Below, in pieces: positions 1 to 47,792 of a stretch of DNA of 47,792 nucleotides (positions within the stretch are counted from its first letter, which is position 1; the number at the start of each line of letters is the position of its first letter). Source of the stretch: Sphingorhabdus sp. (GTDB lineage: Bacteria; Pseudomonadota; Alphaproteobacteria; Sphingomonadales; Sphingomonadaceae); assembly GCF_029865925.1 (NCBI RefSeq), contig NZ_JARXAI010000088.1:1-47792 (forward strand). The letters are read 5' to 3'. The position numbers and the translations under genes are program-made. The notes under the pieces were generated by a model that did not search any database, was not told the DNA's origin, and saw only the letters and a program-made list of their open reading frames with translations.

Positions 1-71
1 CGGCAAAAGCTCGTGGCTACGTCAAGCAGCTCAATCTGTTCTTCGCTATATCCCAAACCAGCCATCTGCAT
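1..71 (-). CDS. Probable acyl-CoA dehydrogenase, N-terminal fragment (cut by window edge)
   Basis: Only 23 codons are present; the gene runs off the left edge. The ATG at 71 is preceded by GAGGAGAG at a good spacing. The peptide begins MQMAGLGYSEEQIELLDVAT, which resembles the short N-terminal helix that opens acyl-CoA dehydrogenase family proteins in sphingomonads. If so, the protein would be a soluble FAD enzyme oxidising acyl-CoA in fatty-acid or related catabolism. The downstream domains are not visible, so the family call rests on these few residues and could be wrong. It lies on the same strand as the phosphatase gene, about 90 bp downstream of that gene's stop. Confidence 0.45.
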   Translation of the reverse strand, partial: MQMAGLGYSEEQIELLDVATSFC

Positions 72-160
72 GTCATTCTCTCCTCGAGCCTCTGCGTCCT
101 CTATGGCGCGAGGCATGGCAAGAAATCAAGGCGATTTAACCGGTCGATTAAAAGCGGGGC

Positions 161-1786
161 CTAGGCCTGCTCAAGAATCTTTCGGCCTGGCCGTACTTTC
201 ATTTTATGCCCTGTCTTGGTGGCAAGCGACAGGTCCTTGACCGTCTGCATAAACACCCATTCGTTCGTTGCCGCCTGCGGGGTGAGAGCCAGATGCATGT
301 AGCCGCGGTTAGATGTATCGACCCAGCGCAATTCCTGCTTGCTCGCGTCAAGCAAGCTGCGTGCGACATCGGCCGGGGCGGTGAACGGAATTGCGCTTTC
401 AAAGCCAGGCGACGAGACGCTGTGACCGCCAAATTCAACGCCTGCAGGTTTGCCGCCTTCGGGCAAGTCATAGGCCCAGCCATTATGACTATCGCCCGTC
501 ACAACCACCAAGTTTGCGTCTGCGCGCTGGGCCGCCGCCAGCAAAAGCGACCGCGCTGCAGGGTATCCGCCCCAATTGTCGAGATTAGATGGCAAGCCTG
601 CCTTTGTCGCAGCGATGCCCTGCCGCACATAATTGCGCGCACGCTCCGGCGCTAATTGGGGGACCCAATCCATCGCGTTCTCCGGCGTGTAGTTATAGCC
701 CATATTGGTAGCCGAACCGAGCACAGCCCATGTAGAATTGTTGCGGCTAATCGCGCGTGACAACCATGCCTCTTGTTCGCTTCCCAACATCGTCATGGAC
801 GGATCACGCCATGCGCCATCGCGATATTCGGAAAGTTCCTTTGCCGGATCACCCAACCGCAGAAGGTTACTATAATCATAAGGCTCGGATCGGGCGACCG
901 CACGCGTATCTGTACGATAATAAGTTGCGAGATCGCCAATCGGATATTCCTTCCACGGCTGCTCACCGACAGGTAACCATTCGCGCCACACCTGCATCGC
1001 AGCGTTGCGCCGAGAATTCCAATCACCTTCATCCACGCTGTGATTTTGTGCGCCGCCTTCCCAACTATCATTGGCGCTTTCATGATCGTCGGTATTGGCG
1101 ATCATCGGGAAATTGGCGTGCAGCGCCTGCAACTGCTTGTCCGAACGATAGCTAGCATAACGCAAACGATAATCCGCCAGCGTCAGGATTTCATCGGCGG
1201 GGAAAATACGCGCGGCAAATTTCGCGCCGCCATCATATCCCCCACGGCCATATTCATAGATATAGTCACCCATGTGGAGCACAAGATCGATGTCATCACG
1301 CGCAGCAGCATGGCCGTATGCGTTGAATTCGCCGAAGCCCAGATTGGAGCATGAGAAGACCGCAATGTTGAACTTGGCAGTCTTACCTAATGGTAAAGTC
1401 TTGGTGCGGCCAATCGGGGAAATGCTGCCATCAGGCGCAATGAAACGGAACCAATGCCACTTGCCCGGCGCGAGATTGTCGACGGTAATCTTGACCGTAT
1501 GGTCGCGCCAGGGTCCAGTCACCATTTGTCCGCCGCCTGCAATTTTTACAAAATCACGGCTTTCGGAAATTTCCACGCGCACTTTGGATGGTCCACCGGT
1601 GGGGTTCACATAACGCGTCCACAAAAGAACCGAGTCAGGGCCCGGCTCGCCGCTGGCAACATTATGGGTAAATCCGGTAAGGCCAAGAAGAGTTTGGGCC
1701 ATAGCCACGCCGCCGGGCAGCAACAGTCCGCCAATACCAAATCCAGCGGTTGCAAGCAAAAGACGGCGGTTGGTTAATAATGACAT
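161..1786 (-). CDS. phoD: Alkaline phosphatase D family protein (PhoD), Tat-exported
   Basis: PhoD-type metallophosphoesterase of about 541 residues, hydrolysing phosphomonoesters and possibly phosphodiesters outside the cytoplasm. The start chosen is the ATG at 1786, which has AAGGAGA upstream; a longer in-frame extension to 1861 lacks such a site. The N-terminus has a twin-arginine signal (TNRRLLLATAGF, residues 5-16) and a probable AMA-Q cleavage near 30. A PhoD N-terminal Ig-like domain follows (HNVASGEPGPDSVLLWTR). The metallophosphatase core then shows FSCSN, HMGDYIYEYGRGG, NTDDHESANDSW, VVTGDSHNGWAYDL and the terminal FGGHSVSSPG. These are the usual metal-binding landmarks of the family. 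It is probably a single cistron. No Pho box was recognised, so phosphate regulation is only inferred from the family. A second, shorter PhoD-like protein ends the B12 operon in this window. Confidence 0.9.
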   Translation of the reverse strand: MSLLTNRRLLLATAGFGIGGLLLPGGVAMAQTLLGLTGFTHNVASGEPGPDSVLLWTRYVNPTGGPSKVRVEISESRDFVKIAGGGQMVTGPWRDHTVKITVDNLAPGKWHWFRFIAPDGSISPIGRTKTLPLGKTAKFNIAVFSCSNLGFGEFNAYGHAAARDDIDLVLHMGDYIYEYGRGGYDGGAKFAARIFPADEILTLADYRLRYASYRSDKQLQALHANFPMIANTDDHESANDSWEGGAQNHSVDEGDWNSRRNAAMQVWREWLPVGEQPWKEYPIGDLATYYRTDTRAVARSEPYDYSNLLRLGDPAKELSEYRDGAWRDPSMTMLGSEQEAWLSRAISRNNSTWAVLGSATNMGYNYTPENAMDWVPQLAPERARNYVRQGIAATKAGLPSNLDNWGGYPAARSLLLAAAQRADANLVVVTGDSHNGWAYDLPEGGKPAGVEFGGHSVSSPGFESAIPFTAPADVARSLLDASKQELRWVDTSNRGYMHLALTPQAATNEWVFMQTVKDLSLATKTGHKMKVRPGRKILEQA

Positions 1787-1898
1787 TTCTAGATTCTCCT
1801 TTTGCGTTTTAGCAATCCCTGCGGCGCATGGTCCGGATGCTGAGCAGAACTCGCTAATCAAAAGCTGTTGCAGCCTTATGACAGGCGTATTTGCCGGC

Positions 1899-2495
1899 TC
1901 AGATAAAGTTATCCAGCCACTTTTCGGCCAAGGCCTCTGCTTCGCCGACGCTGAAGGGTGCGTTGCCGAGGCTCAGCTCCAACCAAAGGCCGTCGACTAA
2001 GGCTGTCAACGCAACTGCTGCCAATCGCGCGTCCTTTGGCGCGTTTGGACAGGCGCAGATCAGGCGTTCAATGTCTTGGCGGTTCTCGGCGTAAATTTCG
2101 TCATGGATTGCACCGATGGCTGGCACCGTGCGCGACAGGCTCCAAAACGCCAGCCATGTGGCCAGCAACGCGGGGTCAGCGATGGGCGCACGAAAGCTTG
2201 CGGTGACAAACACCAGCAATCTGCCACGCGGATTGTCCACCGCTACGTCCTCCACAGCGGCATGCATCGCGGCGGCAACGCGTGCGCCAGTGGCACGATA
2301 GGTCGCGGCCACCAATGCATCAATGCCATCGAAATAGTGCCGCAGAAGACCGGCCGAAACGCCAGCCTCCACACAAATGGCGCGTACGGATGTCCCATGG
2401 GCGCCGCGCGTCGCAAGGCATCGCGCCGTCGCTGCAATCAACGCATCGCGTCGGGTATCGGCGCTTTCGCGGGTGAAGACTTGTCGCACGGTCAT
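1899..2495 (-). CDS. TetR family transcriptional regulator, BetI-like
   Basis: TetR-type one-component repressor of about 198 residues. The N-terminal HTH is clear (ALIAATARCLATRG, then TSVRAICVEAGVSAGLLRHYF). The C-terminal ligand domain resembles that of BetI, with the stretch VPAIGAIHDEIYAENRQDI followed by ALVDGLWLELSLG. BetI represses choline-to-betaine genes in other bacteria. Whether this protein senses choline is not known. It is divergent from the Rieske oxygenase with only 36 bp between the two start codons, so it most likely controls that operon and itself from the shared spacer. The ATG at 2495 was chosen over an in-frame GTG at 2510; neither has a strong ribosome-binding site. 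Confidence 0.85.
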   Translation of the reverse strand: MTVRQVFTRESADTRRDALIAATARCLATRGAHGTSVRAICVEAGVSAGLLRHYFDGIDALVAATYRATGARVAAAMHAAVEDVAVDNPRGRLLVFVTASFRAPIADPALLATWLAFWSLSRTVPAIGAIHDEIYAENRQDIERLICACPNAPKDARLAAVALTALVDGLWLELSLGNAPFSVGEAEALAEKWLDNFI

Positions 2496-2531
2496 GGCGC
2501 TGTTATACACTCGTATTACAAGGGGAGCAAG

Positions 2532-3692
2532 ATGTCCGAGTCGGACTTACACAATATGCGCGATGATCTTGATTGCTGCAGCCTTCCGGCGTGGACCTAT
2601 GATGATCCTGAATTCGCAGCGCTTGAGGTGGACCGCATTTTCCGCCCGTCATGGCAGGTCGTATGCCATGTCAGTGACGTCGCGAATGCGGGCGACTGGC
2701 ACAGCCTTGATTATATCGGCGAGAGCGTGATCGTCGTGCGCGGCAATGACGACGTGCTGCGCGCCTTTACCAATGTCTGCCGCCACCGCGGAAGCCGTTT
2801 GGTTGACGGCTCCGACGGATGTGCGAAAAAGCTCGTCTGCCCCTATCACGCATGGACCTATGACCTTGATGGCCGCTTGACCGGCGTGCCCGACAGCGCA
2901 TCCTACCCAACGCTCGACAAGAGCAAGGCGGGCCTTGTGCCCGTCGATATGGAAATCTGGCGCGGATTCATATTTGTCCGTCTTGAAGGGGATGGCCCCT
3001 CGGTCGCGGACATGATGGCCCCGTATGAGGCCCAAGTCGCGCCGTACCGCTTTGAGGAACTCAGGGCGCTTGGACGCGTGACGATGCGCCCGCGCGATGT
3101 GAACTGGAAAAATGTCGGCGACAATTATTCCGATGGCTTGCACATTCCCGTGGCACATCCCGGCCTCACCCGCTTGTTCGGCAAAAGCTATGGCATAGAA
3201 GCAGAGCCGCATGTTGACCGCATGTGGGGCGATCTTGTCGACCGGCCTTCGGCCAACTGGTCCGAGCGCGGATACCAGAATCTGCTGCCTTCGGTGCCCC
3301 ATCTGCCTGAGGCCAACCAGAAACGCTGGCTGTATTTCAAGCTGTGGCCGTCGGTCGCGTTCGACATTTATCCTGACCAAGTGGATTTCATGCAATGGTT
3401 GCCCACTGGCCCCAATAGCTGCGTCATTCGCGAGATCAGTTATGTGCTGCACGATGACCGCCGCGAAATGCGGGCGGCACGTTACCTTAACTGGCGCATC
3501 AACCGGCAGGTCAACGCAGAGGACACCGTCCTCATCACCCGCGTGCAGCAAGGCATGGCAAGCCGCAGTTTTTCGATGGGCCCGCTGTCCGACAAAGAAG
3601 TGTGCTTGAAAAGCTTCTGCCGCCAAATCCGCAACATCATTCCCGAGGCCCGCCTCGAACATCGCCCCGCAACGGGCTGGAGCAAAAAATGA
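2532..3692 (+). CDS. Aromatic-ring-hydroxylating dioxygenase-type Rieske oxygenase, alpha subunit
   Basis: Non-haem iron Rieske oxygenase of about 386 residues. The ATG at 2532 follows AAGGGGAG and the divergent regulator's promoter spacer. The Rieske [2Fe-2S] ligands are C83-x-H85 (CRHRG) and C103-x2-H106 (CPYHAW). The catalytic domain carries NWKNVGDNYSDGLHIPVAHP, with D201, H204 and H209 at the bridging and iron-ligand positions. The overall build resembles the group that includes choline monooxygenase, glycine-betaine demethylase GbcA and carnitine oxygenase CntA. That fits the BetI-like regulator but does not fix the substrate. No ferredoxin or flavin reductase partner is encoded beside it, so electrons must come from elsewhere. 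It overlaps the following FAD gene by ATGA, so the two are translationally coupled. Confidence 0.87.
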   Translation: MSESDLHNMRDDLDCCSLPAWTYDDPEFAALEVDRIFRPSWQVVCHVSDVANAGDWHSLDYIGESVIVVRGNDDVLRAFTNVCRHRGSRLVDGSDGCAKKLVCPYHAWTYDLDGRLTGVPDSASYPTLDKSKAGLVPVDMEIWRGFIFVRLEGDGPSVADMMAPYEAQVAPYRFEELRALGRVTMRPRDVNWKNVGDNYSDGLHIPVAHPGLTRLFGKSYGIEAEPHVDRMWGDLVDRPSANWSERGYQNLLPSVPHLPEANQKRWLYFKLWPSVAFDIYPDQVDFMQWLPTGPNSCVIREISYVLHDDRREMRAARYLNWRINRQVNAEDTVLITRVQQGMASRSFSMGPLSDKEVCLKSFCRQIRNIIPEARLEHRPATGWSKK

Positions 3693-5308
3693 CCAAAAAA
3701 TATGACGCCCTCATCATTGGCGCTGGCCATAACGGCCTTGTTTGCGCCTTTTATCTCGCGCGTGCTGGCCTGAAGGTCCGGATTGTCGAGCGCCGCGATG
3801 TGGTCGGTGGCGCTGCTGTGACCGAAGAGTTCCACCCCGGTTTCCGCAATTCGGTGGCAAGCTATACGGTAAGCCTGCTTCAGCCGAAGGTCATTTCGGA
3901 CATGAAGCTGGTCGACCATGGCTATCGCGTAATCGAGCGGCCCATTTCCAATTTCCTACCGCAGGAAGATGGCGGCTATCTGAAACTCGGCGGCGGGTTG
4001 GAGCGGACGCAAGCTGAGTTCGCGCGCTTTTCAAAGCATGATGCGGCGGTGCTGCCGCAATATTACGACATGCTTGAGGGCGTCGCCGACGTCCTGCGCG
4101 ACCTTGCGTTGCGGTCGCCGCCCAATGTCGGTGATGGCCTCAAAACGTTAATCGACGCCGCAGTGCAGGGCCGTGGCTTGATGAAGCTTAATCTGTCGCA
4201 GCAACGCGATGTGTTAGAACTGTTCACAAAATCAGCGCGCAGCTTCTTGGATAGCTGGTTCGAGAGCGAGGCGGTGAAAGCGGCATTCGGCTTTGACGCT
4301 GTTGTCGGCAATTATGCCAGCCCCGATACGCCGGGCAGTGCTTATGTATTGCTGCACCACGTCTTTGGTGAAGTGAATGGCAACAAGGGCGCATGGGGCC
4401 ACAGCATTGGCGGCATGGGTACCATCACGCAGATCATGGCCAAGGTATGCCGCGATCTTGGCGCAGAAATCAGCCTCGAGGCGCCTGTCTCACGCGTATT
4501 GGTGGATGGCGAAAAGGTTGCGGGCGTCCGCCTTGAAAGCGGCGAGGAAATCGTTGCCGACCGCGTCATTTCCAATGTCGGACCAAAGCTATTGTACGAA
4601 CGCATGTTCGACGATGCCGACTTGAAACCGGAATTCAAACGCCGCGTAAAGGGTTTCAAGGCAGGCAGCGGCACATTCCGCATGAACGTCGCCTTGTCGG
4701 AATTGCCCAAATTCACGTGCTTGCCCGAAGCTGGCGAACATCATCAATCGGGCATCATCATTGCCCCAACGCTCGATTATATGGACCACGCATTTTTGGA
4801 TGCGAAGCGTGACGGTTGGTCGCAAAAGCCAATCGTAGAAATCCTGATCCCGTCCACCGTCGACGACAGCCTTGCGCCTGCGGGACAACATGTCGCCAGC
4901 CTATTCTGTCAGCAATTTGCGCCAGAGTTACCCGCCAATGCAGATGGCACGCCACGTGACTGGGACGCCGAAGAGGGCAAGGCCGCAGACGATATCATCA
5001 GCACAGTTGAGGCCTATGCACCCGGCTTCCGCGCGTCCGTTTTGGGTCGCCAAATTCTTAGCCCCAAGGGACTTGAGCGCAAATTCGGTTTGGTCGGCGG
5101 CGACATCATGCATGGCAATATGAGCCTTGACCAATTGTGGTCCGCCCGCCCGATATTGGGCCATGGCGCCTATCGCGGACCGCTCAAGGGCCTATATATG
5201 TGCGGTGCAGGTAGCCACCCTGGTGGTGGCGTCACGGGCGCACCGGGGCATAACTGCGCGGCAGAAGTGTTGGCCGACCGGAGTATGTTCAAACGGATAT
5301 TTGCCTGA
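3689..5308 (+). CDS. FAD-dependent oxidoreductase, phytoene-desaturase / PYROXD2-like family
   Basis: NAD(P)/FAD-binding oxidoreductase of about 539 residues in the large CrtI-like superfamily. The dinucleotide-binding motif ALIIGAGHNGLVCAFYLARAG sits at residues 7-27, followed by the acidic end of strand 2 (RIVERRDVVGGAA). The C-terminal FAD signature is GLYMCGAGSHPGGGVTGAPGHNCA. Proteins like this are often annotated as pyridine nucleotide-disulfide oxidoreductase domain-containing protein 2. They act as flavin dehydrogenases or oxidases, and the substrate here is unknown. No carotenoid genes are near, which argues against a phytoene desaturase role. The start codon overlaps the Rieske stop (ATGA), so both probably act in one pathway. 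An exact 13-bp tandem duplication spans its stop codon, and a bidirectional terminator follows. Confidence 0.82.
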   Translation: MTKKYDALIIGAGHNGLVCAFYLARAGLKVRIVERRDVVGGAAVTEEFHPGFRNSVASYTVSLLQPKVISDMKLVDHGYRVIERPISNFLPQEDGGYLKLGGGLERTQAEFARFSKHDAAVLPQYYDMLEGVADVLRDLALRSPPNVGDGLKTLIDAAVQGRGLMKLNLSQQRDVLELFTKSARSFLDSWFESEAVKAAFGFDAVVGNYASPDTPGSAYVLLHHVFGEVNGNKGAWGHSIGGMGTITQIMAKVCRDLGAEISLEAPVSRVLVDGEKVAGVRLESGEEIVADRVISNVGPKLLYERMFDDADLKPEFKRRVKGFKAGSGTFRMNVALSELPKFTCLPEAGEHHQSGIIIAPTLDYMDHAFLDAKRDGWSQKPIVEILIPSTVDDSLAPAGQHVASLFCQQFAPELPANADGTPRDWDAEEGKAADDIISTVEAYAPGFRASVLGRQILSPKGLERKFGLVGGDIMHGNMSLDQLWSARPILGHGAYRGPLKGLYMCGAGSHPGGGVTGAPGHNCAAEVLADRSMFKRIFA

Positions 5309-5325
5309 GGACTTTGCCTGAGGAC
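5300..5325. repeat. 13-bp exact tandem duplication over the stop codon of the FAD oxidoreductase
   Basis: TTTGCCTGAGGAC occurs twice in direct succession (5300-5312 and 5313-5325). The first copy contains the TGA stop of the preceding gene. It looks like a recent slippage event and does not alter the encoded protein. Confidence 0.9.
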
Positions 5326-5330
5326 AATGA

Positions 5331-5360
5331 AAAAGCCGGACCTTTTCAGATCCGGCTTCT
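5331..5360 (-). terminator. Intrinsic terminator between convergent genes
   Basis: An 8-bp stem AAGCCGGA/TCCGGCTT (5333-5340 and 5351-5358) encloses a 10-nt loop. Read on the minus strand it is followed by TTTTTC, the T-tract expected for ending the TonB receptor transcript. Read on the plus strand the stem is followed by CTCCTC, so it may serve the Rieske operon more weakly. Confidence 0.75.
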
Positions 5361-5399
5361 CCTCCCCTGTTGCCAGTGGCAACAAACTAAAATGAAACT

Positions 5400-7820
5400 T
5401 TAAAAATCGCGCGAGAATTTTACTCCGATCACGCGAGGCTTGATGAGGACATCATAAAACGCGCCACCCGTTGGTGTTGATGCCGTCTTACCCGTGCCGC
5501 AGACCGTTTCAAGACACTGTACCCCGGTATTTACCACGCCGCGTGTGTCAAACAGGTTGGTGGCAAAGGCTTCAATGTCCCACACGTCTTTCTTCACGCC
5601 AATGGAGAAGTCCGCCGTGGTGTAAGCATCCAGATTACCCTTGATGCTGTTCTGCGCTGGGCGCAAATCACTTCTACGGCTACCTATATGGTTCACCGCA
5701 AGTTGCACATGACCATCCCAATCTGCGATCGGGAACTCGTAACGTGCAATTGCATTGCCCTTGACCTTCGCTGTCACGGGAAGGCGCGATCCAGATGCTG
5801 CAAGCAACGAATTGCCCGCCGTGGTGCAATTAAAGGTTGCGTTGGCAATGGCGCAGAAATCGCGACGAATTTGCGCGTCATTGTAGCTGAACCCAGCGTT
5901 CAGGCTGAGCCCGCCAGTACGGAAGCCAGCGTCCATTTCGAGGCCGCGAATGCGCGCAACGCCAGCGTTGCGGATTTCGGTCAGGCCGTTCGCACCCAAG
6001 AACGACAGTTGGATATTATTCCAATCTTCTTGGAATACGGCGCCGTTCAAACGGAACGCACCGAACGTAGTTTTCCAGCCCAATTCATAATTGTCGAGCT
6101 TGTCCGAACCATAAGGCGGCAAGGTGCCGCGACGGTTGATCCCGCCCGGACGGAAACCGCGCGACCATGTGGCATAGACCAGAACATCGTCGGTGACTTT
6201 GTATGTCGCGTTTAACTTATGGATGAAACCAGTGTCCGATGTGGATTTGTCCACATTGGTGCAAGGGCTGCCGTCGACAAGGATTGGCACAGGCTTTCCC
6301 GCCGGATTGGCGCGCCGCGTTGTGCCATCGGTGTTCAGACAGGCAGCTTCACCAGTCCTGCTAGAATAGCCGGAAGAGAATCCGAAGAAGCCCTGAAGCG
6401 AGTTATCAAACTTATAATAACGTAAGCCTCCTGTCAGCGACAGCTTCTCTGTCAGGTCATAGGTCAATTCACCGAAGGCCGCGTAATCCCGGTCGACGCG
6501 CTTTTGCTTGGTCAGCCAGATATTGCTGTTGGTACCCGTCACGGTGATGGAGTCGGCAATATTATCGATGATGTAATTCTGTTCAATATTATGCGACTGA
6601 CGTTGCGCAAAAAGACCGCCAATGAAGCGCAATGGAGCATCCAAGGGGCTTGCGACACGCAATTCGCCAAAGCTTTTCTTATACCGGTCAATGCCTTGAA
6701 TATACTGGTTCGGGTTTACGAGATCACCGGCATTATCGTAAAAATAGTTACCGTAACCGGACAGCGCATCGTAAAAATAGGCATAATCAGAGTAATCCGA
6801 TTGTGTTTCAGTTTTACGGCGCAAGTGGCCGCCTGTCGCGGTAACATCCCAGCTTCCGATTTTTCCTTCAATCGTCAGTGCAGCCTGAACCCATTTATCG
6901 CGGCTACCCTCTGGGTTATATTGCACCGTCTGAAGCTCGCCAGTGGTCTGGCCGGAACGTTCCTGCGCGTAGCTGCCATTCGTATTCTGAACCTGCCCCA
7001 TCAATGTTGGCTTGATAGTCCAATTGTCGTCAAGATCGATGCCGAGCGCCAAACGCGCGCCATAGGTTTCGGCATTGTTGTAGTTATCTTCCACCAACAA
7101 CCTGTTGCTTTGCGAAATGCCCGAGCTTGCATAAGTGCGTGCGCCCAACACATTGTCGATGTAACCGGCATCATCGCGATACCAACCCACGAGACGGGCT
7201 GCGGCGCCTTCAGCGATCGGCACGTTCAGGAAACCTTCGTAGATTGCGCCAAAATCACCATGCGCAACATTGTTAAACTCAACGCCAGCGCTTCCGTAAA
7301 GACCAGAAGGATCCGGCGCGTTCGTCACCAGCTTCAACGTACCAGCCATCGAGCTTGCACCATATAAGGTGCCCTGCGGTCCGGCGAGCGCCTCAACACG
7401 CGCAAGGTCATAGGCATGCAAATCAAGCGCACCTTGGATGGTCGTGATTGGCATTTCGTCCAAATAGGTGCCGACAGTTGGCAACGATGCCGAGTGGTTC
7501 GCGTTTTCGCCAGATGCCACACCGCGGAAATACACCTGAGCAAAGCCGGGGCCGCCCTGTTGAATGGTGACCGAAGGCAGGAATTTCACAACATCCTGTA
7601 ATTCGCTCACTTGCAGCTGGTCGAGCTTTTCATTGCCAATGGCATTAATCGCGATCGGCACATCCTGCAAATTCTGTTCGCGCTTTTGCGCGGTCACGAC
7701 GATGACGTCACTGTCGGAGCCGGCGGCTTCTTGCGCCAATGCCGGAACCGCAAAAGCTGTTGATGTCAAAAGCACGGCCAACGCCGAACGGATCCTGCTA
7801 TTCTGAATTTTTAGGTGCAC
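5400..7820 (-). CDS. TonB-dependent receptor
   Basis: Outer-membrane gated channel of 806 residues. It has a signal peptide (cleavage after PALA, about residue 29), a TonB box-like segment DVIVVTAQKREQ, and a plug domain (DVPIAINAIGNEKL through GPQGTLYGASSMAGTLKLVT). A long beta-barrel follows and ends in the terminal Phe typical of outer-membrane proteins (KFSRDF). A GTG start at 7820 is supported by AAGGGAGGG seven bases upstream. The substrate is unknown; this sphingomonad class often takes up large or hydrophobic organic compounds. A 17-bp palindrome lies in the leader. Upstream on the same strand is a TPR/sulfotransferase gene separated by 121 bp, so it probably has its own promoter. Confidence 0.93.
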   Translation of the reverse strand: MHLKIQNSRIRSALAVLLTSTAFAVPALAQEAAGSDSDVIVVTAQKREQNLQDVPIAINAIGNEKLDQLQVSELQDVVKFLPSVTIQQGGPGFAQVYFRGVASGENANHSASLPTVGTYLDEMPITTIQGALDLHAYDLARVEALAGPQGTLYGASSMAGTLKLVTNAPDPSGLYGSAGVEFNNVAHGDFGAIYEGFLNVPIAEGAAARLVGWYRDDAGYIDNVLGARTYASSGISQSNRLLVEDNYNNAETYGARLALGIDLDDNWTIKPTLMGQVQNTNGSYAQERSGQTTGELQTVQYNPEGSRDKWVQAALTIEGKIGSWDVTATGGHLRRKTETQSDYSDYAYFYDALSGYGNYFYDNAGDLVNPNQYIQGIDRYKKSFGELRVASPLDAPLRFIGGLFAQRQSHNIEQNYIIDNIADSITVTGTNSNIWLTKQKRVDRDYAAFGELTYDLTEKLSLTGGLRYYKFDNSLQGFFGFSSGYSSRTGEAACLNTDGTTRRANPAGKPVPILVDGSPCTNVDKSTSDTGFIHKLNATYKVTDDVLVYATWSRGFRPGGINRRGTLPPYGSDKLDNYELGWKTTFGAFRLNGAVFQEDWNNIQLSFLGANGLTEIRNAGVARIRGLEMDAGFRTGGLSLNAGFSYNDAQIRRDFCAIANATFNCTTAGNSLLAASGSRLPVTAKVKGNAIARYEFPIADWDGHVQLAVNHIGSRRSDLRPAQNSIKGNLDAYTTADFSIGVKKDVWDIEAFATNLFDTRGVVNTGVQCLETVCGTGKTASTPTGGAFYDVLIKPRVIGVKFSRDF

Positions 7821-7834
7821 GCAGCTACCCTCCC

Positions 7835-7851
7835 TTGTTACTCTGTAACAA
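7835..7851. promoter_or_regulatory. 17-bp palindrome in the leader of the TonB receptor
   Basis: TTGTTAC-TCT-GTAACAA is a perfect inverted repeat with a 3-nt centre, 15 nt upstream of the GTG start. It could be an operator or a small mRNA hairpin just before the ribosome-binding site. No known regulator consensus was matched. Confidence 0.4.
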
Positions 7852-7941
7852 ATAGACCCCGATTTGCGTTCTGGCGCAATATATTTTCGCTTTATCGGCC
7901 ATTTGGGCCTAATTTGGCATCATTGTGTTGCAAGACAACAA

Positions 7942-9549
7942 CTATGATATTGCCGGATATGTCTTCCAGTAATCGCCGAGCGCGCGTTTCAGCGGTTCAA
8001 GATGGGCAGCATATGGTTTCCACTGATCAACGCCATCGCGGTTGATTGGGCGACGGACTTGCTCGCTGGATGCCGTGCGCACCGCGCGTTTGTTTTGATG
8101 GAAATTCAGGCACGTCTCTTCGAACGGAAGGCGCAAAAATTCCAAGAGCGAACGGATTTCACCTTCCGGATTTTCCAACAGTTGCTCGTGGATAACGCGA
8201 TATATAGAGCCTGGCTCGACAGCATCGAAATGCGCCATCAACCGCACATAATCGGCATAATATTGCCCCAAATGGGTAAGGTCATAACTAAACGCCTGCC
8301 CCTTGGCGAAATGCTGCCGGTAATTGGAGAAACAGCAATCCAACGGATGCCGCCGCGCGTCGATGATCTTGGCATTGGGAAGAATGAGGCGGATGAAGGC
8401 GAGATAATTCCAGTTGTTGGGCAGCTTATCGATAAAAAATGGCTTGTCCGTTTTGCGTTGAATGCGCGTGCGTTCCATGAACTCTGCGCCAAGCCTTTCT
8501 AAATCCTCCGCGCTGAAGCCGGCGAGCGCATCAATCCAGTCGGCATCATTGCCTTCGCGCAGCGCCATCGCCGGAATATCGGGCAGTTCCATCGTGCCTT
8601 CCACCATGGAATGGCTGGCGAGAATTTGTTCAATCAATGTAGAACCGGCACGCGGCATGCCCAAAATGAAAATAGGGTCACGCGCAACATGCCCCTGCCC
8701 TGCACGCGATGCCAGAAATTCGGGTGTGCATTGCGCAATGACCCTGTCGACCTTTTGACGGAAGGTTTGAGGGTCATATTTCAACTCAGCATTTCGCAAG
8801 GCGTTTGCGCGTTCATAATGCTTGAAGGCCGGGTCATGCTTGCTGCGTTCTTCCATCGCCTTGCCAAGCGCAAAATGCAGATGATATTCATCCTCCACAT
8901 TAAGGCCGGATGAAGTCAGCGCCTTATCCATCGCGGCGACATCTTCGTCCGAGAAACTCGTGGTTTTCAGATTGGCGAGGCTCCACCAAACTTCGCCCAA
9001 GGTCGGCTCAACCGCAAGTGCGCGGCGATAGGCGGCAACGCTCTCGTCCTGATTGCCAACGGTTTTGAGCATATGGCCATAGCTCATCCACAATTTGGCG
9101 TGGTCGGGAAACCGCGTGGTCAGTTCTTTGTAAAGCGCGATGGCCTCTTCATAACCACCAATCCGACCAAGTGCCGCGGCCTTCAGATTTTGCTGGACCG
9201 GGTTATCGCCCCCGTCAGCCAACACGGCATTGAGATGCTCAAGCGCTTCTGGAAAGCGGTTTTGCTTGTACAATATCGTCGCCAAATTGGCCCGCGCTGC
9301 GCCGAAGTCTGGTGTCAGCTCCAACGCCCGGCGGAGCAAAGCCTCGCTATCCTTCAACCGGCCAACGCGTGCGGCCAGCTCGGCCATCATACGAATGGCC
9401 GCCACATCGGTCGGCGCCTCGCGCAAATGGCCGCGCAATATGGGCTCTGCGTCCTCCAACCTGTTTTCCGAAAGCGCCACGGCGGCCGCCATGAGGTTGG
9501 GGTTGCGCAAGGCGGCTTCAATGGCAGGGCGGGCGGAAGGCTTGTTCAT
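7942..9549 (-). CDS. Tetratricopeptide repeat / sulfotransferase family protein
   Basis: Two-part protein of 535 residues. Residues about 20-200 are TPR repeats (for example LEDAEPILRGHLREAP and YEEAIALYKELTTRFPDH). Residues about 290-530 are a PAPS-dependent sulfotransferase domain. The domain has the 5'-phosphosulfate loop FILGMPRAGSTLIEQILASH (about 294-313) and the 3'-phosphate-binding segment IDARRHPLDCCFSNYRQ. It would transfer sulfate from PAPS to an unknown acceptor. The ATG overlaps the stop of the upstream mocA-like gene (ATGA), placing it last in the xdhC-mocA chain although it has no obvious molybdenum role. This fusion type is frequent in sphingomonads and is often found near TonB receptors. 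Confidence 0.9.
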   Translation of the reverse strand: MNKPSARPAIEAALRNPNLMAAAVALSENRLEDAEPILRGHLREAPTDVAAIRMMAELAARVGRLKDSEALLRRALELTPDFGAARANLATILYKQNRFPEALEHLNAVLADGGDNPVQQNLKAAALGRIGGYEEAIALYKELTTRFPDHAKLWMSYGHMLKTVGNQDESVAAYRRALAVEPTLGEVWWSLANLKTTSFSDEDVAAMDKALTSSGLNVEDEYHLHFALGKAMEERSKHDPAFKHYERANALRNAELKYDPQTFRQKVDRVIAQCTPEFLASRAGQGHVARDPIFILGMPRAGSTLIEQILASHSMVEGTMELPDIPAMALREGNDADWIDALAGFSAEDLERLGAEFMERTRIQRKTDKPFFIDKLPNNWNYLAFIRLILPNAKIIDARRHPLDCCFSNYRQHFAKGQAFSYDLTHLGQYYADYVRLMAHFDAVEPGSIYRVIHEQLLENPEGEIRSLLEFLRLPFEETCLNFHQNKRAVRTASSEQVRRPINRDGVDQWKPYAAHLEPLKRALGDYWKTYPAIS

Positions 9550-10139
9550 GAGGAGCGGTCTAAGCCAAGCGGCGGCGCTTTTGAAGCGGCCAAATCATCT
9601 GGCGTATCTATATCGCGCAAGCTGCCCTCTGGTGCAGCTAATGTGTGCGCGCATGTAAGGATATGCCGCGCACCGGCATCCCCCTCGGTGTCCAGCAAGC
9701 GTGACCAGCTGTCGCGCGGGAAAATGGCGGGCGGCATGGATTGGATCCCGTCAGAGGACGCAAGTATCTCGCCGTCACAGCCCGCAATCAACGCCGCGAC
9801 ATGGGCAAGTTCAACGAATGGCATATCGGCGAGCAGTATCACCAACGCCTGCGCTTCGGTCTGCGCCGCAGCCTCAACCGCAAGATGCAACGAACCCGAT
9901 AGGCCACTTTCAGCGTGCCGATTTTCAGCGATAGTGTAACCCAGCTTCAGATAATGCGGCGTAATCGCTGCGTCCGGTTGGCACACGGCGATATGCGCGG
10001 CTGCACCCAGCTGCCCCATCTGCGCCGCGGCGCGCACGCCAAGCGGCATCCCATCCAGATCGGCCATCAACTTATCCGCACCAAAACGGCGCGCGTTACC
10101 AGCGGCGAGGAGGACGATTGCGACGTCCTTTATGTCCAT
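9546..10139 (-). CDS. mocA: Molybdenum cofactor nucleotidyltransferase, MocA/MobA-like
   Basis: NTP-transferase-like protein of about 197 residues. The nucleotide-binding signature LLAAGNARRFGADKL is at residues about 10-24 and the metal-binding ILLADMPF lies near residue 105. MocA proteins add CMP to molybdopterin-Mo to give the dinucleotide cofactor used by xanthine-oxidase-family enzymes. That matches the molybdenum hydroxylase encoded divergently 1 kb away. The ATG at 10139 shares a base with the xdhC stop (TGATG), so translation is coupled. Cytidylyl rather than guanylyl specificity is inferred from context. Confidence 0.85.
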   Translation of the reverse strand: MDIKDVAIVLLAAGNARRFGADKLMADLDGMPLGVRAAAQMGQLGAAAHIAVCQPDAAITPHYLKLGYTIAENRHAESGLSGSLHLAVEAAAQTEAQALVILLADMPFVELAHVAALIAGCDGEILASSDGIQSMPPAIFPRDSWSRLLDTEGDAGARHILTCAHTLAAPEGSLRDIDTPDDLAASKAPPLGLDRSS

Positions 10140-11077
10140 CAACGCAGGCCCATATTAAACGCGCGGATCATTCCGCCCGCAATCGATAGCGCGATTTCCG
10201 GCGCGCTGATCGCGTTAATCGCAACGCCCGCTGGACCTTCTATCCGCGCAGTTTGGTCCGCACTGACCCCCGCCGCAGATAGCCGCGATAGCCGGGCCTG
10301 ATGCGACCGAACCGAGCCAAGCGCGGCGACATAAGCAGCGGGACTATCCAATGCGGAAATCAGCGCTGGGTCATCAATCTTGGGATCATGGCTCAACGTC
10401 ACAATCGCGCTGCGGCTATCGGGCGCAAAGGCCTTAACCGCTTCGTCGGGCCAGCGGTCATCAAGCCGCACATCGGGGAAACGGTCCGCCGTCAAAAACC
10501 GTCCGCGCGGGTCGCATAAGGTGACATCAATGCCTTGCGAGACAGCAACCGCCGACAGCGCCGCTGCAATCTCCACCGCGCCTACAATCAACAACCGGCG
10601 GGGCGGGTAATAGACGTTTACAAAGCCCTCTGCCGCAGCATCCTGCGCGATCATGCTGCGGCCAGTGGCAAGGTTCGTTACGACGGCCAATGTTGCTCCA
10701 TTGCCCCGCGCATCGACCATGTCGGCAAACAGGCTTTCCGGAAATCCGTCCGCCGACACAGGCTGCACCAGCACTTGAATATCACCGCCACAGGGCAGGC
10801 CTACGTCCCACGCCGCATCATCGGCAACGCCATAGCGGCGCACTATCGCTGGCGCGCCGGCCAAAACCATCTGCGCGCGTTCCAGAACGTCAGCCTCAAC
10901 ACAACCACCCGATACTGACCCTACGAAACGCCCATCGGCATGGACCAGCATATGCGTGCCAACTGGACATGGCGCCGACTTCCACGTTTCGACCACCGTC
11001 GCAATCGCCATAGGCGCGCCAGCCCATTCGATTGCGGCGGCGAGGATACGATCATGATTGGCGCTGCCCGTTTGCAT
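10139..11077 (-). CDS. xdhC: XdhC/CoxI family molybdenum-enzyme maturation protein
   Basis: Protein of 312 residues with the N-terminal CoxI/XdhC domain. Its hallmark GSVSGGCVEADV lies at about 52-63 and CGGDIQVLVQP near 95. A C-terminal Rossmann-like domain follows (PRRLLIVGAVEIAAALS, TLCDPRGRF, AALGSVRSHQARLSRL). XdhC proteins bind the matured molybdenum cofactor, support its sulfuration and insert it into xanthine-oxidase-type enzymes. The gene is divergent from the 2Fe-2S subunit with 69 bp between starts, so one spacer probably drives both halves of the cluster. The ribosome-binding site is weak. Confidence 0.88.
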   Translation of the reverse strand: MQTGSANHDRILAAAIEWAGAPMAIATVVETWKSAPCPVGTHMLVHADGRFVGSVSGGCVEADVLERAQMVLAGAPAIVRRYGVADDAAWDVGLPCGGDIQVLVQPVSADGFPESLFADMVDARGNGATLAVVTNLATGRSMIAQDAAAEGFVNVYYPPRRLLIVGAVEIAAALSAVAVSQGIDVTLCDPRGRFLTADRFPDVRLDDRWPDEAVKAFAPDSRSAIVTLSHDPKIDDPALISALDSPAAYVAALGSVRSHQARLSRLSAAGVSADQTARIEGPAGVAINAISAPEIALSIAGGMIRAFNMGLR

Positions 11078-11146
11078 GGCTAACCGCTAGCAAAGAGGAT
11101 GAAGCGTTGCTATATGAAACGCATCTAAGAGTGGGAGCTTCTTCAC

Positions 11147-11629
11147 ATGGCAATTCAGACGTCAATCAATGGCAAAGCGGTCGCACTGTCCGCAGAGCCC
11201 GATACACCCTTATTGTGGGTTATTCGCGAAGAGCTTGGCCTGACGGGCACAAAATTCGGTTGCGGCGTCGCGGCGTGCGGCGCGTGCACCGTCCATGTTG
11301 ATGGCGAACCCACCCGTTCGTGCAGCGTCCCCGTCAGCGACGTCGCCGGCAAATCGATTACCACCATCGAAGGCCTCAAGTCCGCCGACGGAACGCTGCA
11401 TGCCGTGCAAAAAGCATGGATTTCCTCGCAAGTGCCGCAATGCGGATATTGCCAGTCCGGACAAATCATGGCCGCTGTCGCGCTCATTGAAAAAACGGGC
11501 CGCCCAAGCGACGCGCAAATTGACGAGGCGATGACCAACATCTGTCGCTGCGGCACCTATCCGCGCATTCGCAAGGCGATCCACGCGGCAACTGGGCAAG
11601 CCGCCAAAGCCGCGGAAGGAGCCGTCTGA
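11147..11629 (+). CDS. iorA: (2Fe-2S)-binding small subunit of a molybdenum hydroxylase (IorA-like)
   Basis: Electron-transfer subunit of 160 residues with two [2Fe-2S] clusters. The plant-ferredoxin-type cluster uses C39, C44, C47 and C59. The C-terminal cluster uses C99, C102, C133 and C135 (QCGYCQSGQ and CRCGTYPRI). It passes electrons from the Mo active site of the partner subunit. The gene shares one base with the next gene (TGATG). The two-subunit form without a FAD subunit is typical of isoquinoline 1-oxidoreductase and related membrane or periplasmic enzymes. The physiological substrate is not known and the symbol reflects similarity only. Confidence 0.9.
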
Positions 11630-13869
11630 TGACCGATACCCCTACAGCCGATAGCGCAGCAGCACCCATAAAACGCAAAGGCGTGAAGCGCCGTGCCTTC
11701 CTGATCGGCGGCGTCGCAATTGTGGGCGCTGGCCTGTTCGGCATATCTATCGCCGACAGCAACGCTGCCAAGGACGCCAAGGTGCGCATCGCTGGCAAAG
11801 GCGAGCATGTTTTTGCGACATGGCTGAAAATTGGTGAGGATGACAGCATCACCATTTATTCGCCGCATACCGATATTGGTCAGGGGTCGAACACAGGTCT
11901 TGCGCAAATGCTTGCCGAGGAACTCGATGCCGCATGGGATCAGGTGCGCTTGGTCTCTGCACCTGCGGAACCCTCTTTTGCCAATGTCGGTCTGGGTCGC
12001 GGATTTCTGGGTGAGATGACGGGGCAAGCTGCGATCGTCAATGGCATTCCAGCATCCTTTTTGTCGTTCATCGCACGGCAAATGAACCTTCAGATTACGG
12101 GTGGTTCAACCGCCTTGCGCTTCACGGGGCAGCAGACCTTCCAAAAGGTCGGTGCAGCAACGCGGCTCGCATTGATTGAAACCGCCGCCAAGCGTTTGAA
12201 TGTCCCTGCGGCTGAACTGACCACGCAAGACAGCCGGGTCATCCACGCCAAATCAAGCCGTGCGCTGCGTTATGGCGAGTTGGCAGCCGAAGCTGCGACC
12301 TTGTCACTCGATAATGCGCCAAAGCTTAAGGATCCTGCGCAATATCGCCTGATGCGCCAATCCATGCAGCGCTTAGATATCCCGGCAAAGGTCGATGGTA
12401 CCGCCCAATATGGTATGGATTTCGCGGTGCCGGATATGCGCGTCGCAACAATCATGGCCGCGCCCGTGCGCGGTGGAAAGCTGACGTCAGTCGACACCGC
12501 GCCCGCATTGGCCATCAAGGGCGTCGAAAAAGTCATCAAGCTGGATGACGCGGTTGCCGTGATTGCTAAGGGCTATTGGCCCGCTATTTCGGGCTTGCGC
12601 GCTTTATCGCCCAGCTTCAGCGATGGCGGCAATGCAGGCATTTCAACTGCATCCATTTTTACAGCGCATAACGCACTCATCGCCAAAGGTAAGGCCGATA
12701 ATGAGGCCGGCGAAGGCGATGTAAAGGCTGGGCTCGGTGCCAAGCCGATCGAAGCGAAATATCAGGTCCCGTTCCTCCACCATGCGATGATGGAGCCCTT
12801 TGCGCTCACCGCGCATTTCAAGGACGGCAAGCTCAACATTTGGGGCGGGATGCAAGACCCGTTGGCGACCAAAATGGCGGCGGTCGAAGTGTCCGGTTTG
12901 GATGCCGACAATGTCACCTTCCACCCCATGATCATCGGCGGCAGCTTTGGTCGGCGTTTGCCCATGTATATGGAAATTGTCAGCCAAGTGACGAAGCTTG
13001 CGATGCAATTGCCTTATCCGGTCAAGCTGATCTGGAGCCGTGAGGAAGAAGTCGCGCAAGGCGCCTATCGTCCACAAAGCTCTGCGGTGCTGACGGCATC
13101 GGTGACGGATAAAAAGCGGATTGCCGCATATCAAAACGATTATGCCCAACCCGAAAGCGCAGAGGACGAGACCGTGTTCCCGTACATCTTGCCTGCCGTG
13201 TCTCGTCGGCATTTTGCGCATGTTTCGAACCAGAATACAGGCGCATGGCGTTCGGTAAACTCAACACAGCAAGGCTTTTACAATGAAAGCTTCATGGATG
13301 AACTGGCGCACGCCGCTGGCGAAGATCCCGTTGTTTTCCGCCGCAACCATTTGCAGGCGGGATCGCGGCATCTGCGCGTATTGGACGAAGTCGCCGCGCG
13401 CAGCGGATGGGGCACGCCCGTGCCTGCCGGACGCGGACGCGGCGTTGCGTTGGTTGAAAGCTTCAAAACCATCGTCGCACAGGTCGTTGAAGCCTCGGCA
13501 GGCGAAGACGGCATGCCAAAGGTTCACAAAGTCACAACGGTCGTGGACGCCGGTAGCATCGTGAACCCTGATGCAGCCATGGCACAAATTGAAGGCGGCA
13601 CGATCATGGGCCTGTCTTCTGCCATTGGGGAAGCCATCACGCTCGACAAGGGCGCGGTGCAGCAAAGCAATTTGTCTGATTATCTATTGCTGAAAATGGC
13701 GCAATCGCCGTTGGTGCAGGATATCCACTTCCTGAACAGCGGCGCGGATATGGGCGGCATTGGTGAACCCGGCGTTCCACCAGCGGCGCCGGCCTTGGCC
13801 AATGCGCTGTTCGCGGCGACGGGCAAACGTGTGCGCAACCTGCCAATTATGACGCAGGCGAAGGGGTAA
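11629..13869 (+). CDS. iorB: Molybdopterin-binding subunit of xanthine-oxidase-family hydroxylase (IorB-like), Tat-exported
   Basis: Catalytic subunit of 746 residues. It begins with a twin-arginine signal anchor (KRKGVKRRAFLIGGVAIVGA, residues 15-34), so the complex is probably exported folded with its small subunit. Cofactor-binding landmarks include TDIGQGSNTG near 81-90 and IIGGSFGRRL in the middle. The C-terminal GGIGEPGVPPAAPALANALF contains the catalytic Glu at about 713. It hydroxylates a carbon next to a hetero-atom or an aldehyde, using water as oxygen source. No FAD subunit or cytochrome c partner is adjacent, so the electron acceptor is unclear. The maturation genes xdhC and mocA diverge from the same spacer. 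Confidence 0.9.
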   Translation: MTDTPTADSAAAPIKRKGVKRRAFLIGGVAIVGAGLFGISIADSNAAKDAKVRIAGKGEHVFATWLKIGEDDSITIYSPHTDIGQGSNTGLAQMLAEELDAAWDQVRLVSAPAEPSFANVGLGRGFLGEMTGQAAIVNGIPASFLSFIARQMNLQITGGSTALRFTGQQTFQKVGAATRLALIETAAKRLNVPAAELTTQDSRVIHAKSSRALRYGELAAEAATLSLDNAPKLKDPAQYRLMRQSMQRLDIPAKVDGTAQYGMDFAVPDMRVATIMAAPVRGGKLTSVDTAPALAIKGVEKVIKLDDAVAVIAKGYWPAISGLRALSPSFSDGGNAGISTASIFTAHNALIAKGKADNEAGEGDVKAGLGAKPIEAKYQVPFLHHAMMEPFALTAHFKDGKLNIWGGMQDPLATKMAAVEVSGLDADNVTFHPMIIGGSFGRRLPMYMEIVSQVTKLAMQLPYPVKLIWSREEEVAQGAYRPQSSAVLTASVTDKKRIAAYQNDYAQPESAEDETVFPYILPAVSRRHFAHVSNQNTGAWRSVNSTQQGFYNESFMDELAHAAGEDPVVFRRNHLQAGSRHLRVLDEVAARSGWGTPVPAGRGRGVALVESFKTIVAQVVEASAGEDGMPKVHKVTTVVDAGSIVNPDAAMAQIEGGTIMGLSSAIGEAITLDKGAVQQSNLSDYLLLKMAQSPLVQDIHFLNSGADMGGIGEPGVPPAAPALANALFAATGKRVRNLPIMTQAKG

Positions 13870-13871
13870 TT

Positions 13872-14468
13872 TTGCCGCACGCACGGGTATTGCAACCAAC
13901 CGATAATCTGGAAATCGCCGAGACTTTGGCGCGTGCGTTCCAGAATGAATCGGGCTGGAGCTATGTCATACCCGACCCCCAATTGCGGGCACGGCGACTG
14001 GTGGGCGCGTTCCATTTGTTTTTACGCGACGAACATCGCAAAGGCGCTGTTTTTGGTACTGACGGTATTGAGGCGGTCACCTTATGGCGCGGCCCCGGCC
14101 AAGCGCGCGACAGCATGTTCGACACGGCAAGGAATATCATTCCCTTCGTGCAACAGTTGCGCTTTTCCATTTTCCGCGGGCTTGAAGTCGCCGACTTGAT
14201 TGAAAAGCATCTACCGAAAGAGCCTGTCTGGTATCTGCATTATGCCGGATGCGACCCCGCCTTTCAGGGCAAGGGATTTGGCGGCGCGGCGATCCGCGCA
14301 GGGCTAGAGCGCGCAGATCAAGATGGCCTGCCCGCCTATCTGGAAACCGCCGACGAACATAATATCCCTTTGTACCAAAGCTTTGGCTTTGCCATCAAAC
14401 ATAGCTGGCAAGTCCCCGAAGGCCCCCAATTTTGGGGCATGCAACGCCCCGGCAAAACGCGGCATTAA
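13872..14468 (+). CDS. GNAT family N-acetyltransferase
   Basis: Acetyltransferase of 198 residues. The acetyl-CoA-binding motif is visible as GCDPAFQGKGFGGAAIRAGLERA, followed by the typical end of the fold (LETADEHNIPLYQSFGFAIK). The start is a TTG at 13872 with AAGGGG five bases upstream, and the gene begins 2 bp after the iorB stop, so it is probably translated from the same message. The next in-frame ATG is too far inside the domain. The substrate is unknown. Its place behind a molybdenum hydroxylase suggests a role in the same pathway, but that is inference. Confidence 0.8.
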   Translation: MPHARVLQPTDNLEIAETLARAFQNESGWSYVIPDPQLRARRLVGAFHLFLRDEHRKGAVFGTDGIEAVTLWRGPGQARDSMFDTARNIIPFVQQLRFSIFRGLEVADLIEKHLPKEPVWYLHYAGCDPAFQGKGFGGAAIRAGLERADQDGLPAYLETADEHNIPLYQSFGFAIKHSWQVPEGPQFWGMQRPGKTRH

Positions 14469-14525
14469 GCGAATCATCGCGCGCCCCCTTGCCCTCCATC
14501 CAAAAGCCGCCTAACCCCGCCGAAC

Positions 14526-14700
14526 GCACCAGGTCTGCGCGAGAGCGTGGATAATAGGGAAGCCGGCGGAAATCCGGCGCTGTTCCCGCAACTGTAACCG
14601 GCGAGCTTTTGCTCCAAATGCCACTGGAAAAACGGGTGACCGTGAAACTGGGAAGGCGGGGCAAAAGCAGTGACCCGGGAGCCAGGAGACCTGCCTGATT
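14526..14700 (+). promoter_or_regulatory. Cobalamin riboswitch aptamer
   Basis: This leader has the conserved cobalamin aptamer landmarks. They are a GGAAGCCGGCGGAAATCCGGCGC block at 14558-14580 (P3-P4 region), CCCGCAACTGTAA, and the B12 box GCCAGGAGACCTGCC at 14681-14695. CAGGTC (14530-14535) can pair with GACCTG (14688-14693) to close the aptamer. It sits immediately before btuB, whose family is a classic target. With cobalamin bound, expression of the uptake operon would be lowered. Confidence 0.95.
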
Positions 14701-14747
14701 GCGGTTTGTCCTTTGTGCTTGCGGGACACTGGCGCAATCGGGGTTTT
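14697..14747 (+). terminator. Probable riboswitch expression platform (terminator-like hairpin)
   Basis: Directly after the B12 box, GATTGCG (14697-14703) pairs with CGCAATC (14733-14739). TGTCC (14707-14711) pairs with GGACA (14724-14728) inside the same arm. The hairpin is followed by GGGGTTTT, so it could act as a regulated intrinsic terminator. The btuB ribosome-binding site lies another 40 nt downstream and is not in this hairpin. Confidence 0.55.
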
Positions 14748-14796
14748 CCTCCGCGTGACGACATACTGTTGGACGTCATGCGAAGGAGATAAAACC

Positions 14797-16644
14797 ATGA
14801 CAATGTTAAAAATTACGGCAGCCGCGCTTGCGATGCTGCCGACGAGTGCCTTTGCGCAAACGGCAGAGGATGAAATTGTTGTCACCGCCAGCGGCTTTGA
14901 ACAGCCGCGATCCGAAACCGGCCAAGCCATTGAGATTGTCGGTCGCGACCGGCTTGACCAGTTACAAAGCGCGACAATTACCGATGCCCTGCAGACCGTG
15001 CCGGGGGTGCGCATTGCCACACGCGGCGGCCTTGGCGGCCAAAGCAGTGCCTTCATCCGCGGCGGCAGCAGCGCGCAGACCTTAGTGCTGATCGACGGTG
15101 TCCGGATCAACGATCTCACCAGCCCCAATGGCGCGTTTGACTTTGGCGCATTGATGACGGGCAATATTGGCCGCGTGGAAATCTTGCGTGGGCCAAACTC
15201 AGTCATCTGGGGCAGCCAAGCCATTGGCGGCGTCGTCAACATCCAATCAATTGCGGCGGTGGATGGCCTTGAAGGCCGCATGGGTGCAGAATATGGGGCC
15301 TATGATACCAAGCGGTTGAACGCCAATCTTGCGGGCAGCAGCGGCCGGTTGGAAGGCAGCGTCGGCGGTTCTTTCGTCAACAGCGACGGCATTTCTGCGC
15401 TGGCGGGCGGAACCGAACGCGATGGGTATGACAATCTGACGGGCAATGCGCGGTTGAAGGTGCATGTCGCTGACAATGTCGACCTAGATTTTCGAAGCTA
15501 TTACAACCGCGCCACGGTTGCCTACGACTCGGCCTTTGGCGTCGGTGCCAATGGCCTGCCCGTGTCGCGCAATCGCCAATTTGTAGGATATGTCGGCGCG
15601 AATTTCGACCTGCTTGATGGGCGCCTGCAAAACAGGATTGCCTATACCCGCACAGACATAAAACGCGTTGGCACCGACCCGGTTGTGTTTAGCTTCAACA
15701 ATTTCAACGTGCGCGGCGCAATCGACAGGGCCGAATATCATGCGGCCTTTGACCTGAACGATGCGCTGACTTTAGTGGCGGGCGCGGAATATGAACGCAG
15801 CTTTGCCAGCACCGCGTTTGAGGGCGCGGCCCCTGATGTCGCGCGCAACGATGTGGGTAGCGGCTTTGGTCAAATCATTATGCGCCCTGTCGCTGGCCTG
15901 ACGCTGACAGGAGGCGTGCGGCATGATGTCTATGATGATTATGGCGGGCAGACCAGCTTTGCCGGCAATGCGGCCTTTACCCCAAATGACGGGCGGACGA
16001 TGTTCCGCGCGACCTATGCCGAGGGGTTTCGCGCCCCCACCTTAACTGAAGGGCAGCCGCCTTATGGCAATCCGGACCTCAAACCGGAAACGGCCCGCAA
16101 TTTCGATCTGGGCGTTGAACATCAGTTTCTGGGCAGCAAAGCCCAAATTTTTGCGACCTATTTCAATCGCCGTAGCAATGACCTGATCGCTTTTTCGGCG
16201 ATCAGTTTCCAATCGGAGAATATCGACAAAGTGACGTCAAGGGGGCTTGAGGCCGGGCTGAGCCTGAACCCCACTAACGACATTGATATCCGCGCCAGCT
16301 ACACACTTGTCGACGCCATCAACCGCAGCGTAGGGACCAATTTTGGTAATCGCCAAGCCCTGCGCCCGCAGCATAGCGCCAGCTTGACCGCCGATTGGCA
16401 GACGCCGTTCGGCCTGTCCGTCGGCAGCAGCTTGCTTCTAATCGGCGACAGCTTCGACAATGCCGCAAACAGTTTGCGCCTCAATGGCTATGCGTTAGTC
16501 GGGCTTCGGGCGTCGATGCCACTGACTGACACACTAGAGGTGTATAGCCGCATCGACAATCTGCTTAACGCCGATTACACAGTGGTCGCTGGCTATAACA
16601 GCTTTGGGCGCAATGCGACGATTGGCGTGCGGGCGAAATTCTGA
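14797..16644 (+). CDS. btuB: TonB-dependent vitamin B12 receptor
   Basis: Outer-membrane cobalamin receptor of 615 residues, almost the same length as E. coli BtuB. The ATG at 14797 has GAAGGAG upstream. The signal peptide ends at TSAFA-Q (about 20/21), and the TonB box is DEIVVTASGF. The plug shows DALQTVPGVRI, SAFIRGGSSAQTLVLIDGVRIND and RVEILRGPNSVIWGSQAIGGVVNI, a BtuB-like set. The barrel ends in NATIGVRAKF. The cobalamin riboswitch upstream and btuFCD downstream make the substrate assignment firm. The stop overlaps the btuF start (TGATG). Confidence 0.95.
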   Translation: MTMLKITAAALAMLPTSAFAQTAEDEIVVTASGFEQPRSETGQAIEIVGRDRLDQLQSATITDALQTVPGVRIATRGGLGGQSSAFIRGGSSAQTLVLIDGVRINDLTSPNGAFDFGALMTGNIGRVEILRGPNSVIWGSQAIGGVVNIQSIAAVDGLEGRMGAEYGAYDTKRLNANLAGSSGRLEGSVGGSFVNSDGISALAGGTERDGYDNLTGNARLKVHVADNVDLDFRSYYNRATVAYDSAFGVGANGLPVSRNRQFVGYVGANFDLLDGRLQNRIAYTRTDIKRVGTDPVVFSFNNFNVRGAIDRAEYHAAFDLNDALTLVAGAEYERSFASTAFEGAAPDVARNDVGSGFGQIIMRPVAGLTLTGGVRHDVYDDYGGQTSFAGNAAFTPNDGRTMFRATYAEGFRAPTLTEGQPPYGNPDLKPETARNFDLGVEHQFLGSKAQIFATYFNRRSNDLIAFSAISFQSENIDKVTSRGLEAGLSLNPTNDIDIRASYTLVDAINRSVGTNFGNRQALRPQHSASLTADWQTPFGLSVGSSLLLIGDSFDNAANSLRLNGYALVGLRASMPLTDTLEVYSRIDNLLNADYTVVAGYNSFGRNATIGVRAKF

Positions 16645-17480
16645 TGCGCTTTGGCTGGTGCCTCCTTTGGGCTTTTGCCTTGGCCGGATGCGCCAGCCAG
16701 CCCGTCATTGCGCCACATGGCGTCGTGTCGAATAATCCGTGCATTGATGCCGTGTTGGCGCACATCGCAATGCCCGGACAAGTCACCGCCGTCAGCATCT
16801 ATTCGCATGACCCCGATAGCGCGTCCGCACCTTTGGCATGGGCGCGGCAGTTGCCCGCCATTGGCATAAGCGCAGAGGAACTGCTGCTGGCGCGGCCCAA
16901 GATGGTGCTCACCGGAAATCTGGCGAGCTCTGGCACCAACGCGGTTCTTGCGCGGGCGGGCATTCAAACATTGGCATTGGGGGTCGCACCGACGATCGCA
17001 GACGACATGCAACAGATCCGGACGATCGCCGCCGCACTCGGCAGGGGCGATGCTGGAGAAGCCCTGATTTCCGACATTGAGGAATCTCTACCCAGCACCC
17101 AATTTTCAGGTACCAACGTGTCGGCGATTATCTGGCAAAATGGTGGATTTGTGGCGGGTAAAGGCACGTTGCAGGACGAATTGCTGGCGCACCACGGCTT
17201 TCGCAACGCCAGCGCGCAATATGGCCTGTCATCATGGGGGGTATTGCCGTTGGAAACCCTGATGCGCAACCCGCCACAGGTGATCTTTATGCCCACGCAT
17301 CAGCGCGGTTCCGATGCCCGTCAAATGCGCGCACGGCAAAAGCTGCTGGCCCATTTGGGTGGTCGCACACGTATCATAGAATTCCCCGACAGGCTGTTAT
17401 TCTGCGGCGGGCCGACGATCATCAAAGTGTCGGCAATACTAGCAAAAACCCGCGCTTCATTCGGCAAGGATATGCCATGA
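16644..17480 (+). CDS. btuF: ABC transporter cobalamin-binding lipoprotein, BtuF-like
   Basis: Substrate-binding protein of 278 residues. The N-terminus is a lipoprotein signal with lipobox ALAGC (Cys16), so it is probably anchored to the membrane facing the periplasm. The fold is the helical-backbone type of BtuF/FhuD (class III), visible as VVSNNPCIDAVL, LLLARPKMVLTGNLASSGTNAVLARAG and PPQVIFMPTHQRG. It would receive corrinoid from BtuB and deliver it to BtuC. Its start and stop overlap btuB and btuC by a few bases, indicating coupled translation in the riboswitch operon. Confidence 0.9.
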   Translation: MRFGWCLLWAFALAGCASQPVIAPHGVVSNNPCIDAVLAHIAMPGQVTAVSIYSHDPDSASAPLAWARQLPAIGISAEELLLARPKMVLTGNLASSGTNAVLARAGIQTLALGVAPTIADDMQQIRTIAAALGRGDAGEALISDIEESLPSTQFSGTNVSAIIWQNGGFVAGKGTLQDELLAHHGFRNASAQYGLSSWGVLPLETLMRNPPQVIFMPTHQRGSDARQMRARQKLLAHLGGRTRIIEFPDRLLFCGGPTIIKVSAILAKTRASFGKDMP

Positions 17481-18442
17481 ATACGCGCGCCGTAACATCG
17501 CTCCTGCTGCTCCTCACGGTCACTGCGTTCCTGCTGTCGTTGATGGCGGGCAAGGTCTGGATTTGGCCGACCTCTTGGGCGGCGGACAATGCCGATGGCT
17601 GGATTTTCTTGGAACTGCGCTTGCCCCGCGCGGTGCTTGGCCTTTGTATTGGCGCGGTGCTCGGGCTTTCGGGCGCAGTGATGCAGGGCTATCTGCGCAA
17701 CCCGCTGGCTGATCCTGCGGTGCTTGGGGTTTCGGCCAGCGCGGCGCTTGGCGGCGTTGTTGCGATTTACTTGGGGCTTAACCTGCTGCCCTTTGGCCTA
17801 TTTGCCTGCGCAATGCTTGGCGCGGGGTCTAGCATATTGTTATTGCTGGTAATTTCGCGTGGCGGCGGGCCGGTTGGCTTTATCTTGGGCGGCATGGTGC
17901 TGTCGACGCTGGCGGGCGCGCTAACCGCCTTTGTCATCAGCATTGCGCCAAACCCCTTTGCCGCCAATGAAATCATCAACTGGCTTATGGGCGCGCTGAC
18001 CGACCGGTTGATGGCCGATGTCTGGACCGCTTTGCCCTTCATGGCGATGGGCGTTGCTTTATTACTTTCCACTGGCCGCGCGCTGGATGCGCTGACCTTG
18101 GGCGAAAATGGCGCAAAAAGCCTTGGTATCAACTTGGCTCGGCTGCAGTGGATTATCGTACTTGGCGTCGGCCTTGCCGTTGGCGCATCGGTCGCGGTGT
18201 CGGGTGTGGTCGGCTTTGTCGGGCTAATCGTCCCGCATTTTATCCGCGCCATATATGGGGAACAGCCATCGCAGATATTGCTGCCGTCGGCCTTGGGCGG
18301 CGCAATCCTGACGCTGACCGCCGATAGTCTTGTCCGGTTGGTCCCCGGCCCCGGCGAAGTGCGGCTCGGCATTGCTATGGCAGTGCTTGGTGCGCCGTTT
18401 TTCCTGCTGCTGTTGCTGCGCTATCGCAAGGGTGCCGCATGA
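17477..18442 (+). CDS. btuC: Cobalamin ABC transporter permease, FecCD/BtuC family
   Basis: Inner-membrane permease of 321 residues with about nine or ten hydrophobic segments. Family landmarks are LPRAVLGLCIGAVLGLSGAVMQGYLRNPLADPAVLG and VSGVVGFVGLIVPHFIRAIYG, the latter including the loop that contacts the ATPase. The ATG at 17477 overlaps the btuF stop; a longer in-frame reading back to 17234 runs through btuF and is not real. It forms the translocation path for cobalamin with BtuD. The FecCD family also carries iron-siderophores, but the riboswitch points to corrinoids. Confidence 0.94.
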   Translation: MNTRAVTSLLLLLTVTAFLLSLMAGKVWIWPTSWAADNADGWIFLELRLPRAVLGLCIGAVLGLSGAVMQGYLRNPLADPAVLGVSASAALGGVVAIYLGLNLLPFGLFACAMLGAGSSILLLLVISRGGGPVGFILGGMVLSTLAGALTAFVISIAPNPFAANEIINWLMGALTDRLMADVWTALPFMAMGVALLLSTGRALDALTLGENGAKSLGINLARLQWIIVLGVGLAVGASVAVSGVVGFVGLIVPHFIRAIYGEQPSQILLPSALGGAILTLTADSLVRLVPGPGEVRLGIAMAVLGAPFFLLLLLRYRKGAA

Positions 18443-19215
18443 CTTTGACCGTCCGCAATCTTGGCTTTTCGCATGTGCAACGGCCCACTTTAATCGGGGT
18501 CGATGCGACATTTGAAGCCGGTAAACTCACCGTCATTCTCGGTCCCAATGGCGCAGGCAAATCTACGCTGCTCGCGTGTCTCGCCGGCTTGTTGAAGCCC
18601 GATAGCGGGACCGCCAGCCTGCATGATGCGGACATCACCCGCATGGCTCCGACCGCACGCGCCCGCCAAATCGGCCTTTTGCCGCAGGGCGCAGAAACGC
18701 ATTGGGCGATCACATCACTAGCCTTGGTTGCGCTTGGCCGCATTCCCCATATGCGCGGCGCAGGGACATCTAAAGACGACCGCAGGGCGATAACAATGGC
18801 GATGTCGGCGACCGCCACCGAAGGCTTCGCGCATCGGCCAGTCACGCAGCTTTCGGGCGGCGAACGCGCCCGCGTCCTGCTGGCGCGCGTGCTGGCAGGT
18901 GAACCTTCATGGATATTGGCGGATGAACCACTCGCGAACCTCGATCCCGGCTTTCAACTCGACATTTTGAACCTGCTACGGCGGCAGGCCGAGGCCGGAA
19001 AAGGCGTCGTCGCAGTGCTGCACGACTTACACCACGCAGTGCGCTTTGCCGACCATCTTGTGTTGCTGCATGAGGGCAGATTGTTTGCGCAAGGCAGCGT
19101 CGATGACGTCATCACACCTTCCAACCTGGCGCATGTTTACGGGATTGACGCGAATCTCTTCAAAGACGAGGAAGGTTCAGTTCAGTTGTTCATCAAAGGC
19201 AAGGTCAGATCATGA
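18439..19215 (+). CDS. btuD: Cobalamin ABC transporter ATPase
   Basis: ATP-binding subunit of 258 residues. The Walker A is GPNGAGKST (35-43), the ABC signature LSGGE (138-142) and the Walker B ILADEP with Asp162-Glu163, followed by the D-loop (LANLDP) and the switch His in VAVLHDLHHA. It powers BtuC. The gene overlaps both neighbours by ATGA (btuC stop and phosphatase start), keeping subunit ratios coupled. Confidence 0.94.
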   Translation: MTLTVRNLGFSHVQRPTLIGVDATFEAGKLTVILGPNGAGKSTLLACLAGLLKPDSGTASLHDADITRMAPTARARQIGLLPQGAETHWAITSLALVALGRIPHMRGAGTSKDDRRAITMAMSATATEGFAHRPVTQLSGGERARVLLARVLAGEPSWILADEPLANLDPGFQLDILNLLRRQAEAGKGVVAVLHDLHHAVRFADHLVLLHEGRLFAQGSVDDVITPSNLAHVYGIDANLFKDEEGSVQLFIKGKVRS

Positions 19216-20369
19216 AATATGCCCTCCCGATTATTGCGCTTTTGCTCTCCAGCTGCGCCATGAGTGTCACGTCGACGTCCAATATGGCCCCACTTGCCCC
19301 GCAGAGCGCGCAGGAGGCGCTTCGGCCTTATTATGCGACTATGAGCGCCAATTTGCCCAAGGCCCCTTCTAACCCCGCTTTATCGGCAGATACGGTGATC
19401 ACGCGTTTCGCCTTTGGCAGTTGCGTGAACGAAAACCGCGACATGAAATTCTGGGACGTCATCGCCGCGCAGAACCCGCAGGCTTTCCTGCTGATTGGTG
19501 ACAATGTCTATGGCGACACAAGGCCTACCAATGGCGCGGATATGCCGACATTGACCGCGAGCTATAGAAAGCTCAACAGCCGCGTCGAATTTGACCGTTT
19601 CCGCCGCAGCGTGCCGATGATAACGGCATGGGACGATCATGATTATGGCGCGAATGACGCTGGCGGCGCTTTTGCGTTCAAGGAATGGGCGGAAAAAGCC
19701 TATGAAACCTATTGGGGGTCCTCCGACGCGGTAAAGTCCCGCCCGGGCGTGTATGAAAGCCGCATCGTCGGGCCAGAAGGCAAACGCGTGCAGTTCATCA
19801 TGCTGGATGGCCGCTTTTTCCGGTCAGCCCTTGCAAATATGCCCTATCGCGACCTCAGCCCAACGCTGGGTTGGTACATTCCCAACATGGACCCCAACGC
19901 GACGGTGCTTGGCGCTGCACAATGGGACTGGTTGGCGCAGGAGCTGGAAAAGCCAGCCGAACTGCGCTTCATCATTTCATCGACTCAGGTGATTACCGAC
20001 GCGCATAATTTCGAAGGCTGGACCAATTTTCCCAAGGAACGCGATCGCCTATATGCGTTGCTCGGGCAAAAGGGCGTGAACAACGCCATTTTCCTGAGCG
20101 GCGACCGGCATAGCGGCGGTTTCTACAAAACCAATGCCCCCGGCCTTTCCAAGCCATTATGGGATTTCACATCCAGCTCGCTCAATTTAGCCTTTGGCAA
20201 GGGCGATGGCGGCGAGCGTGAACCCGACCCGCGCCGGACCGGCGGATTTTGGGGCATTGCAAACTTTGGTCAGATCGACATTGATTGGGCGGCAAAAAAG
20301 GTAGTGATGACTTTGCGCAAAGATGATGGCAGCGTGATCGAAACGCAGGTTGCTAATGCGATTGATTGA
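19212..20369 (+). CDS. PhoD-like metallophosphatase lipoprotein, last gene of the B12 operon
   Basis: Metallophosphoesterase of 385 residues with a lipoprotein signal (LLLSSC, Cys15), so probably anchored in the envelope. Metal-binding motifs are FAFGSCVNENRDMKFWDVI, LLIGDNVYGDTR, AWDDHDYGANDAGG and FLSGDRHSGGFYK, the pattern of alkaline phosphatase D family proteins. It lacks the N-terminal Ig-like domain of the longer PhoD at the left of the window. Its ATG overlaps the btuD stop (ATGA), so it is made with the B12 importer. A possible job is removing phosphate from corrinoid precursors or nucleotide-loop fragments outside the cytoplasm, but nothing in the sequence proves this. Its 3' end overlaps the convergent ydbT-like gene by 17 bp. 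Confidence 0.88.
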   Translation: MKYALPIIALLLSSCAMSVTSTSNMAPLAPQSAQEALRPYYATMSANLPKAPSNPALSADTVITRFAFGSCVNENRDMKFWDVIAAQNPQAFLLIGDNVYGDTRPTNGADMPTLTASYRKLNSRVEFDRFRRSVPMITAWDDHDYGANDAGGAFAFKEWAEKAYETYWGSSDAVKSRPGVYESRIVGPEGKRVQFIMLDGRFFRSALANMPYRDLSPTLGWYIPNMDPNATVLGAAQWDWLAQELEKPAELRFIISSTQVITDAHNFEGWTNFPKERDRLYALLGQKGVNNAIFLSGDRHSGGFYKTNAPGLSKPLWDFTSSSLNLAFGKGDGGEREPDPRRTGGFWGIANFGQIDIDWAAKKVVMTLRKDDGSVIETQVANAID

Positions 20370-21894
20370 TCGCTGAATAGTCAACAGCAGCAACCTTTTC
20401 CATTACTGTATCGCGGATAGCGACAGCGGTGGCCAGCGGCAGGGCGATCATTTCCAGCGTGCCGCCGGCGATACCGAAACGAAGCGACGCTAGACCTTGC
20501 CGCCGTGCGAGCGGACCTTGCGCAATTTCAATACTTTGCACCTTTACCTTTGGCGCGATGGTCAATTGCTGCTGCCACCAGCCGCGCTTGAGATATAACT
20601 GATGGTCATCAAGCCCGAAACGGTACTGCCGCCAGTCCAGCCAGAATAGCGCGCCGGGAAGCACCAGTAACAGCAGCAGGACAATCGTGCGGCCAACCGC
20701 GGCATCCGCGAAGACCACAAGCGCAGCCATGCCAGCCAACACTACAGGCACGATGACCAAAAGCTGCGTAAACCAATGTTTGGCAGCGCCTCTCTGCAAG
20801 CGATCGTCACCATCGGGGGGAGCAAATGTTGCGGCCTGTGCGATGCGCCAGACCTCGCTTAGTGTCGCAAAGGGCGCTGCGACAAAGTTGCTTTCTTCCT
20901 TGCTATCCTGCGCAAGGCTAACAAATTTCAGGCTGTGCCAGCCGCGCCGTTTGCGGATGGGGCCAGTTTGCACGACGGCGGCTTGCACCCGGTGCGTGGG
21001 CATCACGACATCGGTGAGCGTAAGTAGCCCGCGCCGACGTCGGAACCCTTTGTTGGTCTGGTCAAGCCGGAAGCCATGCTCGCGCAAATATGTCCGCACA
21101 ACACCGGTGGCAAAGCCGATGAATATTAGGCTGCCAACCGCTCCGAAGGCCAAAATCAGTTGTGCGAACAGGCCAACGCCGTTGATCTGTTTAACACTAA
21201 CGCCCCGCTCTTCCGCCAAACCAATCCAATGTTTGAAGTCCCAAAAATCGAACGGCAGCAGAAAATCAAATTGCTGCGTAAGACCACCAAGAACCGCAAA
21301 TATGACGAGTGAGAAGGAATAGAGGCCAAGGATAAAGACGCGTTGACCGTCCATCGCAAAGATCGTTTCTGCATCTTCGGGCTCGACGATCTTTCGAACA
21401 TTATGCGCTTCCGTTAGGCCAGCCTTGCGTGCGCGGATTAACGCGCGCAACCGGTTCGCCTCCTCCAACGTGACGAAGCGTAACGTCGCGTCATCGCCAT
21501 CGCCACCACCTGTTTCAAACTTGACCTCGCTGAGCCCCATCATGCGCGCCAGCGGCTTTTGCTCAAAGCTCACATCCTGAATGCGGTCATAGGGAATGGA
21601 GCGGGCCGTGCGGTTCAATATGCCTTTTTCAACGCGGATATCATGCCCCCCCACATGATAACGAAAACGCCGCCATCCAAGCCAGCGGAAGAATAGGCTG
21701 AGCGCCAGCACAGCCCCGATGATGATGGGGATGAGCGCAGGGTTGTCTGATTTCCGCACGCCAAAAATAGCAGCAAACAAAGGGAACAACAGTTGCGGCA
21801 GGCCCGAAACAAAGCCGACGAAAAGGCCGCTAATGTGCAAACACTCGCCTTCCTGCCCCGTAACGTCAATAGGGCCGTCTGTGGCGTGGTTCAC
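20353..21894 (-). CDS. ydbT: PH domain-containing membrane protein, YdbT-like
   Basis: Membrane protein of 513 residues with several paired hydrophobic segments and repeated bacterial PH (bPH2, YdbS/YdbT-type) domains. Repeat cores are visible as YHVGGHDIRVEKGILNRTARSIPYDRIQDVSF and YRFGLDDHQLYLKRGWW with RQGLASLRFG near the C-terminus. The function of the family is not settled; a role in envelope protection has been suggested in Bacillus. It is translated after the ydbS-like gene with an ATGA overlap. The stop codon lies inside the 3' end of the convergent phosphatase gene. Confidence 0.88.
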   Translation of the reverse strand: MNHATDGPIDVTGQEGECLHISGLFVGFVSGLPQLLFPLFAAIFGVRKSDNPALIPIIIGAVLALSLFFRWLGWRRFRYHVGGHDIRVEKGILNRTARSIPYDRIQDVSFEQKPLARMMGLSEVKFETGGGDGDDATLRFVTLEEANRLRALIRARKAGLTEAHNVRKIVEPEDAETIFAMDGQRVFILGLYSFSLVIFAVLGGLTQQFDFLLPFDFWDFKHWIGLAEERGVSVKQINGVGLFAQLILAFGAVGSLIFIGFATGVVRTYLREHGFRLDQTNKGFRRRRGLLTLTDVVMPTHRVQAAVVQTGPIRKRRGWHSLKFVSLAQDSKEESNFVAAPFATLSEVWRIAQAATFAPPDGDDRLQRGAAKHWFTQLLVIVPVVLAGMAALVVFADAAVGRTIVLLLLLVLPGALFWLDWRQYRFGLDDHQLYLKRGWWQQQLTIAPKVKVQSIEIAQGPLARRQGLASLRFGIAGGTLEMIALPLATAVAIRDTVMEKVAAVDYSAINQSH

Positions 21895-22364
21895 AAAACG
21901 TCTTGCCGAATGGCAGCCCGAATGGCCTCACGCATCGCCAGGGCGTCGGTATGCGCCAAGCCCGGCAGCACCACGGTGCTGTTGTAGTTACCTGCCGTGT
22001 GAACCGTCAGCTTGGCAAGGCCATAGCGCCGGTCGACCGGGCCTTGGTCGACGTCGATATGCTGGATGCGGCCAAAGGGAACAATCGTGTCGCGATAAAA
22101 CATATATCCACGCACGACGCGCAACTGGCCCTTCCCCATATCATACCCCCAATGACGATATCTGCGGGCTGGCACAGTGTATGCGATGAACGCGTATACC
22201 AAAAATATGGGCACAAGAAAGGTGCCGGGCGGAAGCAACTTTGCAAACTCCAGAACGCCTGCCCCAACAACAAATGGCAGCAAGCCAAGCGCGGAGGCTA
22301 TCCGGCTTGTTGTTACATACGCAGGATCAAGCGGGGTGAGTTCCGGCGGGGTGTCATCGGTCAT
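21891..22364 (-). CDS. ydbS: PH domain-containing protein, YdbS-like
   Basis: Protein of about 157 residues with two hydrophobic segments (IASALGLLPFVVGAGVLEFA and FLVPIFLVYAFIAYTV). One bPH2 domain follows (YDMGKGQLRVVRGYMFYRDTIVPFGRIQHIDVDQGP...YGLAKLTVHTAG). The ATG at 22364 gives the usual short acidic N-terminus (MTDDTPPELTPLDP); a longer reading frame to 22520 extends into the next gene and has no support. It pairs with the downstream ydbT-like gene, the standard arrangement for this family. No clear ribosome-binding site was seen. Confidence 0.88.
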   Translation of the reverse strand: MTDDTPPELTPLDPAYVTTSRIASALGLLPFVVGAGVLEFAKLLPPGTFLVPIFLVYAFIAYTVPARRYRHWGYDMGKGQLRVVRGYMFYRDTIVPFGRIQHIDVDQGPVDRRYGLAKLTVHTAGNYNSTVVLPGLAHTDALAMREAIRAAIRQDVL

Positions 22365-22437
22365 GCGGCTGATATGCGCAGACTGTGTTGTGTTGGCAAG
22401 ACGGTTTGTCTCCCCTCCCGCCTGCAGCCGGTGGGCG

Positions 22438-23436
22438 TTAGCGCGCCAAGGCAGTGTTGGCTTCGTCAACCAGCTTGGCGATGATGTCGACAACGGGTCG
22501 CTCGACATGCACCATGCCAACCGATTGTCCGGCCATCACGGAGCCATATTCGACATCCCCGTCAATCACCGCGCGGCGCAATGCCCCTGCCCAATATTTC
22601 TCAATTTCAAGCTGCGCAGTGTCCATGTCGATTTCGCCGCGATCAAGCATCGCCGCGACTTCGACCTGTTTTTTGGTGAACTCTTCAGTCCCCTTGTTCT
22701 TCAACGCACGCACCGGGATGACGGGCAAGCGCGGGTCAATCTGCACGCTTGCGACCGCATCGCGGGCATTGGCGCGCAGGAATGCTGCCTTAAAATTGGG
22801 GTGGGCGATGCTTTCATGCGCGCAGACGAAGCGCGTACCCAACTGAACCCCTGCCGCACCCATTTCCAGATAGCTTGCGACCGCGCCGCCACGGGCAATT
22901 CCGCCAGCAACAAAAATCGGCAGTTGATCGCCAAGCTCGGGTAAGATTTCCTGCGCCAAAACCGATGTCGACACAGGGCCGATATGCCCGCCCGCTTCAC
23001 TGCCCTCTATCACCAGCGCATCAACGCCGGAGCGTGTGAATTTCTTGGCGAGCGTCAGCGCCGGGGCGAAGCAAATGACCTTCGCACCAAATGCCTTGAT
23101 CGCTTCAATGCTGCCCTTGGGTGGAAGTCCACCCGCGATAACAACATGGCTGACGTCATATTTTGCGCAGACGTCGATCAATTCCATGATCTGCGGATGC
23201 ATAGTGATTAGGTTCACACCGAAGGGCTTGGCCGTCAGCTTTTTCGTCGCCGCGATTTCCGCATCAAGCAATTCCGGCGACATCGCACCGCACGCAATAA
23301 CGCCGAACCCGCCTGCGTTGGAGATCGCCGACACAAGATTGCGCTCCGATACCCACGACATCGCGCCGCACATAATCGCAACCTCGCAACCCAGAAAGTC
23401 CGTGCCACGTTGCATGAGATGTCGGAGTTTAGTCAT
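22438..23436 (-). CDS. Nitronate monooxygenase family flavoprotein
   Basis: TIM-barrel FMN enzyme of 332 residues related to 2-nitropropane dioxygenase and FabK. Landmarks are CEVAIMCGAMSWVSERNLVSAISNAGGFGVI, VNLITMHPQ, GSEAGGHIG with the usual catalytic/FMN-contact His, and PIFVAGGIARGGAVASYLEMGAAGVQLGTRF. The ATG at 23436 follows AAGAGG and is preferred over a GTG at 23454. It may detoxify nitronates or reduce enoyl substrates; the exact reaction is not deducible. It lies 87 bp from lysC on the same strand and 73 bp from ydbS. Confidence 0.9.
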   Translation of the reverse strand: MTKLRHLMQRGTDFLGCEVAIMCGAMSWVSERNLVSAISNAGGFGVIACGAMSPELLDAEIAATKKLTAKPFGVNLITMHPQIMELIDVCAKYDVSHVVIAGGLPPKGSIEAIKAFGAKVICFAPALTLAKKFTRSGVDALVIEGSEAGGHIGPVSTSVLAQEILPELGDQLPIFVAGGIARGGAVASYLEMGAAGVQLGTRFVCAHESIAHPNFKAAFLRANARDAVASVQIDPRLPVIPVRALKNKGTEEFTKKQVEVAAMLDRGEIDMDTAQLEIEKYWAGALRRAVIDGDVEYGSVMAGQSVGMVHVERPVVDIIAKLVDEANTALAR

Positions 23437-23522
23437 ATAGAGCCTCTTATACACAGTTCGTCAGCGCCGCGAAGGCAGCAATCCGATGCCTGACGTCTAA
23501 ATTGGCGAGGGATGGAGCGGAC

Positions 23523-24779
23523 TTACTCCGCATCCAACCCATAAGCTGTGTGCAGGACGCGCACCGCAAGTTCGGTTTCGTCTTCATCAATCAGCACGCT
23601 GACCTTGATTTCGGAGGTCGAAATCGCCTGAATGTTGATTTTACGGTCTGCCAACGCACTAAACATCGTCGCGGCAACGCCTGCATGGCTTTTCATACCC
23701 ACGCCAACAACCGAGATTTTCGCGACCTTGGTATCCGAAATAAGGCGGTTATAGCCAATGGCATCGCGACGGTTCTCTAATATGTCGGTGCAACGCGCAA
23801 GGTCTGCTTGCGGGCAGGTAAAGGTCACGTCGGTCTCGCCTTTGTCGCGGCCGACATTCTGAATAATCATATCGACGTTAATATTTGCATCGGCCAATGG
23901 CGCAAAAATATTGGCCACCGCGCCAGGACGGTCAGGGACCCGCGTGAGCGTTATCTTCGCTTCATTCTTGTCATGGGCGATGCCGGTGATCAGTTGACGT
24001 TCCACTTGGCTATTCTCCAATTCTGCGTCGGTCACGATCATCGTGCCGGGGATGCTATCGGCGTCGGGCGCGCTGTCGTCGACGAATGAGGACAGCACTT
24101 GAATGCGCACGCCTTCCTTCATCGCAAGCCCTACAGAGCGGGTTTGCAATACTTTCGATCCGACCGAGGCCAGCTCAAGCATTTCTTCGTAGGTGACCGC
24201 CTTCAATTTACGCGCGCGGGCCACAATGCGCGGGTCCGTCGTGTACACACCATCCACATCGGTGTAGATATCGCAGCGGTCCGCTTTCACGGCGGCAGCG
24301 ACGGCAACGGCAGAGGTATCCGACCCGCCACGTCCAAGGGTAGTAATGCGATTGTCATCGGTCAGGCCCTGAAATCCAGGGATAACCGCGATATTCCCTG
24401 CCTTCATCGATGCGAGCAATTCTTGCGAGTCAATTGACCCGACCCGCGCCTTGGCATGTGCATTATCGGTGTGGATTGGCATCTGCCAGCCCAACCAACT
24501 GCGCGCCTCGCAGCCTAGCGCCTGAAGCGTTATCGCCAAAAGGCCAGCCGTGATTTGCTCACCGGCGGCGACAACCACATCATATTCGGCTGGGTCATAA
24601 AGCGCATTTGCCTCACGACAGAAATTGACGAGGCGATCCGTGTCGCCTGCCATGGCCGAAACGACAACGGCAACCTCGTCCCCACGCTCGGCCTGCCGCT
24701 TGACCAGCTGGGCAACACGGCGGATGCGCTCGGTGCCAGCCATCGACGTACCGCCAAATTTCATTACAATGCGCGCCAT
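23523..24779 (-). CDS. lysC: Aspartate kinase
   Basis: Aspartokinase of about 418 residues, the first step of the lysine/threonine/methionine/diaminopimelate pathway. The kinase domain begins VMKFGGTSMAGTERIRRVA and contains VVVAAGEQITAGLLA and TTLGRGGSDTSAVAVAAAVKADRCDIYTDVDGVYT. Two ACT domains follow for allosteric feedback (ITLTRVPDRPGAVANIFAPLADANINVDMI and VVGVGMKSHAGVAATMFSALADRKINIQAISTSEIKVSVLI). This monofunctional two-ACT form is the alphaproteobacterial type. The ATG at 24779 has GAAGG upstream. It is divergent from ubiG across a 54-bp spacer. Confidence 0.97.
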   Translation of the reverse strand: MARIVMKFGGTSMAGTERIRRVAQLVKRQAERGDEVAVVVSAMAGDTDRLVNFCREANALYDPAEYDVVVAAGEQITAGLLAITLQALGCEARSWLGWQMPIHTDNAHAKARVGSIDSQELLASMKAGNIAVIPGFQGLTDDNRITTLGRGGSDTSAVAVAAAVKADRCDIYTDVDGVYTTDPRIVARARKLKAVTYEEMLELASVGSKVLQTRSVGLAMKEGVRIQVLSSFVDDSAPDADSIPGTMIVTDAELENSQVERQLITGIAHDKNEAKITLTRVPDRPGAVANIFAPLADANINVDMIIQNVGRDKGETDVTFTCPQADLARCTDILENRRDAIGYNRLISDTKVAKISVVGVGMKSHAGVAATMFSALADRKINIQAISTSEIKVSVLIDEDETELAVRVLHTAYGLDAE

Positions 24780-24833
24780 GAACACCTTCAATATTCGCTA
24801 TATTACAATCGCGCGCCCTGATAGGGACAGGAT

Positions 24834-25571
24834 ATGACAAACGCAAGCTTACCCACGACAATTAACGCCGCGGAAGCCGCGCATTTTGGATCCCTTGCCG
24901 CCGAATGGTGGGATCCAAAAGGTAGCTCTGCCATGCTGCACAAGCTAAATCCCGTGCGCTTAGGTTTCATCCGGACCGCGATCGATGCGCATTTTGGTGG
25001 CGATGGTAAGTCGCGTCATCCGCTGATGGGCAAAGCTGTGCTCGATGTAGGTTGTGGCGCTGGATTGCTGTGTGAACCCCTCGCGCGTCTTGGCGGCGCA
25101 GTCACCGGTGTGGATGCCGCCCCGGAAAATATTGAGGCTGCAAAGGCACATGCGGCGTTATCCGGCCTAGCGATAGACTATCGTGCTGGCGAAATTGCCG
25201 CGCAGGGCCTTGGTCAGTTCGATGTCGTGACCTGCATGGAAGTTATCGAACATGTCATGGACCCCGCGGCGTTTGTTGGAGAGCTTGTCCGCCATCTAAA
25301 GCCCGATGGTCTATTGTTGCTCTCTACGCCAAATCGCACAGCAGCATCGCGCATATTCTTAGTCGAGGCGGCGGAGCGTTTGGGTCAAGTCTCACGAGGC
25401 ACACATGATTGGGACAAATTCCTGACGCCAGAGGAGGCGACCGTTTTGCTTGAGGATTCCGGGCTTGAGATCGTGGACATGAAGGGCATCGCCTTTTCGC
25501 CAATGTCCGGATTGCACTTGAGCAGCAATATGGCGCTGAATTACATCCTCAGTGCGCGGTTGCGGGGGTAA
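24834..25571 (+). CDS. ubiG: Ubiquinone biosynthesis O-methyltransferase
   Basis: SAM-dependent methyltransferase of 245 residues that carries out both O-methylations of ubiquinone synthesis. The N-terminus AAEAAHFGSLAAEWWDPKGSSAMLHKLNPVRLGFI is characteristic of UbiG. The SAM-binding motif I is VLDVGCGAGLLCEPLARLG, with GVDAAPENIEAAKAHA and CMEVIEHVMDP following. The C-terminal THDWDKFLTPEE matches the family. Placement divergent from lysC is common in this group. Confidence 0.96.
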   Translation: MTNASLPTTINAAEAAHFGSLAAEWWDPKGSSAMLHKLNPVRLGFIRTAIDAHFGGDGKSRHPLMGKAVLDVGCGAGLLCEPLARLGGAVTGVDAAPENIEAAKAHAALSGLAIDYRAGEIAAQGLGQFDVVTCMEVIEHVMDPAAFVGELVRHLKPDGLLLLSTPNRTAASRIFLVEAAERLGQVSRGTHDWDKFLTPEEATVLLEDSGLEIVDMKGIAFSPMSGLHLSSNMALNYILSARLRG

Positions 25572-25637
25572 AGTTCGTTTCGAAGGTGGTCGGGATAACC
25601 TCCACTTCACTCCTGCCGTCAGCTCTGACCCGCCGCC

Positions 25638-27122
25638 TCAATCATAGCGCGCATCGGCATATTGGTCATCGGCAAGATCGCTAAAGCGCGTGATTTTTGC
25701 TTCGAACTTCATCCGCACGCGCCCTGTCGAACCGTGCCTTTGTTTGGAAATGATAAGTTCTGCAACGCCGTGGATTCTCTCCATTTTTTCGTTCCAAGCG
25801 TCAAATGCGGGCGTGCCTTCATCGGGTTTTTTCATCAGCTCGTAATAATCTTCGCGGTAAACGAACCACACCATATCGGCGTCCTGCTCGATTGACCCTG
25901 ATTCACGCAAATCGGACAACATCGGCGTCTTGTCTTCGCGCTGTTCGACAGCACGACTAAGCTGCGACAGTGCAACGACAGGAATACTCAGTTCCTTTGC
26001 CAGTGTTTTCAGGCCCCGGCTGATCTCTGAAATTTCATTCACGCGGTTGTCGTTCGCACGGCTTGAACCTTGAAGCAGCTGCAAATAGTCAACAACGATT
26101 AGTCCAATCCCATGCCGACGCTGTAGGCGCCGCGCGCGGGTGCGCAAGGCTGCGATCGTCAGCGCCGGCGTGTCGTCAATGTAGAGCGGCAATTCCTGCA
26201 ATTCGCGGGACGCACGCGAAAGTTCCCGGAAGTCGTCGCGGGAAATTTTGCCCATACGCAGCAATTCGGAACTGATCCCCGATTGTTCGGCCAAGATACG
26301 GGTAGCGAGCTGATCTGCGGACATTTCGAGGCTGAAAAAGGCGACCTTTGCACCGGCACCCTTGGATTCCTCAATGCCGTCTTCGCGCTCGCGTACCCAA
26401 CGCCGTGCTGCGTTAAAGGCGATATTGGTGGCAAGCGAAGTCTTACCCATGCCGGGGCGTCCGGCCAGAATCACAAGGTCAGAATTATGCAAACCGCCGC
26501 ATTTGGCGTTGATGCTGTTCAGGCCCGTCGTGATGCCCGAGAGGCTACCACCGGAGTTTAGCGCCTTCTCGACATTTTTAATCGCCTCAGTCGACGCCTG
26601 CAAAAAGCTCTTCATTGAGCCGGTTTCGCTCTCGCCCTCGGCAACCTTATACAGCGCGCTTTCGGCAGCTTCAATCTGCCCTTTGGGGTCAACGCTTTCG
26701 CTAGTGTCGAGCGCGTTGTCGACCAGCGTTCGACCAACGGTCACCAACTCGCGTAACAATGCCAAATCGTAAATCTGCTGGGCAAAGTCGCGCGCACCAA
26801 TCAATCCCGCGCCATCGGCGGTAAGCTTAATCAGATAGCCCGGCCCGCCCAGTTCACGCATCGATTCATCCGCTTCGAAAAACGGCTTCAGCGTGACGGG
26901 CGTGACGAGCATGTTCCGGTCAATCAACCGCAGGATTTGTTCAAAAATGCGGCCGTGCAACGGTTCGAAAAAATGATCCGGCTGAAGTTTGATCGAAACA
27001 TCCTCGTTCACGCGGTTATCGATTAAAATCGCACCGAGAAATGCTGCCTCCGCCTCGATATTGCGGGGCAATCTTTGGGGTTCAGCTTCATTCGCTGCAG
27101 CAAGTCTAATCAGTTCGGCCAT
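25638..27122 (-). CDS. dnaB: Replicative DNA helicase
   Basis: Hexameric replicative helicase of 494 residues. The N-terminal DnaB domain begins RLPRNIEAEAAFLGAILIDN. The RecA-like ATPase has Walker A ILAGRPGMGKTSLATNIA, the H2-type SLEMSADQLATRILAEQSGI, Walker B LIVVDYLQLLQG and the sensor stretch VPVVALSQLSRAVEQREDKTPMLSDLRESGSIEQDADMV. No intein or other insertion is present. It is divergent from the UPF0262 gene across 147 bp that shows no other gene. Confidence 0.98.
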   Translation of the reverse strand: MAELIRLAAANEAEPQRLPRNIEAEAAFLGAILIDNRVNEDVSIKLQPDHFFEPLHGRIFEQILRLIDRNMLVTPVTLKPFFEADESMRELGGPGYLIKLTADGAGLIGARDFAQQIYDLALLRELVTVGRTLVDNALDTSESVDPKGQIEAAESALYKVAEGESETGSMKSFLQASTEAIKNVEKALNSGGSLSGITTGLNSINAKCGGLHNSDLVILAGRPGMGKTSLATNIAFNAARRWVREREDGIEESKGAGAKVAFFSLEMSADQLATRILAEQSGISSELLRMGKISRDDFRELSRASRELQELPLYIDDTPALTIAALRTRARRLQRRHGIGLIVVDYLQLLQGSSRANDNRVNEISEISRGLKTLAKELSIPVVALSQLSRAVEQREDKTPMLSDLRESGSIEQDADMVWFVYREDYYELMKKPDEGTPAFDAWNEKMERIHGVAELIISKQRHGSTGRVRMKFEAKITRFSDLADDQYADARYD

Positions 27123-27269
27123 AGCTCCCTATCCTTTAGCACGTTGCACTCCGCAAGGGGGCAGAAAAAGAAGTGCGGGGATATGGCTGTGGACAACATT
27201 CTGCACGCGACCAATCGCTTGGAACTCGATACCCCTTGCTCCAAAATTATCTGAAGCTAACACAGCAGA

Positions 27270-27752
27270 ATGAGCGATCCACGCATCATTAAGGTTGAAT
27301 TGGACGAAGCAACGATTCTGCGGCGCAACGCCGATATTGAGCAGGAGCGGCGCGTCGCCATTTTCGACCTGATTGAAGAAAATTTCTTTAAACCGCTGCG
27401 CGATATGGGCGACGGCTATGCCGGTCCCTACCATTTGAGCATAAGCGTGACAGAGGGCCGCCTTATCCTCGATATCCGCCGGGAGGAAGGTTCTCCGCAC
27501 GAGACGTTGATCCTTGGACTTGGCCGGTTCCGCCGCCCGCTGAAGGATTATTTCGCCATTTGCGACAGCTATTACCAAGCTATCCGCAAGGCAAGCGCGG
27601 CGGAAATCGAGACCATAGATATGGCACGGCGCGGGGTCCACAACGAAGCGGCAGAATTGTTGATGGAACGACTTGAGGGCAAAGTGGAGGTTGATTTTGC
27701 CACCGCACGCCGGCTGTTCACGCTGATTTGCGTTCTACATATCAAGGCTTAA
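27270..27752 (+). CDS. UPF0262 family protein
   Basis: Small soluble protein of 160 residues, conserved almost only in Alphaproteobacteria. Recognisable segments are [37 protein letters not shown] and the C-terminal [36 protein letters not shown]. No enzymatic motif or membrane segment is seen and its function is unknown. It begins divergently from dnaB and is followed after 84 bp by the GH25-like gene. Confidence 0.93.
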
Positions 27753-27836
27753 ACGCGCCGCGCGCAACTTCTCTCGACTTCGCTAGACCGGAGCGCCTAG
27801 AGAGTGGCAGAATCAAGCACGTAGATTTGGGGTCGC

Positions 27837-28523
27837 ATGTTCGGGAGAAATCGCAAATTGATCCGCTGGGGCGCGCTCCTGCTTGGCCTGGCTATCGCGA
27901 GCTTTGTCGTTTGGAGCTATGTGACAGCATGGGCGCCCTCACGCGACGTCTATCCGGTGCAAGGCATTGTCGTGAATGCAAGCAATGGGCAACCCGAATG
28001 GGCGGAGCTCGGCGCAACAGGCGTCGATTTTGCCTATCTAACTGCCGTCGAAGGCGCGGGAGGTCGTGACCCCCAGTTTCAGAATAATTTAGCGGCCGTG
28101 CAGGAAGCCGGTATTCGCTTCGGAGCGCTGCACCATTTTGACCTTTGCCGTTCGGCGTCGGAACAGGCAACGATGTTTATCACCAGCGTGCCGCGCAACA
28201 ACAGTGCGTTGCCACCAGCGGTACAACTGGATTTCTCGGAAGGCTGCAAAAGCCGTCCGAACCGCGCATTGATATTGTCGGAATTGGCAACCTTCCTGAA
28301 CCAGATTGAGGCGCATAGCGGCACACCCGCAATCCTGTTACTAACCCCCGCGTTCGAGAAGGAGTATCAAGTGAGCAAGTCGATTGACCGCAACATCTGG
28401 CTTGAGGGCAATGGCTTGTCGCCCGATTATTCTGCTAGGCCTTGGGTTATGTGGACGGCCAATGCCCATCGCCGCATCACCGGGATTGACGGCGCCTTGC
28501 GCTGGGTCGTGGTCCGCAAATGA
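27837..28523 (+). CDS. GH25-family lysozyme-like protein with degenerate catalytic residues
   Basis: Protein of 228 residues with one N-terminal membrane segment (about 9-29) and then a glycoside hydrolase family 25 fold facing the periplasm. The fold is recognisable from VQGIVVNASNGQPEWAELGATGVDFAYLTAVEG, AGIRFGALHHFDLC, LPPAVQLDFSEGC and the C-terminal RPWVMWTANAHRRITGIDG. Compared with the family pattern, the first-strand GID is GIV (Val45). The usual DxE acid pair is QLD (Gln130/Asp132), and the final V-D-W-N is L-R-W-V. It is therefore probably not an active muramidase and may only bind peptidoglycan. The stop overlaps the cdd start by ATGA. Confidence 0.75.
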   Translation: MFGRNRKLIRWGALLLGLAIASFVVWSYVTAWAPSRDVYPVQGIVVNASNGQPEWAELGATGVDFAYLTAVEGAGGRDPQFQNNLAAVQEAGIRFGALHHFDLCRSASEQATMFITSVPRNNSALPPAVQLDFSEGCKSRPNRALILSELATFLNQIEAHSGTPAILLLTPAFEKEYQVSKSIDRNIWLEGNGLSPDYSARPWVMWTANAHRRITGIDGALRWVVVRK

Positions 28524-28951
28524 GCGCGGCAACACAACGGCTCGTCCAAGCCGCCATTGATGCATCCAAGACCGCATATGCGCCTTATTCCAACTTCCAT
28601 GTTGGCGCTGCGCTGTTGCTCGACAATGGCCAAATTGTCACTGGCAGTAATTTTGAGAACGCAAGCTACGGCATGACATTGTGCGCCGAAACTGTGGCAA
28701 TCGCCAAAGCGAACAGTGACGGCCAATTGCGCGCTATACGAGAAATCGCAGTCGCAGGCGGCTTGGCTGGGCATGTTGGTGCAGCGGCAGAGCCTATCAC
28801 GCCGTGTGGCCGCTGCCGTCAGATTATCAAGGAAGTGGCTGACCTCACCGACACCGACATTCCCGTGCATTGTGCACATGCCGGAGGCTATGAGACATTT
28901 ACGCTCTCGGAACTGCTACCCCACGGCTTTGGTCCAGCCAGCTTGAAGTAA
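28520..28951 (+). CDS. cdd: Cytidine deaminase
   Basis: Homotetrameric-type cytidine deaminase of 143 residues, converting cytidine and deoxycytidine to uridines. The zinc site is clear: CAE with Cys55 and catalytic Glu57, and PCGRC with Cys96 and Cys99. The N-terminus AYAPYSNFHVGAALLLDNGQIVTGSNFENASYG is typical. It is translationally coupled to the GH25-like gene upstream. The next gene on the strand is dcd, giving a small pyrimidine group. Confidence 0.95.
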   Translation: MSAATQRLVQAAIDASKTAYAPYSNFHVGAALLLDNGQIVTGSNFENASYGMTLCAETVAIAKANSDGQLRAIREIAVAGGLAGHVGAAAEPITPCGRCRQIIKEVADLTDTDIPVHCAHAGGYETFTLSELLPHGFGPASLK

Positions 28952-29053
28952 TTCGCTTTTTGGGGCGCGCAAGATACGCACAATTTTTTCTTGACCACCT
29001 CTTGCGCTCGCCTCGCAAATTGGCACAAGCGGTTCGCATAACAGGGAGTTTTT

Positions 29054-29608
29054 ATGTCTATCTTGTCTGACATCTGGATCCGCGAACAAGCGCAGGCGAC
29101 CAGCATGATTGAACCATTTGTCGAGGCCCAGCGCCGCGATGGGTGCATCAGCTATGGCTTGTCCTCTTACGGTTATGACGCCCGCGTTGCCGATGAGTTC
29201 AAGATTTTCACTAATGTCGATAGCTCTGTCGTTGACCCTAAAGATTTTGACCCGAGAAGCTTCGTCGATCGTAAGACCGATGTGTGCATCATCCCGCCCA
29301 ACAGCTTTGCTCTTGCCCGCACGGTGGAATATTTCCGCGTGCCGCGTGATGTGCTTGTCATCTGCTTGGGCAAATCGACCTATGCCCGCTGCGGCATCAT
29401 CGTCAATGTGACACCGCTTGAACCAGGTTGGGAAGGCCATGTGACGCTGGAGTTCAGCAACACCACGCCTTTGCCCGCCAAAATCTACGCCAATGAAGGC
29501 GCATGCCAGTTCCTGTTCCTAAAAGGCGAGCAGCCCTGCGAAACCAGCTACTCCGACCGTGCGGGCAAATATATGGGCCAGCGCGGCGTAACTTTGCCAA
29601 AGCTGTAA
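29054..29608 (+). CDS. dcd: dCTP deaminase
   Basis: Enzyme of 184 residues that deaminates dCTP to dUTP for thymidylate synthesis. Signature segments are [71 protein letters not shown] (with the catalytic Glu) and [10 protein letters not shown], ending [16 protein letters not shown]. The ATG at 29054 has AGGGAG upstream. A 102-bp gap separates it from cdd, so it may have its own promoter. Confidence 0.97.
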
Positions 29609-29834
29609 ACCAAATAACATCCTGATAGCTCGGATCAGCCCGTTGCGCATTACCTACAGGATCGGGTTCTGCTGCCACTCGGCTGGACCTAGTCAAACTG
29701 GATGGCACCGAGGCCACTACCATCGCGGTTTATGACCGTGTTCCCCGCATTTGGTTCTGCCTCGCAGCGATTTTGGTCGACTCATCGCGCGTTTTTGAGC
29801 ATCGATTTCAAAATCATTTTTCTGGGAGAGAGAC

Positions 29835-30998
29835 ATGCCAACTGAAAGCCGCGAATTCGATATCATTGTCTATGGTGCCACTGGCTATACTGGGCGTTTG
29901 GTGGCTGAATATCTCAAGGACAAGAACGGCCTGAAATGGGCGATGGCGGGGCGTAGCCTTTCCAAGCTGGAAGAAGTGCGCGACCTGATTGGTGCCGCCG
30001 CAGACACAGATTTGATCGTTGCCGATGCGTCTGACCCCGCTTCGCTCGACGCGATGGCCAAGCGCGCCAAGGTCGTTTTGACGACGGTTGGACCCTATCA
30101 ACTATATGGCAATGAACTTGTCGCCGCCTGCGTCGCCAATGGAACCGATTACACCGATCTGTGCGGCGAACCGGCTTGGATGCGCCAGCAAATAGACCAG
30201 CATGACGCCGCGGCAAAGGCGTCGGGCGCACGGATCGTGTTTTCCGCTGGCTTTGACTCCATCCCCTTCGATTTGGGCGTGATGATGCTGCAAAAGCATT
30301 GTGTGGATACCTTCGGTGCACCTGCCCCGCGCGTAAAAGGCCGCGTGCGTGCCATGAAGGGGACTTTTTCCGGCGGCACAGCAGCCAGCCTCAAAGCAAC
30401 AATGGCGGCGGCGGCGAAAGACCGAGCAGTCGTTGGCTATCTTACGAATCCGTTCAGCCTGTCAGGCGATTTTGACGGCCCGCCGCAGCCTGCGGGGAAC
30501 AAGCCAGAATATGACGAAAGGTTGGGTAGTTGGGCGACCAGTTTCGTCATGGCCCCGATCAACACCAAAAATGTCCACCGCACCAACCATTTGCTGGTTC
30601 AGGCCTATGGCGCAGACTTTGTCTATGACGAAATGGTGCTGACTGGCCCCGGCGAGCAGGGCGAGGCCATGGCCAAGCATGTTGCCTCCACCCCCATGAT
30701 GGGCGGCGCGGATGACCCGAAGCCCGGCGAAGGCCCGACCAAAGAAGAACGCGAAACCGGCCATTATGACGTGTTGTTCATCGCGGAATATCCCGATGGC
30801 CGCACGGCGCAGTTCAGCGTCAAGGGCGACCGTGACCCCGGCTATGGTTCAACCAGCAAGATGATTAGCGAAACCGCGATTGCTTTGTGCGAACATAATG
30901 GTCCCGGCGGCGTGACAACACCGGGGGCTGCCTTGGGCGAGCGCCTTGTTGACCGGTTGCAAAAAAATGCTGGATTGATCTTCGCTGTTGAGAGCTGA
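29835..30998 (+). CDS. Saccharopine dehydrogenase-like / trans-acting enoyl reductase family oxidoreductase
   Basis: NAD(P)-binding protein of 387 residues. The N-terminal Rossmann motif is DIIVYGATGYTGRLVAEYL (about 9-27), followed by MAGRSLSKLEEVRD and VVLTTVGPYQLYGNELVAACVANGTDYTDLCGEP, a pattern of the saccharopine dehydrogenase NADP-binding family. The later segment GFDSIPFDLGVMML is also typical. Some relatives reduce lipid enoyl groups in trans; the substrate here is unknown. A good GGGAGAG site precedes the ATG. The preceding 226 bp (29609-29834) hold no gene that can be supported. Confidence 0.85.
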   Translation: MPTESREFDIIVYGATGYTGRLVAEYLKDKNGLKWAMAGRSLSKLEEVRDLIGAAADTDLIVADASDPASLDAMAKRAKVVLTTVGPYQLYGNELVAACVANGTDYTDLCGEPAWMRQQIDQHDAAAKASGARIVFSAGFDSIPFDLGVMMLQKHCVDTFGAPAPRVKGRVRAMKGTFSGGTAASLKATMAAAAKDRAVVGYLTNPFSLSGDFDGPPQPAGNKPEYDERLGSWATSFVMAPINTKNVHRTNHLLVQAYGADFVYDEMVLTGPGEQGEAMAKHVASTPMMGGADDPKPGEGPTKEERETGHYDVLFIAEYPDGRTAQFSVKGDRDPGYGSTSKMISETAIALCEHNGPGGVTTPGAALGERLVDRLQKNAGLIFAVES

Positions 30999-31035
30999 AT
31001 ACTCCCATAAAGCGCGGGATGGGACGGGAACGATA

Positions 31036-32361
31036 ATGAAAAAACTACACTTACTGGCAGGTATAATCGCTATTGGTTTAGCTTCGCCCGCAACCGCACA
31101 TATTAGCCCCCCGGGCAATCCGAAGCCAGAGCGCCTGAAGGCTGACGTTGAAAAACTCGTGAGCTTTGGCACGCGCCATACGCTGTCATCGGCGACTGAT
31201 CCGAAACGCGGCATCGGCGCCGCTCGCAAATGGGCGCAAGGCGAGTTCGAGAAAATCGCTAAAGCCTGCAACGGCTGTCTGAGGACTGAATTGTTAGAGC
31301 GCAACATGTCCGGCCCGCGCATTCCCAATGGCGTTAACATCGTCGATGTCCTTGCGATCAAGCCTGGCAAAATGGGCTGGGACCATGTCATCATCATTGC
31401 TGGACATATCGACAGCCGCGTCTCGGACGTGATGGATTTTACAAAGGACGCGCCGGGGGCCAATGACGATGGTTCAGGCAGCGCATTGGTGATCGAGGCG
31501 GCGCGGATCATGGCACAGCAGCCGCAGACCGAGGCGACTATAGTGTTCGCCTTGCTATCCGGCGAAGAACAGGGCCTGATGGGCGGACGACTGCTGGCCG
31601 AAACCGCCAAAGAACGCGGTTGGAAAGTCAGCGCCATGTTGAACAACGACATTGTCGGCGGCACCGTTGGCACCGACGGGCGCAAGGTCGACAATGTCGT
31701 GCGCGTGTTCAGTGAAGGCATCCGCGCATCGGAAGATCTGGCGGGCCAGATGGCGCGTCGCAACAGCGGTGGTGAGGATGACGGCCCCAGCCGCGCACTG
31801 ATGCGTTATGCCGACAAGGTCGCAGCCACGGCCTATCCAGACGTCACGCTCGATGTCTTTGGTGTCCGCCGTCCCGACCGTTTTGCGCGCGGTGGGGACC
31901 ATTTGCCTTCGCTTGAGCTTGGATTTCCTGCAATTCGCTACACAGTTGGTGTCGAAAATTACAACCAGCAGCATCAGGACCTGCGTACTGAAAACGGTAT
32001 CGAATACGGCGACACAGTCGACAAAATGGATTTTGGCTATTTGGCGAAGGTCACAGCATTGAATGTGCTGACCGCAACGGCATTGGCAGAAGCCCCGCCA
32101 GCGCCAACGTCTGCAACCTTGGGTGGCGCGGTAACCTCAGACACTACGGTAAAATGGGACGCCGCACCCGGCGCACAACGCTATCGCGTGTATCAACGCC
32201 CCGCAGATGCACAGGATTGGACGTTTGTCCGCGACGTCTATGGGACAGAAACGGTCCTGGACGGCCTAATCGTCGATGACCATTTTGTCGGCGTAAGCTC
32301 CGTCAACGCAAAAGGCGCCGAAAGCACAATCACCTTCGCTGGCCTGCCCCCGCGGCGGTAA
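31036..32361 (+). CDS. Secreted M28 family metallo-aminopeptidase with C-terminal fibronectin-III-like domain
   Basis: Zinc peptidase of about 441 residues. The ATG at 31036 gives a clean signal peptide (KKLHLLAGIIAIGLASPATA-H). The M28 zinc ligands are seen in order: IAGHIDS (His124), GANDDGSG (Asp144), LSGEEQG (Glu pair 177/178), LNNDIVGG and NYNQQHQD. The last roughly 85 residues (VKWDAAPGAQRYRVYQRPADAQDW...FVGVSSVNAKGAES) form an FN3-like domain. It probably works in the periplasm or outside the cell on peptides. It starts 37 bp after the oxidoreductase and may share its transcript. Confidence 0.9.
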   Translation: MKKLHLLAGIIAIGLASPATAHISPPGNPKPERLKADVEKLVSFGTRHTLSSATDPKRGIGAARKWAQGEFEKIAKACNGCLRTELLERNMSGPRIPNGVNIVDVLAIKPGKMGWDHVIIIAGHIDSRVSDVMDFTKDAPGANDDGSGSALVIEAARIMAQQPQTEATIVFALLSGEEQGLMGGRLLAETAKERGWKVSAMLNNDIVGGTVGTDGRKVDNVVRVFSEGIRASEDLAGQMARRNSGGEDDGPSRALMRYADKVAATAYPDVTLDVFGVRRPDRFARGGDHLPSLELGFPAIRYTVGVENYNQQHQDLRTENGIEYGDTVDKMDFGYLAKVTALNVLTATALAEAPPAPTSATLGGAVTSDTTVKWDAAPGAQRYRVYQRPADAQDWTFVRDVYGTETVLDGLIVDDHFVGVSSVNAKGAESTITFAGLPPRR

Positions 32362-32374
32362 GTAGCAGATAAAA

Positions 32375-32404
32375 ATGGGCGCTGCCATTTCCGACCGCGC
32401 CCAT
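32375..32404 (-). terminator. Hairpin with T-tract on the minus strand
   Basis: ATGGGCGC (32375-32382) pairs with GCGCCCAT (32397-32404) around a 14-nt loop. On the minus strand the stem runs straight into TTTTTATC, a good intrinsic terminator. On the plus strand no T-tract follows, although the position just after the M28 peptidase stop would suit that gene. The remaining spacer up to 32671 holds no gene that can be firmly supported. Confidence 0.55.
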
Positions 32405-32671
32405 CATGCCTTTAGACTATTTCAACGCAACTGCGTCAGGCGACGAGCGGTTGCTCTATTGCCCGCGATGACGTGGCGATCAGTGAAGGCATGTAACGTA
32501 TAACCGCAGTTGAAGACGCTGAAATAATTTTGGTGGACCCGCGGTAACAATATGCCAAGACTAGCTTGTTTTTGATGCCCTTTACAAACCAACCAGATCT
32601 CACCGGTGGCAACCTTCTGGTCTCAAGTTGACAGTGTAAGGCTGTCTGCGTGATATTGGCAAAATCCAACG

Positions 32672-33094
32672 ATGGCTGTTACAGGCGTCGCTATGACCTT
32701 TGACCTTCCCGAAGATTTGCTTGAAGAAACTTTCTTGGCCTCTACCGGGCCGGGTGGGCAGAATGTCAACAAGGTCGCTACCGCTTGCCAGTTGCGCGTG
32801 GACGTATATGCGCTTGGCCTGCAACCTTATGCCTTTCGTCAGTTAAAAATCCTCGCGGGGAGCAAAATGACGATTTCGGGCGAGCTAATCGTAACAGCGC
32901 GCAGCCACCGCACGCGCGAGGCCAATCGGCGAGACGCGCGCGCGCGCGTGATCGAACTGATAGACCGCGCGCATGTCCGCCAACCCCACCGCGTGGCCAC
33001 AAAGCCAAGCAAAGCGGTCAAGGCGCGGCGCGTGGACGCGAAAAAGGACCGAGCCACGATCAAGAAAAACCGTGGCAAGGTAAGCTTCGATTGA
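32672..33094 (+). CDS. arfB: Alternative ribosome-rescue peptidyl-tRNA hydrolase ArfB
   Basis: Release-factor-like protein of 140 residues that rescues stalled ribosomes without a stop codon. The GGQ catalytic motif lies in ASTGPGGQNVNKVATACQLRVD (GGQ at 28-30). The C-terminal tail is strongly basic (KAVKARRVDAKKDRATIKKNRGK), as needed to enter the empty mRNA channel. The ATG at 32672 is the longest start; an ATG at 32693 would also give a normal ArfB N-terminus. It is followed after 12 bp by msrC. Confidence 0.93.
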   Translation: MAVTGVAMTFDLPEDLLEETFLASTGPGGQNVNKVATACQLRVDVYALGLQPYAFRQLKILAGSKMTISGELIVTARSHRTREANRRDARARVIELIDRAHVRQPHRVATKPSKAVKARRVDAKKDRATIKKNRGKVSFD

Positions 33095-33106
33095 TAAGGC
33101 AAATCC

Positions 33107-33589
33107 ATGTACACATTTAAAATTAAAGCCGCTGCGCCGAAATCCGAATTTTATGCTGAATTGGCCCGCGCGGCTGACGCGCTGACCAGCGGAGAGACGG
33201 ACGCAGTCGCCAATATGGCAAATGTCGCAGCGTTGCTTTGGGAATATCTGCCGGACGTAAACTGGACAGGGTTCTACCGTGTGGTCGATGGCGAACTTGT
33301 CCTCGGGCCATTTCAGGGCAAGGCGGCCTGTATCCGCATCCCTTTTGGTAAGGGCGTCTGCGGGACCGCTGCACAAACGGGCGAGACGCAGTTGGTCGAA
33401 GACGTCCATGCGTTCCCCGGTCACATCGCCTGTGATGCCAACAGCGCATCGGAACTGGTCGTGGCGGTGAAGCGTGCTGGTCAGGTTATTGCTGTCATCG
33501 ACCTCGATAGCCCCTCACTAAATCGTTTCGATGCCGAGGACGCCAAGGGCGTTGAACTGCTGGCTGGGATCATCGCTGCCAGGATCTAA
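33107..33589 (+). CDS. msrC: Free methionine-R-sulfoxide reductase (GAF domain)
   Basis: GAF-fold fRMsr of 160 residues, reducing free methionine-(R)-sulfoxide. The three conserved cysteines are Cys75 and Cys85 in AACIRIPFGKGVCGTAA and Cys109 in HIACDANSASELVV. WTGFYRVVDGELVLGPFQGKAAC is the typical N-terminal strand. AAGG lies before the ATG. Its position right after arfB suggests one transcript of stress-repair functions. It converges with bpt. Confidence 0.93.
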   Translation: MYTFKIKAAAPKSEFYAELARAADALTSGETDAVANMANVAALLWEYLPDVNWTGFYRVVDGELVLGPFQGKAACIRIPFGKGVCGTAAQTGETQLVEDVHAFPGHIACDANSASELVVAVKRAGQVIAVIDLDSPSLNRFDAEDAKGVELLAGIIAARI

Positions 33590-33628
33590 TCGCTTGCGTC
33601 AAATTTAGCACAAGCGCCTGTCTGTAAA

Positions 33629-34384
33629 TTACAGAGCCTGCGCCTCAGCGTCGGGATCAAAATATTCCCATCCATCGGGACCACGGCGCTCCAATGGCCT
33701 GTAACGCGTCTTATACTGCATCCGCGCTGCGCCGTTCACCCAATAACCCAGATAGACATATGGAAGCCCTGCGGCCCGTGCGCGCATGATATGGTCCATG
33801 ATGATGAAGTTACCAAGGCCGGTGCGGCCCTCGATATCCGGATTATAAAAACTGTAAATCATCGACACGCCATCGCTCTGCTGATCGGTCAGGCAAGCGC
33901 CGACCAATTCGCCAGGTCGACCGAACCGTGTCGGTGTGCGATATTCGATCACATGGCTGCGAACGGGAGAATGTTCAACCATGTCAGCATAGTCCATGTC
34001 GTCCATATTCGCCATACCGCCATCGGGATGGCGCGACGAAAGATAATGGCGCAGCAGGTCATATTGCTCGGTAGTTGACCATGGGCGGCACTCGCTGACC
34101 ACCAGATCCGCATTGCGGCGCAAAATACGGCGTTGCGTTGCGTTCGGCCGGAACTCGTCAGTCCGAACACGCACCGATACGCATGCTTTGCAGTCGAGAC
34201 AGCTTGGCCGATAGGCGACATTCTGGCTTCGACGAAACCCAATGCGGCCAAGCGCCTCGTTCAGTTCATCGGCGTGATTGCCATTGAGTTCAGTAAAGAC
34301 TTTACGTTCAGTTTTGCCCGGCAAATAGGGACAAGGACCAGGACTAGTAATAAAAAATCGCGGAAAACGAACTGGTGCACTCAT
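33629..34384 (-). CDS. bpt: Aminoacyl-tRNA--protein transferase (N-end rule), Bpt type
   Basis: Transferase of about 251 residues that adds leucine (or arginine-type) residues to acidic N-termini, marking proteins for Clp-dependent turnover. Landmarks are [23 protein letters not shown], the Cys-rich [46 protein letters not shown] and [22 protein letters not shown]. The ATG at 34384 is preferred; GAAGAG lies just upstream, and an in-frame extension to 34438 has no support. It is convergent with msrC. Confidence 0.92.
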
Positions 34385-34489
34385 ATTCTCTTCGCTTACC
34401 TGCCGTGGTTGTTGAGAAATTCTGTACCTTTTATGCACAGCTCATCCAGCGCTGAAAAGCGAATTTACCATCTTTTTTGCGATACCTGT

Positions 34490-35710
34490 TTATTTGTTAA
34501 GCTCGACCCGCTCGACTTTGTATCCCGCGACATTCAAGCCATCGACAAGCCCCTGCAACTGCTGGGCGTCGCGGGCTTCGCATTCAATATCGGTGATCAG
34601 TCCCTTGGCAGGCAGGGTTGTAAAGATACGCTGGTGGTAGATTTCGATGATATTGATATTATGCTCGTTGAAAAGGCGCATAACCTTAAACAACGCGCCG
34701 GGCCGATCCTGCAATGTTAGGCGCAAACGCGCTAGGCGGCCAGACCGCGCGAGATCACGCAAAAGGACATTGGCGAGCAGCCGCGTATCGATATTACCGC
34801 CGCACAGAACGATACCGACATTCTTGCCAGCAAACATCTCCGGATTGGCCATCACCGCCGCTAGGCCAGCTGCACCTGCGCCTTCGACCACAGTCTTTTC
34901 AATCTGCAACAAGAGGCTGACTGCGGTTTCTAGTTCCGCCTCGCTAACCAAAACAATTTCGTCCACCAGTTCGCGGATGACTTCGCTGGTGAAGGCACCG
35001 GGAATTTTAACCGCAATGCCCTCCGCCAAGGTGTCGCCCTCACACGGCATCTGAAGATTTTTAAGCAGCGCGTACATTGACGGGTAAAGTTCGGCCTGCA
35101 CGCCGATTAGGCCGATGTCGGGCTTCGAGGCGCGCGCGGCTGTCCCCATTCCAGACAGCAAGCCACCTCCCCCGATTGGTACCACAAGCATGTCCAGCGA
35201 TGGGATGCTTTCAAGCATTTCCAGCGCGACCGTCCCCTGCCCAGCGGCAACGTTGGGGTCATCAAAGGGATGGACAAATGTCAGACCCTGCTCTGCCTCA
35301 AGCTGCCGCGCATATTTATACGCATCATCAAAGGTCTCACCAAACAGGACCACCTTACCGCCCACGCTTTCGGTCTGCATCACCTTCACGGTAGGTGTCG
35401 GCACCGGCATGACGATAGTGACGGGAATCCCAAGGCGGGTGCCATGATAGCTCAGTCCCTGGGCATGATTGCCAGCCGATGCAGCGATGACCCCCTTGCT
35501 GCGTTGTTCTTCCGATAGCAACAGTATCGCATTCAGCGCGCCCCGCTCTTTATAAGCCGCTGTAAACTGGAGGTTTTCAAATTTCAGATATATATTCGCA
35601 CCTGTCAGCTTTGACAAAGTCTGGCTGTGCAGCGTTGGCGTCTCCACGATGGAATCGCGAATACGGGCGTGGGCGGCGCGGACATGGTCCAGGGTCAATA
35701 GGTCAGACAT
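34490..35710 (-). CDS. ilvA: Threonine ammonia-lyase (threonine dehydratase)
   Basis: PLP enzyme of about 406 residues forming 2-oxobutyrate from threonine for isoleucine synthesis or catabolism. The PLP lysine is Lys54 in QFTAAYKERGALNAI. Other landmarks are ASAGNHAQGLSYHG, the glycine loop VPIGGGGLLSGM and GIVLCGGNIDTRLL. A single C-terminal ACT domain follows (LRLTLQDRPGALFKVMRLFNEHNINI). One ACT domain and this length fit the shorter class often called TdcB-like or IlvA-short, so allosteric control differs from E. coli IlvA. It is divergent from the following dehydrogenase. Confidence 0.93.
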   Translation of the reverse strand: MSDLLTLDHVRAAHARIRDSIVETPTLHSQTLSKLTGANIYLKFENLQFTAAYKERGALNAILLLSEEQRSKGVIAASAGNHAQGLSYHGTRLGIPVTIVMPVPTPTVKVMQTESVGGKVVLFGETFDDAYKYARQLEAEQGLTFVHPFDDPNVAAGQGTVALEMLESIPSLDMLVVPIGGGGLLSGMGTAARASKPDIGLIGVQAELYPSMYALLKNLQMPCEGDTLAEGIAVKIPGAFTSEVIRELVDEIVLVSEAELETAVSLLLQIEKTVVEGAGAAGLAAVMANPEMFAGKNVGIVLCGGNIDTRLLANVLLRDLARSGRLARLRLTLQDRPGALFKVMRLFNEHNINIIEIYHQRIFTTLPAKGLITDIECEARDAQQLQGLVDGLNVAGYKVERVELNK

Positions 35711-35766
35711 ATAAAAGGGCCCTAACGCATCTGGCATTAAGTGAAAACAAACATTAAGGCTGGGGC

Positions 35767-36636
35767 ATGACTAGAATAGCTTTTATCGGATTGGGCGTCA
35801 TGGGCGCCCCTATGGCTCGACACCTCATACGGGCGGGACATGACCTGACGGTGTACAACCGTTCGCGTGCCAAGGCTGAAAACTGGGTGACTGAACATGG
35901 CAGCAGCTTGGCCGCTTCGCCAGCGGACGCCGCCAAGGACGCAGAGGTCGTCATCAGTTGCGTTGGTACCGACGATGACCTGGCTGGCGTGACACTTGGA
36001 CGAAACGGTGCGTTTGCAGCCATGGGCAAGGGCAGCCTGTATATCGATCACACAACGGTTTCCGCGCGCATTGCCCGGCAACTTGGTGTCGAGGCCAAGT
36101 CGCGCGGACTTCTCATTGTCGACGCGCCTGTAACTGGCGGACAAGCCGGCGCAGAAAACGGCACGCTGTCCATTATGTGCGGCGGCACCGAAGCATCTGT
36201 CGATGCGGCCCGCGCAATCATCGCGGCTTATTCTAAGCGCATTGTCCATGTCGGCGGGCCCGGCACGGGCCAGATAACCAAGATGTGTAACCAAATCGCC
36301 TTTGCCGGCGTAATCCAGTCGCTGTCCGAGGCTTTACGTTTTGCGCAATCGGCTGAGCTTGATGTCGAAAAGGTGTATGAAGCAATCTCGGGCGGCGCTG
36401 CACAGAGTTGGCAGATGGACAACCGCTGGGCCACCATGGCGCAAGACAAGTTCGATTTTGGCTTTGCGGTAGATTGGATGCGCAAGGACCTTGGGCTGGC
36501 ATTTGAAGAAGCGCGCGCGGTGGGCGCAACTTTACCGATCACTGCAATCATCGACCAGTTTTATGCCGATGTGCAGCATATGGGCGGGGGTCGCATGGAT
36601 ACCAGCTCGATTGTGAAGAGATTGCCAAAAGGATGA
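35767..36636 (+). CDS. NAD(P)-dependent beta-hydroxyacid dehydrogenase (3-hydroxyisobutyrate dehydrogenase family)
   Basis: Dehydrogenase of 289 residues. The cofactor motif is IAFIGLGVMGAPMARHLIRAGH (4-25). The substrate-binding stretch is DAPVTGGQAGAENGTLSIMCGG and the catalytic Lys lies in GPGTGQITKMCNQIAFAG. The family covers 3-hydroxyisobutyrate, tartronate semialdehyde and related acids; which one applies here is unclear. It is divergent from threonine ammonia-lyase with 56 bp between starts. Confidence 0.9.
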   Translation: MTRIAFIGLGVMGAPMARHLIRAGHDLTVYNRSRAKAENWVTEHGSSLAASPADAAKDAEVVISCVGTDDDLAGVTLGRNGAFAAMGKGSLYIDHTTVSARIARQLGVEAKSRGLLIVDAPVTGGQAGAENGTLSIMCGGTEASVDAARAIIAAYSKRIVHVGGPGTGQITKMCNQIAFAGVIQSLSEALRFAQSAELDVEKVYEAISGGAAQSWQMDNRWATMAQDKFDFGFAVDWMRKDLGLAFEEARAVGATLPITAIIDQFYADVQHMGGGRMDTSSIVKRLPKG

Positions 36637-36827
36637 TGAAAACTCCAATTTCGTTCGCTTTCCCTATCCGTTCCGCAAAATCTCTCCGTGCCTCGGCGGC
36701 GCTCGACACCGAGGGAAAAAGCAGGCTCAAGACAGCTCTCGCTCTCTTTTTGCTGGCGACCGGAAGCCCTGCATTTGCAGACGGACTGGTCGAAAATGTG
36801 AACGGCATTACGCCGATTTCATATTGA
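36633..36827 (+). pseudogene. Truncated 5' remnant of a secreted amidohydrolase
   Basis: Short frame of 64 codons that overlaps the stop of the preceding dehydrogenase (ATGATGA). Its second half reads RLKTALALFLLATGSPAFA-DGLVENVNGI, a signal peptide followed by the first mature residues typical of sphingomonad imidazolonepropionase-like amidohydrolases (an ADTLVDNVNG pattern). Translation then stops and the metal-binding body of the enzyme is missing. A GAGGGA just before the signal-peptide segment (36713-36718) may be the old ribosome-binding site. The rest of the spacer up to 36965 shows only a frame with a TTG start and no ribosome-binding site. It could alternatively be a short exported peptide. 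Confidence 0.4.
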
Positions 36828-36965
36828 TTGATGTTGACCCAATGCTTGCAAGCCCGCGTGAATTGCGTAAGGCAGTTGTCAAGGAAACATGGGCGGTGGA
36901 CGCCCCGTATATAAAAATACTGCAGCAAATGCTGCGGATAGCAAAAAAGATGGAGAGACACGATA

Positions 36966-37982
36966 ATGCGCGCATGGACATTGGCCAGTCGGCCAGCGGG
37001 GCTTCCGAACGACAGCAATTTTGCGATGATTGACCATCCCGACGCACCCTTGGGCGCGGAGGCGTTTCGAGTGCGCAACAGCTGGCTATCGGTTGACCCC
37101 TATATGCGCGGGCGCATGAATGACGCAAAAAGCTATGCCGACCCATTTACTTTGGGCGAGCCAATGACAGGCGGCGCAGTCGGCACCGTGACCGAGAGCA
37201 ACAATGCCGAGTTCCCTGTCGGGGCCAAAGTATTGCATATGGCTGGCTGGCGCGATTCCGCAGTTTTTGGCGGTGGCAAGACGCCACCTGCCGGCATGCC
37301 CCCCGTCAAATTGCCCGACATAGGCGTGCCCGACCAACATTGGCTAAGCATCATCGGAATGCCAGGCGGCACCGCATGGTTTGGTCTGCTTAAGGTTGCT
37401 GAAGCCAAGCCCGGCGAGGTGATTTTTGTTTCCGCCGCTGCTGGCGCAGTTGGATCTACCGTGACCCAGATTGCGAAAGCCAAGGGAATGAAAGTCATCG
37501 GTTCTGCGGGCGGCGCAGACAAATGCGCCTGGGTGAAAGAACTCGGTGCAGACGCCGTGATCGATTACAAATCGGGCAAGGTGCTGCCGCAATTGATAGC
37601 CGCGCTTCAGGATATGGGTGAAACCGGCATTGATGTCTATTTTGACAATGTCGGCGGCGAACATTTCGACGCAGCGCTCGCCACTGCCAAGGAATGGGCG
37701 CGGTTTGCGATTTGCGGCATGATCGATGTCTACAACGACTTCAAGGCACAGCCGATGCAGTATCTGCCGATGATTATTGGTAAAAGGATCATGATCAAGG
37801 GTTTCCTTTACCCTGATTTCTATGCGCAAGTACCAGAGTTCAATGCCGACATGGCTGGTCTCATTCAATCCGGCGCAGTTAAGGGTCGCGAAACCGTGAA
37901 AGACGGGCTGGAGAAGGCACCAGAAGCCTTTATCGGACTGTTCAGTGGTGAGAACACCGGCAAGATGTTGGTCAAGTTGTAA
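36966..37982 (+). CDS. NADP-dependent MDR-family oxidoreductase (CurA/leukotriene B4 12-hydroxydehydrogenase-like)
   Basis: Zinc-independent medium-chain reductase of 338 residues acting on alpha,beta-unsaturated carbonyl compounds. N-terminal segments SWLSVDPYMRGRMND and FTLGEPMTGGAVGTVTESN are typical of this subfamily. The NADP-binding core is GEVIFVSAAAGAVGSTVTQIAKAKGMKVIGSAGGADKCAWV, followed by DVYFDNVGGEHFDAAL. The ATG at 36966 has GGAGAG eight bases upstream. Probably monocistronic. Confidence 0.93.
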   Translation: MRAWTLASRPAGLPNDSNFAMIDHPDAPLGAEAFRVRNSWLSVDPYMRGRMNDAKSYADPFTLGEPMTGGAVGTVTESNNAEFPVGAKVLHMAGWRDSAVFGGGKTPPAGMPPVKLPDIGVPDQHWLSIIGMPGGTAWFGLLKVAEAKPGEVIFVSAAAGAVGSTVTQIAKAKGMKVIGSAGGADKCAWVKELGADAVIDYKSGKVLPQLIAALQDMGETGIDVYFDNVGGEHFDAALATAKEWARFAICGMIDVYNDFKAQPMQYLPMIIGKRIMIKGFLYPDFYAQVPEFNADMAGLIQSGAVKGRETVKDGLEKAPEAFIGLFSGENTGKMLVKL

Positions 37983-38008
37983 ATAAATTGCTGCGCAGCA
38001 TTTTGGTG

Positions 38009-38033
38009 CGGGATGCAGGAGACCTGCAACCCG
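38009..38033. terminator. Possible hairpin terminator after the MDR reductase
   Basis: CGGG-A-TGCAGG (38009-38019) can pair with CCTGCA-A-CCCG (38023-38033) around an AGA loop, giving ten pairs with one A-A mismatch. No T-tract follows, so it could equally be an operator or a Rho-type structure. Confidence 0.3.
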
Positions 38034-38111
38034 TCACACTAGCTTTCTGAAACGTCAGGCAGACTAATGTTGCAATATTGTCGCACGAGAAAAATTTTCG
38101 AATTTTAGCGT

Positions 38112-38159
38112 TTAACCACGATGACATCCGCATGCTTAACCACGATGACATCCGCATGC
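38112..38159. repeat. Exact 24-bp tandem duplication upstream of a TonB receptor
   Basis: A 24-bp unit starting TTAACCACG and ending CCGCATGC occurs twice without gap (38112-38135, 38136-38159). It ends 44 bp before the start codon of the receptor, inside the likely promoter/leader. Two copies only, no spacers, so it is not a CRISPR array. Confidence 0.95.
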
Positions 38160-38203
38160 TCCCTCAGTAGGTTGTAACAAGAGTGTCAAATAGGAGAAAC
38201 TAT

Positions 38204-40957
38204 ATGTTGCGACGTGACAAACCCCTTAGCCATGCATTGAAACTATCGGCGGCCTGCCTTGCGCTCGCCATACCTAGCCTTGCATTCGCGCAAGAGACGC
38301 CTCAGGCAGAAGATGCCTCGGACGGGGAAATCGTCGTTACGGCGCAGGGTCGTAGTCAGTTGCTTTCGGACGTGCCCGTCGCGATTTCAGCTGTGAGCGC
38401 CGAAACGCTGCAAAACAGTGGCGCAAACGACATACGCCAGCTCAACCAAGTTGCACCATCGTTGCTCGTGTCCTCCACGGGATCGGAAGCCAATGGTTCC
38501 GCCCGTATTCGCGGTATCGGCACTGTCGGCGACAACCCCGGCCTTGAAAGCTCGGTTCCCGTGTTTATCGACGGCGTCTACCGGTCGCGTTCGGGCATTG
38601 GCCTGAACGAACTTGGCGAAATTGACCGTGTCGAAGTGCAGCGCGGGCCACAAGGCACCTTGGGAGGCCGTAACTCGTCGGCTGGTCTGATCAGCATCTA
38701 TTCGAAAAAGCCAAGCTTCACCTTTGGCGTCAGCGGTGAACTGACATACGGCAATTATGACTTCATGCGCGCCGCGGGCAGCGTCACTGGCCCAATTTCA
38801 GAGCAATTGGCATTCCGTGTCGACGGCGTGTACGTAAAGCGTGACGGTTTCTACCGTGACGACCAGAATGGACATGACGTCAATAACCGTGACCGTTATT
38901 TCCTGCGTGGACAGTTGTTGTTTGAACCCACCGATGCGCTGTCGGTTCGCCTGATTGCGGATTATACCTCGCGTAAGGAAGAATGCTGCGCGGCAACTTA
39001 TGTCGACCGGACCGTCAATCAATTTATTGGTGACCTGAACACACCAAGCACGGTCGGCGTCGCGTCAACCGCCACGTCAAACAACATCATCAATGTATTG
39101 CGCGACTTGGGTCAGCCACTGGCTGCGTTCAACCAAGGCTATGGCCGCAATATTTCGGTTAGCCCGAACCGCGTATTCAGCGGCGAAACCAAGGACTACG
39201 GCTTCTCGGGCCAGATCGATTATGACTTTGGCGGCGCAACTTTGACTTCGATTACGGCTTACCGTCAGTATCGTTCCGGTCAGGCTTCGGATACCGATTA
39301 TGGCGAAGTCGACATCCTGTACCGTGCGCCAAGCGACGAAGCTTACCGTCAGTTCCACACCTTCACGCAGGAATTGCGTCTTCAGGGTGAGGCATTCGGC
39401 GGCAAACTTGACTGGCTGGTCGGCGGATTTTTTGCCAACGAAAAGCTGACGGTGCGCGACAATCTGCGTTTCGGCAACCAATATGGCCGCTTTGCAACAT
39501 GCCGCATCATTTCGGGCGGTGGCTTGGCGGGTCTGTATTCGCCTGCCAGTCCCTCTTGTGTGGTTCCCGGTGTCGGTGCAGCAACAATCGGTGGCGCTGC
39601 GGGGCTTTCCGGTCCAGATGTACTCGCAGCCTTCACGCGGCTTGATACTCTGAACGATCTTGGCACCACTAATGATCGATATTTCCAGAATGGCACCAAC
39701 TTTGCAGCATTTACCCACAACATCGTGCACATCACCGATACGCTCGATCTGACGCTTGGCCTTCGTTTCACAAGCGACAAGAAGAAGTTCGACGCCACTT
39801 TCGGTAATGACAACAGCGCGTGTACTGCTGTCCAAGGCCTCGTGCTCGACGATTTGGTCAATCCGCTGACCACCGCAACGGCACGTGCGCTTGCAGGCTC
39901 ATTGATTGGACTTTCTTGCCAGGGCAACTCAACCGCGGAATTGAATGGCGTTTCCATTAACGACAAGCGCAGTGAAGATGAATTTACCGGCACTGCAATC
40001 CTCTCCTGGAAGCCAGTTGACGATCTCTTGGTCTACGGCAGCTTTGCACGTGGGTATAAGGCGGGTGGCTTCAACCTTGACCGCTCCGCCTTGAAGTCAC
40101 CTATTCTGCCATTCGGCGGACAGGCCGGGACGCAGGCGCTTGTCCGCAATCTGCAGTTCGATCCGGAACTGGTAGACAGCTATGAACTGGGTGCTAAATT
40201 CTCAAATGGTCCATTTGGCCTGAGCGTTTCGGCATTCCGTTCGGACTTCAGCAGCTTCCAGCTAAATACCTTCAACGGCACCGTCTTCCTCGTGCAAAAC
40301 GTTAACGGTTGTGACAGCCTCGTTGGCGGCTCAAGCGCAGATACTGACCTAAGTAATACGACCGGCAGCTGCGCCGCCGGCGACATCACTTACGGTGTCC
40401 GTACGCAGGGTCTGGAACTTGAAGCATCGCTTGTGCCAGCACGTAACTTCCGCGTGGCGGCTGGCCTCACTTATGCCAAGACCACCTATCGGGACGATCT
40501 GATCGGAACCAAGAACGGGGCGCCGCTGGATCCCGCGCTGCGCAAATTGCCGGGCGACAATTTGTCTAACGCACCTGAATTTGTTGCCACCTCAAGCGTC
40601 ACATGGACGCCTGATATCGGCAGCGGCGGCATGAGTGGCCTCGTATACATCGACGGTCGCATGACCAGCGATTACAATACGGGTTCTGACCTCTTCCCGC
40701 AAAAGGAACAGGATGGCTTTGCCGTATTCAACGCGCGTATCGGTCTTCGCGGTCCTGACGAAGCATGGGGCCTTGAGCTTTGGGGCCAAAATATTTTCAA
40801 TCAGGATTATGCGCAGGTCGCGTTCAACGCGCCATTCCAGGGGGGTCAAAGCTCGGCACCATTTGTCGACCCACGATATCCAGGTGGCCGCCAGATCTTC
40901 GCGCACTTCCTTGCCGAGCCGCGGACCTACGGCATCACACTGCGCGGCAAGTTCTAA
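38204..40957 (+). CDS. TonB-dependent receptor, large
   Basis: Outer-membrane receptor of 917 residues. The ATG at 38204 follows TAGGAG. The signal peptide ends LAFA-Q (29/30), and the TonB box is GEIVVTAQGR. The plug domain has DVPVAISAVSAETL, ARIRGIGTVGDNPGLESSVPVFIDGVYRSRSGIGLNELGEIDRVEVQRGPQGTLGGRNSSAGLISI, close to the sphingomonad receptors for organic substrates. The barrel holds extracellular loops with paired cysteines (ECCAA, SCVVPG, CDSLVG...SCAAGD) and ends TYGITLRGKF. The substrate is unknown and no catabolic genes are adjacent. A strong terminator follows. Confidence 0.94.
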   Translation: MLRRDKPLSHALKLSAACLALAIPSLAFAQETPQAEDASDGEIVVTAQGRSQLLSDVPVAISAVSAETLQNSGANDIRQLNQVAPSLLVSSTGSEANGSARIRGIGTVGDNPGLESSVPVFIDGVYRSRSGIGLNELGEIDRVEVQRGPQGTLGGRNSSAGLISIYSKKPSFTFGVSGELTYGNYDFMRAAGSVTGPISEQLAFRVDGVYVKRDGFYRDDQNGHDVNNRDRYFLRGQLLFEPTDALSVRLIADYTSRKEECCAATYVDRTVNQFIGDLNTPSTVGVASTATSNNIINVLRDLGQPLAAFNQGYGRNISVSPNRVFSGETKDYGFSGQIDYDFGGATLTSITAYRQYRSGQASDTDYGEVDILYRAPSDEAYRQFHTFTQELRLQGEAFGGKLDWLVGGFFANEKLTVRDNLRFGNQYGRFATCRIISGGGLAGLYSPASPSCVVPGVGAATIGGAAGLSGPDVLAAFTRLDTLNDLGTTNDRYFQNGTNFAAFTHNIVHITDTLDLTLGLRFTSDKKKFDATFGNDNSACTAVQGLVLDDLVNPLTTATARALAGSLIGLSCQGNSTAELNGVSINDKRSEDEFTGTAILSWKPVDDLLVYGSFARGYKAGGFNLDRSALKSPILPFGGQAGTQALVRNLQFDPELVDSYELGAKFSNGPFGLSVSAFRSDFSSFQLNTFNGTVFLVQNVNGCDSLVGGSSADTDLSNTTGSCAAGDITYGVRTQGLELEASLVPARNFRVAAGLTYAKTTYRDDLIGTKNGAPLDPALRKLPGDNLSNAPEFVATSSVTWTPDIGSGGMSGLVYIDGRMTSDYNTGSDLFPQKEQDGFAVFNARIGLRGPDEAWGLELWGQNIFNQDYAQVAFNAPFQGGQSSAPFVDPRYPGGRQIFAHFLAEPRTYGITLRGKF

Positions 40958-40978
40958 AAACTTAGCCAACGTAAACGG

Positions 40979-41010
40979 GAAAGGGCCTGCAGCGATGCGG
41001 GCCCTTTTTT
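40979..41010 (+). terminator. Intrinsic terminator of the large TonB receptor
   Basis: AAAGGGCC-TGC (40980-40990) pairs with GC-GGGCCCTTT around AGCGAT, and the stem runs into a T6 tract ending at 41010. It lies 22 bp after the receptor stop. Confidence 0.92.
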
Positions 41011-41142
41011 GTTCTTATGCCTATTGAAACAGCTTTGAAGGACGGGGACCCTCCACCCTGAACTTATATCAGGGCCTTACTTCTGCGTCGTCGAAAAATG
41101 AAGACCCTGAAGCAAGTTCGGGGAGACCAATGCAAAGGGTCC

Positions 41143-42564
41143 CTAACTCCCGAAACCGACGCTCAAGAAGCCAGGCATCGGCCCATTCCAGCTGTCATCG
41201 CCAGGCGCCGCCGCTCCCGCAGACTGATCGGGCTTAGCCGTTTCAATCTTAGGCGCGGGCTTCTTGCGCGCGGGCTTTGCGGCGGCTTTCTCTGGCACGG
41301 GCTTGGCCGCCGCTTTCGCACGCACGGGCGTTGCCTCTGGAGCTTCAACAGATGCCTCAGGCGTTTCCATCTGCGCTTCTTTAACCTTACTAACCGGGGC
41401 CCTGCGGGCACGTTTGGCAGGCGCGCGCTCTTCGCCATCGGCGGGCGCCTCGATTTGACCGAGACGGGCAATCTTATTCCCGATAAGCTTTTCGATGCTT
41501 TCAATTGCCTCTTCATCCGCCTTAGTGACAAAGGTAAATGCCTTGCCCTTGGCTCCGGCACGGCCAGTTCGGCCAATGCGGTGGATATAGTCATCGGGGT
41601 GCCACGGCGCGTCAAAGTTGAAGACGTGGCTCACGCCCTTAACGTCAAGGCCGCGTGCTGCGACGTCGGACGCTACGAGCAAATCAATGTCACCATTTTT
41701 GAATGCCTCTAACTGCCTCTGACGCGACGCTTGGTCGATATCGCCATGAATTTCGCCCGAACGCAATCCGTGCCGCTGAAGGCTGGTGTTCAACTCGCGC
41801 ACGGTTGTCTTACGGTTGCAGAAGATGATCGCGTTTGACACTTTTTCCGTGCGCAAAAGATCGCGCAACACGTCGCGTTTTTTCATCGGCGACACGTTGA
41901 CCAAAAACTGTTCGATATTGACATTCGCCGTCGCGGGACGCGCGACTTCGATGTATTTTGGGTTGGACAAGAACTTGTCGGCAAGCTTTTTAATCGGCGG
42001 CGGCATCGTTGCCGAAAACAAAAGCGTCTGCCGCGTGCTCGGCAGCTTTGTGCAGATATGTTCAATGTCGGGAATGAAACCCATATCGAGCATCCGGTCG
42101 GCTTCGTCGATGACCAGCATTTCGCAACCCGTCAGCAAAATTTTGCCGCGTTCAAACAAGTCCATCAGGCGGCCAGGGGTCGCGATCAGCACATCAACGC
42201 CCTTTTCAAGCGCCTTGACCTGATCGCCCATTTGCACGCCGCCGATCAGCAGCGCCATCGACAGCTTGTGATATTTGCCGTATTTTTCGAAATTCTCCGC
42301 CACTTGCGCCGCCAATTCGCGCGTTGGCTCCAAAATGAGGCTACGCGGCATGCGCGCGCGCGCGCGGCCATTGGCGAGCACATCGATCATCGGCAGGACA
42401 AAGCTTGCGGTTTTTCCCGTGCCCGTTTGCGCAATGGCGATGATGTCGCGCATCATCTGCACTTGCGGGATGGCGGCCGCCTGAATGGGGGTTGGCTCAT
42501 CATAGCCAGCCTCGCTTAAGGCTCTCAATAACTCGTCAGACAAGCCGATGTCGGCAAAACGCAT
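41143..42564 (-). CDS. rhlE: DEAD-box ATP-dependent RNA helicase, RhlE-like
   Basis: RNA helicase of about 473 residues. All core motifs are present: F-x-GL Q-motif region (MRFADIGLSDELL...PTPIQ), AQTGTGKT, PTRELA, TPGRLMD, DEADRMLD, SAT, and HRIGRTGRAG. The C-terminal roughly 90 residues are a low-complexity tail rich in Ala, Lys, Pro and Glu, as often seen for RNA contact. The ATG at 42564 starts right at the Q-motif flank; the in-frame extension to 42717 runs over the neighbouring gene and is not used. It probably acts in RNA decay or ribosome assembly. Confidence 0.94.
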   Translation of the reverse strand: MRFADIGLSDELLRALSEAGYDEPTPIQAAAIPQVQMMRDIIAIAQTGTGKTASFVLPMIDVLANGRARARMPRSLILEPTRELAAQVAENFEKYGKYHKLSMALLIGGVQMGDQVKALEKGVDVLIATPGRLMDLFERGKILLTGCEMLVIDEADRMLDMGFIPDIEHICTKLPSTRQTLLFSATMPPPIKKLADKFLSNPKYIEVARPATANVNIEQFLVNVSPMKKRDVLRDLLRTEKVSNAIIFCNRKTTVRELNTSLQRHGLRSGEIHGDIDQASRQRQLEAFKNGDIDLLVASDVAARGLDVKGVSHVFNFDAPWHPDDYIHRIGRTGRAGAKGKAFTFVTKADEEAIESIEKLIGNKIARLGQIEAPADGEERAPAKRARRAPVSKVKEAQMETPEASVEAPEATPVRAKAAAKPVPEKAAAKPARKKPAPKIETAKPDQSAGAAAPGDDSWNGPMPGFLSVGFGS

Positions 42565-42677
42565 ATGATGTTCCGGAAAAAATGGTGCGACGCCGCCCGT
42601 GACAAACCCACGGGGACCAGCGTCGCGATTGGTCGCTACGGGCAGAAATGTCAAGATATATGCCAGCGGCGCCGCCT

Positions 42678-43169
42678 TTAGCGCGGTATAAGCAGTCTGA
42701 ATTTGTCGATCTGGCATTTGGCGCCGGTTCGCGCATGCAACATGTCACGATCTACACATAATTTGCCATCATAAGATCGCTCCATATATGCTCCAGCGTA
42801 AAATTCACGCGCAAGGCAGCCTTCGCTCAAATATGCGCGAATAAGAATACCGTCCCGCGTGAGCAACTCCAGCGTGCGATCGGGCCCAGGGCGCGAACCA
42901 CCTAGCCTGTCCAACCGCAGGCATTTCCCGATCTTTTTCTCCTTATACTCGACCTTAGCCAATGACTGTCGCTTTGCCCCGACGGCAGCGGGCGGAGCGG
43001 GTTGACTGGGCAGCCTGATAACGACCCGTTGGTTAATGCGCACTTGATCAAAATCGGTCTTCAACCCAAATAGGGGGGTGAACGGGTTCTGCGCAGCGGT
43101 GACTTTAAAGTCCGCCAAAGCGCTATGCGACAATGTTGTCAATCCAACCGTAAGCAAGATAAAGGCCAT
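42678..43169 (-). CDS. Small secreted protein of unknown function with four cysteines
   Basis: Predicted exported protein of about 163 residues, not recognised as a named family. The N-terminus AFILLTVGLTTLSHSALA-D is a clear Sec signal peptide if the ATG at 43169 is used; a TTG at 43199 is the only other start and also lacks a ribosome-binding site. The mature part has four cysteines (GKCLRL, EGCLARE, GKLCVD, AKCQID), enough for two disulfides, and a Pro-rich hinge (LPSQPAPPAAVG). It lies between the helicase and a divergent FAD oxidase, with no obvious functional link. Confidence 0.65.
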   Translation of the reverse strand: MAFILLTVGLTTLSHSALADFKVTAAQNPFTPLFGLKTDFDQVRINQRVVIRLPSQPAPPAAVGAKRQSLAKVEYKEKKIGKCLRLDRLGGSRPGPDRTLELLTRDGILIRAYLSEGCLAREFYAGAYMERSYDGKLCVDRDMLHARTGAKCQIDKFRLLIPR

Positions 43170-43241
43170 TAATGCGCGCAAGAAACATTCCGGTATCAAG
43201 TTGAAGTTCGATCAGCTTTGCTCGATAAGGTTGAACCTATC

Positions 43242-44711
43242 ATGAATTGCATGCCAGACCCTTTGCAGACAATGGAAAATACCGTGCCAGATGTAAACAT
43301 TTTATCGGAATTTCGGGCCGTATTGGGGCCAAAGGGCTATTCAGACGAAAACGACGTCATTTCGCCTTGGCTAACCGACTGGCGTGGGCGTTTTACAGGA
43401 TCGTCACCTGCCCTGCTCTCACCCGCCAATACGCAAGAGGTTTCTGCGGTGATAAAGCTTGCGGCCAAACACAGAATTTCGCTTGTTCCGCAGGGCGGGA
43501 ATAGCGGCATGGTCGCCGGCGCAACCCCAGATAGCAGCGGACAGCAGCTTATCCTTTCCCTGCGGCGGATGAACAGCATCACGGCGATTGACGCGGATGA
43601 CGGCTTGGTGACGTGCGATGCTGGGGTAATTCTGCAGAATTTGCACGGGGCCGCAGCAAAAGTCGGCAGACGCTTCCCTTTGACCTTAGGTGGGAAGGGG
43701 TCGGCCACAATCGGCGGTCTTATTTCGACAAATGCTGGCGGGACCCAAGTTTTGCGACACGGCACAATGCGTATGTTGGTGGCGGGACTTGAGGCGGTAC
43801 TACCCGACGGATCCATCTATGATGCGATGGCGCCGCTGAAAAAAGACAACCGCGGATATGATTTGAAACAGCTACTGATTGGCGCGGAGGGCACTATTGG
43901 CGTTGTCACGAAAGCCGTCCTGCACACTGTCCCTGCGTTGCTGGATCGCTGCGTCGTGTGGGCAGGTATCGACAGCCCAGCCCAAGCTTATGAATTGCTG
44001 CTGTTCATGCAGCGGCACGGCCGTGAGCGACTTGAAGGGTTCGAGATACTGCCAGACCGCGCGTTGAACACTGTTACTACCCACATCGCAGGCACGCGCG
44101 CGCCGCTTGAAACGCAGCACCGCTGGCATGCGTTGATGGAGTTTGCTCAGGATGACGCCGCCCAGTCGTCACCCCGCGAATTGGCGATGCATCTGCTAGA
44201 GCAGGCCATGAGCGCCAATCTGCTCGGCAACGCAACCATAGCAAGCAGCGACGCACAAGCGGAAGCCTTCTGGAAAATCCGCGACACTATTGCCGAGGCC
44301 GAACGTGCTGCAGGGCCGGCGCTGCAACATGATATCAGCGTGCCCGTGGCGGCTATGGCGCGGTTTATTGAGGTTGAAGCCCCCCCGATTGAAGCCGCGT
44401 ATCCGGGCACAAAAATATTAGCCTTTGGACATTTGGGCGACGGCAACATCCATTTCCACGTCAAGGCGCCCGACGGCGTCGATATAGTCAATTGGTATGC
44501 GGGTGACGGTAAAGCTATCACGTCGCACGTCTACGACCGGGTCCGCGCATATGGCGGATCACTCTCGGCTGAACATGGGATTGGGCAGGCAAAGATAGCC
44601 GAGTTTGAACGATTAGCAGAGCCAGCCCGGCTGGCGGCCTTACGTGCAATTAAAAATGCATTTGATCCGCTCGGCATTATGAACCCGGGCAAGCTTGTTC
44701 CACTTGCCTAA
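43242..44711 (+). CDS. FAD-binding oxidase, GlcD / D-2-hydroxyacid dehydrogenase type
   Basis: Flavoprotein of about 489 residues in the VAO/PCMH family, oxidising a D-2-hydroxyacid such as glycolate, D-lactate or D-2-hydroxyglutarate. The FAD domain shows LVPQGGNSGMVAGATPD, LTLGGKGSATIGGLISTNAGGTQVLRHGTMRMLVAGLEAVLPDG and LLIGAEGTIGVVTKAVL. The C-terminal substrate domain has FGHLGDGNIHFHVK and SAEHGIGQAK, ending FDPLGIMNPGKLVP. The start is uncertain: ATGs at 43242, 43251 and 43275 are possible and none has a strong ribosome-binding site. Confidence 0.9.
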   Translation: MNCMPDPLQTMENTVPDVNILSEFRAVLGPKGYSDENDVISPWLTDWRGRFTGSSPALLSPANTQEVSAVIKLAAKHRISLVPQGGNSGMVAGATPDSSGQQLILSLRRMNSITAIDADDGLVTCDAGVILQNLHGAAAKVGRRFPLTLGGKGSATIGGLISTNAGGTQVLRHGTMRMLVAGLEAVLPDGSIYDAMAPLKKDNRGYDLKQLLIGAEGTIGVVTKAVLHTVPALLDRCVVWAGIDSPAQAYELLLFMQRHGRERLEGFEILPDRALNTVTTHIAGTRAPLETQHRWHALMEFAQDDAAQSSPRELAMHLLEQAMSANLLGNATIASSDAQAEAFWKIRDTIAEAERAAGPALQHDISVPVAAMARFIEVEAPPIEAAYPGTKILAFGHLGDGNIHFHVKAPDGVDIVNWYAGDGKAITSHVYDRVRAYGGSLSAEHGIGQAKIAEFERLAEPARLAALRAIKNAFDPLGIMNPGKLVPLA

Positions 44712-44776
44712 CGCCTGCTGTCCGCCTAAAGCGCCGGATCGAATTTTCGTCACATAATCAAGCACTGGAGTTACAT

Positions 44777-45556
44777 ATGGCCACCGCACCCCAAGCCGCC
44801 AACTTGCCACTTTTGTACAACGACCTGATCCCGCTTAACAGCAACGATCACGTGACCTGGAAATCGCGTATGCTTGAAAACGCGAAATTTATGGATGGAC
44901 AACACGCTATCCCGTTGACGATTGAGGAGTTCGTTCCCGCATCGCGCAACTATCCGATCATTTTTTCCGCGACGGACAATCCCGTGCCGCTGATCCTCAT
45001 GGGCATGAATGAAGGCGTGAACACCTTCATGAACGAAGATGGGCAGTTTGACCGTCCCGTATATATCCCTGCATATATCCGGCGCTATCCCTTCCTGCTT
45101 GCAAAGTTGCGTCCGGATACAGACGAGTTGTCCTTGTGCTTTGACCCAACGTCTGGAGCAGTGGGTGAATTCGACGAAGGCACACCAATGTTCGAAGACG
45201 GCAAGCCAAGCGAGAACACGCAAGCCATTTTGAAGTTCTGTGAAGACTTTGAAAATGCCGGCGCGCAAACGCATGCCTTTGTCGAAGAACTGATAAAACT
45301 CGACCTTCTCATGGACGGCGAAGTGTCCATCCAACAAGAGGGCCAAGAGCAGCCGTTTATCTATCGCGGCTTCAAAATGATTGACGAGACAAAGTTGCGC
45401 GATCTGCGCGGTGACACTGTCCGCAAGTTAAACCAGAATGGTATCTTGGCACTGATCCACGCGCATTTATTCTCGCTGCAATTAATGCGGGAAATATTTG
45501 CAGTTCAGGTCGCACAGGGTAAGGTGCCGCAAGTGACGGAATTGCCTTCGAACTGA
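44777..45556 (+). CDS. SapC family protein
   Basis: Soluble protein of 259 residues belonging to the family named after SapC. Landmarks are LIPLNSNDHVTWKSR, HAIPLTIEEFVPASRNYPIIFS, MGMNEGVNTFMNEDGQF and RPVYIPAYIRRYPFLLA. In sphingomonads these proteins usually accompany TonB receptors and tryptophan-halogenase-like enzymes, but here no such gene is directly adjacent. Despite the name it is not a transport permease, since no membrane segments are present. Its function is unknown. Confidence 0.9.
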   Translation: MATAPQAANLPLLYNDLIPLNSNDHVTWKSRMLENAKFMDGQHAIPLTIEEFVPASRNYPIIFSATDNPVPLILMGMNEGVNTFMNEDGQFDRPVYIPAYIRRYPFLLAKLRPDTDELSLCFDPTSGAVGEFDEGTPMFEDGKPSENTQAILKFCEDFENAGAQTHAFVEELIKLDLLMDGEVSIQQEGQEQPFIYRGFKMIDETKLRDLRGDTVRKLNQNGILALIHAHLFSLQLMREIFAVQVAQGKVPQVTELPSN

Positions 45557-45574
45557 TTTCGATTGCTTCCTACG

Positions 45575-45605
45575 TGCCGTCACCCCCTCTTCAGGAGTGA
45601 CGGCA
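45575..45605 (+). promoter_or_regulatory. Stem-loop covering the start of the cytochrome b561 gene
   Basis: TGCCGTCAC (45575-45583) pairs perfectly with GTGACGGCA (45597-45605). The last base of the 3' arm is the A of the ATG, and the ribosome-binding site CAGGAG (45592-45597) is in the 13-nt loop and loop edge. No T-tract follows, so it is not a terminator for sapC. It may modulate translation start. Confidence 0.5.
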
Positions 45606-46129
45606 TGGGCAAATATAGTAAAATCGCGATCCTATTTCATTGGGCGATAGCCCTATTGATTGGCGCCAACATCCTGTTGGCAAATCTGGCGGAAGATCTG
45701 CCTAAGGCGGCGCGCGCGGCTTACATGAGCCCGCATAAGGCCATTGGCATTTCCATTTTGGTCCTGACTGTCGGCCGGATTTTATGGCGCCTTAGCCACC
45801 GTCCACCTGCGATGCCTGACAAGGTGGCTGGTTTACAAGCCAAAGCGGGCCTTACGGTTCACATTTTATTCTACGTCCTCATGATCGTCATGCCACTCAC
45901 AGGTTGGCTCATGATTGGTGCAAATGGCAAAGCCGCGCCAGTGGATTTCTTTGGCCTGTTCACCGTTGATATGGCCATTGGCAAAAATACAATGCTGTCG
46001 GGCTTCGCGCATGAGAGCCACGAATTCTTGGCAACGCCGCTGCTTATTCTCATAGGTCTGCATGTCATGGGCGCGCTGAAGCACCAGTTTATCGACAAGA
46101 TGCCGTTCATTCAACGCATGTGGCCTTAG
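45605..46129 (+). CDS. Cytochrome b561 family protein (cytochrome b)
   Basis: Four-helix membrane protein of 174 residues (ILFHWAIALLIGANILLANLA, HKAIGISILVLTVGRILWRL, HILFYVLMIVMPLTGWLMI, PLLILIGLHVMGALKHQFID). Haem-ligand histidines sit in the helices as in the bacterial b561 type (FHWAIA, SPHKAIG, LHVMGALKH). It would pass electrons between quinol and a periplasmic acceptor, possibly superoxide as in CybB. The ATG at 45605 has CAGGAG seven bases upstream; the stem-loop described separately covers this region. Confidence 0.9.
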   Translation: MGKYSKIAILFHWAIALLIGANILLANLAEDLPKAARAAYMSPHKAIGISILVLTVGRILWRLSHRPPAMPDKVAGLQAKAGLTVHILFYVLMIVMPLTGWLMIGANGKAAPVDFFGLFTVDMAIGKNTMLSGFAHESHEFLATPLLILIGLHVMGALKHQFIDKMPFIQRMWP

Positions 46130-46199
46130 GCAGCTAACGCACATTTCCCCACAATATTCCGGCGACTGGCCGCCTGCGGGGATAAAATACGAATTTGAG

Positions 46200-46229
46200 T
46201 CTTGAAACTGACACGAGAAGAGCCCATTT
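46200..46229 (+). promoter_or_regulatory. Candidate sigma32 (RpoH)-type promoter
   Basis: CTTGAAA (46201-46207), a 15-nt spacer, then CCCATTT (46223-46229). This is very close to the RpoH heat-shock consensus (CTTGAAA, N11-16, CCCCATNT). A transcript would start near 46235, exactly before the first hairpin of the candidate small RNA. Confidence 0.6.
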
Positions 46230-46234
46230 CTAGT

Positions 46235-46337
46235 ACTGGATGGAATCATCCCCTCCCGTTTCCATCCAACCGGTGCCTGCATGGGCACCAACTCCCTGAA
46301 CCTTGGCCACCCCGGAACATTCCGGGGTGGTTTTTTT
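46235..46337 (+). ncRNA. Candidate small RNA with C-rich anti-Shine-Dalgarno loop
   Basis: About 103 nt, no open reading frame, three hairpins. Hairpin 1 has a 9-bp stem TGGATGGAA/TTCCATCCA (46237-46245, 46260-46268) with a 14-nt loop containing CCCCTCCC. Hairpin 2 is GGTGCC/GGCACC (46272-46277, 46284-46289). A single-stranded linker carries ACTCCCTG. Hairpin 3 is CCACCCCGGAA/TTCCGGGGTGG (46307-46330) followed by T7, a strong terminator. Loops rich in CCUCCUCCC-like sequence are the hallmark of the alphaproteobacterial CcsR, cuckoo and alpha-r14 sRNAs, which pair with ribosome-binding sites. Membership is inferred from these features only. Confidence 0.6.
46307..46337 (+). terminator. Strong intrinsic terminator
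   Basis: Eleven-base arms CCACCCCGGAA and TTCCGGGGTGG followed by TTTTTTT (46331-46337). It ends the candidate sRNA and any read-through from cytochrome b561. It has no T-tract on the minus strand, so it does not serve the convergent amidohydrolase gene. Confidence 0.93.
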
Positions 46338-46343
46338 ACGCCT

Positions 46344-47213
46344 TCATTCGGCGGCAATCAGCGCGGCAGAGCCTAAGGCCTCGTCTGCAAGCGCGGCGAC
46401 AAGGGCTGGGATAAGCGCACTGATGCGATCAAGGCCGTCACCGGGCTGACGCAAATCGGGATCGAGATAGAGCGACCTGTCGACTTCGAGTTGAAGGGCG
46501 TGGATGTTCGCGCGCGGCCTTGCATGACGGCGCAAGATATACGCGCCAGCATAGGGATGGTTCAGCGCCGCAACATAACCCTGGGCATGCAGTCGCGATA
46601 ACAGCAGCTCTGCATATATGGACGCTGCGCTTTTACCGAACCGGTCGCCGACCACAAATTGCGGCGCGGGTCCGTCAGCGGCGCTGCGGATTGGCGGCAT
46701 GCTGTGTAAATCCAGCAGGATAGCGACCCCGAACCTTTGCCGCATACGCTCCAGTATCGCGCCGACTGTGTCATGATAAGGCTGGTGGAGGGATGTTATA
46801 CGGTGCTGCACTTCATCCAGCGTGAACTGACGCTTCCAAAGCTCACCCTCCCCTGAGAGCCGCCGCGGGATGAGGCCAAGGCCGCCCCGCGTTTTGACCC
46901 CGGGGCTTGGATAATCCCCCCGCTGCGCCCCTTGCACCATATCTGCGTCGACATCCTGCGTGTCCCGGTTCAGGTCAATCCACGCCCGCGCTCGGTGCGC
47001 CATAATTACGGGATGCCCCATTTGCACGCAACGGCGCGTCAGCAGGTCAGCATATCGGTCCTCAAGCCGAACCAGAGCGGCAGGCGGAAGCCGAAGTGCG
47101 TCGTAAATGTCATTGGGATAATCGCGCCCGGCATGGGGCACGGACAGCAACACCGGGACCGATGGCGCATCGGTGCCCCAACTTGCAAACCCATCTGCAT
47201 CCCGTGTCGTCAC
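46344..47213 (-). CDS. N-formylglutamate amidohydrolase
   Basis: Hydrolase of about 289 residues related to HutG-type N-formylglutamate deformylase. Landmarks are PVLLSVPHAGRDYPNDIYDAL, EDRYADLLTRRCVQMGHPVIMAHRARAWIDLNRD, LLDLHSMPP, FVVGDRFGKSA and IHALQLEVDRSLYLD. The start is uncertain. A GTG at 47213 has AAGGTGAGG at ideal spacing, while GTGs at 47225 and 47270 are also open. No other histidine-utilisation genes are present; in other Alphaproteobacteria a gene of this type is also found beside cpdR. It is divergent from cpdR. Confidence 0.9.
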   Translation of the reverse strand: MTTRDADGFASWGTDAPSVPVLLSVPHAGRDYPNDIYDALRLPPAALVRLEDRYADLLTRRCVQMGHPVIMAHRARAWIDLNRDTQDVDADMVQGAQRGDYPSPGVKTRGGLGLIPRRLSGEGELWKRQFTLDEVQHRITSLHQPYHDTVGAILERMRQRFGVAILLDLHSMPPIRSAADGPAPQFVVGDRFGKSAASIYAELLLSRLHAQGYVAALNHPYAGAYILRRHARPRANIHALQLEVDRSLYLDPDLRQPGDGLDRISALIPALVAALADEALGSAALIAAE

Positions 47214-47347
47214 GTGCGTCCTCACCTTGCTCCCAGTGATTATTGGCAGATAATTGGCAAGATGGTGCACAAAAAATTAATTCTCCGCAATTATTCAGGT
47301 TGTTCAGGGCGACGCCCGCATTGTCTAGGGATTTTTAAGGACCGGTG

Positions 47348-47725
47348 ATGTTCCGCATTTTGCTCGCTGAAGATGAACAGGTCATGCACGCATATCTCGC
47401 GCAGGCGTTGGAACGATCGGGCTATAAAGTCGTCGCTGTTGATCGTGGCACCGCAGCCGCGCCCTTGCTCGAGGCAGAGCGGTTCGGCTTGTTGCTCACC
47501 GACATAATCATACCGGAAATGCACAGGATCCAACTCGCGCGCCATTGCGACACGGTTTCGCCAAGCACCGAAGTCATATTCATCACAGGATTTTCCGGCG
47601 TCACCCTGCGCGCCGGCGCGTCGATACCAAATGCCAAGGTTCTGGCTAAACCCTTCCATCTCAAGGATCTGGTTCTGGAGGTCGAGCGGCTCTATGCCAA
47701 GGAAAGCTTAGGCGAATTGAAATAG
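47348..47725 (+). CDS. cpdR: Single-domain response regulator CpdR
   Basis: Receiver-only protein of 125 residues. In Caulobacter, unphosphorylated CpdR brings ClpXP to the cell pole and primes it to degrade cell-cycle proteins. The family is recognised from RILLAEDEQVMHAYLAQALE, VDRGTAAAPLLEAERFGLLLTD and the C-terminal AKVLAKPFHLKDLVLEVERLY. Receiver residues are the acidic triad near 8-10, phospho-acceptor Asp52, Thr80 and Lys101. After the acceptor the loop reads PEMHRIQLA where CpdR normally has PEMDGIELA. The ATG at 47348 with AAGGA upstream is preferred over a GTG at 47345. Confidence 0.92.
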   Translation: MFRILLAEDEQVMHAYLAQALERSGYKVVAVDRGTAAAPLLEAERFGLLLTDIIIPEMHRIQLARHCDTVSPSTEVIFITGFSGVTLRAGASIPNAKVLAKPFHLKDLVLEVERLYAKESLGELK

Positions 47726-47768
47726 GCTTGAATGATACACCAAGCCCCGCTAGACGCTGGCGCAGCGT

Positions 47769-47792
47769 GGGCGTATAGCTCAGTGGTAGAGC
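47769..47792 (+). tRNA. 5' part of a tRNA (cut by window edge)
   Basis: GGGCGTATAGCTCAGTGGTA followed by GAGC is an acceptor strand plus a complete D-arm (AGCTCAGTGGTAGAGC). The anticodon lies outside the window. Similar sequences occur in alphaproteobacterial valine and alanine tRNAs, so the identity is left open. Confidence 0.9.

Follow-up and report, generated by a model that had tools for sequence, protein, structure and literature searches.

A sphingomonad small-RNA gene beside N-formylglutamate amidohydrolase: a diverged alpha-R8 RNA with a likely RpoH-type promoter and a second anti-Shine-Dalgarno-like loop

The window, i.e., the whole stretch of 47,792 nucleotides of Sphingorhabdus DNA analysed here, carries near its right end a small-RNA gene that lies between a cytochrome b561-like gene, preceded by a SapC-family gene, and a convergent gene for N-formylglutamate amidohydrolase (FGase), beyond which stands a CpdR-like response regulator gene (Table 1). 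These four neighbours were scanned against Pfam, smaller open reading frames lying outside the scan, and the -35 box of the small-RNA gene starts 72 nt past the end of the b561 gene. An earlier note, made from the letters alone, had described the RNA stretch as free of reading frames; this does not hold, as two mechanical open reading frames with TTG starts cross it, one of 70 aa on the plus strand and one of 163 aa on the minus strand. Elsewhere in the window, a cobalamin riboswitch (14514-14713, plus strand, 117.1 bits) is the only Rfam match at cut-off. By eye, the window ends inside a tRNA gene (47771-47792), and two congeners (L002, L003) have a tRNA gene after their CpdR-like gene.

Table 1. 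Features of the small-RNA locus, in window coordinates.
Feature	Position	Strand	Basis
SapC-family gene, upstream anchor	44777..45556	+	Pfam PF07277
Cytochrome b561-like gene, upstream	45605..46129	+	Pfam PF01292; scan from inner ATG
-35 element CTTGAA	46201..46206	+	Read directly in the sequence
-10 element CCCATTT	46223..46229	+	16-nt spacer from -35; read directly
Small RNA gene, ~100 nt	46235..46337	+	Fold; start inferred from promoter
Hairpin 1 (5' hairpin)	46237..46268	+	Fold; C-rich motif enclosed; covariation
Loop motif CCCCTCCC, anti-Shine-Dalgarno-like	46250..46257	+	C-rich motif kept across 92 loci
Hairpin 2	46272..46289	+	Fold; both sides changed in 5 of the 6 pairs counted
Core CTCCCTGAACC	46292..46302	+	Counterpart of alpha-R8 stretch UUUCCUCCCU; Rfam suhB alignment
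Intrinsic terminator, T7	46305..46337	+	Fold; 100% paired cells in 24 sequences
FGase gene, convergent	46344..47270	-	Pfam PF05013, 216.9 bits
CpdR-like response regulator gene, syntenic anchor	47345..47725	+	Pfam PF00072

In the predicted fold of 46230-46345, the first hairpin has 9 pairs (46237-46245/46260-46268) and a 14-nt loop holding the C-rich motif, the second has 7 pairs, one of them G-U (46272-46278/46283-46289), and the third is a terminator with a 12-pair stem (46305-46332) followed by the T7 tail (46331-46337) that had been noted before. The core between the last two hairpins is predicted to be single-stranded and contains the second unpaired CTCCC of the earlier description; the three consecutive hairpins of that description also stand, while the word "perfect" does not, as G-U pairs are included. 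The minimum free energy is -48.5 kcal/mol, whereas shuffled sequences give -31.4 (sd 3.3; z -5.19), and none of 200 shuffles was as good. The promoter, the C-rich hairpin-1 loop, hairpin 2, the core and the terminator were common to 30 loci, of which 24 sequences, six with odd hairpin-1 loops being excluded, formed the covariation set and the covariance model R1. For the whole structure, 91.7% of the cells were paired and both sides had changed in 15 of 27 pairs; the paired percentage, the double-change cells and the covariation score were each matched by 0/500 shuffles, and the weaker measures, the number of double-change pairs and of pair types, by 7/500 and 28/500, respectively. Hairpin 1 alone gave 77.5% paired cells and again 0/500 on the same three measures, with 140/500 for double-change pairs and 84/500 for pair types, figures that are lowered by a faulty alignment of the three sequences from the window's genus.

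The structure was followed over 92 distinct loci, which were left when duplicates had been taken out of 105 locus ids, the genomes with a match numbering 171. Of these loci, 91 have all three hairpins, and the C-rich motif, already pointed out in the window, lies inside hairpin 1 in all 92 and is predicted to be unpaired in 91, reading CCCTCAT in 59, CCCC(C/T) in 30 and CCCCTCCC in the 3 loci of the window's genus. Each core base is identical in at least 88 of the 92 loci, which were located with an anchor tolerating 5 substitutions. The CTCCC core is predicted to be unpaired in only 52 loci, since some folds pair the core with the 5' end, and in 91 loci the -10 box and the core lie between 53 and 75 nt apart.

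A blastn search with the stretch matched 111 of 199 family genomes, mostly through its 3' half, and R1, whose match on the window covers 46229-46339, was found in 171 of the 199 Sphingomonadaceae genomes at E ≤ 0.01, nearly always as one copy. Among four sampled genomes of the genus, the congener G068 had no match by blastn or R1 and the other three did; a suhB-like stretch in G068 (L065) was considered as the missing sibling and rejected, as 0/5 neighbour proteins lie beside it. Apart from this genome, the conservation that had been proposed as a check is seen in the relatives, with compensatory stem changes and with the C-rich loop and the promoter kept. The gene had also been called an orphan, but it holds a fixed place: tblastn with the window proteins found a convergent FGase gene just downstream in 91/92 loci, the CpdR-like gene downstream in 88/92 and the SapC gene upstream in 87/92, while b561 was found in 10/92 and not in the other 82. 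In addition, a core-pattern search over named genomes returned at least 119 stretches; the 80 matches listed belong mostly to Sphingomonas, Sphingobium, Novosphingobium, Erythrobacter and their relatives, with a few unrelated bacteria, and FGase lies somewhere in the locus, at any distance, in 68 of these 80. The nearest record among the listed matches is a Sphingorhabdus MAG (80% over 3.7 kb), no match to the RNA was found among plasmids, and no viral relative of FGase was found. Judged by genome comparison, this is a small-RNA gene conserved across sphingomonads at a fixed gene address, and the comparison shows a predicted three-hairpin RNA with a terminator, a fixed neighbourhood, a core CUCCCUGAACC that hardly varies and a 5'-hairpin loop rich in C.

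At its own cut-offs, Rfam has no match on the RNA stretch. When the cut-offs are lifted, suhB/mmgR (RF00519) comes first with 37.1 bits (E 2e-6), short of its cut-off of 41 bits, which 1 of 20 sibling loci passes. Of the two Rfam names proposed for checking, suhB was recovered below cut-off, and no model named alpha-r14 was among the 9 matches with E up to 10. Over 385 genomes of the class, R1 matched 36, 4 in the family and 32 weakly outside it; 26 of the outside loci were fetched, FGase lies in 17 of them, and 17 of the 20 run against Rfam are suhB above cut-off. A suhB search of the class matched 196/385 genomes at E ≤ 1e-4, and outside the family a convergent FGase gene lies downstream in 53 of 70 suhB loci (38 of 50 families), these 70 being the 30 best plus 40 hand-chosen, one from each of 40 families, and overlapping partly with the 26 above. 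The whole-genome suhB search of four genus genomes omitted the window's own site, which otherwise scored 37.1 bits, so the first look of such a search can miss this kind of RNA.

In the available text of PMC12559287, alpha-R8 (αR8) RNAs are described as having UUUCCUCCCU in common and as lying, as a single RNA, beside FGase in most species. The window, with CCAACTCCCT, retains the last six bases of UUUCCUCCCU, and the sibling consensus ACCTCCTCCCT retains more. A hairpin before the core and an intrinsic terminator after it are present, and the gene adjoins FGase, a trait of most, not all, αR8 members. Taken together, FGase synteny, core and predicted terminator identify the window RNA as the αR8 RNA of this locus, i.e., the FGase-linked αR8 RNA of sphingomonads; since the Rfam cut-off is a detection rule, it is called here a diverged αR8 orthologue or variant and not a member of RF00519. 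The family assignment is therefore changed from CcsR/alpha-r14 to suhB/alpha-R8, which the earlier note had named only for checking: a real gene had been spotted correctly and with the right logic, under the wrong family name. What is likely to be new is the second anti-Shine-Dalgarno-like loop together with an RpoH-type promoter on an FGase-linked αR8 RNA. No description of this sphingomonad RNA was recognised in the literature searched, though the αR8 phylogeny of Lagares 2016 may already include it, and the accessible parts of the Zymomonas small-RNA papers and of PMC2245857 gave no link to it. As separate observations, four loci of another family (f37; L138, L142, L145, L147) have αR8 RNAs with a long 5' hairpin and the loop region TTTCTCCCCTGACA, possibly a second C-rich loop that arose independently, and in L545 (G250, C34) the αR8 stretch GTTTCCTCCCT is present twice at short distance.

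The usual sphingomonad suhB is a second copy elsewhere in the genome, as judged from gene positions. A suhB match occurs in 190 of the 199 family genomes (160 above cut-off), and none of the 30 best-scoring sphingomonad suhB loci has FGase, CpdR-like, SapC or b561 genes. The idea that the blastn matches and the suhB matches are one gene was rejected, as they lie at different places in the compared genomes that have both, such as G061, G141, G194 and G133. The suhB-type copy of the window's own genome (L064, C64:33942-34017, minus strand, 33.2 bits) has the upstream elements GTTGCA..TGCAAC and TTCGCACTTGCACAA, common to its genus.

The promoter of the window, CTTGAA-N16-CCCATTT, is the same site as the CTTGAAA-N15-CCCATTT read previously. 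A two-box motif search over the 92 loci gave CTTGAA-N15/16-C(C/T)TAT(C/T/A)T, with a spacer of 16 in 61 loci and 15 in 31, and with AA, CA and AC as the last two -35 bases in 66, 15 and 2 loci, respectively; the two matching congeners have CCCATTC as -10 box. The learned motif scores at least 10 in 88 loci, the others being L018, L185, L200 and L177, in the last of which it found no site. This motif fits the RpoH1 consensus CTTGAA-N15-16-CCTATAT given in the available text of PMC4843759, where only rpoH1 is reported to be found in Sphingomonadales. Moreover, 19 of 27 Hsp20 loci from the family have the same boxes, and the remaining 8 look like further Hsp20 copies. A matrix of these 19 Hsp20 promoters scores at least 10 in 78/92 sRNA promoters, against 15/920 random stretches of the same loci and 2/920 shuffles, a match that is partly circular because the sRNA matrix served to select the 19 of 27 and an RpoH-like guess was the starting point for the motif search. 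The window scores 16.4 and the two matching congeners only 10.9. The same threshold is reached by 5/30 sphingomonad suhB genes and by 9/68 outside-family αR8 genes (the 70 suhB loci minus 2 without a recognisable core). To this extent, the heat-shock-type promoter proposed for the window is conserved among its siblings.

On the other side, clpB promoters reach 12 in 2/20 and groES promoters in 5/12, the groES boxes of the family read CTTGAC or GTTGAC in 11/12, and a palindrome, presumably CIRCE, is present at the groES promoters. The pattern CTTGAAA-N12-16-CCCATNT has 3 sites in the window's own genome assembly and its reversed control 1, and a sigma-70 consensus scan of 46050-46400 found no promoter. 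In this class, RpoH promoters resemble RpoD promoters. In addition, many other-family αR8 genes among those listed (L477-L546) share upstream boxes, among them TTTGTGCGGCGCA and TTGTGCATCGCGGCAT, in the area of the presumed promoter, often with an upstream hairpin. In 3 of 99 genomes (G052, G056, G040), the main rpoH is accompanied by another RpoH-like gene, whose 274-286 bits stay under the family cut-off.

The search for targets remained near chance, with 72 perfect core complements before an ATG in 99 genomes and 61 for the reversed pattern, and no target class emerged from it. In 30 loci inspected there were 29 matches, 6 of them flagged as like the sRNA gene read backwards; L382 is one more such match by position, and L385 was flagged in this way, yet lies away from that genome's model match. 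At L385 (G050:C3:70069), CCAAGGTTCAGGGAG, complementary to the family core over 15 nt, stands 7 nt before an ATG whose reading frame has a signal-like start. At another locus (L476, G022:C241:7581), GTTCAGGGAG stands before rpoH and is perfectly complementary to the core over 10 nt. For 70 rpoH leaders, many of which have uncertain starts, the median duplex energy was -15.9 against -15.2 for shuffles and -10.8 to -14.4 for control genes, and AGGGAG occurs in 13/70 of them against 7/303 control leaders; feedback of the RNA on rpoH is only hinted at by these figures.

The function proposed for the sphingomonad RNA is modelled on SisA of Caulobacter, which represses many targets, likely through UUUCCUCCCU (PMC12559287, available text), and on SuhB of Sphingopyxis granuli, which reduces thnR translation with Hfq (PMC6563040, available text). 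We regard it as probable that the window encodes the single-copy, trans-acting, FGase-linked αR8 RNA of Sphingomonadaceae, driven by RpoH and blocking translation at ribosome-binding sites; that is, we infer a stress-induced repressor of translation. RNA polymerase with RpoH would transcribe the gene during heat or protein-damage stress, Hfq would probably be bound at the U-tail, whose seven residues fit putative Hfq binding, and the core and the hairpin-1 loop might pair with ribosome-binding sites rich in purines (GGGAG/GAGGG) on many mRNAs. Such pairing could block their translation, as proposed for SisA, and growth functions would be lowered while chaperones are made. A wider reading, which we put forward only tentatively, is that in the Sphingomonadaceae the ancestral FGase-linked αR8 RNA was recruited to the heat-shock regulon, gained another anti-Shine-Dalgarno loop and so became a global, dual-site heat-stress translation brake, with the nutritional role passing to the paralogue SuhB and perhaps feedback on rpoH in some species.

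Three other readings were weighed. The αR8 RNA could be transcribed by the housekeeping sigma factor, its likeness to RpoH promoters being consensus overlap and its expression following growth or carbon as in SisA and SuhB. Studied αR8 relatives indeed respond to carbon supply or growth rate according to the available texts of PMC12559287 and PMC6563040, the -35 box ends in CA or AC in 17/92 loci, and the family's groES boxes (CTTGAC or GTTGAC in 11/12) are similar; however, the majority of loci have the CTTGAA type, the -10 box resembles that of Hsp20 genes of the same family, the region has no sigma-70 match, and the promoter is mostly not shared by suhB or by other αR8 genes, which makes this explanation unlikely. 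It is far less credible that the hairpins only form the 3' UTR or terminator of the transcript of SapC and b561 and have no function of their own: the -35 box does lie 72 nt past the b561 end and the stretch closes with a terminator, but the RNA has its own conserved promoter at similar distance and covarying 5' hairpins, and b561 was not found in 82/92 loci.

Membership of the alpha-r14/cuckoo/CcsR group, the kinship originally suggested, would account for the three hairpins, for the C-rich unpaired stretches and for an RpoH-type promoter, as the CcsR operon has an RpoHI/RpoHII promoter in the available text of PMC10253847, and CCTCCTCCC occurs in 29/92 siblings. In alpha-r14/cuckoo RNAs, however, each of the three hairpins carries CCUCCUCCC (PMC10746234, available text), which is absent from the window RNA (46235-46337) and from 63/92 siblings, and CcsR (CIN1 locus) is described as co-transcribed with a DUF1127 gene, whereas none of the four scanned neighbours is DUF1127. 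None of the 9 Rfam matches with E up to 10 bears such a name, although Rfam may hold no such model, and FGase synteny favours alpha-R8; this kinship is thus highly improbable.

If the RpoH-driven αR8 reading is true, sphingomonads possess a conserved candidate stress RNA that the Rfam cut-off mostly misses, and an old regulatory RNA would have changed its input, the promoter, and come to have twice as many sites for pairing, with an unchanged gene address throughout a bacterial class. A division of labour between two αR8 copies also becomes directly testable.

Compared with known systems, the RNA resembles alpha-r14/NfeR1, the cuckoo RNAs and CcsR1-4 in having several C-rich anti-Shine-Dalgarno stretches, but theirs come as one CCUCCUCCC per hairpin or within a DUF1127 operon, and no homology was found here. 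SuhB of Sphingopyxis granuli and the usual sphingomonad suhB share the superfamily and a CUCUCCC-type core with it, whereas the window RNA is a separate gene with another promoter and other neighbours. The closest likeness is to the αR8 RNAs themselves (MmgR of Sinorhizobium meliloti, SisA-D of Caulobacter), with which it has in common the FGase-linked place, the hairpin, the CUCCCU stretch with its anti-Shine-Dalgarno signature and the terminator. It differs from them in that the sphingomonad RNA is mostly under the Rfam cut-off, the sequence of hairpin 2 is another, and the 5'-hairpin loop is C-rich in sphingomonads, CCCT/CCCC being absent there in 56/68 outside-family αR8 genes (the stretches counted differ a little, running from -62 to -18 for siblings and from -62 to -22 elsewhere); moreover, an RpoH-type promoter stands before most sphingomonad siblings and before only 9/68 αR8 genes elsewhere.
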